Assembly (NCBI GenBank): GCA_028276475.1
Contig: JAPYWH010000010.1
Span: 1-46,580, forward strand
Length of the DNA stretch: 46,580 nt
Source: Thermocrinis sp.
GTDB lineage: Bacteria > Aquificota > Aquificia > Aquificales > Aquificaceae
Direction: 5' to 3'
Positions 1 to 46,580 of this stretch are shown piece by piece (within the stretch, counting starts at the first letter, position 1; every line of letters begins with the position of its first letter). Both the position numbers and the translations under genes were made by a program. The notes beneath the pieces are model-generated. The model searched no databases. It saw nothing but the letters and a program-made list of their open reading frames with translations, and was not told the origin of the DNA.

Positions 1-2
1 GC

Positions 3-536
3 CTAACCATCACCTTTGCCCTAATTGGCTTTTTCTTCTGGAACTTCCCCTTTGGCTACATATTCTTAGGAGACGGCGGAGCATACCTTTTAGGCTTTTT
101 GGCTGGGCTTTTGGGAGTTTTAGTAGTAGAAAGGCATTCAGAAGTTTCCCCGTGGTTTCCCCTCTTGCTTTTGCTCTATCCCATTTATGAAACCATTTTT
201 TCTATAATCAGAAAAAAATTTATGAGGGACGCATCTCCCTTTGAACCTGACCCTATACATCTTCATATGCTATTTTACAAAAGATTAATAAAGCCGAATT
301 TCAGTAATACTTTACCTACTTTTTTAACTAACTCCCTCACTTCTCCTTACCTCTGGTTTATAACCTTTATCTGCGTTATACCCGCGGTGCTCTTTTGGAA
401 TAGGACCATTCTTTTAATGCTTTTTAGCATACTTTTTATGCTGTTTTACACTTGGCTTTACTTTAGGATCGTTAGGTTCAAAACGCCAGAATTTCTAACA
501 CTGCCCCTTAAGATTTTGAAAGAACGGCTTCAATAA
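3..536 (+). CDS. WecA/MraY-family undecaprenyl-phosphate sugar-1-phosphate transferase, 5' truncated
   Basis: The frame is open from the window edge, so the N-terminus is missing; 177 codons remain. The visible part is hydrophobic with several membrane segments. Near its start it carries the segment PFGYIFLGDGGAYLLGF, which matches the conserved cytoplasmic Asp/Gly-rich motif of the polyisoprenyl-phosphate N-acetylhexosamine-1-phosphate transferase family (WecA, WbpL, MraY). A later HLHMLFYKR stretch resembles the His-rich loop found in WecA-type members. Such enzymes start a lipid-linked glycan on undecaprenyl phosphate at the inner membrane. It faces the polysaccharide cluster and its 3' end overlaps the neighbouring glycosyltransferase gene by 29 bases. 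WecA rather than MraY is inferred from this context. Confidence 0.85.
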   Translation, partial: LTITFALIGFFFWNFPFGYIFLGDGGAYLLGFLAGLLGVLVVERHSEVSPWFPLLLLLYPIYETIFSIIRKKFMRDASPFEPDPIHLHMLFYKRLIKPNFSNTLPTFLTNSLTSPYLWFITFICVIPAVLFWNRTILLMLFSILFMLFYTWLYFRIVRFKTPEFLTLPLKILKERLQ

Positions 537-1638
537 GATTGATATATTCTCCCACTATTTTCTCTACGCTGTATTTGTCTTCCGCCAACCTTCTACCCGC
601 TTTACCAAATTCTCTGAGCTTTTCATCCCCCAACTCAGCAATTCTCTTCATCGTCAAATACAAACTCTCCACATCTTTTGGCTTTACCAAAAATCCATTA
701 ACTCCATCAACGCATACATTTCTGCAACCGGGTGCGTCGGTGGTTATTATGGGCTTTTCCATAGCCATAGCTTCGAGTAAAACTCTCGGAACGCCTTCTC
801 TGTATGAGGGCAGAACCACGCAATCCGCCATGCAATAAAAGGGTCGGACATCCTCTTGGAAGCCATGCCATTCAATTAAACCTTCTTTCATCCATTTTTC
901 AAGCTCTCCTTTACTAATTGAATTGGGATTTCCCTCGTCCGGACTTCCAACGATAATAAGTTTTACCTTTGGTTTTTCTTTTTTCAGTTTTTCAAAAGCC
1001 TTTATCAGTTCATAAATTCCCTTATCTGTTAAGAGCCTTCCCACAAAAAGGAAAGTAAATCCATCTTTTTTTGCTTCTTTGCATAATTCAGGATCAAAGT
1101 GCTTTATGTCTATACCTTCGCTTTCAATCAGAAAACTTTTTTCTTTTGATATATTTCTTAATGTGTTTAAGTCTTCAGAGTTTAGAAACACAACCGCCCT
1201 ATTGAATCTAAAAGCAAGCCAATATAAAAGTTTTACAAACTTGGTGAGCCAGCTTTCCCTTATAAACACATACCCAAGCCCGGTTATTACACTTATTGAT
1301 GGGATACCCAGCAAGCCAGCGGATATGGAGCCATAGATGTTTGGCTTTATGGTAAAGTTAATAACAAGGTCTGGTTTTAGCCTTCTAAAAAGCAAAAAAT
1401 ACTCAAAAAATAGCTTGAGGTCTTTAATGGGATTTGTCCCTTTTCTGTCTAAGTTTTTCACTGGAAAAAAACTAAATTCCCTTCTCAACAACTCCGAATA
1501 CTTCCCATCCTCCGGAGAGATTGCCATAACTTCATAATCTTTCTCTTTTAAAGCCCTCATCAAGTGAAGCCTAAAGTTGTATAGACTGAAGGCAGTGTTT
1601 GAAGATAAAACTATTCTTTTCTGTTTTTTCTTTTCCAT
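508..1638 (-). CDS. GT4 glycosyltransferase, PglA-like
   Basis: The 376-residue protein has a GT-B fold layout. The N-terminal acceptor domain contains a stretch (INFTIKPNIYGS, then ITGLGYVF) typical of PglA/WbpU-like transferases that add the second sugar to an undecaprenyl-linked N-acetylhexosamine. The C-terminal donor-binding domain begins at about residue 195 (FLFVGRLLTDKGI). The EGVPRVLLEAMA segment supplies the E-x7-E motif of GT4 retaining enzymes. It is the last gene of the leftward polysaccharide unit, 21 bases after the nucleotide-sugar dehydrogenase, and converges on the WecA-like gene. This pairing suggests it extends the primer made by that enzyme. The acceptor and donor sugars cannot be read from sequence. 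Confidence 0.88.
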   Translation of the reverse strand: MEKKKQKRIVLSSNTAFSLYNFRLHLMRALKEKDYEVMAISPEDGKYSELLRREFSFFPVKNLDRKGTNPIKDLKLFFEYFLLFRRLKPDLVINFTIKPNIYGSISAGLLGIPSISVITGLGYVFIRESWLTKFVKLLYWLAFRFNRAVVFLNSEDLNTLRNISKEKSFLIESEGIDIKHFDPELCKEAKKDGFTFLFVGRLLTDKGIYELIKAFEKLKKEKPKVKLIIVGSPDEGNPNSISKGELEKWMKEGLIEWHGFQEDVRPFYCMADCVVLPSYREGVPRVLLEAMAMEKPIITTDAPGCRNVCVDGVNGFLVKPKDVESLYLTMKRIAELGDEKLREFGKAGRRLAEDKYSVEKIVGEYINLIEAVLSKS

Positions 1639-1659
1639 GCTTTAGAATCTATATTTTTT

Positions 1660-2979
1660 CTACAACCTCCAATATATGAAACCCAATCTTTCCGCATCCT
1701 TTCTATCAAAAACCCCCTTTATGTCAAAAAGTATTGACGGTTCACAAGACAACATTTTAAGCCCTTCTAAGTTAAATGTTTCAAGGAATACCCTATGCCT
1801 TACCACATACAAAATAGCATCGTAAGGAGCTTTTTCTTTGTAATCCTTTTCAAGCTCTATATCAAACTCCTCCTTTACTTCTTCCTCCTTTGCTATTGGA
1901 TCATAGACCACAGGCTCAATTCCAAACTCTCTAAGTTCTTTTATAACTTCGAAAACTTTGCTGTTTCTGACATCTGGCACATTCTCCTTAAAAGTTATCC
2001 CAAGCACTAAAACTTTTGCACCCTTTACCTGCTTTCCTGCCTTGATAAGCGTTTTTACAAGCTCATGGGCTACATAAATGGGAATTTCTTCATTTATTCT
2101 CCTTCCTGCCAAGATGAGTTCAGGCACATACCCAACTTCTAAAGATTTATGGGCAAGGTAATATGGGTCCACCGGAATGCAGTGCCCTCCCACAAGCCCC
2201 GGCTCAAACCTCAAGAAGTTCCACTTGGTTCCCGCAGCCTTTAAAACCTCTTTTGTGTCAAGCCCAAGTCTATGGAATATAAGGGCTAACTCGTTTATAA
2301 GGGCTATGTTTATGTCCCTTTGAATGTTTTCTATCACCTTTGCCGCTTCCGCTGTCTTAATATCGGGTGCTTCATAAACTCCCGCCTTAACCACAGTTCC
2401 ATAAACCTCAGCAATTAGTTCTAAAGTCTCCGGAGTGTCTCCCGCAACTACCTTTATGACCTTTTCAATAGTGTGCTCCCTGTCTCCCGGATTTACCCTT
2501 TCTGGAGAGTATCCCACAAAAAAGTCCTGCTTCCACTTGAGACCGCTTTCCTTTTCCAATATTGGCACGCAGACCTCTTCTGTCGCTCCCGGATAGACGG
2601 TAGATTCATAAACCACCACACTACCCTTTGTTAGATTTTTACCCACCACCTCCGAGGCAGACTTTAAGAAGGACAGGTCTGGGTTCTTTAGCTTATCCAC
2701 AGGCGTAGGCACTGCCACAATTATGAACTTACACTCTCTTATTGCGGAAGGGTCGTCAGTAAAAGAAAGATTAGGGTTTAAAAGCTTTTCCCTGTTTTCC
2801 ACTTCGCCCGTATAGTCTATTCCTTGCTTTAAAGCTTCCACCCTCTTTGAATTCTTGTCAAAGCCAACCACCTTAAAGTGCTCCGCAAGGCTAACCGCCA
2901 AAGGCAAACCTACATACCCAAGCCCCACAACGCAGATTTTTTCTTTGCCGGCTTTCAACCCTTCAAGGAGGGTATTCAT
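1660..2979 (-). CDS. tviB: UDP-N-acetylhexosamine 6-dehydrogenase (TviB/WbpA type)
   Basis: The protein belongs to the UDP-glucose/GDP-mannose dehydrogenase family and makes a nucleotide-sugar uronic acid by two NAD-dependent oxidations. An N-terminal Rossmann motif (VVGLGYVGLP) binds NAD. The catalytic Cys lies in GGHCIPVDPYYLAH, and the C-terminal domain (ILYVVRHRVF region) resembles the TviB/WbpA subgroup. An ATG exists at 2997, but the ATG at 2979 is preferred: it has GGAGGT six bases upstream and overlaps the stop of the preceding GT4 gene in an ATGA junction. The product is 439 residues, usual for the family. It would supply acidic sugar to the surface polysaccharide. UDP-GlcNAc versus UDP-GalNAc specificity is not decidable here. 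Confidence 0.9.
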   Translation of the reverse strand: MNTLLEGLKAGKEKICVVGLGYVGLPLAVSLAEHFKVVGFDKNSKRVEALKQGIDYTGEVENREKLLNPNLSFTDDPSAIRECKFIIVAVPTPVDKLKNPDLSFLKSASEVVGKNLTKGSVVVYESTVYPGATEEVCVPILEKESGLKWKQDFFVGYSPERVNPGDREHTIEKVIKVVAGDTPETLELIAEVYGTVVKAGVYEAPDIKTAEAAKVIENIQRDINIALINELALIFHRLGLDTKEVLKAAGTKWNFLRFEPGLVGGHCIPVDPYYLAHKSLEVGYVPELILAGRRINEEIPIYVAHELVKTLIKAGKQVKGAKVLVLGITFKENVPDVRNSKVFEVIKELREFGIEPVVYDPIAKEEEVKEEFDIELEKDYKEKAPYDAILYVVRHRVFLETFNLEGLKMLSCEPSILFDIKGVFDRKDAERLGFIYWRL

Positions 2980-4310
2980 CTCAAGACCTCCCTCCATTCT
3001 TGTACTATCTTTTCAATTCTAAAATCCTCAGCCCTTTGCTTAGCTTTTTCTGAGTAGTTTTTTCTCAAGCTTTCATCTTCAAGTAGTTTATCTATAGTTT
3101 TAACCCACATTATTTCCCTTTCTTCCAAGGGTTCATTTGCACTCTTATATTTTACTTCAAAAGTAGGCATCAAAATTCCATACTCTGCAAACTCTGGCTT
3201 TTGGGTTTGATAGTTAAAATCCGTGTTTGGTGCCAAAATTTCCCTTGGACCGCTTCTGCAGTCGGAAGATACTACACAAACACCGCAAGCCATAGCTTCC
3301 ACCAAGGCATTTGGAAAACCTTCCCACAAAGAAGGAAAAACAAAAAGCTTAGACCTTGCTATGAGTTTGAAAGGGTTTTTCTGAAAGCCTAAAAAATAAA
3401 CATCAAAGCTTTCTGAAAGCTCATCTCTATCCCAAACATAAGTTTTTAGTCCAAGCTCTTCAGAAAGTTTTACTAAATAGTCCTTCAACTCTCCCTCCCC
3501 CAAAATTACAAGCTTTAAATCTTTAAAATAAACATCAAAGCTTTCTGAAAGCTCATCTCTATCCCAAACATAAGTTTTTAGTCCAAGCTCTTCAGAAAGT
3601 TTTACTAAATAGTCCTTCAACTCTCCCTCCCCCAAAATTACAAGCTTTAAATCTTTGTGTTTTTCTTTTAAAGCTTTAAAGACTCTTAACAAATACCATT
3701 GCCCTTTTGGTTTTGTTAGCCTTCCTGCGGTGATTAAAATAGGATATTTAAAAATTTCTTCATAGCTTCCTAATGGCTCCTTTACTAACTCTCTTATTTC
3801 ATCTATCGGATAGGGATTGTAAATCACCTTTATTTTTTCTTCCTCTATGCCAAGATTAATCAAGCTTTCCTTCACTCCGTGGCTAACTGCTATAATTAGA
3901 TCTGCCTTCGGATAAAGAAGTCTTACCAAAAGCTTGTTCAGTTTTCTTAAACCAAGATGACCCGTTTGCTGGTCCATATGCACAGATATTATGGCTCTGT
4001 GCTTCTTAAAAAGCTTAGAAATTATATTTACAAAATTAGCCCTTTCCAAGAATGATACTACAGGCGAGGTTGTTTCCAAGAACCTTGAAAGTTTATACGC
4101 ATATATTGGAATGCTTAAAGTTTTTATTATTGGGCTCGTTTTGGTTGAATGATTGCTAAGAAAAAAAATGGGTTTATCTGTTTTGTATTTAACATCACGC
4201 TCAAGTAAAATAAAGGCAGATGTTGATAAATGCTCGGATAACCTTATTGCTACCTTTTCCGCCCCTCCTCCTGCAAGGGAATTTATGAGAAAATATAGCT
4301 TTACCACCAT
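2976..4310 (-). CDS. GT4 glycosyltransferase with an internal 44-residue tandem duplication
   Basis: The protein has a GT-B fold. The GGGAEKVAIRLSEHL segment near the N-terminus and ITAGRLTKPKGQWYLLRVF are typical of GT4, as is the donor-site stretch SLWEGFPNALVEAMACG. At 444 residues it is longer than usual because 44 residues (from KDLKLVILGEGEL through SFDVYF) occur twice in direct succession, encoded by an exact 132-bp repeat. Removing one copy gives a normal 400-residue enzyme. The repeated part contains the first beta strand and helix of the donor-binding Rossmann domain, so the protein as written may misfold. It overlaps asnB upstream by 10 bases and the dehydrogenase gene downstream by an ATGA junction. 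Enzyme class is firm; activity of this allele is doubtful. Confidence 0.88.
   Translation of the reverse strand: MVVKLYFLINSLAGGGAEKVAIRLSEHLSTSAFILLERDVKYKTDKPIFFLSNHSTKTSPIIKTLSIPIYAYKLSRFLETTSPVVSFLERANFVNIISKLFKKHRAIISVHMDQQTGHLGLRKLNKLLVRLLYPKADLIIAVSHGVKESLINLGIEEEKIKVIYNPYPIDEIRELVKEPLGSYEEIFKYPILITAGRLTKPKGQWYLLRVFKALKEKHKDLKLVILGEGELKDYLVKLSEELGLKTYVWDRDELSESFDVYFKDLKLVILGEGELKDYLVKLSEELGLKTYVWDRDELSESFDVYFLGFQKNPFKLIARSKLFVFPSLWEGFPNALVEAMACGVCVVSSDCRSGPREILAPNTDFNYQTQKPEFAEYGILMPTFEVKYKSANEPLEEREIMWVKTIDKLLEDESLRKNYSEKAKQRAEDFRIEKIVQEWREVLR
3393..3656. repeat. Perfect 132-bp direct tandem duplication (2 copies)
   Basis: Copy 1 is 3393-3524 and copy 2 is 3525-3656. Reading base by base I found no difference between them. 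The unit is exactly 44 codons, so the reading frame of the glycosyltransferase is kept. The copies abut directly with no linker. Full identity means a very recent event, a polymorphic expansion, or an assembly error. Confidence 0.97.
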
Positions 4311-6226
4311 TTATCCCTCCATATCTCAAACACAAACAATAGCCAAAGCTTGTTATGATTTACTCCTCTGTCAAAAAGATAATCCTCTAAAAGCCTTTTG
4401 ACCTCTAAATGGTTAAACAAACCTCCTCTTTTTATTCTTTCTTCGTTTAAATACTCTTTATACAGCTCTTTCAACTCTCCTTTGAACCACTCATATATTG
4501 GAACTCCAAAACCTTGCTTTGGTCTTTCTACAAGCTCTTTTGGGATGTGTTTATACAAAACCTTTCTTAGCAGATATTTGCTGACCCCGTTTTTATACTT
4601 GAACTCCACCGAGAGTTGAGAAGTCCATTCCACTATTCTATGGTCTAAAAAAGGCTCTCTTCCTTCAAGGGCTACGCTCATGGTTGCCCTATCCACCTTA
4701 ACGAGTATATCGTCAGGAAGGTAAGTTTTCAAATCAAGTAGCATCATTGAGGCAAATGGATCAAGCCCATCAACCAAAATCCAATCCTTTAACCGCTTCT
4801 TTTCCGATGGCTCTATTCCCAAAAGCTTAAGGTCCTCCTCCAAAAAGTAGCTAAGGGCTAAATCATACTGTTCCATAGTATCTTTAGCCTTCAAGACATT
4901 CCTAAGCTTTATGTATTTGTCCCTAAAGTTGGTGTATTTTGGCAGAATTGGTTTAAATGCGTTGTAAAGCTTCAAAGCAAGGTCTGGATGGATGAGGTCA
5001 AGGATGTTGGCAAGCAGATTAGAAAAAGGAATTTTTGACAGCTTGGCTATTCTGTCTGTAATCAACCAATACCTTGTATATCCGCAGAACTGCTCATCCC
5101 CCCCGTCCGCTGATAGGGAAACTTTAACCTGGGATCTGGCAAGCCTTGAGACCAAGTAGGTAGGAATGGCAGAAGAGTCTCCAAAAGGCTCGTCGTAAAT
5201 CTCCGGTAGCTTTGGGATTATTTCAAAGGCTTCTTTTGGAGTGCAGTAAAGTTCCGTGTGTTCTGTTCCAAAATACTCTGCCACTTTTTTGGCATACTCC
5301 GCCTCGTTGTATTCCTTTTCGTAAAAGCCTATGGTAAAGGTCTTTAGCTTAATTCCTTCCTTTGAAAGCAGGGCACACACGGTGGAAGAGTCTATGCCAC
5401 CGCTCAAAAACATTCCTACTGGCACATCAGAGACAAGCCTAAGCTTGAAGCTCTCTGTTAAAATCTCCTCAAGCTCCTGTGCCAGTTCCTCCTCTGACCT
5501 CTTTAGCCACTTATCCTTTTCTTCCTTTCCCTTCAGGAAATAATCTTCTACCTTCCAATAAGGGAATTCCTCAATGTTTCCCTTTTGGTTTAAGGCTAAA
5601 AAGTGTCCGGGCTTTAGTTTACAGACATTTTCAAAGATAGAATAGGGTGCTGGTATGTAGCCGTATTTTAGGTATAGAGAAAGCCCAGTGATGTTTAGCT
5701 TTTTTTCAAACTTTGGGTGTTTGTGAAAAGCTTTTATCTCTGACGTAAACATAAAAAGTCCGTTTTTGTAATAGTAATACAGAGGCTTTACGCCTATCCT
5801 ATCCCTGCAAAGGATAAGCTTTTTGTCTTTTTTGTCCCATATGGCAAGGGCAAACATGCCACGGAACTTATGGACTGCAGAAAAACCCCATCGGTGGAAA
5901 GCCTTAAGGATAACCTCCGTGTCTGAGTTTGAGATAAATTTATAGCCTTCTTTTTCAAGCCCTCTTTTTATTTCTTTGAAGTTATACACCTCTCCGTTGT
6001 AGGTTATCACTAAATTTTCAAACTCCATGGGTTGATGCCCAAGCGGAGAAAGGTCAAGGATGGAAAGCCTTCTGTGTCCCAAAGCTACGGGAAAGTCTTT
6101 ATCTATAAAAATTCCCGCATCATCTGGTCCGCCATGAACAAGAGTATCACGCATAAGTGTAATGGTTTCCTCAAGGGAGTAAGAGTTTTTGAAGTTGAAG
6201 TCAATGAAGCCTACTATTCGGCACAT
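4301..6226 (-). CDS. asnB: Glutamine-hydrolysing asparagine synthase-like amidotransferase
   Basis: The 641-residue protein has an N-terminal class II glutaminase domain with nucleophile Cys2 (start MCRIVGF; most relatives read MCGI). Glutaminase motifs GHRRLSILDLSPLGHQPM and ITYNGEVYNFKEIK follow. The synthetase domain carries the PP-loop VGMFLSGGIDSSTVCALL and a Mg/AMP region SLSADGGDEQFCGYTRYW. AsnB forms asparagine from aspartate, glutamine and ATP. Members of this size inside polysaccharide loci are often thought to amidate a sugar carboxylate, which would fit the adjacent uronic-acid-forming dehydrogenase; that is inference. It overlaps its upstream neighbour by 13 bases and the downstream GT4 by 10, so the unit is translated as one operon. 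Confidence 0.92.
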   Translation of the reverse strand: MCRIVGFIDFNFKNSYSLEETITLMRDTLVHGGPDDAGIFIDKDFPVALGHRRLSILDLSPLGHQPMEFENLVITYNGEVYNFKEIKRGLEKEGYKFISNSDTEVILKAFHRWGFSAVHKFRGMFALAIWDKKDKKLILCRDRIGVKPLYYYYKNGLFMFTSEIKAFHKHPKFEKKLNITGLSLYLKYGYIPAPYSIFENVCKLKPGHFLALNQKGNIEEFPYWKVEDYFLKGKEEKDKWLKRSEEELAQELEEILTESFKLRLVSDVPVGMFLSGGIDSSTVCALLSKEGIKLKTFTIGFYEKEYNEAEYAKKVAEYFGTEHTELYCTPKEAFEIIPKLPEIYDEPFGDSSAIPTYLVSRLARSQVKVSLSADGGDEQFCGYTRYWLITDRIAKLSKIPFSNLLANILDLIHPDLALKLYNAFKPILPKYTNFRDKYIKLRNVLKAKDTMEQYDLALSYFLEEDLKLLGIEPSEKKRLKDWILVDGLDPFASMMLLDLKTYLPDDILVKVDRATMSVALEGREPFLDHRIVEWTSQLSVEFKYKNGVSKYLLRKVLYKHIPKELVERPKQGFGVPIYEWFKGELKELYKEYLNEERIKRGGLFNHLEVKRLLEDYLFDRGVNHNKLWLLFVFEIWRDKWW

Positions 6227-7413
6227 TTTAGAAACTTCAAGATTTCATTAATATACTCTTTTTCATTTTCTTTAATAATTCTTTCCATTTCCCTTCTATA
6301 CTCTTTAATATAAAGCTCTGTAAGTTTAGGCTTATATTCAAAGAAAGATTTATAACTGCTGCTTATCGTTGAAAGTATATTTTTAAGTTTAGGGCTTTCA
6401 ATCTGAATAGTTTTAATTTTTTTATTCACATAAACAATTTGGGGTATTCTATGCTTTGACTCAACAACATTAAACAAAACAACGATTTTTTCTACTTTTG
6501 ATAAAAAGCTTATATGCATAAATCCACCATCAGGACATATTACAGCATAAGCACTATTTAATATTTTAATCGTCTTTTCTATACTGTCTGTGTATATACC
6601 ACTTACTTTAGCAGAATTTAACAATTTTTGACTGTATGCTTTAGCTTCATCATCGTAGAGAATTAAAACTTTGTAACCTGATTGAATGAGATTATAGCAC
6701 AAATTGATCCAAAAGTAAACCGGTATTTCTCTTAGCTTGTCTTTTGAATAAGCAAAAACTACTACTGTTTTTCGTGAGTAAAGCTTATCATCGCTGATGT
6801 ATTTAAGTTTTGGTATTTTTTCCTCTACATAAAATCCACAACATTTCAGTAAATTTCCTAGAAGTTCTCCATAAAAACTATTATATAGGTCATATGCTTT
6901 GCAGTTTTCCATATTTGAAGTGCCTAAAATATCTAACCTTGACTTCCCAAGAACTAAATCCAAGGGATCATAGCATACTTTATGATTTGCGTTTACTAAG
7001 AAAAGTGCATAAATATGCTGAATATAAGGCGATGGAAGTATTGCTAAATCGAATAAGTTGTTAATATTCCTTAAGGTTTTATATAGTCCCATTGTGCTTT
7101 TAGGTGTATAGATTATATGAAGATTTTCATAATCTAACAATTTCCAAAAATTATTGTAAGGAGATACTATGTATAATTTTAAGTCTTTTCTGTTGTTTAA
7201 CAAATCATGTATGTAATAAGAGAACATTATATTATCTCCTAATCCATTTTGTGGAGATGTAAGAATTATTATGTTTTTTAATTCATTAATCCTTAGATTT
7301 CGCTTTTTAACAAGAAAATATAACTTGGCAGTATAGCAAAGGGGTACCTTAATAGCAGGTTTAAGTACATCGTAAAAAAAACTATTTACTTTTACACTTA
7401 CACATTCTAACAT
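6214..7413 (-). CDS. GT9-like (heptosyltransferase-family) protein, AT-rich
   Basis: The protein has 399 residues. An N-terminal ILTSPQNGLGDNIMFSYYIHDLL resembles the Gly-Asp acceptor loop of GT9 heptosyltransferases. The C-terminal half has AVICPDGGFMHISFLSKV, equivalent to the family's SDTGPMH donor motif. Similarity is weak elsewhere and the C-terminal tail (ELYIKEYRREMERIIKENEKEYINEI) is a charged helix. By eye the gene is clearly more AT-rich than its neighbours, with many Ile, Asn, Tyr and AAA/ATA codons, suggesting a separate and probably later origin than the rest of the locus. It lies two bases from the methyltransferase gene and overlaps asnB by 13 bases. GT9 membership is likely; sugar and role are unknown. 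Confidence 0.68.
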   Translation of the reverse strand: MLECVSVKVNSFFYDVLKPAIKVPLCYTAKLYFLVKKRNLRINELKNIIILTSPQNGLGDNIMFSYYIHDLLNNRKDLKLYIVSPYNNFWKLLDYENLHIIYTPKSTMGLYKTLRNINNLFDLAILPSPYIQHIYALFLVNANHKVCYDPLDLVLGKSRLDILGTSNMENCKAYDLYNSFYGELLGNLLKCCGFYVEEKIPKLKYISDDKLYSRKTVVVFAYSKDKLREIPVYFWINLCYNLIQSGYKVLILYDDEAKAYSQKLLNSAKVSGIYTDSIEKTIKILNSAYAVICPDGGFMHISFLSKVEKIVVLFNVVESKHRIPQIVYVNKKIKTIQIESPKLKNILSTISSSYKSFFEYKPKLTELYIKEYRREMERIIKENEKEYINEILKFLKCAE

Positions 7414-7414
7414 T

Positions 7415-8425
7415 TCAGTTTTCTGACTTATAAGCCTGAAAATATAAATGCATGCCGTTCTCTTTCAACCTTCCTATATATCCCAAAGCAAAGGGCAAAA
7501 GCACCGCATTCCTAATCAGCTTAAGTATCATAAGTATATAGGCTTTCCCTTTACTTGGGCTAACTTCCGCAAGCTCCTCCACTGCATAAACTCTTGCTTT
7601 TCTCTCATTTCCAAGCACCATTCCCTTTGGCTTTATTTTAAGCTTGTCTAAGTTTCCAAAAAGTTTTTTCTCAAGATAGGGAAAAAGTTCTATGAAAGGG
7701 AAGTCTAATTTGTAAACTTCAATGTCTTTAAACCCAGCAAAATTCAAAGCTTTTTCAAGGGAGGACTTTGAAAATCTTAAAAAGTGGTGAGGAGGATTAT
7801 CTACCCAGGAATTGTTTCGATACATATCTTTCTCAAATACACTTTCCCTATTTGGCACACTTCCCGCTATGTATCCTCCTTCTTCCAAAAGCCCTTTTAC
7901 CATTTCAAGAAATTCCCTTGGTTTGTCCTGATGTTCCAAAACCTCAAAAAAGGTGATTACATCAAACTTTAAGTTTTTCTCCTTAGCGTATTCATAGAAC
8001 TCTTCCAAGCTCATGGCAAAAACGGTGTCAATACCAAGGTTCCTTTTTACATTCTCAACAGATTTTTTGTCAAAGTCTATTCCCCATACTTCAAAGCCTT
8101 GTTCTTTAGCATGTCTTAAAAATCTTCCGTCTCCACAGCCTACATCCAAAAGCTTACCTCTCATATTGGAAGGAAAGTATTTAAAAAATGCTTTGTGATA
8201 TTCATGAAGCCTTGTTCCTATACCCTCGTGAAACGCAATATAGTCTTCAAAAACCTCGCTTTCATAAAACTCTGGAATAATCTTTAATGGCTCCCACCAA
8301 TGAACATCGCAGTTTGGGCACTCATAGTGTTTATACTCTTGATTGTTATAAGGAGAAACATAAGTTTCTTTGAAATTTCGTTCTTCAACCTCTGTGTAGC
8401 ATATGGGACATTTGATCTTATCCAT
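7415..8425 (-). CDS. Class I SAM-dependent methyltransferase with N-terminal zinc ribbon
   Basis: The protein has 336 residues. Residues 5-45 hold two CxxC pairs (CPIC and CPNC) forming a likely zinc ribbon, a layout seen in sugar or lipid methyltransferases of polysaccharide loci. The SAM-binding motif I is LLDVGCGDGRFLRHA at about residues 90-105, followed by the acidic GIDFD. Motif II/post-II is ITFFEVLEHQDKP. The C-terminal part is hydrophobic and may touch the membrane or the lipid-linked glycan. The gene sits between the flippase and the AT-rich GT9-like gene, 11 bases from the former. A role in methylating a glycan residue, perhaps as chain terminator, is inferred from context only. 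Confidence 0.85.
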   Translation of the reverse strand: MDKIKCPICYTEVEERNFKETYVSPYNNQEYKHYECPNCDVHWWEPLKIIPEFYESEVFEDYIAFHEGIGTRLHEYHKAFFKYFPSNMRGKLLDVGCGDGRFLRHAKEQGFEVWGIDFDKKSVENVKRNLGIDTVFAMSLEEFYEYAKEKNLKFDVITFFEVLEHQDKPREFLEMVKGLLEEGGYIAGSVPNRESVFEKDMYRNNSWVDNPPHHFLRFSKSSLEKALNFAGFKDIEVYKLDFPFIELFPYLEKKLFGNLDKLKIKPKGMVLGNERKARVYAVEELAEVSPSKGKAYILMILKLIRNAVLLPFALGYIGRLKENGMHLYFQAYKSEN

Positions 8426-8436
8426 TGTTTTTTATT

Positions 8437-9714
8437 TTAACCTACTTTTAGCTTCCTCTTCAAAATACCGTAAGATACTCTGCAGAGAAAAGCATAAGCA
8501 ACAAAAGTTCCCAAGCATATCCCAGCTATTCCAAGCTTATAAACTACTACAAACAGGTAGTTAAAAAATCCGTTAACTAATATACTAATCAAAGCAGTAA
8601 AAAACACGGGTAGAAGCCAGTTTATAATCTGAAAGGCTCTATATAGGATTGTCCAAGCAAAACCTAAAAACAGAGAAATTGCATAGTATTTAGTAGCGGT
8701 TGCAGTTAGTTCTACATCAGTTAGTGTAAATTTTCCATGTCCAAAGAGGAGTTTTACGGGAATCTCTGGGAAGAAGAACAAAAAAAGCATAACGGGTAGA
8801 GAAACAAGGAGGGAAAACTTTAAAAACTTGTTCAAAGTTTGAATGCTTGCCTTTGTTTCAGAAAGGGATGTAATAGCCATATGTTCAAGTCTTAGAACAC
8901 TTCGTAAGGCAAAGGCGACCATTGAACCATAAGTTAATGCGGACACGCCCTTCTCTCCAAGCAAAGAGGCAAAAGCCCTATCTACCAAGATGAAAAGGTG
9001 GAAAACTCCATACAGTGCAGAGAGAAAAACAAAGTGCTTTAGTATTTCCTTTACCCTTTTGTCTATAAAAAAACTAAAGTGTAGGAACTCTTTGCCAATG
9101 AATATCATGTACAGGGTTGCCACAAACTGCGAAAGGATAAAGCTTATTGGAAGAACCGGAGGGCTGTGGAAAAGGTAAAGCCCTAACGCTATAAAAAGAA
9201 AAGAGAAGAAAGAAAATATAAACTCTCCAATAAAGTATGGAGTAAAATACCTCAAGCTTCTTAAGACTGCACCAAAGTGATGGAAGAAGAAGTTTAAAAA
9301 AAGATAGGGAAGGAGTAATAAAAGGTGAAGTTCTGTGGCTTCTTTTGTTCTCTGATCAAAGCCAACCGCTATTTTGGAAAGTAGAGGAATGCCCACTAAG
9401 GCTATAAAGGTTAAAGAAAAGGCTAATATGGTGGTAAATGTGAGGAGAAGTCCTGCAAGTTTTTTGAACTCCTCTTCGCTTTTCATTCTTGCAAAAACAA
9501 GCTGAGGAACTCCGATGGAGTCAAAGACATCTACAAAGATCAGGAAAATGCCAAGAAGGGACAAAGCCATAAAGAAGGCGTCCGTTTGATAGCTAAACCC
9601 AAGGAGTATTGCTATAGCTAAGTGCTTTAGGTATCCAAAGCCTCTTGCGAGTAGGTTTATGGTAGAGGTTTTGATTATGGCGTGCCTTATTGATTCGGGT
9701 TTTAGTTTAAGCAT
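8437..9714 (-). CDS. MurJ/Wzx-like lipid-linked oligosaccharide flippase
   Basis: The 425-residue protein is almost wholly hydrophobic, with about 12 predicted membrane helices. The N-terminal segment (INLLARGFGYLKHLAIAILL, then TDAFFMALSLLGIF) follows the pattern of MurJ/MviN proteins. The gating-type segment FALRSVLRLEHMAITSLSE is also MurJ-like. It is shorter than most MurJ proteins (about 14 helices, roughly 500 residues). Given the surrounding glycosyltransferases it most likely flips the lipid-linked glycan across the inner membrane as a Wzx equivalent, but a cell-wall MurJ role cannot be excluded. Although inside the unit, it has its own TAAAAT box six bases before the ATG, so it may also be started separately. 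Confidence 0.82.
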   Translation of the reverse strand: MLKLKPESIRHAIIKTSTINLLARGFGYLKHLAIAILLGFSYQTDAFFMALSLLGIFLIFVDVFDSIGVPQLVFARMKSEEEFKKLAGLLLTFTTILAFSLTFIALVGIPLLSKIAVGFDQRTKEATELHLLLLLPYLFLNFFFHHFGAVLRSLRYFTPYFIGEFIFSFFSFLFIALGLYLFHSPPVLPISFILSQFVATLYMIFIGKEFLHFSFFIDKRVKEILKHFVFLSALYGVFHLFILVDRAFASLLGEKGVSALTYGSMVAFALRSVLRLEHMAITSLSETKASIQTLNKFLKFSLLVSLPVMLFLFFFPEIPVKLLFGHGKFTLTDVELTATATKYYAISLFLGFAWTILYRAFQIINWLLPVFFTALISILVNGFFNYLFVVVYKLGIAGICLGTFVAYAFLCRVSYGILKRKLKVG

Positions 9715-9720
9715 GCATGT

Positions 9721-9726
9721 ATTTTA
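9721..9726 (-). promoter_or_regulatory. -10 box TAAAAT for the flippase gene, leaderless spacing
   Basis: TAAAAT on the minus strand ends six bases before the ATG at 9714, placing the expected transcription start on the start codon. It overlaps the stop codon of the upstream GT9 gene. No Shine-Dalgarno is present. Confidence 0.45.
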
Positions 9727-10758
9727 TTCTGAAGGGTATTTCCACAGCTCAAGGGCAGAGGAGATAAATTTCTCTATGTCTTGGTGGCTTTGTAGAACCA
9801 CATTCCTCACCCAAGGGTGGTTGTGATAAGCGTAGGGGAAGTCTTTGACGAAAACGCCCAGGGTGGGAACTTTGAGGGCTACGCTCATATGATAGGGTCC
9901 GCTGTCGGAGGATATAAAAAGCTTGCATGCCTTTATAAGACCCACAAGCTCTAATATGTTGGTTTTTCCTGCCAAGTTTAGGGCGGGCAAGTGGTAGCCT
10001 TCCAAAAATCTTTCGTTTACATCCGCTTCAAAGTCCGCTCCGCTTAGGACTAAAAAGGAAGAGGTAGCTCGTTGGACTTTGTGCACCGCTTCTCTGAGCA
10101 GTTCTAAATTGGGTCTTCGCCAGAGGGCGTCGGGGGTTCCACAGCCTATGTTCAAGCCCAAAAGGGGGACATCCTGCGGTATGGAAAATCTGCTTCTCAT
10201 GGTTTCTCTAAACTGCCTGCCCTCTTGGGTTTCCTCCAGCTCTATTGGTAGTCCTTTCCTTTCAATACCAAAGGCTTTTAGAACTACAAAATACCTGTCG
10301 GTATAGTCTTTGCTCTTTAACACAGCCCTACTGGAGGGAGCCTTGTGGGTGTAAAAAAGACCTCTGCCCGGGAATTCTGCGATGCCTACGGATGGAATTT
10401 TGTATTTTAGCCTTGCATACAGACAGAGCATGGAACTTTCCAAGCCGTGTGGTTCCATATCTACAATCAGGTCGGGATTTAGCCCTTTGACTAGCTTATC
10501 AAAGCCTTTGAAAAACTCTATCCAATCCTTCAGACTTTTTAGCCTTTTATCTAAGGTATGAAAGGAAGCTAAAAGGTGGTGTTTTGATATTAATGTTTCG
10601 GACACATAGCCGGGGTCCTTGGTAAGGAAAAGAAGATGCAAGTCTGCGGTTGGGAATTTGTTCTTTAGAGCCCTCCAGCTTGCAGAAGCCCTTAGCATAT
10701 CGCCCACACCCGCGGAATGCACCATAATGAGAAGTATTTTTTTAATGTGCTTTTCCAT
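9724..10758 (-). CDS. GT9 heptosyltransferase-family glycosyltransferase
   Basis: The 344-residue protein has the standard GT9 layout. The N-terminal ILLIMVHSAGVGDMLRASAS contains the acceptor-side Gly-Asp loop with its catalytic Asp. The C-terminal donor-binding stretch is LFISSDSGPYHMSVALKVP, matching the ADP-heptose-binding S/D-T/S-GP-H motif. Family members transfer heptose or related sugars to LPS core or other glycolipids at the inner face of the inner membrane. It overlaps the O-antigen ligase-like gene by 17 bases. The window has two GT9 members (this and 6214-7413), this being the better conserved. Heptose is the likely donor from family knowledge but is not proven. Confidence 0.88.
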   Translation of the reverse strand: MEKHIKKILLIMVHSAGVGDMLRASASWRALKNKFPTADLHLLFLTKDPGYVSETLISKHHLLASFHTLDKRLKSLKDWIEFFKGFDKLVKGLNPDLIVDMEPHGLESSMLCLYARLKYKIPSVGIAEFPGRGLFYTHKAPSSRAVLKSKDYTDRYFVVLKAFGIERKGLPIELEETQEGRQFRETMRSRFSIPQDVPLLGLNIGCGTPDALWRRPNLELLREAVHKVQRATSSFLVLSGADFEADVNERFLEGYHLPALNLAGKTNILELVGLIKACKLFISSDSGPYHMSVALKVPTLGVFVKDFPYAYHNHPWVRNVVLQSHQDIEKFISSALELWKYPSE

Positions 10759-11878
10759 GTCTTTCCACTACCCTAAACATAAGAAGGATCCAAGGAAGCA
10801 TAGCATCCCAAAAGCCGGTGAATATGCTACCAATTAGCAAAACGGACAGGAAAGATAAGGAAGGCAAGAGTAAAAGGTCCTCCCTTTGCCTTATTTTGAA
10901 GCGGAAGAAGAAAGAGTAGTAGGCAAACCAAAGCCACAGAATGCCCGCAAGACCAAGAACGCCCTTTTCTATGAGTTCAGAAAGTAAAAACACAGATTCG
11001 TAGGTGCCACCCACGGGAGATTTGGGCTCCAGATAGTAGCCGGAGTTTATGCCGTGTCCTATCAAAAGCTCCAAGTAGTTCTTTTCCTTTATGTCTTTTT
11101 GCAACACTTCTAAACCCTTTTTGAAGATCTCCCACCTTAGGCTTGAAATGGAGTTGAGGGCTTGGTCGTCTAAGGCTCTTTTGCCCGTTATTAGCTCCCA
11201 AGCGGTGGCAAAGCGGTGGTCTTTTTCCACCAAAATGCCAAAGGTCAAAGAGCCCGCAAAGGTCAAGGAAAGCAGAACGAATGCTAAGACCTTTTTAGAG
11301 ATAACACCTCTGAGTAGGTAAAGAAGGAAAATCAGCGTGATGACCAAACCAAGCATGGCAGACCTTCTCATGCTAAAAAACACAAAGCCCAAAAAGAGCA
11401 AAAAGAGTAAAAGGTAATAGACTCTCTTGGTGTATAAAAACATAGCTAAAGCACATAGGGAAAAAAAGGAATAGAGCAGTCCCACTTCAAACCAACCACC
11501 CCAAAGGGGGGCGGGCTGTCCTGTTCTGAGAAACTTATAGATAACCACAGGGATCAAAAGAACGCCCGCCATTATCAAAAAGAGGTTGAACTTTTTAAAA
11601 AACTCATAGCGGAGCTTTTCTTTGCCACCCAAAGGATACACAAGCAAAAACAAAGACCTTTCTATACCCTTTCCCAAATGGGAGGGAGTGTATAAAATGG
11701 TTGATAACAAGGTGGGGATGGCGTAAAGGAGCAGAGGGAAGAACAACCTTCCGTAAGGTTTTAGCCCACCTCTTGCGATGGAGTAAAAGGTATATGCGGT
11801 CAGAATTATAATTAGCCCTTCAAACAGGGATATGGACAGGAGCATAAAGAGGGTGGTTAAAAGGATGAGCCTTTGCAC
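10742..11878 (-). CDS. O-antigen ligase/polymerase (WaaL/Wzy_C family) membrane protein
   Basis: The 378-residue integral membrane protein has about ten hydrophobic segments. A large polar loop near residues 240-300 (around LIGHGINSGYYL and GGTYESVFLLSELIEKG) has the features of the periplasmic loop of Wzy_C/O-antigen ligase proteins. Such proteins move a finished glycan from its undecaprenyl carrier to lipid A core or protein, or polymerise repeats. It is the first gene of the leftward polysaccharide unit, starting at a GTG 20 bases after def. Possible -10 elements lie just upstream (a TAAACT seven bases before GTG), but the assignment is uncertain. Ligase versus polymerase cannot be separated by sequence alone. 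Confidence 0.82.
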   Translation of the reverse strand: MQRLILLTTLFMLLSISLFEGLIIILTAYTFYSIARGGLKPYGRLFFPLLLYAIPTLLSTILYTPSHLGKGIERSLFLLVYPLGGKEKLRYEFFKKFNLFLIMAGVLLIPVVIYKFLRTGQPAPLWGGWFEVGLLYSFFSLCALAMFLYTKRVYYLLLFLLFLGFVFFSMRRSAMLGLVITLIFLLYLLRGVISKKVLAFVLLSLTFAGSLTFGILVEKDHRFATAWELITGKRALDDQALNSISSLRWEIFKKGLEVLQKDIKEKNYLELLIGHGINSGYYLEPKSPVGGTYESVFLLSELIEKGVLGLAGILWLWFAYYSFFFRFKIRQREDLLLLPSLSFLSVLLIGSIFTGFWDAMLPWILLMFRVVERHGKAH

Positions 11879-11898
11879 GTTATATAGTTTAGCACGGG

Positions 11899-12405
11899 CT
11901 ATCTATAAACTTTCCTTTTGAATAGGTCCTTGGGTGAGAGGACTCTTTCAATGAATAGCTTGCCCTCCAAGTGGTCTATTTCATGTTGGATTACAACCGC
12001 CTCAAAGCCCTCTGTATCAAAAACAAACGGGTTTCCCTTTGGGTCCATAGCCTCAACCTCTATCCAATAGTGTCTTTTTACATTTCCCGTGTAATCGGGC
12101 ACGCTGAGGCATCCTTCTCTTACGATTAACTCTCCCTCAAACCTTTTTATCGTTGGGTTTATCAGGACCATAAAGCCATGGCTCAGTTTGTTCTCTTTGT
12201 GCTTAGAGTTGGAGGTATCCACAAGGATTATACGCTTATGCACATTGACCTGAGGCGCAGCGATGCCCACGCAAGCGGGGGAGTTAGCCATAACCAACCT
12301 TAGCTTTTCAATAAACTCCTGCAGTTCTTTACCAAAGTCCAGAACTTCAGAGGATGGAATCTTTAACCTCTCGTCTGGATAGGTAAGAACTTCAAGCCTT
12401 TTCAT
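11899..12405 (-). CDS. def: Peptide deformylase
   Basis: The 168-residue protein carries all three deformylase motifs in order: VGIAAPQV (motif 1), REGCLSV with the metal-ligand Cys (motif 2), and VIQHEIDHLEGKLF with the HExxH-type ligands and catalytic Glu (motif 3). It removes the formyl group from nascent N-termini at the ribosome. Length is normal for a type 1 bacterial enzyme. The ATG overlaps the stop of the upstream ACT-domain gene in an ATGA junction, so the two are translationally coupled. The polysaccharide unit begins 20 bases further on. Confidence 0.97.
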   Translation of the reverse strand: MKRLEVLTYPDERLKIPSSEVLDFGKELQEFIEKLRLVMANSPACVGIAAPQVNVHKRIILVDTSNSKHKENKLSHGFMVLINPTIKRFEGELIVREGCLSVPDYTGNVKRHYWIEVEAMDPKGNPFVFDTEGFEAVVIQHEIDHLEGKLFIERVLSPKDLFKRKVYR

Positions 12406-12926
12406 AGAATGACTTCCTCGTCCCTCTCCACTGAAATGTCTATGCTTAGCTGATGTCTTAGCCTTTCTAAATCTTGCCTTAGCTCCTCAAAGATGTCCTC
12501 TTCAGACTCGCCCTCAATAAACATCAAATACAGACCGCCCTTCTTTTCTGTTCTTAGGTCTGAGATGTTTATTCCCTTTTCGGAGAGTAGCTTGGACACA
12601 TTATACACGATCCCCGGCTTGTCTGCCCCGGAGACTACGATCCTGTATATCTCTTTTCTTTCGCACTCTTCCTGCCAGTCCTCCGGCAATCTCTTGCAGG
12701 CTATCCAAAGCCCGAGTTTATCTTTAACCTCCTCCAAGGCAGATAGAATATCTTCCTCATTTCTCTCGGTGGGAGAGCTGACGATGAGCATTATGGTAAA
12801 TTCTCCCTTCAACCGCGTCATGGAAGAGTCTTCTATGTTGAGATTGAGCTGGTAGAGAACTTTGCTGACTTCCGCCACTATACCCGGTCTGTCTTTGCCG
12901 AAAAGGGAAATCAAAAAGAAGGGCAT
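12402..12926 (-). CDS. GcvR-like double ACT-domain protein
   Basis: The 174-residue protein consists of two ACT domains. The first begins FLISLFGKDRPGIVAEVSKV and the second YRIVVSGADKPGIVYNVSKLL, each with the DRPG/DKPG turn that binds small ligands, usually amino acids. The arrangement matches GcvR, the glycine-cleavage repressor accessory protein of E. coli. A gcvT gene lies far off in the same window (44078-45100), but no link between them is visible. It is coupled to def by ATGA. A TAAAAT box six bases before the ATG and absence of a Shine-Dalgarno point to a leaderless transcript. Whether it is regulatory as in E. coli is unknown. Confidence 0.83.
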   Translation of the reverse strand: MPFFLISLFGKDRPGIVAEVSKVLYQLNLNIEDSSMTRLKGEFTIMLIVSSPTERNEEDILSALEEVKDKLGLWIACKRLPEDWQEECERKEIYRIVVSGADKPGIVYNVSKLLSEKGINISDLRTEKKGGLYLMFIEGESEEDIFEELRQDLERLRHQLSIDISVERDEEVIL

Positions 12927-12932
12927 GGAAAG

Positions 12933-12938
12933 ATTTTA
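12933..12938 (-). promoter_or_regulatory. -10 box TAAAAT for the ACT-domain gene/def, leaderless spacing
   Basis: TAAAAT on the minus strand is exactly six bases before the ATG at 12926, so the expected start of transcription is the A of ATG. No Shine-Dalgarno is visible. Confidence 0.6.
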
Positions 12939-13036
12939 AACCATCTCTCTGTCCTCTGAGTTTATTTTTTATAGTCTTCCAATCCAAGGTTTATATTCCA
13001 ATACCTGAAAGGTATGATGAGCATAGAACTTATTCC

Positions 13037-13273
13037 CTAAACCTCATAGATCATATCCAAAAGCTCCTTTGCCTTGGTGGGCTCTATCTGCTTTAGTCTT
13101 TTGTATATTTCCCTTGCTTTGTCTGTTTGCTTGACCCTCACGTAGCAGACGCCCAGTTTGAACAAAAGCTCGGGATCTTCCCCCTTTTCTTGGATCTCTT
13201 TTTTTAGGTCTTCAATGTATTTTTCCACCAACTGTTCTCCCATTTTGCTGAAGATGCCTTTGTAGTTCTTCAT
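13037..13273 (-). CDS. Small TPR-type protein
   Basis: The 78-residue protein has one clear TPR-like helix pair: PELLFKLGVCYVRVKQTDKA, followed by REIYKRLKQIEPTKAKELLD. The N-terminal 30 residues form a charged helix (LVEKYIEDLKKEIQEKGED). It probably acts as a small adaptor, though no partner can be named. The ATG overlaps the stop of the upstream hypothetical gene in an ATGA junction, so the two form an operon. Its stop is followed by about 110 bases of non-coding DNA before the def operon promoter. Confidence 0.75.
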   Translation of the reverse strand: MKNYKGIFSKMGEQLVEKYIEDLKKEIQEKGEDPELLFKLGVCYVRVKQTDKAREIYKRLKQIEPTKAKELLDMIYEV

Positions 13274-13779
13274 GGCGTGTCTCCGTAAAATTTGTAGCTC
13301 AAGCCATTGATCCGTTCTAAGTTGGAGAGTAAAAGGTCCTCCAAGTAGGGACTGTAAGATATTAAAACTACACTCAAACCAAAGCCTTCCTCTTCTAAGG
13401 TCTTCCTTGCGGAGTTGAGAAATTCCCTTAGGATTTCGTCCTGTTCCAATTCAAAGGGTGCGCCTAAAAAGTGATGGCTTATACCCAAATAGCTGCCGGG
13501 ATTTACCCTAACGGTCAGACGCAAAGGGTTTAGGGCATCTACAAGCTTGGCTTTGGAGTTGGCGTAGTTTAGACCGAACATGAGCATAGCATCGGTAATT
13601 AGATACTTTGAACTCAAAGACACAAACTGTCTAAAACCGCTTTCCTTGAAGTCAAGTTTTAGGTTGTCCTTTTGGGTTTCTATCCAGTGGGGATGTGGGC
13701 TATCCACAAGCCACAGAATTTTCTCCGGAGAAAAGCCTTCCCTCTCCTGCCTGCCCCACATCATACACGCAAGGACCAT
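13270..13779 (-). CDS. Conserved hypothetical protein, about 169 residues
   Basis: I do not recognise a family. The frame stays open to 13911, but a start there would overlap the divergent glcD gene by over 100 bases and gives a Pro/Arg-rich low-quality N-terminus. The ATG at 13779 is therefore chosen; a TTG or GTG start elsewhere is not excluded. The product contains WLVDSPHPHWIETQKDN and a mixed alpha/beta pattern without membrane segments. It is coupled to the small TPR gene by an ATGA overlap. A TAAATT box at 13790-13795 on the minus strand lies ten bases before the ATG and interleaves with the glcD promoter. Confidence 0.6.
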   Translation of the reverse strand: MVLACMMWGRQEREGFSPEKILWLVDSPHPHWIETQKDNLKLDFKESGFRQFVSLSSKYLITDAMLMFGLNYANSKAKLVDALNPLRLTVRVNPGSYLGISHHFLGAPFELEQDEILREFLNSARKTLEEEGFGLSVVLISYSPYLEDLLLSNLERINGLSYKFYGDTP

Positions 13780-13786
13780 TAGGGAG

Positions 13787-13795
13787 TAAAATTTA
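13787..13795. promoter_or_regulatory. Interleaved divergent -10 boxes for glcD (+) and the 13779 gene (-)
   Basis: On the plus strand TAAAAT (13787-13792) lies seven bases before the glcD ATG. On the minus strand TAAATT (13795-13790) lies ten bases before the ATG at 13779. The two start codons are only 20 bases apart, so the two promoters would compete. Confidence 0.5.
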
Positions 13796-13799
13796 ACCC

Positions 13800-15194
13800 A
13801 TGTTTGGTTTGTTGGGTAAAAAACCGGTGGATAAGCTGATAGAGGTGCTTGGAAGGGAAAAGGTCTCAACTTCGTTGGTGGAGAGAAAGCTCTACTCCTA
13901 CGACGCCACACCTATACCCATAGAAAGGGCTTTGCCCTCCGCGGTGGTCTTTCCTACCTCTCATAAGGATGTGCAAAAGTTGGTAAAGGTGTGCTACGAA
14001 GAGGAGATCCCTATATTTCCCAGGGGTGCGGGCTCTGGTTTGACGGGTGGGGCAGTGCCTACTTTGGAAAAGGGTGTGGTGGTCTCCTTTGAGAGAATGA
14101 ACCGCTTCCAGCTAAACGTGGATAATGCTACCGCAGTGGTGGAGCCGGGTGTTATAACCTACGAGTTTCAGCAGGAGGTGGAGAGGTTTGGTCTGTTTTA
14201 TCCACCGGACCCATCTTCTTTTAAGTATTCCACCATAGGGGGCAACATTGCGGAGAACGCAGGGGGTCCAAGGTGTTTGAAATACGGCGTTACGAGGGAG
14301 TATGTCTTGGGCTTGACCGCAGTTATAAAAGAGGGAGAGGTTATAAAAACGGGCAACCCAGTTATTAAGGATGTGGCAGGGTACGATATAACCAAGCTTT
14401 TTGTGGGGTCGGAGGGAACCCTTGGGCTTATAACCTCCGCAGTGCTAAAGCTCATACCAAAGCCAAAGGCAAGGGGGACCGCACTGATCCTTTTTAATAA
14501 CTTGGAGGATGTGGGAAGGGTGGTAGCTAAGATCATGACCTCGGGTATATTCCCATCTGCCTTGGAGTTTATGGACAGGGATGCCATAAGGGCGGTGGAG
14601 GAGTTTAAGCCCGTTGGTTTGCCAAAGGATGTTTCCGCACTGCTTTTGGTGGAGGTGGATGGTTCTCCTCAGGGCGTCAAAGAGGACATAAAGGCGGTGG
14701 AAGAACTGGCAAAGGCTATGGGCTTGGAGGTAAAGGTGGCAGAGGACGAGGAGTCCGCAGAAAAACTCTGGACTGCCAGAAAGAGTTTGGGACCAGCCTT
14801 GGGGAACCTGAGGACTGGCAAGATCAACGAGGACGTGGTGGTTCCAAGGGTATATCTTTCGGAAGCCATAAGGGATTATCGGAAGGTGGGAGAAAAGTAT
14901 GGGCTTTTGATGGCGATCTTTGGGCACATTGGAGACGGCAATCTCCATGTAAATCTGCTCTACGATAAGAAAAACAAGGAAGAGGAAGAGAGGGCAGAAA
15001 GGGCGGTGGATGAGGTTTTTGAGATCACGTTAAGATACAACGGCTCTATTACGGGCGAGCATGGGGTGGGTTTAACAAAGAGAAAGTTTTTGGAGTATCA
15101 GTTCGGTCCCGTGGGCATGGAAATACTAAGGGGCATAAAAAAGGTCTTTGACCCGAAAAATCTCTTCAACCCGGGCAAGGTTATAACCCTTTAG
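13800..15194 (+). CDS. glcD: FAD-linked oxidase, glycolate/D-lactate oxidase GlcD type
   Basis: The 464-residue protein has the FAD-binding PCMH/VAO fold: IPIFPRGAGSGLTGGAVPT holds the pyrophosphate-binding glycines, followed by GGNIAENAGGPRCLKYGVT and VGSEGTLGLITSAVLKLIP. The C-terminal cap has FGHIGDGNLHVNLLYD, and GSITGEHGVGLTKR is the family's metal/substrate motif. It oxidises a 2-hydroxyacid such as glycolate or D-lactate. The Fe-S partner subunits (GlcE, GlcF) are not adjacent, so the electron acceptor is unknown. The ATG lies seven bases after a TAAAAT box. A GGGAG sequence is present but 13 bases away, too far for normal use. It converges on nth with a 14-base overlap. Confidence 0.93.
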   Translation: MFGLLGKKPVDKLIEVLGREKVSTSLVERKLYSYDATPIPIERALPSAVVFPTSHKDVQKLVKVCYEEEIPIFPRGAGSGLTGGAVPTLEKGVVVSFERMNRFQLNVDNATAVVEPGVITYEFQQEVERFGLFYPPDPSSFKYSTIGGNIAENAGGPRCLKYGVTREYVLGLTAVIKEGEVIKTGNPVIKDVAGYDITKLFVGSEGTLGLITSAVLKLIPKPKARGTALILFNNLEDVGRVVAKIMTSGIFPSALEFMDRDAIRAVEEFKPVGLPKDVSALLLVEVDGSPQGVKEDIKAVEELAKAMGLEVKVAEDEESAEKLWTARKSLGPALGNLRTGKINEDVVVPRVYLSEAIRDYRKVGEKYGLLMAIFGHIGDGNLHVNLLYDKKNKEEEERAERAVDEVFEITLRYNGSITGEHGVGLTKRKFLEYQFGPVGMEILRGIKKVFDPKNLFNPGKVITL

Positions 15195-15795
15195 AGGGGC
15201 AAAGGTCGTAGAGAGGGCATTCGGAGTGCTTGGGCTTTTGGGCGGTGCATATGTATCTTCCGAGCAGAATGAGTAGGTTTGAGAACTTGCCCCACTGATC
15301 CTTTGGCACAAGCTTCATAAGTTCCTGCTCTGCCTTTTCTGGTTTTTGCTGTTTGGTTAAACCGAGCCTTTGGCTGACCCTCAAAACATGCCGATCCACC
15401 GCTATTCCCTCGTTTATACCAAAGGCGTTGTAAAGGATCATGTTGGCGGACTTTCTACCTATGCCGGGGAGCTTTTCTAACTCCCCTATACTCTTTGGCA
15501 CCTCGCCCCCATGTTTTTCCACCAATATTTGGCTTATCTCCTTTATATACTTTGCCTTGTTTTTGTAAAAGCTTACACTGCTTATTTCTTTTTCTATTTC
15601 CTCCAAGCTTGCGTTGGCAAACTGCTGGGGCGTGTTGAATTTTTTAAAAAGCTCCTTTGTGACTTCATTTATCTTGGCGTCCCTCTCTTGGGCGGAAAGA
15701 ACCACCGCCACCACCAACTCAAAGGGCGTGCTAAAGTTAAGCTCCAGCTTGTCCGGGAAGACCTTTTCAAGGCGTTTTATAATCTCCTCCACCAT
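15181..15795 (-). CDS. nth: Endonuclease III (DNA glycosylase/AP lyase) with an altered iron-sulfur motif
   Basis: The 204-residue protein repairs oxidised pyrimidines. The helix-hairpin-helix is LEKLPGIGRKSANMIL, containing the catalytic Lys, and the catalytic Asp is in GIAVDRHVLRV. The usual C-terminal [4Fe-4S] loop is C-x6-C-x2-C-x5-C. Here it reads C183-x6-His190-x2-C193-x5-C199, so the second ligand is His (codon CAC) rather than Cys. The cluster may be His-ligated or labile. Everything else is normal in length and order. The ATG is six bases after TATAAT with no Shine-Dalgarno, implying a leaderless transcript. The 3' end overlaps glcD by 14 bases. Confidence 0.94.
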   Translation of the reverse strand: MVEEIIKRLEKVFPDKLELNFSTPFELVVAVVLSAQERDAKINEVTKELFKKFNTPQQFANASLEEIEKEISSVSFYKNKAKYIKEISQILVEKHGGEVPKSIGELEKLPGIGRKSANMILYNAFGINEGIAVDRHVLRVSQRLGLTKQQKPEKAEQELMKLVPKDQWGKFSNLLILLGRYICTAQKPKHSECPLYDLCPSKGL

Positions 15796-15801
15796 GTCTT
15801 A

Positions 15802-15807
15802 ATTATA
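15802..15807 (-). promoter_or_regulatory. -10 box TATAAT for nth, leaderless spacing
   Basis: A consensus TATAAT on the minus strand ends six bases before the nth ATG (15795). The predicted transcription start is the start codon. No Shine-Dalgarno is present and the -35 region is weak. Confidence 0.65.
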
Positions 15808-16546
15808 CCCTATCCACCACCAAGCAAAACCAACCCTTCTTTGAGATGCGCCTTTTGACCTTTAGGGGATAGTTCCCTAAAAGTTTTAGCATTTCCCTCA
15901 GTTCGTCCTTTTTGTATATGCCGGAAAGCACTGCCCTTTTTTCAAAGAGTTTTACCAGGTCCTCCATTACCTCAAAAAATATGTGGGTTTCCAAGTTTGC
16001 CACCATAAAGTCAAAGGTCTGGTTTATATCTTTGGGCTGTGCCCGATAAACCTCCAACTCCACGTGGTTTAGCTCTGCGTTAGCTTTGCACTCTTGAACA
16101 GCCTGCGGGTCTATGTCTATGGCAACCACCTTGCTTGCACCCTTTAGCTTTAGGGCTATAGAAAGTATGCCCGAGCCACAGCCCACATCAATGGCAGACC
16201 AACCCTCCAGAAAGAAATCCTCAATAGCCTTCAAACACAGTTGGGTGGTGGGATGAAGCCCCGTGCCAAAGGCACTGCCGGGGTTTATAAAAATGGGCTT
16301 TAGCCAAGGGGGTAGAACCACGAACTCGCCCAAAGTTATGGGCTTAAAACCCTCCTTTGGTGTTATGACTTTTATTTCCCTAACCTCAATCGGTTCAAAC
16401 CCTTGCAAAGGCTCGTAGACCGCAAAGACCACATCTTCTTTCCCCTCCCCCAAAAGGCGCACACCCTTGCCATAGTCCAGCAGGAACTGGTAAAAGTCCT
16501 CCTTTCCCAACCTGTAAATATACTCCCTGTAGTTCATGCTTTGCAC
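15803..16546 (-). CDS. prmA: Ribosomal protein L11 methyltransferase
   Basis: The 247-residue protein methylates ribosomal protein L11. The family signature NPGSAFGTGLHPTTQLCL is clear. SAM motif I is AIDVGCGSGILSIALKLKGA, followed by VVAIDIDPQAV, and the later VANLET segment matches the VANI motif. It starts at a GTG (16546); an in-frame ATG at 16537 is a good alternative and would leave more room for a promoter. The gene diverges from the secreted-protein gene at 16560 with only 13-22 bases between. Its 3' end lies 8 bases upstream of the nth start codon. The N-terminal L11-binding domain appears short compared with E. coli PrmA (about 293 residues). Confidence 0.93.
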   Translation of the reverse strand: MQSMNYREYIYRLGKEDFYQFLLDYGKGVRLLGEGKEDVVFAVYEPLQGFEPIEVREIKVITPKEGFKPITLGEFVVLPPWLKPIFINPGSAFGTGLHPTTQLCLKAIEDFFLEGWSAIDVGCGSGILSIALKLKGASKVVAIDIDPQAVQECKANAELNHVELEVYRAQPKDINQTFDFMVANLETHIFFEVMEDLVKLFEKRAVLSGIYKKDELREMLKLLGNYPLKVKRRISKKGWFCLVVDRV

Positions 16547-16547
16547 A

Positions 16548-16553
16548 TAAAAT
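16548..16553 (+). promoter_or_regulatory. -10 box TAAAAT for the 16560 gene, leaderless spacing
   Basis: TAAAAT ends six bases before the ATG at 16560; no Shine-Dalgarno is present. It lies inside the short divergent gap with prmA. Confidence 0.5.
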
Positions 16554-16559
16554 TTTTAC

Positions 16560-17009
16560 ATGCTTTTTTTGATTTTTCTGCTGTTGGTAAATCTTAGCTT
16601 TGCCCTCAACTGCCAAGAGCTTGGCATCAGGCTGGAAGAGGTAAAGACTTATAACATATACGATGAGTTAATCCAGTATGCGGAAGGACTGTTGAAAAAC
16701 TGCCAAGAAAACGAAAGCTACCCTTTAGCCTTAGATTACCTGCTCAACGCATTGGAAACCATCTACCAGGATAAAGCTAAGGCTGACTCAAAGCTGGTAA
16801 GAAGGGTGGCAGACCAACGCACAAAAAACTCACTGCTTATGCTACAAAAAACCGCCAAATACAAGAAAAAGCATCCCCTTTTGTATTCATACCAACAGCT
16901 TTTTCATGTGGTTGCTATGGAAAACAGAAGGGTAGGAGACTATGAATACACCCTAAAGTATGCCTACGCATCCACACAGATAGGCAAAGCCATCCTCCAG
17001 CTCAAATAG
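16560..17009 (+). CDS. Secreted helical hypothetical protein
   Basis: The 149-residue protein has a clear signal peptide (MLFLIFLLLVNLSFA, cleavage after about residue 15). The rest is helical and TPR-like in rhythm (YDELIQYAEGLLKNC, YPLALDYLLNALETIYQ, YEYTLKYAYASTQIGKAI). Two Cys (in NCQEL and NCQEN) could form a disulfide in the periplasm. I do not recognise a named family. It lies alone between prmA (divergent) and the DUF429 gene (convergent, 8-base overlap). The ATG follows a TAAAAT box by six bases. Confidence 0.72.
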   Translation: MLFLIFLLLVNLSFALNCQELGIRLEEVKTYNIYDELIQYAEGLLKNCQENESYPLALDYLLNALETIYQDKAKADSKLVRRVADQRTKNSLLMLQKTAKYKKKHPLLYSYQQLFHVVAMENRRVGDYEYTLKYAYASTQIGKAILQLK

Positions 17010-17568
17010 CCTTGGGGATGATTATAGCACCATCCTCCCCCTCCAAAAGCTCAGCCCTTCCCTCCAAAAACATAATACCCGTAAGCAAACAGGCTATGGC
17101 GTCTATCTCATCCTTAGTGTATTTTCTGTCCTCCAAGTTAAAGCCAAGCCTCCTGTATAGCTCCAATATAGCCTCTTTATCCTTCCGCCCCACCCCCATA
17201 ACATCATAAAAAGCACCCGGAAAAACCTCATAAACCACCTTTCCCCACCCTTCCATCACAGTTTTTAGCCTTATGCCCCTCTCCGTCAAAATACGCATAG
17301 GACCCAAAGAAACCGGAAAAAACCTTATGCCCCTTTCCCTCAGCATCAGGTCGCAAGCCCTAAAGTGGGGACCCCTCTCCTGCAGGTTAGCCCTCCCCTT
17401 TGGCAAAGACAAGGGAGCATCTATGAAGATATAGGAAAAGCCCTTAGAAAGCTCCAAGATCTCCTCATCCTTGTGCAACACAAAACAGGTTAGCTTGCCA
17501 TCCTCTAAGTATGCCACTCCCGAGTTTCTCCTTTCCGAACCCGCCAAATCAATGCCAAGGGCTTTCAT
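17002..17568 (-). CDS. DUF429-family protein (RNase H-like fold, predicted nuclease)
   Basis: The 188-residue protein starts LGIDLAGSERRNSGVAYL, the acidic first strand of an RNase H-like fold. It continues with FIDAPLSLPKG and a final YTKDEIDAIACLLTGIMFL, the DEIDA segment giving further acidic residues. This is the DUF429 pattern, sometimes called predicted nuclease; biochemical function is unknown. Its ATG overlaps the tadA stop in an ATGA junction, so it is co-translated with the tRNA deaminase. That hints at an RNA-related role, but this is context only. Confidence 0.82.
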   Translation of the reverse strand: MKALGIDLAGSERRNSGVAYLEDGKLTCFVLHKDEEILELSKGFSYIFIDAPLSLPKGRANLQERGPHFRACDLMLRERGIRFFPVSLGPMRILTERGIRLKTVMEGWGKVVYEVFPGAFYDVMGVGRKDKEAILELYRRLGFNLEDRKYTKDEIDAIACLLTGIMFLEGRAELLEGEDGAIIIPKAI

Positions 17569-18005
17569 CTTAATCTTTTGAAGAACTCCTTTAACATAAG
17601 CTTGGCTGGTTCCAAAGGCTTATAAACCCACTTTACCCTATGATTAAAGCTAAGATCATCCAAAAGGTTATACTGGCTCATAACCGCCCCCGCCCTTTCA
17701 TCCTGTGCCAAAAATACCACCTTATCTATACGGACTAAAACCAATGCGTAAGCACACATAGCACACGGCTCCAAAGAAACATACATGGTGCAACCATGAA
17801 GATATTTTTGGTTTAGCTTTTTTAGGGCTTTTTTTATTGCCAAAAGCTCCGCATGGGCAGTGGGATCCCGCAAACTCTCCACCTTGTTATGGGCTTTTGC
17901 GATAACTTTTCCGTCCTTGACCACCACCGCACCCACCGGCACCTCTCCAGCATCAAAAGCCCTCTTTGCCTGCCTTAGGCACTCTTTTATCCACCGGTCT
18001 TCCAT
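17565..18005 (-). CDS. tadA: tRNA-specific adenosine deaminase
   Basis: The 146-residue zinc deaminase makes inosine at tRNA wobble position 34. The zinc and catalytic motif is split as usual: HAELLAIKKA (zinc-ligand His and proton-shuttle Glu) and YVSLEPCAMCAYAL (P-C-x2-C). VGAVVVKDGKVIAKAHN is the normal upstream strand pair. It could also deaminate cytosine or guanine derivatives, but length and motif spacing favour TadA. It heads a two-gene operon with the DUF429 gene and starts 60 bases from the first CRISPR repeat. Confidence 0.93.
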   Translation of the reverse strand: MEDRWIKECLRQAKRAFDAGEVPVGAVVVKDGKVIAKAHNKVESLRDPTAHAELLAIKKALKKLNQKYLHGCTMYVSLEPCAMCAYALVLVRIDKVVFLAQDERAGAVMSQYNLLDDLSFNHRVKWVYKPLEPAKLMLKEFFKRLR

Positions 18006-18014
18006 GCTTTCAAA

Positions 18015-18043
18015 ATGTTAAAGCCCTTTCTTTTTGTTTTCAA
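18015..18043 (-). promoter_or_regulatory. Candidate tadA promoter TTGAAA-17-TAACAT
   Basis: On the minus strand TTGAAA (18043-18038) and TAACAT (18020-18015) are 17 bases apart. The -10 box ends nine bases before the tadA ATG, giving a leader of only two or three bases. Confidence 0.5.
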
Positions 18044-18064
18044 AAGTTTAAGAGAGGGAAAAGG

Positions 18065-19095
18065 CATCCCACACGGTGGGCTTGGAACCGGGTATCTGGC
18101 GATAGCATGGAACCTACACTGCACGAGTCACCATCCCACACGGTGGGCTTGGAACCTTGCAGTCTTCGGTCCCTTTTATGAGTGCAATGACGTCACCATC
18201 CCACACGGTGGGCTTGGAACGAGATAAGAGAGTATTGTGATTATGGAATTCTTGGAAAGTCACCATCCCACACGGTGGGCTTGGAACTACTCAAGGAGTT
18301 AGAAAAAGAAAGCACGGGAGTGGGTCGCCATCCCACACGGTGGGCTTGGAACGCGGAAAGAGTGAGTGTTTATGACTTGAAAGAAAAACGTCGCCATCCC
18401 ACACGGTGGGCTTGGAACCCTTCCCAGCCCAAGCCTCAGCCCTCCCAGCAACTCTGTCGCCATCCCACACGGTGGGCTTGGAACTGGAGTTATGGGACTG
18501 GCTGGAAAGTTTAAGTTTAAAGGAGGGTCGCCATCCCACACGGTGGGCTTAGAACAGGTAGTTATCAAAAATAGTAAGTACTACCTCCGTGTTTCATCGC
18601 CATCCCACACGGTGGGCTTGGAACACAAAAGCCAGCAAGAGCCAGTGGACAGCATGCACAGAAGTCGCCATCCCACGCGGTGGGCTTAGAACCTTACTGC
18701 CTCGTATTTACACCCACACAATTGAGGAGAAGTCGCCATCCCACACGGTGGGCTTAGAACAGGTAGTTATCAAAAATAGTAAGTACTACCTCCGTGTTTC
18801 ATCGCCATCCCACACGGTGGGCTTGGAACCTGTTTTAAGTGTTATAGAAAAGGGTGTGTGTTTTTTGGTCGCCATCCCACACGGTGGGCTTGGAACTTGA
18901 GGTCAGGTTAAGCTTGAAAAGTGAGAAAATGAAAGGTCGCCATCCCACACGGTGGGCTTAGAACAGCACTACTATATGGCATCAAATACGCACGTGGAAA
19001 GGTCGCCATCCCACACGGTGGGCTTAGAACTTCCTTAAACTCTCGCAGAATGTCCTCGAATTCTTCGTCGCCATCCCACACGGTGGGCTTAGAAC
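18065..19095 (-). CRISPR. CRISPR array: 16 repeats, 15 spacers, no cas genes in the window
   Basis: The repeat is 29 bases: on the plus strand it begins GTCGCC, has the palindromic core CCCAC-ACG-GTGGG, and ends CTTGGAAC or CTTAGAAC. Repeats start at 18065 (partial), 18127, 18192, 18259, 18324, 18390, 18456, 18527, 18596, 18664, 18732, 18801, 18868, 18936, 19002 and 19067. Spacers are 36-42 bases. The leftmost repeat has lost its outer five bases. Repeats 2-4 read GTCACC and later ones GTCGCC; all but three of the rightmost nine end AGAAC. Decay on the left and long non-coding DNA on the right suggest the leader is on the right with leftward transcription, but the near-symmetric repeat prevents certainty. 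Spacers 18556-18595 and 18761-18800 are identical. Confidence 0.97.
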
Positions 19096-19260
19096 CCCAA
19101 ATCACCACATTAACCAAAATAAGACATATCAATCATTTTGTCAAGGGGGCACCCTTTTCAAATGAAGTTAATTTTCCGAAATCCGAGATCATGCAAAGTT
19201 GAGTCTGTTATTGTCAAACTCAAATCTCTGTCTCCCAACACTTTCCGCCACTGACCATAA

Positions 19261-19298
19261 TTACGGTATTACGGTATTACATAATTACGGCTTTACGG
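19261..19298 (+). repeat. Five 8-bp-phased TTACGG-type direct elements
   Basis: TTACGG begins at 19261, 19269, 19285 and 19293, and a degenerate TTACAT at 19277, all in an exact 8-bp register. The block lies 165 bases from the array end and about 230 bases from the hsp20 -35 box. Confidence 0.85.
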
Positions 19299-19405
19299 TG
19301 AGACTATCCCTCCAAAAGCTTGAAAATCAAAACTTCCTCCCTCTCAAAATTGAAACAGCCCACCGGAAGGGCACGCTAACCCATATTCAGTTGCCAAGTT
19401 GAACA

Positions 19406-19438
19406 AGGGTCCCAGTGGAACCCTCAAAACCTTTTTTT
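19406..19438 (+). terminator. Weak hairpin plus T-run
   Basis: AGGGTCC (19406) pairs with GGAACCCT (ending 19424) around a three-base loop with one mismatch. A run of seven T begins at 19432 after a seven-base gap, longer than normal for an intrinsic terminator. It would act on rightward transcripts from the array side. Confidence 0.3.
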
Positions 19439-19529
19439 ATTATAAACCAGTTTTTAGCGAGGACATCAACTTTTTGCATGGATGCTATCACCCTACGTGG
19501 TGGGCTGGGAAGGTGGAAGGTTTTACCCC

Positions 19530-19557
19530 TTGACATTTGATAAAAGCATGCTAAATT
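19530..19557 (+). promoter_or_regulatory. hsp20 promoter TTGACA-16-TAAATT
   Basis: A perfect -35 TTGACA (19530-19535) and TAAATT (19552-19557), 16 bases apart, lie 35 bases before the hsp20 ATG. No CIRCE inverted repeat is seen nearby. Confidence 0.6.
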
Positions 19558-19592
19558 TTATTCATATAAAACCTATAAAGGAGGTGATAGCC

Positions 19593-20027
19593 ATGAGGAG
19601 AGGACTTTTAGTGTGGCGTCCTTTTGAGGAGCTTGAAAGGATAAGGAGAGAGTTTGACAGGCTCATGGAGGAGTTTATTGCTAAGGAAGAGCCTGCGGAA
19701 AGGTTTTTTGCCCCTGCGTTGGATGTGTATGAAACGGACGGTGAGGTGGTGGTAAAGGCAGAACTGCCCGGTGTGAAAAAGGAAGATGTGGAAGTGCTGG
19801 TAAGGGACAACAGCCTGATCATAAGAGGAGAGAAGAAGGAGGAAAAGGAAGAAAAGACAGAAACATACCATAGGGTAGAAAGGGTCTATGGAAAGTTTGA
19901 GAGGGTGGTGGCACTGCCGGCGGAGGTCAAGCTTGAGGGCGTAAAGGCGGAGTTCAAGGATGGCGTTTTGGAAATAAGGCTTCCCAAAGAGAAGACCTCC
20001 AAAGAGGCAAAAATAGAAATTCAATAA
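19593..20027 (+). CDS. Small heat-shock protein, Hsp20/alpha-crystallin family
   Basis: The ATG at 19593 is chosen because AAAGGAGGTGATAG, a near-perfect Shine-Dalgarno, precedes it; an upstream in-frame ATG at 19482 would add 37 residues that do not look like this family. The 144-residue product has the short helical N-terminus (WRPFEELERIRREFDRLMEE). The alpha-crystallin domain runs from about residue 40 (PALDVYETDGEVVVKAELPG) to the GVLEIRLPK strand, the usual G-x-L motif. An oligomerising I-x-I-like tail (KIEIQ) closes it. It is an ATP-independent holdase that binds unfolding proteins. The strong ribosome site contrasts with the leaderless-type starts of neighbouring operons. Confidence 0.96.
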   Translation: MRRGLLVWRPFEELERIRREFDRLMEEFIAKEEPAERFFAPALDVYETDGEVVVKAELPGVKKEDVEVLVRDNSLIIRGEKKEEKEEKTETYHRVERVYGKFERVVALPAEVKLEGVKAEFKDGVLEIRLPKEKTSKEAKIEIQ

Positions 20028-22221
<2,194 letters not shown>

Positions 22222-22228
22222 AGGGATT

Positions 22229-22234
22229 AATTTA
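22229..22234 (-). promoter_or_regulatory. -10 box TAAATT for purF, near-leaderless spacing
   Basis: TAAATT on the minus strand ends seven bases before the purF ATG (22221). No Shine-Dalgarno is seen. The preceding ubiD-family gene ends 15 bases before the ATG, so readthrough is also possible. Confidence 0.4.
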
Positions 22235-22236
22235 AT

Positions 22237-23688
22237 TCAAAGGTTCAGTTTATCCCAAATGGCATCTATGCGTTTTTTCACTTCCTCCGACATCTCAATA
22301 ACCTTGGGCCACTGCCTTGTGTAGCCCTCCTCCTTCCACTTAGTTGTTGCGTCTATTATCATCTTTCCACCAAAGCCCACCTCGTTGGTGCTATGGTCCA
22401 AAACATCTATGGGACCCTTCAGAATTTGCACATCCCTTGAGGGGTCTACATTGTTGCCCCAAGCCCAAAGCACCTCTCCAAAGTCATGGACGTTTATATC
22501 CTCATCAAAGACCACCACATGCTTTGTTAGAGACATGAGACCAAGCCCGAGCAAGGCGTAGGCTACCTTAAAGGCATGCCCCGGATATCTTTTCTTTATG
22601 GACACAAAGCAGAAGTTGTGAAAACATCCTTCCGCTGGCAGGTGATAATCCACCACCTCGGGCAGGTTGAACTTGATAAGGGGCAAAAATATCCTCTCCG
22701 TTGCCCAGCCGATGTATTTGTCCTCTTGAGGTGGCTTTCCCACTATGGTAGCCACGTATATGGGGTCCCTCCGGTGGAGTATGGCGGTGATGTGCATCTT
22801 GGGGTATTTATCCACCGGGGTGTAAAAGCCCGTGTGGTCTCCAAAAGGTCCCTCATCCACCAAGGGCTCCTCTGGGTCCGCATAGCCTTCTATAACGACC
22901 TCCGCATGGGCGGGATATTCCAAATCCACCGTTATGCCCTTTATGAGCTCCACGCCCTCTTCCCTTATTAGACCCGCAAATAGGTATTCATCCACCTCCG
23001 GTGGAAGTGGTGCGGAAGACACATAAGAGAGCACCGGGTCTCCACCAAAGGCTATGGCCACCTCCAGCCTCTTTTTTAGCCTCTTTGCCTTCCAGTAATG
23101 ATGGTTTCCGTCCTTGTGGATCTGCCAATGCAAGGCAAGCTCGGTATGAGATAGCACCTGAACCCTGTAAAGTCCCACGTTTCTTATTCCGCTCTCTGGG
23201 TCCTTGGTGATTACCTGCCCAAAGGTTATATACCTTCCGCCGTCTTCAGGCCAGCATTGCAATATGGGGAGCCCAAGGACATCTATCTTTTCCCTTTTTA
23301 TTACCTCCCGGATAGGACCGTCCTTTACCACCTTTGGGAGGGCATCGTTTAGCTTTTTTAGCTCGGGCAGTTTCTTTAGCTTATCCAAAAAGGTGTGTGG
23401 AATCTCCGGTCTCAAAAGCTTGTATAGCTTCCAGCCTATGTCCTCAAGGTTCTCATACCCAAGGGCTAACTTTACTCTTTTTTCGGAGCCCAGCATGTTG
23501 GTTAAAACTGGGATGGAATAGCCCTTTACCTTTTCAAAGAGCAGAGCCTTTCCGCCCTTGGGCATCTTGGAAACCCGGTCTGTGATCTCGGTAATCTCAA
23601 GGATGGGAGAAACTTCCTCCCTGATCCTTGCCAGTTCTCCTTCCTTCTCAATCCTTCTTAAAAATTCCCTTAGGTCCTTGTAGGGCAT
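22237..23688 (-). CDS. UbiD-family prenylated-FMN decarboxylase (menaquinone biosynthesis type)
   Basis: The 483-residue protein shows the UbiD family throughout: an N-terminal LREFLRRIEKEGELARI, the metal/prFMN region NVGLYRVQVLSHTELALHWQ with IHKDGNHHYWKA, and the catalytic-domain acidic patch VDEGPFGDHTGFYTP with its E...D residues. Such enzymes decarboxylate aromatic acids in ubiquinone or menaquinone synthesis. Aquificales make a methylthio-menaquinone through the futalosine route, so a MqnP/UbiD-like role is most likely, though this rests on family knowledge. The upstream helical protein gene ends four bases before the ATG; CTTGGAG of that gene's end can serve as ribosome site, so the two are co-translated. 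Confidence 0.9.
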   Translation of the reverse strand: MPYKDLREFLRRIEKEGELARIREEVSPILEITEITDRVSKMPKGGKALLFEKVKGYSIPVLTNMLGSEKRVKLALGYENLEDIGWKLYKLLRPEIPHTFLDKLKKLPELKKLNDALPKVVKDGPIREVIKREKIDVLGLPILQCWPEDGGRYITFGQVITKDPESGIRNVGLYRVQVLSHTELALHWQIHKDGNHHYWKAKRLKKRLEVAIAFGGDPVLSYVSSAPLPPEVDEYLFAGLIREEGVELIKGITVDLEYPAHAEVVIEGYADPEEPLVDEGPFGDHTGFYTPVDKYPKMHITAILHRRDPIYVATIVGKPPQEDKYIGWATERIFLPLIKFNLPEVVDYHLPAEGCFHNFCFVSIKKRYPGHAFKVAYALLGLGLMSLTKHVVVFDEDINVHDFGEVLWAWGNNVDPSRDVQILKGPIDVLDHSTNEVGFGGKMIIDATTKWKEEGYTRQWPKVIEMSEEVKKRIDAIWDKLNL

Positions 23689-23691
23689 GTT

Positions 23692-24186
23692 TTACTCCAA
23701 GGTGCATAGGTCCTCTCTGCACCTAACCTGCGGTGCGGAGCTCAATTTTTTGGAAATATCAAACAAAAGCATCTTTATAAAATTTCTGATGGATTGTCTA
23801 ACCTCGTACAGCTCCTTTACCTTTTCGGACAACTCCTTTGCCTTTTCCCTATCTCTGCTTTGCAGGTGGCACTCAAGCCTCCTTATAAGCTTTTCCACCG
23901 TCTCGTCGCAATGCACCAACGCCATGGCAAGACGCTTTAGGGAACACCAAAGGCTCTCAAGCTTTGTGCGGAATTCTTCCTTTTCCTTTTCTCCTTCTAT
24001 CCTCAGCACTGAAAAGAGCACATCCCCCACCATCTTCCTTTTGTTCCTCAGCCCGTCTATTATGGGCATTAGGTCCTCCAACTTTGTCTCCCCCTCTATC
24101 TCCATAAGATGCTGTTCCGATTGGGCAAGGTGGGCTATCAAATAGATAACTTCTTCCACTAAGGCTTCTTCCCAAACACCAGCCAT
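23692..24186 (-). CDS. Helical hypothetical protein, about 164 residues
   Basis: I do not recognise a family with confidence. The protein is nearly all helix, with heptad-like stretches (EEFRTKLESLWCSLKRLAMAL, DREKAKELSEKVKELYEVRQ) that suggest a four-helix bundle reminiscent in shape of PhoU or hemerythrin-like folds, but lacking their residues. LAQSEQHLMEIEG and a GLRNKRKMVGDVLF turn are its most distinctive parts. Three Cys cluster near the ends. It is the first gene of an operon with the UbiD-family decarboxylase. TATAAT lies six bases before the ATG, immediately after a strong terminator, so it starts an independent leaderless unit. Confidence 0.72.
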   Translation of the reverse strand: MAGVWEEALVEEVIYLIAHLAQSEQHLMEIEGETKLEDLMPIIDGLRNKRKMVGDVLFSVLRIEGEKEKEEFRTKLESLWCSLKRLAMALVHCDETVEKLIRRLECHLQSRDREKAKELSEKVKELYEVRQSIRNFIKMLLFDISKKLSSAPQVRCREDLCTLE

Positions 24187-24192
24187 GTTCTA

Positions 24193-24198
24193 ATTATA
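24193..24198 (-). promoter_or_regulatory. -10 box TATAAT for the 24186 gene, leaderless spacing
   Basis: A consensus TATAAT on the minus strand ends six bases before the ATG at 24186. The T-run of the upstream terminator covers the -35 region. Confidence 0.65.
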
Positions 24199-24213
24199 AA
24201 GAATAAAGAATTG

Positions 24214-24269
24214 AAAAAACAGCAGGCAGGCTAAAAGCAAAAAATTGGCTTAGATAACCCGCCTACTGT
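24214..24269 (-). terminator. Strong intrinsic terminator after the outer-membrane protein gene
   Basis: On the minus strand ACAGTAGGCGGG (24269-24258) pairs fully with CCTGCCTGCTGT (24230-24219), 12 pairs including two G-U, and TTTTTT follows directly (24219-24214). The loop is about 27 bases. Confidence 0.8.
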
Positions 24270-24292
24270 TCGTAGATTCCGTATGAATCACC

Positions 24293-25099
24293 CTAAAACC
24301 TCACTCCCACTAATGCGTATAAACCTTTTACTTTCAAGTCTGCTTTTACACTTTTTTCATCTAATTTCAGTTTTTCATGTCTATAGCCCATTTCCACAAA
24401 GGGCTTTAATGTGGTCTGCACAAATCCATGTGAGTTTAATCTTAAACCCACTGCGTAGTCATAATAGGTATTTTTGCTGTAGCTAATGTAATTAAGCTCT
24501 CCCACCAATGACACCTGATTGATAGGTCTTACCTCCACTGCAAGATGACCCATTGGTATGGGCAATGTTATAGATTTGCTCTCTGAAATGCTTTGATTTG
24601 TATTTTTTTCTGTACCGCTTAATTTCCCATCAAACATAACTGTTCTTATGTCCAATCCAAGCTCTACGTCCAATTTTCCAGCGGTAGCGGTTTTTATAAA
24701 TGGCAGGTTGTAGTATAAAGTGGTATCAACTCTGTCAAGCTTTACTGATAAGTTAAAATCTGCGTTTGCTTGATATGTACGCCCACCCCAGTTTATATCT
24801 CTTGTTAATACTCCGCTTCCGTCAAATTTCATTGGCATGTAGGCCAATTTAATGTTAGGTACTACGGGGATTGAATGTTCCAGCTTAAGTTTTACCCATG
24901 GCTTTGTTTTGTCCCCAAGGTGAGCATCGTTTTTAACATCAATTCTGTCAACATCCTGAAGCGGTTTATAAGAAACATAGCCTCTTGGTTTTTGTTGGAT
25001 AGCACCGATTGACGCTTCAAAATCAATTAAAGGCCCAGCCTTTGAACTGCCTGCAAGCAAAAAGATGGAACCAAGTCCTAAAAGGGTAAGCTTCTTCAT
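24293..25099 (-). CDS. Outer-membrane beta-barrel protein (TIGR04219-like)
   Basis: The ATG at 25099 is preferred over a GTG at 25108 because AGGAGG stands eight bases before it. The 268-residue product has a signal peptide (MKKLTLLGLGSIFLLAGSSKA). Alternating hydrophobic strands follow (PWVKLKLEHSIPVVPNIKLAY, DTTLYYNLPF, VSLVGELNYISY). It ends ALVGVRF, a terminal Phe typical of outer-membrane proteins recognised by the BAM machinery. The start (GPLIDFEASIGAIQQKPRGYVSY) and organisation resemble the TIGR04219 family, whose role is unknown. It stands alone and is followed by a strong terminator. It diverges from metK. Confidence 0.83.
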   Translation of the reverse strand: MKKLTLLGLGSIFLLAGSSKAGPLIDFEASIGAIQQKPRGYVSYKPLQDVDRIDVKNDAHLGDKTKPWVKLKLEHSIPVVPNIKLAYMPMKFDGSGVLTRDINWGGRTYQANADFNLSVKLDRVDTTLYYNLPFIKTATAGKLDVELGLDIRTVMFDGKLSGTEKNTNQSISESKSITLPIPMGHLAVEVRPINQVSLVGELNYISYSKNTYYDYAVGLRLNSHGFVQTTLKPFVEMGYRHEKLKLDEKSVKADLKVKGLYALVGVRF

Positions 25100-25209
25100 A
25101 GCCCTCACCTCCTGTTAAAAGTTTGATGCTTTCCATTATATCAAATACTTTAAGGTTTTGCACAAAAAACCACCTTGGCTTGAATAATAGAAATTGTTTA
25201 GGTGCGGTT

Positions 25210-25215
25210 TATAAT
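25210..25215 (+). promoter_or_regulatory. -10 box TATAAT for metK, near-leaderless spacing
   Basis: A consensus TATAAT ends nine bases before the metK ATG (25225), predicting a leader of about three bases. No Shine-Dalgarno is seen in front of the ATG. Confidence 0.6.
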
Positions 25216-25224
25216 TTTAAAACC

Positions 25225-26364
25225 ATGCACATAAGGATGGCAGAATCTCCCACGGAGGGACATCCAGACAAGGTGGCAGACCTCATAGCAGACGCCCTTT
25301 TGGACGAGTTTTTAAGAAAGGACCCCTACAGCAGGGTCTCCTTAGAGGTAATGGTAATATCGGGTATGACCTTTGTGGCGGGGCATGTATCCACCGAAGG
25401 CTATGTGGATATTCCGGGAATCGTTAGGAGCACTATAAAGGAGGTAGGCTACAACAGACCGGAGCTTGGCTTTGATGCGGACGCATCCGCGGTGATCATA
25501 TCCATAGAGGAACAAAGCCCAGAGATCGTGCTCGGGCTATCCCAAGAGGGTGCGGGAGACACTGCGGTGGTGGTAGGTTATGCTTGCAACGAAACAGAGA
25601 GCTATATGCCACTTCCGATAAGCTTGACACACTCTCTTTCTAAAAAGTTGGCAGACCTTCGGAAAACGGGAAGGGCGCCCTTTTTAAGGCCGGACGGAAA
25701 AGCCCTTGTTACAGTTGCCTATGAAGGCACAAAGCCACTCTTTGTGAAAGACATCATACTCTTTGCCCAGCATGACCCGGATGTGTCTTTGGAAAAGTTA
25801 AAGGATTACCTGGTGGAGGAGGCGGTAAAGAAGGTGGTGCCCAGCAGGTATATAAGCAAGGAAACCAGAATTCTCGTTAATCCCTCCGGCAGGTTTGTGC
25901 TTGGTGGTCCTGTGGCTGATGTGGGGCAGACAGGGAGGAAGATCGTCTCCGACGCATACGGAGACACCGCCTACTCAGGAGGAAGTGCCTTTTCGGGCAA
26001 AGACCCTACAAAGACCGACAGGAGCGCATCCTACTTGGCAAGGATGATGGCAAAGCATGTGGTGGCTGGAGGCTTTGCGGAGCGTTGTCTTGTTCAGTTG
26101 GCTTATGCCTTTGGCGTCAGCGAGCCCATTGCCTTTGATATAGAAACTTATGGCACCGAAAGGGTGGAAAAGGAAAGAATAAAGGAAGCCCTGCGGGAGG
26201 TCTTTCCACTAAACCCAAGAAGGATGATAGAGTTTTTGGACCTAAGAAAGCCCATTTACAAAAAGACCGCCTGCTACGGACACTTTGGCAAAGAGGAGCT
26301 TCCATGGGAAAAGCTAACTAAGCTGGAGGAACTGAAGGAAAGGCTCGGAGGAGGCGTTCAATGA
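25225..26364 (+). CDS. metK: S-adenosylmethionine synthetase
   Basis: The start at 25225 gives MHIRMAESPTEGHPDKVADL, matching the usual ESVTEGHPDK N-terminal ATP/metal motif; an upstream ATG at 25123 adds 34 unrelated residues across a good -10 box and is rejected. The 379-residue enzyme contains ADASAVIISIEEQSPEI, FVLGGPVADVGQTGRKIVSD, the GGSAFSGKDPTKTDRSASYL active-site loop, and a final YGHFGKEELPWE. It makes SAM from methionine and ATP. It heads an operon with the deacetylase gene, joined by an ATGA overlap. Confidence 0.97.
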   Translation: MHIRMAESPTEGHPDKVADLIADALLDEFLRKDPYSRVSLEVMVISGMTFVAGHVSTEGYVDIPGIVRSTIKEVGYNRPELGFDADASAVIISIEEQSPEIVLGLSQEGAGDTAVVVGYACNETESYMPLPISLTHSLSKKLADLRKTGRAPFLRPDGKALVTVAYEGTKPLFVKDIILFAQHDPDVSLEKLKDYLVEEAVKKVVPSRYISKETRILVNPSGRFVLGGPVADVGQTGRKIVSDAYGDTAYSGGSAFSGKDPTKTDRSASYLARMMAKHVVAGGFAERCLVQLAYAFGVSEPIAFDIETYGTERVEKERIKEALREVFPLNPRRMIEFLDLRKPIYKKTACYGHFGKEELPWEKLTKLEELKERLGGGVQ

Positions 26365-27290
26365 AAACGGGCATAGTCTACGACAACATATATTTGGAGC
26401 ACAACGAAAAGGGGCATCCCGAAAACAAAGACAGGCTCATAAGCATAATGCAAGAGATAGAAAACAGAGGGCTTTTTAAGCATCTACAGAAGATCAAGCC
26501 AAGAAGGGCAACAGTGGAGGAGGTTAGCTTAAACCACGACATAAACTACATCCAAGAGATCCACGATTTTTGTGCCTCTGGAGGAGGGTATCTGGACCCA
26601 GACACCTACGCCAGTAATATGTCTTATGAGACTGCCCTATATGCAGTGGGTGGAGTGCTTGAGGGCATTGACCGGCTTTTTTCTGGGGAAGTATCTGCAG
26701 TCTTTTGTGCCCTAAGACCACCGGGGCATCACGCAGAAAGGTCAAGGGCTATGGGCTTTTGCATTTTTAACAACATAGCCATCGGCGCCCACTACCTGCT
26801 AAAAAAAGGCTTTGATAGGGTTTTCATAATAGACTTTGATGCCCATCACGGCAACGGCACCCAAAGGAGCTTCTACGAAGAGGACAGGGTCTTTTACTTT
26901 TCCACACACGAATATCCCTTTTATCCGGGCACCGGCTCTGCGGAAGAAAAGGGTATAGGAAAAGGCTACGGCTACACCTACAACGTGCCCTTGAGTGCGG
27001 GAACGGGGGACGCAGATTATGAGGACATATACACCAACCTGGTGCCCAAGCTCATTTACGAGTATTCCCCCCAATTTCTTTTGGTCTCCGCGGGCTACGA
27101 TATCCACAAAGATGATCCGCTAACCTTTTTGAACGTTAGCACACAGGGCGTGGCAAAGATCGTGGAAAGCATTCTAAAAACCGCCAAGAGAATGGACCTG
27201 CCCGTGCTTTTTGCCCTTGAGGGAGGCTACAACCTAAAAGCTTTAGGAGAATGTGCTGCAATAACCATTGAAAAAATGCTGGAGGCTTGA
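26361..27290 (+). CDS. Histone-deacetylase-family (AcuC-like) amidohydrolase
   Basis: The 309-residue protein belongs to the zinc-dependent HDAC/AcuC/AphA family. It has RPPGHHAERSRAMGFCIFNN with the catalytic His pair, and IIDFDAHHGNGTQRSFYED, whose Asp and His bind zinc. The second zinc Asp lies in SAGYDIHKDDP, and the substrate-side GGYNLKALG comes near the end. Bacterial relatives remove acetyl groups from proteins, polyamines or small molecules. Coupling to metK by ATGA might hint at polyamine metabolism, since SAM feeds spermidine synthesis, but this is inference. Acetyl-CoA synthetase control (AcuC) is the other common role. Confidence 0.93.
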   Translation: MKTGIVYDNIYLEHNEKGHPENKDRLISIMQEIENRGLFKHLQKIKPRRATVEEVSLNHDINYIQEIHDFCASGGGYLDPDTYASNMSYETALYAVGGVLEGIDRLFSGEVSAVFCALRPPGHHAERSRAMGFCIFNNIAIGAHYLLKKGFDRVFIIDFDAHHGNGTQRSFYEEDRVFYFSTHEYPFYPGTGSAEEKGIGKGYGYTYNVPLSAGTGDADYEDIYTNLVPKLIYEYSPQFLLVSAGYDIHKDDPLTFLNVSTQGVAKIVESILKTAKRMDLPVLFALEGGYNLKALGECAAITIEKMLEA

Positions 27291-27497
27291 ATGCTAAAAA
27301 GGGTTAAACACTATTTTTCTCAATTTCTATCCTTTGTGCTGGTAGCCTACGGCTTTTATCTGCTCTTCCTTTTACTCCTTGACACTTTTCTGAGAATAAA
27401 CAGAACCTTAGCATTTCCACTTTCCGCTTTTATAACCCTAACTTTAATTACCCTTACAGTCCTTTACTACATAAAGCACAGAAGGTTGCCCTTATAA
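27291..27497 (+). CDS. Small two-helix membrane protein
   Basis: The 68-residue protein starts one base after the deacetylase stop. It has a basic N-terminus (MLKRVKHYFSQ), a first membrane helix (about residues 12-32, FLSFVLVAYGFYLLFLLLLD) and a second (about 41-60), with a basic tail (IKHRRLPL). No family is recognised. It is the last gene of the metK unit; spacing suggests translational coupling. Real-gene status is supported by the tight junction and coherent membrane topology. Confidence 0.65.
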   Translation: MLKRVKHYFSQFLSFVLVAYGFYLLFLLLLDTFLRINRTLAFPLSAFITLTLITLTVLYYIKHRRLPL

Positions 27498-27544
27498 GAA
27501 CATTCAAAAATCCTTATATAAGCCCTTGTTATATGCACTATAAG
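27491..27544. promoter_or_regulatory. Three TATAAG-type elements upstream of the sox operon
   Basis: CTTATAAG (27491), the perfect palindrome CTTATATAAG (27513-27522) and CTATAAG (ending 27544) lie 22-24 bases apart, roughly two helical turns. They sit directly upstream of the sox operon promoter and could be an operator. Confidence 0.35.
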
Positions 27545-27576
27545 AAAAAATTAAGACAAAACCGCCGATCAGCGTG

Positions 27577-27582
27577 TATATT
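27577..27582 (+). promoter_or_regulatory. -10 box TATATT of the sox operon, near-leaderless
   Basis: TATATT ends eight bases before the ATG at 27591. AAGACA lies 17 bases further upstream (27554-27559) as a possible -35. There is no Shine-Dalgarno before the first gene. Confidence 0.5.
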
Positions 27583-27590
27583 TTTTTCTC

Positions 27591-28004
27591 ATGAGAAACA
27601 ATCTCATTAATGGTTTTTTCTTGGTGCTTTTTGCGTGGGTGGGCTTTGCCCTTGCAAATCCAGTAGAACAGACTATCCAAAGGGCGGTATCCGAGAATAA
27701 GCTAATAGCCTTCTACTTCAAAAGTCAGTTTTGCCCATACTGTTCTCAGGTAGAGGAATTTGTCTTCTCCGATGAAGAAGTGTCAAAAAAGCTAAGGAAC
27801 TTTCTATTTGTGGAACTGGACATTAGGTCGGAGGAGGGGAGCAAGTTGGCAAGAAGGTTTGGCGTGCCCGGAACCCCCACCCTTGTTATATACGACCCAA
27901 AGCAAGACAAGGTAGTCAGCCTTATCTTTGGTAGCAGACCCAAAGGAGACTACCTAAACGCCATAAACAGGGCTTGCAAACTTTACAGCATAAAAACCTG
28001 TTAG
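27591..28004 (+). CDS. Periplasmic thioredoxin-like protein (SoxW-like), first gene of the sox operon
   Basis: The 137-residue protein has a signal peptide (NGFFLVLFAWVGFALA). A thioredoxin fold follows, with active site FKSQFCPYCSQVEEFVF (CPYC) and the cis-Pro loop GVPGTPTLVIYDP. Its position directly before soxY suggests it keeps Sox proteins reduced, for example the SoxY swinging-arm cysteine, as SoxW is thought to do elsewhere. The CPYC dithiol would be reduced through a membrane CcdA/DsbD-like partner, which is not in the window. It ends 11 bases before the soxY ATG, with the soxY ribosome site in between. Confidence 0.87.
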   Translation: MRNNLINGFFLVLFAWVGFALANPVEQTIQRAVSENKLIAFYFKSQFCPYCSQVEEFVFSDEEVSKKLRNFLFVELDIRSEEGSKLARRFGVPGTPTLVIYDPKQDKVVSLIFGSRPKGDYLNAINRACKLYSIKTC

Positions 28005-28015
28005 GAGGTATAAAC

Positions 28016-28459
28016 ATGGACAGAAGAAAGTTTTTACTGCTCAGCGCAGTAGCAGTAGCGGGGTTTACCTTTGCCCCAGCCATCAAGCCCGCCTTTGCGG
28101 CTTCCAAGCTTGAAGAGGAAGTCAAAAAGAGGCTTGGAGTGGAACTAAATGCAATTAAAGAGATCGCAGAGATCAAGCTAACCGTTCCCACCATTGCGGA
28201 ATCTGGTGCCAATGTGCCCATCACCGTGGAGGCGGACATACCAGTAGACAAAGTGGAAAGGCTCTGGGTCTTTGTGGACAAAAACCCTACTCCTTGGATA
28301 GCGGATGTGAAATTCACACCCCAAAATGGACAGGTGTTCCTATCCACAAGGATCAAAATGGGAGAGACCTCTAATGTTAGGGCTATTTTGCAACTAAAGG
28401 ATGGCACCTTTGTAATGGCAACCAAGGAGGTTAAGGTAACTGCCGGTGGTTGCGGATAA
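28016..28459 (+). CDS. soxY: Thiosulfate-oxidation carrier protein SoxY
   Basis: The ATG at 28016 is used: TTAGGAGG stands upstream and the product then starts MDRRKFLLLSAVAVAGF, a twin-arginine signal. The 147-residue protein ends TAGGCG, the C-terminal swinging-arm motif whose Cys carries the sulfur intermediates (family consensus GGCGG; here the second terminal Gly is absent). It forms the SoxYZ carrier complex in the periplasm with the next gene. Sulfur is loaded by SoxXA and sulfate released by SoxB. Confidence 0.96.
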   Translation: MDRRKFLLLSAVAVAGFTFAPAIKPAFAASKLEEEVKKRLGVELNAIKEIAEIKLTVPTIAESGANVPITVEADIPVDKVERLWVFVDKNPTPWIADVKFTPQNGQVFLSTRIKMGETSNVRAILQLKDGTFVMATKEVKVTAGGCG

Positions 28460-28500
28460 CACAAGCTAACAAACTAAAAATTCTATAAAGGAGGTGTTCA

Positions 28501-28827
28501 ATGGCTACAGGAACAGCTATAGTCCGTGTGCCAAAAGAAGCACAAAAGGGACAAGTTATTAGGGTGCAAATGGTCATCACCCACCCTATGACACCCACAA
28601 GGAGGGACCCACAGACTGGTCAGGAGATCCCGGGACATTATATAACCAAGCTCCAGCTCTTTTACAACGACCAGCTTGTAAGCGAGATGAACATGGGAGG
28701 AGGTGTTAGCGCCAACCCGTTCATAGCTTTGCCTTTAAAGGTAGAGAGCGCTGGAGTGATAAAGATCGTTTATGAAGACAACAAGGGTGGAAAGTGGGAA
28801 AAGACTGCGGAGATAACCGTTAAATAA
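28501..28827 (+). CDS. soxZ: SoxYZ complex subunit SoxZ
   Basis: The 108-residue protein is an immunoglobulin-like beta sandwich. VRVPKEAQKGQVIRVQMVI and the THPM...GHYITKLQLFYNDQ segment are typical of SoxZ. It has no signal peptide, as usual, because it is exported with SoxY through the Tat system. A strong ATAAAGGAGGTG site precedes the ATG. It sits 41 bases after soxY and 13 before soxA. Confidence 0.96.
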   Translation: MATGTAIVRVPKEAQKGQVIRVQMVITHPMTPTRRDPQTGQEIPGHYITKLQLFYNDQLVSEMNMGGGVSANPFIALPLKVESAGVIKIVYEDNKGGKWEKTAEITVK

Positions 28828-28840
28828 GGAGGGAGAAACC

Positions 28841-29674
28841 ATGAGAAAAATACTTCTGACCTCCGCGGTTTTTGGGCTCGCTTGTGCGGGCTTTTTGGGC
28901 TACCAAACCGTTAAAGCCCAGGATCAAGAGCTGTCTCCCGAAGAGGAGATAAGGCTTGTGCAGGAGTTCAACAGGATGATGGCGGAGGGAATAAACCCCG
29001 GTGAGATATGGGCGGAGATGGGCAAGGAAGCCTTCAAGAAATACAACCTTGATAAGTGCGACTTTGGGCTTGGACCGGGTAAAATAGAGGGTGCATTGGC
29101 GCAGCTACCGAGGTATTTCCCCGATGCCAAAAGGGTGATGGACCTTGAAACTAGGATCGGTTGGTGCCTTCAGCAGTATGCGGGCATGACGCCAGAACAG
29201 GTTAAAAAATTTGCCAAACAGTGTTGGGGCAAAAGCCAATGCATGGGCGAATACGACGCCATAGTTATGTATGTGTCTATGGCTTCTAACGGTCAAAAGA
29301 TCAACGTTAATCTCAAGGACCCACAAGTTAGGCGTATGTATGAGATAGGTAAGCAGATTTACTACGCAAGGCTTGGACCTTGGGATTTTAACTGTGCCAC
29401 CTGCCACGCGGGGCAAAAGGAAGCTAGAATAAGGGCGACAAAGCTCTGGAGTGCGGACAGACCCGGAGAAGCAGGACAGGCAGTATCCATATTCCCAAAG
29501 TATTTGGTGCGGTGGTCTCAGCCCGTGACCATGCACTACAGGTATGCGGAGTGTATAAGACAGATGAGATGGCCCACCTTTGAACCCCACTCAGACTTGG
29601 CGGTTGCACTGTCTGCCTTTTTGTATGGCACCGCCAACGGCACTGAGATAAAAGTTCCGGGCATAGGGAGGTGA
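28841..29674 (+). CDS. soxA: SoxA cytochrome c subunit of SoxXA, single-heme type
   Basis: The 277-residue precursor has a signal peptide (ILLTSAVFGLACAGFLGY). SoxXA joins thiosulfate to the SoxY cysteine. Only one CxxCH heme site is present (FNCATCHAGQ, about residue 186). The other heme site of diheme SoxA proteins is represented by CDF, GWCLQQY and a CWGKSQC segment without CxxCH. The catalytic Cys that becomes the heme ligand/persulfide is in AECIRQMRWP (about residue 236). This matches single-heme SoxA proteins known from some sulfur oxidisers. GGAGGGAG precedes the start. Confidence 0.95.
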   Translation: MRKILLTSAVFGLACAGFLGYQTVKAQDQELSPEEEIRLVQEFNRMMAEGINPGEIWAEMGKEAFKKYNLDKCDFGLGPGKIEGALAQLPRYFPDAKRVMDLETRIGWCLQQYAGMTPEQVKKFAKQCWGKSQCMGEYDAIVMYVSMASNGQKINVNLKDPQVRRMYEIGKQIYYARLGPWDFNCATCHAGQKEARIRATKLWSADRPGEAGQAVSIFPKYLVRWSQPVTMHYRYAECIRQMRWPTFEPHSDLAVALSAFLYGTANGTEIKVPGIGR

Positions 29675-29677
29675 GAG

Positions 29678-30352
29678 ATGAAGAAGGTACTGTTTTTGGG
29701 ACTTTTAGCCATTGGTTTGGTTGGTATTTCTCCCGCCCAACAGAAAAAGCAACCCACCAAAAAAGAGGCTGGAGTAAAGCCAGAAGAGGTTAGGCGGGTG
29801 CTACTCTCCGGCTTTGAACAGGACCCAAAGTTCCTATGGAAGTTAGAGCAAGACGAATCCCAAAGGATATGCTCCCAGTATCCCTCAATGGAAGCAATGC
29901 CCGCCCAAGCAGTCCAAAAGGTTATAGAGCTTGAGAACAAGAATATAACCTATCCTCAGTGGGGCATCGCTTGGGGAGATTGGAAAGAGGGTAAAAAACT
30001 GGTGGATAACCCAAGGGGTGGAAGGTATGCAAGTTATGGTTTTTCCGATAAACCTACCGACAAGGGCGGGAACTGCTACGCCTGCCACCTTATAGAGAAG
30101 GGCGTTCCCGGTGGGACCATGGGACCACAGCTCACGGGTTATGGAAAAAGGTATGGCATAACCAAAGAGAACATGAACAGTCCTGAGGGTTTGGAAAAGC
30201 TAAAGACGGTTTATAAGATCGTTTATAACTCTTGGCATGCATTTCCCTGCTCCGCTATGCCCCGGTTTGGCTATCATGGATCACTATCTCCCGAGGATGT
30301 TATGAACATAGCTACGTACCTTTTACATCCTGAATCGCCCGTTAATAAGTAA
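29678..30352 (+). CDS. soxX: SoxX cytochrome c subunit of SoxXA
   Basis: The 224-residue precursor has a signal peptide (VLFLGLLAIGLVGISPAQ). A single heme site is GGNCYACHLIEKG, about residue 134, and the distal Met ligand is probably in CSAMPRFGYHG near residue 195. The segment MGPQLTGYGKRYG is typical of SoxX. It is longer than minimal SoxX because about 100 residues precede the heme domain, a longer form that occurs in the family. It begins three bases after soxA and forms the SoxXA heterodimer in the periplasm. Confidence 0.94.
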   Translation: MKKVLFLGLLAIGLVGISPAQQKKQPTKKEAGVKPEEVRRVLLSGFEQDPKFLWKLEQDESQRICSQYPSMEAMPAQAVQKVIELENKNITYPQWGIAWGDWKEGKKLVDNPRGGRYASYGFSDKPTDKGGNCYACHLIEKGVPGGTMGPQLTGYGKRYGITKENMNSPEGLEKLKTVYKIVYNSWHAFPCSAMPRFGYHGSLSPEDVMNIATYLLHPESPVNK

Positions 30353-30398
30353 AAACTTGGGGGCTATGCCCCTTTACATTTTTATTAGGAGGGAAAAA

Positions 30399-32129
30399 AT
30401 GCTATCAAGAAGGGAACTACTCGGATACTCGGCGGTAATAGCCCTTGGCTTTAGTGGGCTGTCTTTTGGTAAAAAGCCGAGCTTTGAAAGGCTTTTGGAT
30501 ACTAAGCCCTACGGTAATGTGTCTTTGGTCTTTACTTCAGACATCCACGGGCACCTAAAGCCCGTCTATTTCCCCGAGCCCATGAATCTTATTGTCCCCG
30601 AGAACCTAAAGGGAACACCCGGCTTTTTGGCAGGTATGGACTTTCTCAAGTATTACAACCTAAAGCCCAACACCCTGGAAGCGTACACCATGACCTGCAT
30701 GGGCTTTTTGAGGTTAGCCAGGGAGTATGGGAAAACGGGCGGTGCTCCCCAGATGGCAACGGTTATAAAAACTTTGGTCAATCAGAGGGGAAGGGACAGA
30801 TGCCTAATACTTGACGGTGGAGACACTTGGGTGACCTCTGGCATAGCCCTAAAAACCGACGGAATGGCAATAGTGGATTGGCTAAACTACGTGGGCTACG
30901 AATACATTGTTGCCCACTGGGATGTGACGGTAGGAAAGGAAAAGTTTTTGGAGATCGTCAATAAACACTTAAAGGCTAAGTTTATCTCTTACAACATAAC
31001 CGACGATACCTTTGGGGACCTCATATTCCCACCCTACGACGTAAGAGAAGTTAATGGGGTGAAGGTAGGCATTATAGGAAGCTCTTTCCCATTTACTCCC
31101 TTGGCAAACCCGAGGGTTTATACGGAAGGCTGGCGTTTTGGCGTAAGACCTGAGGAACTACAGAACTATGTGAACGAACTCAGGGAAAAGCACAAGGTAG
31201 ACCTGGTGGTGCTACTTTCCCACGACGGCTTACCCCTGGATATAGCCCTTATGAAGATGGTGAAGGGTATAGATGTGGTAATCTCTGGGCACACCCACGA
31301 TGTAACGCCCACTCCGGTAAAGGTGGGAGATACGCTAATTGTCTCCCCCGGAAGCCACGGAAAGTTCGTGGGGGTGATGGACCTGGAGGTGAGAAACAAA
31401 AGGTTGGTGGGCTATAGGTTCAAGCTTACTCCCATTCTTGCGGATGTTGTCCCAGAAGACAAGGGTGCTAAGGAGCTTGTGCAAAAATGGTATAAACCTT
31501 ACGAAAAGGAGTTCAACGAAGTTATAGCTACCACAAGGACGTTCCTCTACAAGAGGGACACCCTATACAGCACTTGGGATAGGCTCATAGGCGAAGCCTT
31601 GGCGGACTACTTCCACGGTGTGGATGCGGTAATGAGCTTGGATGTGGCCACCTCCCCCGGCTACAGGTGGGGACCGGCGGTTTTACCAAACAGTCCCGTA
31701 AGGGTTGAGGATGTTTATAATGTGCTCGGAATTACCTATCCTCAAGTATTCTTGCTCAAAAGGAAAGGCAAAGACCTTTTGGCGCTCTGGGAGGATGTGG
31801 CGGACAATGTGTTTAATCCCAATCCTTTATACCAACAAGGTGGAGATATGTCAAGGATATACGGCGTAGAGTATGAGCTAAAGGTAAATGCCAAACAGGG
31901 AGAGCGTATCAGGAATGTAAGGATCAAGGGCAAGCCTTTGGAAGAAAACAAAGAATACTTGGTGGCTGTCTATGGAGGACCACCCCCACCCGGAGTGCAA
32001 CCAGAGAAGGCGGACATAAGGGAGATCGTGATAAACTACATTAAAAAGAAGAAGGAGTTGGTGGTGGAAAGAAAGCCCAACGTGAAGGTTTTAGACCACC
32101 CTTACAACACAGACTGCTTCTGGAGGTAA
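30399..32129 (+). CDS. soxB: SoxB dimanganese sulfate thiohydrolase
   Basis: The ATG at 30399 is used: AGGAGGG precedes it, and the product begins MLSRRELLGYSAVIALGF, a twin-arginine signal. An earlier ATG at 30357 lacks a ribosome site. The 576-residue enzyme hydrolyses sulfonate from the SoxY cysteine. Metal-binding motifs: TSDIHGHLKP (about residue 46), LILDGGDTW (about 138), VISGHTHDVTP (about 293). The C-terminal 5'-nucleotidase-like domain follows with YDGVD-equivalent segments. The gene order Y-Z-A-X-B is standard. Confidence 0.96.
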   Translation: MLSRRELLGYSAVIALGFSGLSFGKKPSFERLLDTKPYGNVSLVFTSDIHGHLKPVYFPEPMNLIVPENLKGTPGFLAGMDFLKYYNLKPNTLEAYTMTCMGFLRLAREYGKTGGAPQMATVIKTLVNQRGRDRCLILDGGDTWVTSGIALKTDGMAIVDWLNYVGYEYIVAHWDVTVGKEKFLEIVNKHLKAKFISYNITDDTFGDLIFPPYDVREVNGVKVGIIGSSFPFTPLANPRVYTEGWRFGVRPEELQNYVNELREKHKVDLVVLLSHDGLPLDIALMKMVKGIDVVISGHTHDVTPTPVKVGDTLIVSPGSHGKFVGVMDLEVRNKRLVGYRFKLTPILADVVPEDKGAKELVQKWYKPYEKEFNEVIATTRTFLYKRDTLYSTWDRLIGEALADYFHGVDAVMSLDVATSPGYRWGPAVLPNSPVRVEDVYNVLGITYPQVFLLKRKGKDLLALWEDVADNVFNPNPLYQQGGDMSRIYGVEYELKVNAKQGERIRNVRIKGKPLEENKEYLVAVYGGPPPPGVQPEKADIREIVINYIKKKKELVVERKPNVKVLDHPYNTDCFWR

Positions 32130-32133
32130 AAAA

Positions 32134-33018
32134 ATGGCAAAGTTTCTCGTTCTTCTCCTCTCCCTCTTTTTCTTTTCCTTTGGGATGGACCCAATAAAGG
32201 TGATGTATCTTACCTACCCTCTGAAGGAAAGGGACTTCAAGAAGGCGGTGGATGATGTAAAAAAAGGAATGGAGGAAAAGGGAATAAAGGTTATAAGGGT
32301 CCTTACCATATCCGACGCCATAAGGGCAAGGGGCTCTGGGGACTTTCCTAACTACTATGTGATCTTTGGCTGTGAAATGCCAGAGATGAAAAGCATCCTC
32401 CTTAAGGCGCCTGCCCTCAGCAATGTGGTGCCCTGTAGCGTAGCGGTGCATCAGTCAAAGGATGGAAAGATCTACGCAACCCTGATAAACGAAAATGTTT
32501 TTCTCTCTAAGTATGGCAACAGGCTAACCAAAGAGGAAAGGTTGGCAGTAAGCAAAACCTATGAACAGCTTAGGGCGACTCTCTCCGAAAAAAGCGGGAA
32601 AAAGCTAAAGACGGTTAGAGTGCCCCCACCAAAGGAGGAGCTTGTGTATGAAGAGGAGGTAAAGGGCTTAGGATATGATGAGTTTAAAACACTCTTCAAA
32701 ACCTCCTTGGACGGGGCAAACATGAACGTGCTGGATGTGATAGAGGTATCCAAAGAGAGCCCCAAGTTTTCCATATTCTTGGCGTGCAATCTCTCTTACG
32801 GGGAGGCTATCCTTAAGGATGTTCCTCAGTTTGGCACTTTGGCACCCTGCCGGGTCTATACCTACGAAAAGCCTAACGGAACGGTGGGCGTGGGCTACAT
32901 AAACATTCCGTTCCTCCTCCAAACCTACAGCAAGCACCTCAAAGAGGACAAGGCAAACATCTTCCGCAGGGCAGACCAAGACATAAAATCTGCCATAAAG
33001 GAGGCAAAGGGTGAGTAG
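32134..33018 (+). CDS. Secreted protein with two DUF302 domains
   Basis: The 294-residue protein has a signal peptide (MAKFLVLLLSLFFFSFG). Two homologous halves follow. The first contains YVIFGCEMPEMKSILLKAP and NVVPCSVAVHQSKDGK; the second FSIFLACNLSYGEAILKDVP and GTLAPCRVYTYEKPNGT. Each half therefore has the same pair of Cys about 20-22 residues apart, matching the DUF302 fold, likely from an internal duplication. DUF302 has no known enzyme activity; four placed Cys in the periplasm suggest sulfur, heme or metal handling. It lies between soxB and the MBL gene with four- and eight-base junctions, so it belongs to the sox operon. Confidence 0.85.
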   Translation: MAKFLVLLLSLFFFSFGMDPIKVMYLTYPLKERDFKKAVDDVKKGMEEKGIKVIRVLTISDAIRARGSGDFPNYYVIFGCEMPEMKSILLKAPALSNVVPCSVAVHQSKDGKIYATLINENVFLSKYGNRLTKEERLAVSKTYEQLRATLSEKSGKKLKTVRVPPPKEELVYEEEVKGLGYDEFKTLFKTSLDGANMNVLDVIEVSKESPKFSIFLACNLSYGEAILKDVPQFGTLAPCRVYTYEKPNGTVGVGYINIPFLLQTYSKHLKEDKANIFRRADQDIKSAIKEAKGE

Positions 33019-33981
33019 GCTTTTTAGCCTACTGCTCCTTTTTCTTTCTATATCTTTTGCAGTTCCAAAACATGTTAAGGAAACTTTAAAGGAGCTTAGC
33101 CCTGGTATATACGGGGTTTTTGGTGTTTATGAACAGGTAAGTCCAAAAACAGAGGCTTTATATCCAACGCCTACTTTATCACCACAAGGGATGGAGTTAT
33201 AGTCTTTGATGCCCTCAGCACTTACAAACTGGGAAAAGAGCTCGTAGAGACCGTCCAGACAAAGACCAGAAAGCCCATAAAGTATTTGATCCTATCCCAC
33301 TATCACACAGACCACTTTTACGGAGCAAAAGCCTTTAAAGAAAAAGGAGCCATCATCATAGCCCATCCCTATGCCTTGGAATATTTGGGTAGTGATGAAG
33401 CCCAAAGGATGTTCAACGCAAGGTTGGGCGTGCTCGGAAAGGACTTAATGGAGGGTACTGTGCAAACAGCCCCAGACCTTTTGGTAGATAAAAGCTTGGT
33501 GATCCTATTGGGAGGAGAACGGTTTGAAGTCCATCACTGGTGTAAGGCGCATACCAATGGAGATTTGGTGCTTTGGGTTCCATCAAAGAAGGTTCTCATA
33601 TCCGGGGACATAGTCTTTGGTGGAAGGGTGCCCTTCCTCGGCTCGGGTAATTCCAAAAGTTGGATAGAATGCTTGGACAAGATCCTTGGGTTGGAGCCAG
33701 AAGTTCTACCCATAGGTCATGGAGAGCCTCTCTTTGGAAAGGAAAACATCAAAAGGCAGGTAGCGTGGACCAAAAAATACATCCAAGACATAAGGAGCGT
33801 GGTGAGAAAGCTTTACGAAGAGGGATTAAGCGTGGAAGAGGTTCGTGCAAAAGCCAGCGAAGAGATGCTAAAGATAGACCCAGCTTATTCCCAATTACCC
33901 GTTTTCTTTGATGTTAATCCGGTTAATGCCTATCACCTTTACTTTGAGATAGAGAGGGAAGCGCTCTTTGAAAGCAAATAA
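33011..33981 (+). pseudogene. MBL-fold hydrolase (SoxH-like), interrupted by a -1 frameshift
   Basis: Two frames together form one gene. It begins at GTG 33011 (MSRLFSLLLLFLSISFAVPK, a signal peptide), runs in frame to about 33145, and continues in another frame from there to 33981 (NRGFISNAYFITTRDG, VIVFDALSTYKLGKEL, then LSHYHTDHFYGA with the HxHxDH zinc motif). The shift is at five A (33145-33149); six A would restore one 323-residue frame reading VSPKNRGF, matching the paralog at 37912 (LENRGFMSNAF). The remaining zinc residues (ISGDIVFGG, IGHGEPLFG) are intact. It may be a sequencing error in a homopolymer, a decayed gene, or a slippage site. The intact family acts near quinoprotein or sulfur metabolism. 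Confidence 0.88.
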
Positions 33982-33982
33982 T

Positions 33983-34462
33983 TTAGTTCAGCATTGCCAG
34001 TATTTGATGCCTTAGAATGTGGGCTGGTCTATAGTCTGGGGCGATCTTGATGGCGGTTTCCAGCTCCTGCAGGGCGTCCTTGAACATACCCTTTGCCAGA
34101 TAGACGCGGGCAAGGTTTATGTGTGGATAGTGCCTTGGTTCATAATTTTTGGCGGTTATAGCCTTTTTCAGCCAAGGAATAGCGTCGTCATACCTTCCCA
34201 AGGCAATAAGGTATGAGCCTATATCGTTGTAAGGGTTGCCAAAATCTGGGTCCAGTTCTATAGCCTTCAAGCACAGTTCTATGGCGGTTTCGTAATCTCC
34301 CTTCATGCTGTATGCCCAACCCATAAAGGTGTATGCTTGGGCAGTTGGGTAAATCTCCGCGGACTTTTCGTAAAGTTCTATTGCCTTATCAAGCTCGCCA
34401 GTCATATGGAGTATGTAAGCCTTCTGAAATAGTTCTTCCGCAGACCTCTTCAGGTCTTCCAT
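33983..34462 (-). CDS. TPR-repeat protein
   Basis: The 159-residue protein consists of about four tetratricopeptide repeats: KAYILHMTGELDKAIELYEK, TFMGWAYSMKGDYETAIELC, NDIGSYLIALGRYDDAIPWL and INLARVYLAKGMFKDALQEL. Such solenoids bind partner proteins. No signal peptide is present, so it is cytoplasmic. It stands alone, convergent with the sox operon at a one-base gap. A good ribosome site (AAGGAGGAG) and a TTGTAA-17-TATATT promoter precede it. Confidence 0.9.
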   Translation of the reverse strand: MEDLKRSAEELFQKAYILHMTGELDKAIELYEKSAEIYPTAQAYTFMGWAYSMKGDYETAIELCLKAIELDPDFGNPYNDIGSYLIALGRYDDAIPWLKKAITAKNYEPRHYPHINLARVYLAKGMFKDALQELETAIKIAPDYRPAHILRHQILAMLN

Positions 34463-34484
34463 GTTTACTCCTCCTTCTGGATTA

Positions 34485-34513
34485 AATATAATCTGGCTAA
34501 TAAAATTTTACAA
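34485..34513 (-). promoter_or_regulatory. Promoter TTGTAA-17-TATATT of the TPR gene
   Basis: On the minus strand TTGTAA (34513-34508) and TATATT (34490-34485) are 17 bases apart. The -10 box lies 22 bases before the ATG, with AAGGAGGAG between, so this is a normal leadered start. Confidence 0.6.
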
Positions 34514-34729
34514 TAGGAAACTAAAATATCTCCAAAGCGTAAAAGCCCAGCTACCACCCTTTCACCAGATGGGTGTTAAACTGTTAAGCTGACAAGTGCG
34601 CATATGTATGTGGAAAAACTCTTAAGGGAGGGCGTTTTATAGTTCTAACAAGAAAGGGGGCAAAAGCACCCAGTTAGGTTCAGGTTTTGGAGTTGTTTAT
34701 GGGCAGTAAGATGGTTAAAAATTAAATTT

Positions 34730-35413
34730 ATGATGAACTTGGTGGTTTTAACAGGGGCGGGTGTGTCTGCGGAAAGCGGTATTCCCACCTTTAGGGGCAA
34801 AGAAGGACTTTGGAAGAACTTCAAGCCCGAAGAGTTGGCAACGCCGGAGGCTTTTAGAAAAAATCCCAAACTGGTTTGGGAATGGTATGATTGGAGAAGA
34901 CAACTTATAAGCAAGGCACAGCCCAACAGAGCCCACAAGCTTTTGGCACAGATGAACGCGGTAATAATCACCCAAAATGTGGATGGCTTACATCAAAGGG
35001 CAGGCACAAAGAAGGTCATAGAACTTCATGGGAACATATGGAGGGTCCGATGCATAAGCTGTGAAAAGGAGTATGAAAATTACGATGTGCCTTTAAGGGA
35101 GATACCTCCAAAGTGTAAATTTTGCAATGGGCTTTTGAGACCGGCGGTGGTTTGGTTTGGAGAGGGTTTGCCATTGGATGCTTTAGAAGAGGCTGAGCGG
35201 TTGGCAAGGTCCTGCGAGGTGTTTTTGGTGGTGGGTACCTCGGGGGTTGTCTATCCGGCAGGACTTCTTCCCTTTGTGGCAAAACAGCATGGTGCAAAGG
35301 TGGTAGAGATAAACCCAGAAAGCACTCCCATATCCGAGATAGCGGACATAGTTATAAGGGAAAAGGCAAGCGTGGGAGTTGAAAAGTTTATACAGACAAT
35401 GTTAAATTTATAA
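34730..35413 (+). CDS. cobB: Sirtuin NAD-dependent protein deacetylase
   Basis: The 227-residue protein has the Sir2 motifs: [17 protein letters not shown] (NAD binding), [13 protein letters not shown], and the catalytic His in IELHGN. Zinc is bound by CISC and CKFC, and [10 protein letters not shown] and [10 protein letters not shown] follow. It removes acetyl or other acyl groups from lysine using NAD. Two adjacent ATGs (34730 and 34733) are possible starts; neither has a Shine-Dalgarno. The next gene starts 6 bases after its stop with its -10 box covering the last codons. The window also encodes a zinc deacetylase (26361). Confidence 0.94.
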
Positions 35414-35414
35414 T
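35409..35414 (+). promoter_or_regulatory. -10 box TATAAT for the HTH/NosL-like gene, leaderless spacing
   Basis: A consensus TATAAT ends five bases before the ATG at 35420 and covers the last codons and stop of the sirtuin gene. No Shine-Dalgarno precedes the ATG. Confidence 0.55.
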
Positions 35415-35419
35415 GCAAA

Positions 35420-35998
35420 ATGGACAGGAAAGAACAGATACTTGAACTCATAGCAAAGGGATACAACAATGTTAAAACCCTTGCGGAGCACTTTGGCGTT
35501 TCCCTCATGACAATATACAGGGATGTTAGAGAGTTGGAAAGGGAGGGAAAGATCGTAAGAAAACACGGGGAGCTTCTTTTGAAAAGGGAAGAGGAAAAAC
35601 AGGTTCAGGAGATAGGCGTGTGCGCTTACTGTGGGAAGGCATCCGACAAACGGCTGGAGTTTGTGTATAGGCTTAGGGGTAAAACGGTCTGTGCCTGCTG
35701 TGCCCACTGTGGGCTTCTTCTCTTTAAGGAACTTCAGGGCAACGAGGTCCAATCCTGCATGACCCGAGACTTTATATCGGGCAACCCAATTAACTGCTTT
35801 TCCGCTTGGTATGTGGTAGATTCTTCGGCGGTGCCTTGCTGTAGCCCCTCCGCCATAGCCTTTGGCAATAAAGAAGACGCAGAGAAGTTCGCAAAGGGCT
35901 TTGGGGGAAAGGTCTTTGATTTTGAGTCTGCAGTGCAGGTGGTGGAGGAACTTATGAAAAGGGGGCAAAAAGTGGTATGGGAAGTTAGAAGTAGTTAA
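35420..35998 (+). CDS. DeoR-type HTH fused to a cysteine-rich NosL-like domain
   Basis: The 192-residue protein starts with a DeoR/HTH_11 winged helix (residues 1-55: KEQILELIAKGYNNVKTLAEHF, then VSLMTIYRDVRELEREGKI). A Cys-rich region follows with C68-x2-C71, C91-x-CC-x2-C97, C113, C126 and C140-C141. The end (AFGNKEDAEKFAKGFGGKVFDFESAV) resembles the fold of NosL, a copper-binding lipoprotein. The combination suggests a DNA-binding sensor of a metal, probably copper. I know of no named family with certainty. It lies 28 bases before nuoG and 6 after the sirtuin, so it may regulate either side. Confidence 0.78.
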   Translation: MDRKEQILELIAKGYNNVKTLAEHFGVSLMTIYRDVRELEREGKIVRKHGELLLKREEEKQVQEIGVCAYCGKASDKRLEFVYRLRGKTVCACCAHCGLLLFKELQGNEVQSCMTRDFISGNPINCFSAWYVVDSSAVPCCSPSAIAFGNKEDAEKFAKGFGGKVFDFESAVQVVEELMKRGQKVVWEVRSS

Positions 35999-36026
35999 TA
36001 ATATTAGCTTATAAGGAGGAAAGTGC

Positions 36027-37919
36027 ATGACATCTATAGCTACTATAACCGTAGATGGGAAAACCCTTGAGGTGGAAAGGGGCAAGCCCCTGCTTCAGGC
36101 TTTGCTGGATGCAGGCATAGATGTGCCTTACTTTTGCTACCATCCAAGGTTGAGAATCATAGGTGCCTGTAGGATGTGTATTGTGTATAACGAGAAGACG
36201 GGAAGGCTTATAACCTCTTGCAATACACCAGTGGAAGAGGGGATGGTTATATCCACCAAGCATCCTGCGGTGGTGGAAAATCAAAAATACCTATTGCAAG
36301 CCTTCATGACAAGGCATCCTTTGGACTGTCCTATATGCGATAAGGCGGGAGAATGCGACCTGCAAAATTATGGCGCCCTCTTTGGACCTCAAAGACAGAT
36401 AGTTCCAGTTTCTGCCCTTGAAAAGGAAAGGCATCAGTTGGACTGGGAGAGCGACTTTTTGGAATATTACTCCAACCGATGCGTAGTATGCTATAGATGC
36501 ACTCGGGCGTGCGACGATGTGGTGGGTGCAAGGGCTCTGTATGTGGAAGAGAGGGGCTTTCAGGCAAACATAGCACCCGCCCAAAGACCCATGGACGCCT
36601 CCACCTGTGAGATGTGTGGGATCTGTGTGTATGTATGCCCGGTGGGTGCCATAATCTCAAAACCTTTCAAATACTGGACCAGAAGCTGGTTACTGAAAAA
36701 GGACCTGACCGCCTGCAACCTTTGCCCCGTGGGCTGTGAGGTGCAAATAGAATACGGCGTGGGAGACTTGAGGTCCAAAGAAAAGGTGTATAGAACCAAG
36801 CCCACCGACAGCTTGGATATATGTGCCAAAGCCTTCTTTGGCTACGACCTTTTGAACGACAGCAGGTTAAAAAAGTCCCAGCTTTTTGGTAAAGAGGAGA
36901 CCTTTAGCAACACCGCCCAGATCCTTGCCACCTACCTAAAGGGTGAGGGCACTACCGCCATAGTTATATCTGGATACCTCAGCAACGAAAACTTAGCCCT
37001 TCTTAAGGAGATTGCCCAAAGAAGCTCCGCCTTGGTTAGCACTACATTAACCGCCAACCTCTATCCCTTCTTGCAAACCTACGGAGAGTATAAGCCCATA
37101 GGCATTGAGGACCTGAAGAATTATTCCCAGTTCCTGTTGGTGGGAGAGGACCTAACCTCCACAGCACCGGTGCTTTCTTATTACATAAAAGGTAAGGTCT
37201 TCAAGGTGGGTAATGTACAAAGGGACGCAAAGCTAAACCCAGAGGTGATAAGCTGGGAGGAAGTTCAAAAACTGGATGGCAAAGGTTTGCTGATCTTTAA
37301 CTTAGAGGGTGTTTTTGGAGAGTCCGCCAAGGAGTGGGGTGCAAAGGTTAGAAAGTTTAAAGAAGAAAAGGGCTGGGATGTTATGTTGGTCTGCAAAGAG
37401 GCGAACTTTTTGGGCGTGCTTGAGAAGTTCTCCTGGGAGGAGCTCACTCCCATAGAAAGCTTAATAAGGCATGTGGAGGAGGGAAGGGTAAGAAACCTTC
37501 TGATCTTTGGAGAGGACCTCTTTGACCTTTATGGCTCGGAAAGAATTTCCAAGCTTAGGGAAAAAGTAGAGCACTTTGTGGTCTTTTCTCCCTTCTTAGA
37601 TGGGCTATCTTCTCTGTCCTACTTTAGGGTGCCCATGTTTTTGATGGGAGAAGAGGATGGGACCTACTCAACCCTAATGGGTAAAAGGAAAACAAAAGGC
37701 TTTTTGCCCGACGGGGGTAGCCTGCAGGAATTTTTAAAGAGCCTTTTGGATAGCCTTCCAAAGGGTGGAAGTATAAGCAGGCTCTCGGAGGAACTGTTCC
37801 CTCAGGAAGGTCTGGTGGAGGTGCATCTATACAGGAGCAATTGGCTAACAAAAAGGAGCACGAACCTTTCAAAGCTTTATGAAAAGAACAACCTTTATGA
37901 GGAGGTAAAAAATGTATAA
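36027..37919 (+). CDS. nuoG: NuoG-like NADH dehydrogenase iron-sulfur subunit, isolated
   Basis: The 630-residue protein has the NuoG order of clusters: [2Fe-2S] at C37, C48, C51, C65; the His-ligated cluster H97-x3-C101-x2-C104-x5-C110; two ferredoxin-type [4Fe-4S] sets (C152, C155, C158, C162 and C194, C197, C200, C204); and the extra N7 set C230-x2-C233-x3-C237...C266. The remaining 360 residues resemble a degenerate molybdopterin-oxidoreductase domain. No other nuo genes are near, so it may join complex I or serve another dehydrogenase. GGAGG precedes the ATG. Its end overlaps the MBL gene by eight bases. Confidence 0.92.
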   Translation: MTSIATITVDGKTLEVERGKPLLQALLDAGIDVPYFCYHPRLRIIGACRMCIVYNEKTGRLITSCNTPVEEGMVISTKHPAVVENQKYLLQAFMTRHPLDCPICDKAGECDLQNYGALFGPQRQIVPVSALEKERHQLDWESDFLEYYSNRCVVCYRCTRACDDVVGARALYVEERGFQANIAPAQRPMDASTCEMCGICVYVCPVGAIISKPFKYWTRSWLLKKDLTACNLCPVGCEVQIEYGVGDLRSKEKVYRTKPTDSLDICAKAFFGYDLLNDSRLKKSQLFGKEETFSNTAQILATYLKGEGTTAIVISGYLSNENLALLKEIAQRSSALVSTTLTANLYPFLQTYGEYKPIGIEDLKNYSQFLLVGEDLTSTAPVLSYYIKGKVFKVGNVQRDAKLNPEVISWEEVQKLDGKGLLIFNLEGVFGESAKEWGAKVRKFKEEKGWDVMLVCKEANFLGVLEKFSWEELTPIESLIRHVEEGRVRNLLIFGEDLFDLYGSERISKLREKVEHFVVFSPFLDGLSSLSYFRVPMFLMGEEDGTYSTLMGKRKTKGFLPDGGSLQEFLKSLLDSLPKGGSISRLSEELFPQEGLVEVHLYRSNWLTKRSTNLSKLYEKNNLYEEVKNV

Positions 37920-38838
37920 GCTCTTTAAACTTATTCTGCTGTTTGTGGTGCTTGCCTTTGCCTTTGCCCCCGAGATGAAGCTAAAAAGGGTCTCGGGGAA
38001 CATCTACATGGTTAGAGGTGTGGATGCACTACCCTCTTTGGAAAACAGGGGGTTCATGTCCAACGCCTTTGCGGTGCTAACCAAAGAAGGATGGGTGGTG
38101 GTGGATGCGTTATCAACTCCTGAGCTTTCAAAGGAGTTTGTGGAGAACCTATACAGGGTCAAAAGGGCACCCATAAAGTACGCCATAATAACCCACTACC
38201 ATCCAGACCACTGGTATGGTGCAAAAACATACAAAGAGCTTGGAGCAAAGATAATAGCCCACCATGTTTTGATGGAGGAATACAAATCTGGTCAAGCCCA
38301 GATGGCTTTGGATGGTGCCAAGCAGAGGTTCAAGGGTCTCTTTGACAGCGTAGTGTTAGTGCCACCAGATATAGTGGTAAAGGAAGACACAGAACTAAAG
38401 GTGGGAGAATACACCTTTAAGCTTATCCCCCTCAAACACAGTGCCCATACTAACAACGACCTTGTGGTTTATATGCCAAAGGAGAGGGTGCTCTTTGCGG
38501 GAGATCTGGTTAGCTACAAAAGGATCATTTTTGCAGGGGATAGAAACGCCAGCGTAGGGGGATGGATAAAGGCTCTTAGGATGCTCAAAGGCATGGATGT
38601 GGAGGTTATCCTGGCTGGGCACAACGAGCCCCTCAAAAAGGATGCCATAGATGACTCCCTGAACTACCTTACCTTTCTCAGGGAGAGGGTAAAAAAGATG
38701 AAGGAAGAGGGCAAAAGCATAGACGAGATAAGGCAAGCACTGGCGGAAAATCCCTTCAAGGACTACAAAATGTATAATGAATTTCACAACGCCAACATCT
38801 TTGCGGTTTATAACCAGTTGGATTACGAGGAAGATTGA
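37912..38838 (+). CDS. MBL-fold hydrolase (SoxH-like), intact paralog
   Basis: The 308-residue protein has a signal peptide (LFKLILLFVVLAFAFAP). Zinc motifs are ITHYHPDHWYGA (HxHxDH), LKHSAHTNND, LFAGDLVSY and LAGHNEPL. It is closely similar over its whole length to the frameshifted gene in the sox operon (33011). Relatives near sox or quinoprotein genes are called SoxH-like; the substrate is unknown. It starts inside the last codons of nuoG (GAGGAGG site) and its stop overlaps the TTG start of the glycosyltransferase that follows, so the three genes are co-translated. Confidence 0.92.
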   Translation: MYKLFKLILLFVVLAFAFAPEMKLKRVSGNIYMVRGVDALPSLENRGFMSNAFAVLTKEGWVVVDALSTPELSKEFVENLYRVKRAPIKYAIITHYHPDHWYGAKTYKELGAKIIAHHVLMEEYKSGQAQMALDGAKQRFKGLFDSVVLVPPDIVVKEDTELKVGEYTFKLIPLKHSAHTNNDLVVYMPKERVLFAGDLVSYKRIIFAGDRNASVGGWIKALRMLKGMDVEVILAGHNEPLKKDAIDDSLNYLTFLRERVKKMKEEGKSIDEIRQALAENPFKDYKMYNEFHNANIFAVYNQLDYEED

Positions 38839-39863
38839 GGGTCTTTTGGGTTAACGGCAATCCAAACCCAAACTTTGGAGGCACGGAACTCCATACTGTA
38901 AGTATGTTAAAACATCTGAAAGATTTCTTTGACATAACGCTAATATGTGCCAAGGGCAGTTTTGTGGATAAAAATACAGACTTTGTAAGAAAGCTTTACA
39001 TACCCTTTCCCCACAGCCTAACACTGCCGAGCATGATAAAGCTGTATAGGGCAATAAGTTCAGAAAAGCCGGATATTGTGGTAGCCAACAATGGAAAGGA
39101 GTATCCAGATGTTCTTTACTGCGGAAAGTTGGCGGGTAGTAAAGTTTTTTTCTTCAGGCACATGTCCCGTATGAGAGAATGGACAGTCCGGAAGTTTGTC
39201 TTTCCCTCTGTGGATAAATTTTTGGCGGTTAGCCAACATGTTAGGCAGAACTTAATAAGGGAAGGCGTGCCACCGCAAAAGGTGGAGGTAGTTTACAACA
39301 TCATAGAAGAGGACAGGTTCAGAGCTACTCAGAAGCCAAAGAACGGCAGGCTAAAGGTTCTTTTTGTGGGCAAGCTGGATGAAGGAAAGGGTGTCTTTGA
39401 CTTGGCAAGGGCTTGTTTGAAGCTTTTAAAAAAGGGCTATCCCATTGAATGCATCTTTGTGGGCAATGGAAGGGCGGAGGCAGATTTGAAGGCCATGGTC
39501 CAAGACTACCGGGAAAGCTTTCTCTTTGTGGGCTATACCCCAGAGGTGGAAAAATACTATGCCCAAGCCCATGTATGCGTTGTTCCATCAAAGGGAGAGG
39601 AAGCCTTCCCAAGGGTTGCCCTTGAGGCGCTGATAAGTGGCTGTGCCTTGGTGGTTTCTGACTCGGGAGGGCAAAAGGAGGCGGTAATAGAAGGTTTCAA
39701 CGGCTACATCTTTGAAAGAGGAAATTCAGAGGCACTTAAAGAAAAACTCTCCTTAGCTTTGGAAAACTGGGAAACCTTCTCCCAAAACTCCCAAAAGCTA
39801 TACTGGGAAAAGTTTTCCGCCCAAAGGACAATAAACAAAATCCTTGAGATTTTCACACGTTGA
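38835..39863 (+). CDS. GT4 glycosyltransferase
   Basis: The 342-residue GT-B protein shows NPNFGGTELHTVSMLKHL at the N-terminus. Its donor-binding domain starts VLFVGKLDEGKGVFDLARACL, with the PSKGEEAFPRVALEALISG motif giving E-x7-E. Its function in a nuoG-MBL operon is unexpected; it may modify a secreted or lipid substrate. It begins at a TTG that overlaps the MBL stop (TTGA), with GAGGAAG upstream. The 3' end overlaps ychF by 11 bases on the opposite strand. Confidence 0.87.
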   Translation: MRVFWVNGNPNPNFGGTELHTVSMLKHLKDFFDITLICAKGSFVDKNTDFVRKLYIPFPHSLTLPSMIKLYRAISSEKPDIVVANNGKEYPDVLYCGKLAGSKVFFFRHMSRMREWTVRKFVFPSVDKFLAVSQHVRQNLIREGVPPQKVEVVYNIIEEDRFRATQKPKNGRLKVLFVGKLDEGKGVFDLARACLKLLKKGYPIECIFVGNGRAEADLKAMVQDYRESFLFVGYTPEVEKYYAQAHVCVVPSKGEEAFPRVALEALISGCALVVSDSGGQKEAVIEGFNGYIFERGNSEALKEKLSLALENWETFSQNSQKLYWEKFSAQRTINKILEIFTR

Positions 39864-40959
39864 ACCTAAAGTACATTATGTCTCCGTCTTGAACCACGTA
39901 ATCCTTGCCCTCCAACCTTACCAAACCAAGCTCCTTTGCCTTGCTGAGGGATGGGAGGTTTTTGTATTCTTCGTAGTTGATGACCTCCGCCGCTATGAAG
40001 CCCCTTTCCATGTCCGAGTGGATCTTGCCCGCCGCTTGCGGTGCCTTTGTACCCTTTTTGATGGTCCAAGCCCTGCTCTCCTTTTCGCCGGCAGTAAAGA
40101 AGGTTATAAGTCCAAGCAGACGGTAGCCCTCTCTTATCAGTTTATTGAGCCCGGGCTCTTCTAACCCGTAAGCCTTCAAAAGCTCAAGCTTTTCTTGACC
40201 TTCTAATCCGATCAAATCTGCCTCAAGCTTGGCGCACATAACCACCACCGGCGCAGACTCTTCCTCTGCGTAAGCCCTTACCTTTTCGGACCACTCATTG
40301 CCCTCTGGCAAGTCTTCTTCTCCCACGTTGGCAACGTACATGGTGGGCTTGATAGAAAGCAAAAATAGAGTTTTCTTTGCATACTCTATGGTTTCCTCTC
40401 CAAGTTCTTCTTTGTGTCTCCTCAGAGGCTCCATTCTGTCAAGGACCGCCTTTATCTTCTCCAAATGTTCAAGCTCCTCTTTCACCTTTTTGTCTCCAAG
40501 CCTTGCCATCTTTTGAACCTTTTCTAACCTTCTTTCCACCGTCTCCAGGTCTTTGGCTATAAGCTCCAAGTCTATAATCTGGGCGTCCCTTATTGGGTCA
40601 ACCTCTCCCTCCACGTGCACCACATCCGGGTCCTCAAAGCATCTCAGAACCTGAACTATGGCATCCACCTCTCGGATGTTTGCCAAGAACTGATTGCCCA
40701 AACCCTCTCCTTTGCTGGCGTTTCTTACCAAGCCTGCAATGTCCCAAAACTCTATGAAGGTGGGTGTGATCTTTTTTGACTTCTCCTTTTGGGCTATGTG
40801 ATAGAGCCTTTGGTCTGGCACTTCTACCACGCCCACGTTGGGTTCAATAGTGCAAAAGGGATAGTTGGCAGACTGAGCCTTTGCCGACTGCAAAAGGGCA
40901 TTAAAAAGGGTTGATTTTCCTACGTTGGGAAGCCCCACTATTCCACAGCTGAACCCCAT
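39853..40959 (-). CDS. ychF: Ribosome-binding ATPase/GTPase YchF
   Basis: The 368-residue OBG-family protein has the P-loop GIVGLPNVGKSTLFNALL, switch G3 IEFWDIAGLVRNASKGEGLG, the specificity loop NVGEEDLP in place of NKxD as usual for YchF, a coiled-coil arm (residues about 130-190), and the C-terminal TGS domain (WTIKKGTKAPQAAGKIHSDM). It hydrolyses ATP and binds ribosomes. It is the last gene of the leftward gcvT-tilS operon. Its ATG is one base after the TGA of the TPR-like gene and lacks a Shine-Dalgarno, implying coupled translation. Confidence 0.96.
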   Translation of the reverse strand: MGFSCGIVGLPNVGKSTLFNALLQSAKAQSANYPFCTIEPNVGVVEVPDQRLYHIAQKEKSKKITPTFIEFWDIAGLVRNASKGEGLGNQFLANIREVDAIVQVLRCFEDPDVVHVEGEVDPIRDAQIIDLELIAKDLETVERRLEKVQKMARLGDKKVKEELEHLEKIKAVLDRMEPLRRHKEELGEETIEYAKKTLFLLSIKPTMYVANVGEEDLPEGNEWSEKVRAYAEEESAPVVVMCAKLEADLIGLEGQEKLELLKAYGLEEPGLNKLIREGYRLLGLITFFTAGEKESRAWTIKKGTKAPQAAGKIHSDMERGFIAAEVINYEEYKNLPSLSKAKELGLVRLEGKDYVVQDGDIMYFRFNV

Positions 40960-40960
40960 G

Positions 40961-41575
40961 TCAAAGGGAGTTTATTTTATCAGAAATTCTTTTCAGAACT
41001 TCCTCCTCCTGTGGGTAGGGAATGCCAAGCTCCTTTATTCTCTTTATCAAAGCCAATGCGTCCTCAAAAAGACCCTTTCGCTCGTAAAGATAAACCAAAA
41101 CCTCAAAGGAGTTGATCTGCGGCAACTTCCCACCGTTTCTTTCCTTTAGCTCTTCCGCATACTCTGGAAATAGCTCCACATCCCTTTTTGCGGTCTCCTC
41201 CATTTTCTCAAAGTCTTTGAGTTTTTGATAGAGCAAAAGAAGGTCGTTGAGGATCAGATGTTCCTCGTAGGGTGTGCCTTCCTGCCTTAGGGCTTCCCAG
41301 TAGAGCCAGTGGGCAGTTTCAAAGTCTTTCTCCAAAAGGGCACTTTGGGCTAAGCTCCCCAGAAAAGTCCTTTTTGTGTAGGCAGTTTGAACATCTCCGC
41401 TGTCAAAGTGCTTAGCCTTGTAAGGAAAGTTCAAGTTCTTTATGGTTTTTAAAGAAAAGTAATACTTTACCTTCTTTTGCCACTTGGGTTCCAAAGATTC
41501 ATACCAATCCCAAAGGTCCAGGGCTTTGAGTATTCCGCCCTTCTCTCTGAAGATCCTAAAGACCCTGTTTAACAT
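40961..41575 (-). CDS. TPR-like helical hypothetical protein
   Basis: The 204-residue protein is mostly paired helices with TPR-like spacing (FLGSLAQSALLEKDFETAHW, ILNDLLLLYQKLKDFEKMEE, VLVYLYERKGLFEDALALIK). No signal peptide or membrane segment is visible. I do not recognise a named family. Its ATG lies 20 bases inside the end of the membrane-protein gene upstream and its stop nearly touches the ychF ATG. The tight packing says it is translated with both. A scaffold role is plausible but unproven. Confidence 0.78.
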   Translation of the reverse strand: MLNRVFRIFREKGGILKALDLWDWYESLEPKWQKKVKYYFSLKTIKNLNFPYKAKHFDSGDVQTAYTKRTFLGSLAQSALLEKDFETAHWLYWEALRQEGTPYEEHLILNDLLLLYQKLKDFEKMEETAKRDVELFPEYAEELKERNGGKLPQINSFEVLVYLYERKGLFEDALALIKRIKELGIPYPQEEEVLKRISDKINSL

Positions 41576-42731
41576 ACTTTAAATATATTCCGATACCACC
41601 GAGTACGTTAAATAGTAAAACCGAAGCGGTAAAAAGATGCAGTATTATGGAGACTATCAGAAAATCCGTGCTTATAAGGGCGAAGGGTATGGAAAGGCAA
41701 AGGATCAAAAAGCTGTAGAAGGTTATTGCCTGTCGGCGCGGTGGAATTATTTCAAACATCAAAGGTGCATCCTTTAGACCAAAACCGCTCAGATGGAACC
41801 ATACCAAAAAGGGAACGATCCTTTGCATCATGCCAAGTATTATTGAACTAAAGAACAATACAAAGGAAACCAAGAAAGCCAAGAACTCGCCGAAAACAAA
41901 GAAAATGCTCGCCAACAAGAGAAGTCCCATACCCAAAAGCCAAAACTTTGGAGTGTATTCCAAAACCCTTCTTTTGCTTTTTAATAGTAGATATACAGTA
42001 GTTAGGGCGTAGATTATGTAAAGGATGGATAATGGTAGCCTGTATGGGAAGGATGCTCCCAAAAGGGAGAAAAGTAGGAAGAAAGATACCAAAATGTGAA
42101 AGTGCCATGCGAAAAATTTAGGATAGGGTGGTGTGGTGTAAAAGAGCTCTATTACCTGAAAGGAAACGCTTGCTATGAGCCCTCCAATCCAACCCCAAAG
42201 CATAAAGGAGTAGTGGATTTTGAAAAATGGAGGTTCCTTTAAGGTCAAAAAAAGATAGCCGGAGAGAGTGGCAACGAGCAGGAAGAGGAAGCTGAACTTA
42301 AAGCCCCTAACCGCCGGCACAAAACTCTTTTTAGGAAGAAGATAATAGAGCATGAGAGAGACTGCGGAGATTATGCTGAGCATCAACAAAGTTGCACCAA
42401 AGAGCAGAAATCTTTCCTTCTTCAATAAAAAACCACCAAGGAAGAGAAGGGAAGACAAAAACAGAGCTAAGTATATGGGCATTGCCTTTTTGAGGGGTTC
42501 CGATATAACCGCGCCAGCAACCACTGGAAGCATCTGAAAGAGGGCACCAAGCATAGTCATTAAGGCAAAGCCCACCACATGGCTATGGACCAGTAAGGGA
42601 AGGTTTAACTCTCTTTTAAAGAAGAGAAAAAGCTCCAGCAGAGAGGATAAAAACCAAAATACGCAGGCGGTTGAAAAGTAAAGGGCTATAATCTGAAAGG
42701 GCGGTGCTTGATGGATGGAGAGGCCCCTCAT
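41556..42731 (-). CDS. Multi-pass membrane protein, NnrS/heme-copper-oxidase-like
   Basis: The 391-residue protein has about twelve membrane helices. Conserved-looking polar residues inside helices include HSHVVGFALMTMLGALFQML, HYSFMLWGWIGGLIASVSFQ and AWHFHILVSF, with several His at membrane positions. This pattern recalls NnrS or heme-copper oxidase subunit I-like proteins that bind heme and respond to nitric oxide. It follows the hemerythrin gene with a three-base gap, which strengthens a link to NO or O2 handling. The heme assignment is inference; a structure prediction would test it. Confidence 0.68.
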   Translation of the reverse strand: MRGLSIHQAPPFQIIALYFSTACVFWFLSSLLELFLFFKRELNLPLLVHSHVVGFALMTMLGALFQMLPVVAGAVISEPLKKAMPIYLALFLSSLLFLGGFLLKKERFLLFGATLLMLSIISAVSLMLYYLLPKKSFVPAVRGFKFSFLFLLVATLSGYLFLTLKEPPFFKIHYSFMLWGWIGGLIASVSFQVIELFYTTPPYPKFFAWHFHILVSFFLLFSLLGASFPYRLPLSILYIIYALTTVYLLLKSKRRVLEYTPKFWLLGMGLLLLASIFFVFGEFLAFLVSFVLFFSSIILGMMQRIVPFLVWFHLSGFGLKDAPLMFEIIPPRRQAITFYSFLILCLSIPFALISTDFLIVSIILHLFTASVLLFNVLGGIGIYLKYVKQGL

Positions 42732-42734
42732 AGG

Positions 42735-43163
42735 CTATAGATTTTCCATCTTTTGAATTATTTCAGAAGGGTCTAAATGTTGGTCGCACATTGGGTAAAG
42801 GATCTGCTCTTCCTTCAGATTATGCTGTTGGATAAGGATCATAAAGGTGTCTCCGATAGCAAAAAATTCCTTTTCTTTCTTTTCCTCCAATGCCTTTTCC
42901 ATTCTCTCTATAAGCTCCCTCGCTTGGGCATGCTCCATCCTCATTACCTGAGTAGGACCCATAACTATGCCTGTTCTACCCTCAAATTCAGGAAAGAGCA
43001 CATCCTCCTCCCTTTGAAAGTGTTTAAGGGTTTCAGCCTTAAACTCATCAAAGGCTCTTTTTGCATCTTCCCATTGTCCCTTTTTTAAAAGCTCCTCCAC
43101 CCTTGCGTAGAGCTCGTCGCACTCTCTGTGCTCATGGGTCAAATACTCGGTTATACTGAACAT
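42735..43163 (-). CDS. Hemerythrin HHE-domain protein
   Basis: The 142-residue four-helix protein has di-iron ligand segments YLTHEHRECDELY, ETLKHFQREEDVLFPEFE, VMRMEHAQARELIERM and LIQQHNLKEEQILYPMCDQH. These supply the H-HxxxE-HxxxH-type pattern of bacterial hemerythrins. Such proteins carry O2 or sense NO/O2 or repair iron clusters. A strong CAGGAGGTG ribosome site precedes the ATG. It lies 33 bases after tilS and 3 before the membrane protein gene, forming a probable two-protein module with the latter. Confidence 0.9.
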   Translation of the reverse strand: MFSITEYLTHEHRECDELYARVEELLKKGQWEDAKRAFDEFKAETLKHFQREEDVLFPEFEGRTGIVMGPTQVMRMEHAQARELIERMEKALEEKKEKEFFAIGDTFMILIQQHNLKEEQILYPMCDQHLDPSEIIQKMENL

Positions 43164-43196
43164 ATGGCACCTCCTGAAAAGTAATTAACCATTTAC

Positions 43197-44078
43197 TTAT
43201 ATTTTATCACCCTTCTTTATCCTGTTTATGATCCTGCTCACCTCTTTGAAGTTCTTCACTCCGTACAGCTTCATTACTACGCGCCTTTGGAGGGCTGGCT
43301 CCAACTTTAAAAAGCCCTCCCTTCCTTCCTCTTTTACCCTCAAAAGGGCAGTCTGGACTAACTTTTCAAGAAGCTCGTTCTCTTCCTTTAAAATCTCCCT
43401 CATCCTAAGCAAGCTTTCTTCTAAGTTTGGGTTTATAGCCTTTAGCTCGGGCACCACCCTGTGCCTTATTCTGTTCCTTGCCAAAGAAAGGTCATAGTTG
43501 GTGGAATCCTCCACCCACTCAATGGCTTGCTTTTTGGCAAAATCCTCTATCTCCTGCCGGGTGGCAAGGTAAAAAGGTCTTACAATGTTGCCTTCCACTG
43601 GTTCAAAGCCCAAAAGTCCCTCAAGCCCCGTGCCCCGTGTGAGCCAAAGAATTATAGTCTCCACCAAGTCCCCCAGGTGATGGGCAGTTGCTACCAGGTC
43701 AAAACCTTCCCTTTTTCTCACCTCTTCAAAGAGTCTGTATCTTTCCTCCCTTGCGACAGCCTCTATGTTGCCTCCCCTTTTTTTGGCTAAGCTCGGCACA
43801 TCCACCCTCTCCACAAAGAGCTCTAAGGAGTATTTTTGGGCGAAACTTCTTGCAAAGTTCTCATCCCTGTAAGATTCCTCTCCCCTCAAAAGATGGTTTA
43901 TGTGTAAAAGGGCTAAGCGTTTGATCTTTAAGGGCTCTTTTAACCTTTGCAGGGCTACCGCTAAAGAAGATGAGTCTATGCCCCCAGAGAAAGCCACAAG
44001 AATAGCACTGTTGGGAGGGATCAGCTTTGTCTTCCTTTGTAAGGTTATAACCTTCCTCAGAAGGCTATGATATGCCAT
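43197..44078 (-). CDS. tilS: tRNA(Ile)-lysidine synthase, short form
   Basis: The 293-residue protein has the ATP PP-loop ILVAFSGGIDSSSLAVAL, then ALLHINHLLRGEES, and the tRNA-handling segment VATAHHLGDLVETIILWLTRGTGLEGLLGF. It changes the wobble C of tRNA-Ile(CAU) to lysidine. It lacks the large C-terminal TilS_C domain of E. coli, as in the short Aquifex form. The ATG overlaps the gcvT stop by one base (TAATG), so the two are coupled. The operon continues into hemerythrin. Confidence 0.95.
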   Translation of the reverse strand: MAYHSLLRKVITLQRKTKLIPPNSAILVAFSGGIDSSSLAVALQRLKEPLKIKRLALLHINHLLRGEESYRDENFARSFAQKYSLELFVERVDVPSLAKKRGGNIEAVAREERYRLFEEVRKREGFDLVATAHHLGDLVETIILWLTRGTGLEGLLGFEPVEGNIVRPFYLATRQEIEDFAKKQAIEWVEDSTNYDLSLARNRIRHRVVPELKAINPNLEESLLRMREILKEENELLEKLVQTALLRVKEEGREGFLKLEPALQRRVVMKLYGVKNFKEVSRIINRIKKGDKI

Positions 44079-45100
44079 TACCTTATGAAGGGATACCTTC
44101 TTAGAACTGCCCTTACGGGCTTTTCCCTAATTACAAGCTCAACCTCTGCGCCCTCTTGCAGATATTCCCTATCCACAAAGCAAAGGGCTATGCCCTTTTT
44201 TAAGGTGGGCGAAAAGGTTCCGCTTGAGATCACGCCTATTTCTCTGCCTTTCATCTCTATTCGGTAGCCTTCCCTAGGCACACCCTTCTCTTGCAGCTCA
44301 AGACCAAAAAGCTTTCTCTGTGGCTCCTTTGAAAACATCTTATCCTTCCCTAAAAAGTCCTTTTCCCTGCTTACAAACCTGTCTAAGCTTGCCATCAGAG
44401 GAGAGATATCCTCCGAAAGTTCGTGTCCATACAGAGGCATGCCCGCCTCTATCCTCAAAACATCCCTCGCACCAAGCCCACAGGTTTGCACCTCCTTTGA
44501 AAGGGTCTCAAAAATTTCAACGCCCTCCTTGATGGGTGCGTAAATTTCAAAGCCGTCCTCTCCTGTGTAGCCTGTGCGGGAAATTATTACATTCCCAAAG
44601 GTCAAAAAGTTGTATCTTTTCAAACCACTAACTTCAAAATACTTTTTCAACTTTTCCTCTGCGGACTTGCCCTGAAGGGCTATTTGCACACTCTGAAAGG
44701 TCCAATCTTCCACAGTTAGACCCCAAGAGGTAAGCCAGTTTAAAACCTTCTCCCTGTTTATGCTGTTTACACACAAAAAGTATTCCTCCTCCCCCATCAT
44801 ATAAACAGTTATATCGTCCTTTACACCTCCTCTCTCGTTGACCAATAAGTTATACTGCACTTTGCGGTATTTGAGTTTGTCCAAGGAGTTGGTAGTCAAA
44901 AAGTCCAGCTTTTGTTTTGCATCTTTTCCCCTAATCCAAAGCCTTCCCATGTGGGATATATCAAAAAGTCCCGCAGAACTCCTGACCGCCATAACCTCCT
45001 CCACTATGGAGGAATACTGCAAAGGCATTTGGTATCCCGCAAACTCCGTAAATTTTGCCCTTAATTGGATGTGTAAAGGATGCAGAGGTGTAGTTTTCAT
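44078..45100 (-). CDS. gcvT: Glycine-cleavage system T protein (aminomethyltransferase)
   Basis: The 340-residue protein has the GCV_T folate-binding fold: FAGYQMPLQYSSIVEEVMAV, LFDISHMGRLWI, GVKDDITVYMMGEEEYFLCV, ISRTGYTGEDGFEIYAP and GARDVLRIEAGMPLYGHEL. It moves the methylene unit from aminomethylated H protein to tetrahydrofolate. No gcvH or gcvP is adjacent. It starts the leftward operon that runs to ychF. A consensus TATAAT stands exactly six bases before the ATG and no Shine-Dalgarno is present, so a leaderless mRNA is expected. Confidence 0.96.
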   Translation of the reverse strand: MKTTPLHPLHIQLRAKFTEFAGYQMPLQYSSIVEEVMAVRSSAGLFDISHMGRLWIRGKDAKQKLDFLTTNSLDKLKYRKVQYNLLVNERGGVKDDITVYMMGEEEYFLCVNSINREKVLNWLTSWGLTVEDWTFQSVQIALQGKSAEEKLKKYFEVSGLKRYNFLTFGNVIISRTGYTGEDGFEIYAPIKEGVEIFETLSKEVQTCGLGARDVLRIEAGMPLYGHELSEDISPLMASLDRFVSREKDFLGKDKMFSKEPQRKLFGLELQEKGVPREGYRIEMKGREIGVISSGTFSPTLKKGIALCFVDREYLQEGAEVELVIREKPVRAVLRRYPFIR

Positions 45101-45106
45101 AGAAAA

Positions 45107-45112
45107 ATTATA
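45107..45112 (-). promoter_or_regulatory. -10 box TATAAT for gcvT, leaderless spacing
   Basis: TATAAT on the minus strand ends six bases before the gcvT ATG (45100), predicting transcription from the start codon itself. Confidence 0.65.
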
Positions 45113-45114
45113 CT

Positions 45115-45228
45115 TTAAAGCTTTGATTCAACTCTATGTATAAACCAAAATACTACTCCCAAGGCTAAAATCACAAGAGAGAGTGTTATCAGCTCCTGAA
45201 CCTTCTCGGGAGACAAAGAGATTATCAA
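45115..45228 (-). CDS. Possible small single-helix membrane protein, maybe a frameshift remnant
   Basis: A 37-codon frame from a TTG at 45228 reads ISLSPEKVQELITLSLVILA and then LGVVFWFIHRVESKL, a short amphipathic part and one membrane helix. The same frame is open upstream to about 45294 but lacks ATG. An ATG at 45292 in the neighbouring frame gives MDKRREILQLF and stops; removing one T from the run at 45261-45264 would join the two into a 58-residue protein. It ends just before the gcvT -10 box. No family is recognised; reality is uncertain. Confidence 0.3.
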   Translation of the reverse strand: MIISLSPEKVQELITLSLVILALGVVFWFIHRVESKL

Positions 45229-45305
45229 TACCTTTCTTATACTTCGGGTGAGAAGTTCAGAAAAGCTGGAGGATTTCTCTCCTTTTGTCCATCAGTGCTA
45301 TTTGC

Positions 45306-45311
45306 TATAAT
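45306..45311 (+). promoter_or_regulatory. -10 box TATAAT for the 45330 gene (normal leader)
   Basis: TATAAT ends 18 bases before the ATG at 45330, with GAGGAG in between as ribosome site, so this is a leadered start, unlike its paralog at 45800. Confidence 0.55.
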
Positions 45312-45329
45312 CTAAAAGAGGAGTAGAAA

Positions 45330-45776
45330 ATGGAGTTTTTAAAGAGCCTTTTTGAACAAATCAAGGAAATTTTTCTCGGCAAGAAAGAAGAGGGCAGGAA
45401 GTTTTTGGGGTATTTCAGGCAAAAGCGGTTAAAGTTTTTGGAGGAGTTCATAGGCATGGACCTTGGTGCTTACAAGAGAAATACAAGACCATTCATAGGC
45501 TACACATCGGGTAATTGGCTTTTTGTGTTATTTTTAACTTCCCAAAAGAAGGGAAGGTCCTATAGAGTGGATGTTAGCCTGTGTAAGAAAAAAGGATGTC
45601 CAAGATACAGGTTTGCACCGGAGTCTTATCTCTTTTACGACTCAAAACATCAGGGGATTTACTTTTACAAATTGCCCAAAAACCTCGTAAAAGATTACGT
45701 ATTTTGTGGTTATTGTGAGGGGCTGGAACACCTTGACAAGTTGAGAATAAAAGAGGTTATTAGTGAAAAGATTTAA
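45330..45776 (+). CDS. Unknown cysteine-motif protein, first tandem paralog
   Basis: The 148-residue protein is of a family I do not recognise. It has a helical N-terminus, then DLGAYKRNTRPFIGYTSGNW, a hydrophobic strand LFVLFLTS, YRVDVSLCKKKGC, and near the end LPKNLVKDYVFCGYCEGLEH with LDKL. The C-x4-C and C-x2-C pairs suggest one zinc site. The protein is clearly paralogous to the next gene, about 23 bases downstream. GAGGAG precedes the ATG. No signal peptide or membrane anchor is seen. Confidence 0.75.
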   Translation: MEFLKSLFEQIKEIFLGKKEEGRKFLGYFRQKRLKFLEEFIGMDLGAYKRNTRPFIGYTSGNWLFVLFLTSQKKGRSYRVDVSLCKKKGCPRYRFAPESYLFYDSKHQGIYFYKLPKNLVKDYVFCGYCEGLEHLDKLRIKEVISEKI

Positions 45777-45786
45777 AAGTCCATGC

Positions 45787-45792
45787 TATAAT
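45787..45792 (+). promoter_or_regulatory. -10 box TATAAT for the 45800 gene, near-leaderless spacing
   Basis: TATAAT ends seven bases before the ATG at 45800. No Shine-Dalgarno lies between; a GGAGG is present only inside the gene just after the ATG. Confidence 0.55.
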
Positions 45793-45799
45793 TTAAGCA

Positions 45800-46267
45800 A
45801 TGGAGGTGGGGTTTTCTAATAGCTTTTTCCAACAGCTTCAGGAATTAGTCAGACAAAGAAAAGAGCTGGAGGGTAAAAAGTTCTTGGGAATATTTAACCA
45901 AGATAATCTCAGGGTTCTTGAGGAACTATTAAAAACAGACCTTGGCACCCACAAAAGAGAGCGCAGACCTTTTATTGGCTATTTTTACAGTCAGTGGCTG
46001 TTTTTATGTTTTTTAACAAGAGAAAACCACGGTAATGTTATGAGGGTAGACCTATCCCTTTGCAACAAGAAAAAGGAATGCAGTAAGCTACAAGACATAT
46101 CCTACGCCTTTTACGATAGAAAAAACAGAGGGTTTTACCTATACAGACTTCCCAAGGATCTTATCAAAGACTATATCTTCTGCGGTTTTTGTAAAGATTT
46201 GGAGCATATAGATAAGTTAAATGTTATAGAGGAAAGAGGCTATGGACTACAGGGAGCTTTTAATTAG
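45800..46267 (+). CDS. Unknown cysteine-motif protein, second tandem paralog
   Basis: The 155-residue protein matches its upstream neighbour through most of its length: FLGIFNQDNLRVLEELL, DLGTHKRERRPFIGYFYSQW, MRVDLSLCNKKKECSK and LPKDLIKDYIFCGFCKDLEH with IDKL. Shared, probably functional features are K/R-R-x-x-RPFIGY, W-L-F, RVD-x-SLC-x-KK, a C-x4/5-C pair and a C-x2-C pair. It ends 26 bases inside the next gene, so these two are translationally coupled. No known function. Confidence 0.77.
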   Translation: MEVGFSNSFFQQLQELVRQRKELEGKKFLGIFNQDNLRVLEELLKTDLGTHKRERRPFIGYFYSQWLFLCFLTRENHGNVMRVDLSLCNKKKECSKLQDISYAFYDRKNRGFYLYRLPKDLIKDYIFCGFCKDLEHIDKLNVIEERGYGLQGAFN

Positions 46268-46580
46268 ATTTGCGGAGGGACGAGAAACTCCGCAGGAAAG
46301 GGAGTTCATAAAGAACTCCACTGCAAGGCTTATAAGACAAAGGGGAAAGGATGAAATCTTTAGAAGAAATTGGGGAGATGACTACTTAGAGGACATTCTT
46401 TCGGAGCTGAGAGAAAGGTTGATTCTTTATAAAAGGGCTATAGAAGAAAAAACCTTTATAAACTGGCAGTATTTTTTAAGAATAGTCAGGTCTTGCGTGG
46501 AAGAGTTCTATAGCAAAATCAGACCATCTGAGGAGGTCCCTTACGATGCGTTAAAGAAAAAAACAGAACAGGACGACAGA
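46242..46580 (+). CDS. Partial protein, possibly sigma-70 region 2-like, runs off the window
   Basis: An ATG at 46242 with GAGGAAAGAGG just upstream opens a frame to the window edge (113 codons), overlapping the previous gene by 26 bases. The visible part is helical and charged. GDDYLEDILSELRERLILYK and FINWQYFLRIVRSCVEEFYS have the spacing and some residues of ECF sigma region 2 (acidic DD...E, then aromatic-W-x-Y-F-x-x-I-x-R). This resemblance is by eye and the expected HTH part would lie outside the window. The start MDYRELLIRFAEGRETPQER is unlike typical ECF starts. Confidence 0.6.
   Translation, partial: MDYRELLIRFAEGRETPQEREFIKNSTARLIRQRGKDEIFRRNWGDDYLEDILSELRERLILYKRAIEEKTFINWQYFLRIVRSCVEEFYSKIRPSEEVPYDALKKKTEQDDR

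Follow-up and report, generated by a model that had tools for sequence, protein, structure and literature searches.

Exact duplications in pneumococcal capsule genes are described as turning the capsule off and as reverting (Waite 2001, 2003, as cited in PMC4243769 and PMC4022640). We regard these duplications, which affect cap3A, cap8E (wchA) and tts, as the closest precedent for the locus presented here; no relevant literature was found on duplications in Thermocrinis glycosyltransferases. The stretch of DNA that we analysed, in the following called the window, comprises 46,580 nucleotides and corresponds to contig 57 of a 68-contig, 1,297,871-base Thermocrinis-type (Aquificaceae) assembly with 97% completeness and 0.35% contamination. 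The nearest named relative locus is L033 from a Thermocrinis sp. bin. As in the pneumococcal cases, the window carries a polysaccharide gene of which one internal segment is duplicated exactly and in tandem.

The preliminary description had reported a 132-bp in-frame tandem duplication inside a glycosyltransferase gene, and three comparisons reproduced this result. Tandem Repeats Finder returned positions 3393-3656 of the window with a period of 132, 2.0 copies, 100% matches and 0% indels. A separate repeat search of the window gave the pair 3393-3524 and 3525-3656 at 100% identity and a direct string comparison showed that the two directly adjoining copies of 132 bp (44 codons) are the same. 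The repeated length is exactly 264 bases, as not a single further base matches at a period of 132 on either side. The chance expectation for an exact tandem match of 132 bp in the window is ∼10^-70 and chance is thus excluded as its origin. The gene is located on the minus strand and the unit starts in phase at offset 654 of the gene, so that neither a stop nor a frameshift is introduced and the frame is kept. Copy A (3525-3656, minus strand) comes first in the protein, where it encodes residues 219-262 (KDLKLVILGEGELKDYLVKLSEELGLKTYVWDRDELSESFDVYF), and copy B (3393-3524, minus strand) encodes residues 263-306. In gene orientation the junction between the copies reads GTTTATTTT|AAAGATTTAAAG.

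The duplicated ORF (2976-4310, minus strand) encodes a GT4-type glycosyltransferase with a GT-B fold. Its product is 444 aa long versus 399-410 aa in close relatives. For the 444-aa protein we obtained Pfam matches to PF00534 (E=3.3e-35), PF13692 (E=7.3e-28) and PF13439 (E=1.5e-10), i.e. a Glycos_transf_1 C-terminal domain together with a GT4-type N-terminal domain. The AlphaFold2 models of both an orthologue and the window protein show two Rossmann-like domains that are similar to solved GT4 enzymes in the Foldseek comparison. The motifs GRLTKxKG and EGFPNxLxEA (the E-X7-E region) are intact and occur once each, with GRLTK at residue 196 and LWEGFPNALVEA at residue 328, and K202, E330 and E338 are invariant in the glycosyltransferase alignment.

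Based on profile matches of its neighbours the gene belongs to a polysaccharide cluster spanning 508-11878 on the minus strand. The cluster includes a second GT4 enzyme, a UDP-glucose/GDP-mannose dehydrogenase, an asparagine synthase-like protein, a methyltransferase, a MurJ-like flippase and a GT9 enzyme as well as a weak match to Wzy/O-antigen ligase, and a peptide deformylase gene lies at its edge (11899-12405). One further gene of the cluster (6214-7413) encodes a 399-aa protein without a Pfam match at E 1e-5. The site between the glycosyltransferase and the nucleotide-sugar dehydrogenase genes is a variable cassette site, as the gene found there differs by species. In the window (2957-2997) there is no gene between the two neighbours, which overlap; in L033 (1615-2646) we found a methyltransferase-like gene that occupies two overlapping frames, together with a short asparagine synthase remnant; and L005 (2682-3699) carries a GT2-like gene. 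Two related copies of the glycosyltransferase gene studied here lie near each other on contig 1 of G023 (1345228-1347661, locus L007) and another two on contig 2 of G002 (250269-251504 and 256645-257829), which suggests an older duplication of a whole gene in the cluster.

As proposed for a check in the preliminary description, we compared the orthologous gene in relatives. We aligned 25 sequences, namely the window protein and 24 relatives that range from other Aquificales to Thermodesulfobacteria, Campylobacterota and Firmicutes. The unit is present once in all 24 relatives (G006/L033, G003/L005, G002/L006 and 21 further sequences), and the additional 44 residues are restricted to the window protein. 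Among them are two syntenic orthologues: the one in G006/L033 has 400 residues and shares 93-94% protein identity over pieces, and the one in G003/L005 has 399 residues and shares 90-91%. The duplication therefore arose on the lineage of the window, and an old duplication common to the relatives is ruled out because every relative is single-copy. Neither repeats nor a variable number of units, as would be expected of an evolved repeat-based contingency locus, were found in the related species, with one unit in all relatives examined; the seven genomes of the genus included here represent one genome per species.

The window gene differs from its nearest orthologue (L004) at 81 of 1,200 nucleotide positions (6.75%). 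Had the duplication occurred at the time of the split from L004, ∼9 differences between the copies would be expected, compared to 0 observed. Barring gene conversion, which could mask an older age, the duplication is thus younger than ∼0.34 of the L004 split at 95%. Together with the single copy in all relatives this supports a very fresh mutation, one of the readings put forward in the preliminary description. We also compared the substitution patterns. For the window gene against L004 we calculated a dN of 0.034 and a dS of 0.229, and the lineage-specific non-synonymous to synonymous changes were 9:18 for the window, 10:21 for L004 and 19:41 for L005. The ratio of the window matches those of the orthologues, and relaxed selection or gene decay on its lineage is not seen. 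Such a pattern would be anticipated for a very young event or for an enzyme that is still functional.

In order to place the duplicated unit in the protein structure we used AlphaFold2 models that were built with the relatives as alignment. The unit was previously said to cover the first part of the donor-binding domain. This holds in outline; more precisely, it comprises a strand-helix-strand-strand segment within the C-terminal Rossmann domain of the GT-B fold and corresponds to the elements E222-226, H232-241, E246-248 and E260-262 of the orthologue. The mean pLDDT was 90.6 for the two-copy protein and 94.3 for the orthologue. In the two-copy model copy B occupies the normal place in the fold and copy A is extruded as an insertion between helix 204-219 and strand 266-270, with a low pLDDT of 42-76 over residues ∼221-260 and values of at least 84 on either side. 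The best match among solved structures was 6eji_A for both proteins, with a target-normalised TM of 0.81 for the orthologue and 0.80 for the two-copy protein (Foldseek). In a Rossmann fold the turn from helix to strand is on the side opposite the donor-binding strand ends. As the turn that receives copy A faces away from those strand ends, the insertion need not block the active site. A folded two-copy protein thus appears geometrically possible; its stability and activity are beyond the reach of the model. AlphaFold2 is ill suited to judging the destabilising effect of an insertion. The two-copy enzyme may retain its activity, have reduced activity or be inactive. That the protein is inactive, a possibility raised earlier, does not follow from these models, as the frame is open, the motifs are intact and present once each, and the predicted fold accommodates one copy and extrudes the other. 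The duplication serves as a warning that the annotated protein of 444 aa is not the normal form of the enzyme.

There are several conceivable origins for the duplication. The junction shows 0 bp of extra microhomology on both sides, which argues against simple slippage between short direct repeats. Ku-dependent end joining was also rejected: no Ku gene (PF02735) was found in the 97%-complete genome itself, with B. subtilis as a positive control. The right-hand breakpoint (3656|3657) falls within the 15-nt loop of a perfect 10-bp inverted repeat at 3642-3676 (AAGCTTTAAA/TTTAAAGCTT, arms 3642-3651 and 3667-3676). Both arms are conserved in L005 and one mismatch occurs in L004. With loops limited to 30 nt this is the sole loop of a stem of at least 10 bp in the cluster, and such loops (≤30 nt) account for 0.04% of the positions in the genome sample. 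Considering only the gene, there is a ∼2% chance that this loop is hit by one of the two breakpoints, a value to be read with the caveat that the hairpin was chosen as a feature after the breakpoint had been seen. The single-strand fold at the hairpin is unremarkable (z = −0.99). The left-hand breakpoint (3392|3393) lies in the 19-nt loop of a 6-bp inverted repeat (GAAAGC/GCTTTC, 3383-3413). This feature is weak, as ∼6% of positions are in a comparable situation: loops of stems of at least 6 bp cover ∼12% of the positions in the genome sample and 6% if the loops are restricted to ≤20 nt. We take the hairpin as a lead for the cause of the duplication. The duplication may have originated from cleavage or polymerase switching at the hairpin; the genome contains an SbcD gene, which allows hairpin cleavage and proves nothing.

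The explanation that we consider probable is that 132 bp of a GT4 gene in a polysaccharide cluster were duplicated in tandem in one recent and spontaneous event. The duplication, represented by one assembled allele, would be inherently revertible without being a dedicated switch. A replication or break-repair accident without flanking short repeats, perhaps aided by the hairpin at one breakpoint, would have produced the second copy. Folding of the protein may still be possible, in which case copy B would complete the second Rossmann domain and copy A would be extruded at an edge. Because the copies are perfect and adjacent, contraction is expected, and a RecA-dependent or RecA-independent event would bring back the form with 400 residues at an appreciable rate. 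Such reversibility is the default for every perfect tandem duplication and does not require an evolved switch. The duplication is an ordinary kind of mutation that could undo itself.

An alternative is that the gene has a single copy and the assembler walked a loop once too often. The assembly is fragmented into 68 contigs, contigs down to ∼2.5 kb hint at a metagenome bin, and the unit of 132 bp is near the usual k-mer and read lengths of short-read data, all of which favour such an artefact. However, the ends of the unit share 0 bp, so that no single-copy k-mer joins the end of the unit to its start and a false loop would need reads that cross the junction. De Bruijn assemblers rather collapse repeats than expand them, which also counts against an artefact, as does the in-frame length with its chance of 1 in 3. 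In a sample of 570,588 bases of the same assembly, from which masked stretches reading as N (L116-L118) were removed, there was no other exact tandem duplication with a unit of at least 30 bp. The lack of a second case in these 0.57 Mb speaks against a general tendency of the assembler to duplicate and makes the misassembly considered in the preliminary description less likely; on balance we regard an assembly error as rather improbable. For comparison, 400,000 bases of the complete genome G003 contained a single exact tandem duplication, which lies within a CRISPR array; there the repeat-spacer unit at the array end is tandemly duplicated with a period of 66 (L130:6769-6914). The window itself has a CRISPR-like array at 18049-19121 with ∼16 repeats spaced 65-71 bp, in which an identical 98-nt repeat-spacer-repeat block occurs twice (18527-18624 and 18732-18829).

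If the allele is real, it could still be part of a phase-variable switch of a surface polysaccharide, in which the duplication inactivates the enzyme, loss of one copy reactivates it and such events occur readily at the locus. The principle would be the same as for the duplications in pneumococcal cap3A, cap8E and tts, as far as these are described in PMC4243769 and PMC4022640, the gene is situated in a polysaccharide cluster and fragility of the site could result from the hairpin at one breakpoint. On the other hand, among the relatives examined there is neither a repeat nor an array nor a copy number other than one, inactivation is not evident given that frame and modelled fold are kept, and there is one allele only in a single assembly. 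The reversible on/off switch that was proposed earlier thus has no positive support beyond general contractility, with relatives lacking the repeat and no array of units, and we consider it improbable. It is more doubtful still that the extra 44 residues were retained because they are helpful, for example as an additional surface element. The duplication is in frame, without a stop and without a sign of relaxed constraint, and the extruded piece is modelled as an insertion that leaves the domain intact; but the copies have had no time to diverge and hence carry no trace of selection on the two-copy form, and the extruded copy is modelled at low confidence. More speculatively, and very improbably in our view, a hairpin-fragile site in Aquificaceae would yield recurrent in-frame duplications whose gain and loss tune the enzyme in a manner resembling phase variation in a free-living hyperthermophile. 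If mixed copy number accompanied by a surface change were true, duplication-based phase variation would extend to free-living thermophiles, and in that case the driving force could be pressure exerted by phages on the surface polysaccharides.

With a single spontaneous duplication as the preferred reading, the locus adds one case, from the polysaccharide cluster of a hot-spring bacterium, to a mutation class that is known from pneumococcal capsule genes. The enzyme can be compared to WlaC (6eji), HepE (4xso) and BshA (3mbo), which share the GT-B fold and are the best solved-structure matches of both the orthologue and the two-copy protein; unlike the Thermocrinis protein they contain one copy of the strand-helix-strand unit. 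With the ordinary segmental in-frame duplications of sequenced bacterial genes the locus shares fresh, perfect and adjacent copies and the lack of a dedicated recombinase. Compared to those it differs in having no junction homology and one breakpoint within a 10-bp hairpin's loop, features that describe one event and do not define a separate class. With the duplications in pneumococcal cap3A, cap8E (wchA) and tts, as summarised in the citing articles, it has in common an exact tandem duplication inside a gene of polysaccharide synthesis whose contraction would restore the gene. With respect to abolished function, which characterises the pneumococcal type, we found that the frame is kept, the modelled fold is intact and copy A is extruded. 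The pneumococcal cases as cited there further differ in that capsule loss and reversion were observed in cultures, whereas the Thermocrinis case is known from one assembled allele, and here the host is a hot-spring chemolithotroph in which a gene for a GT4 enzyme carries an in-frame duplication.
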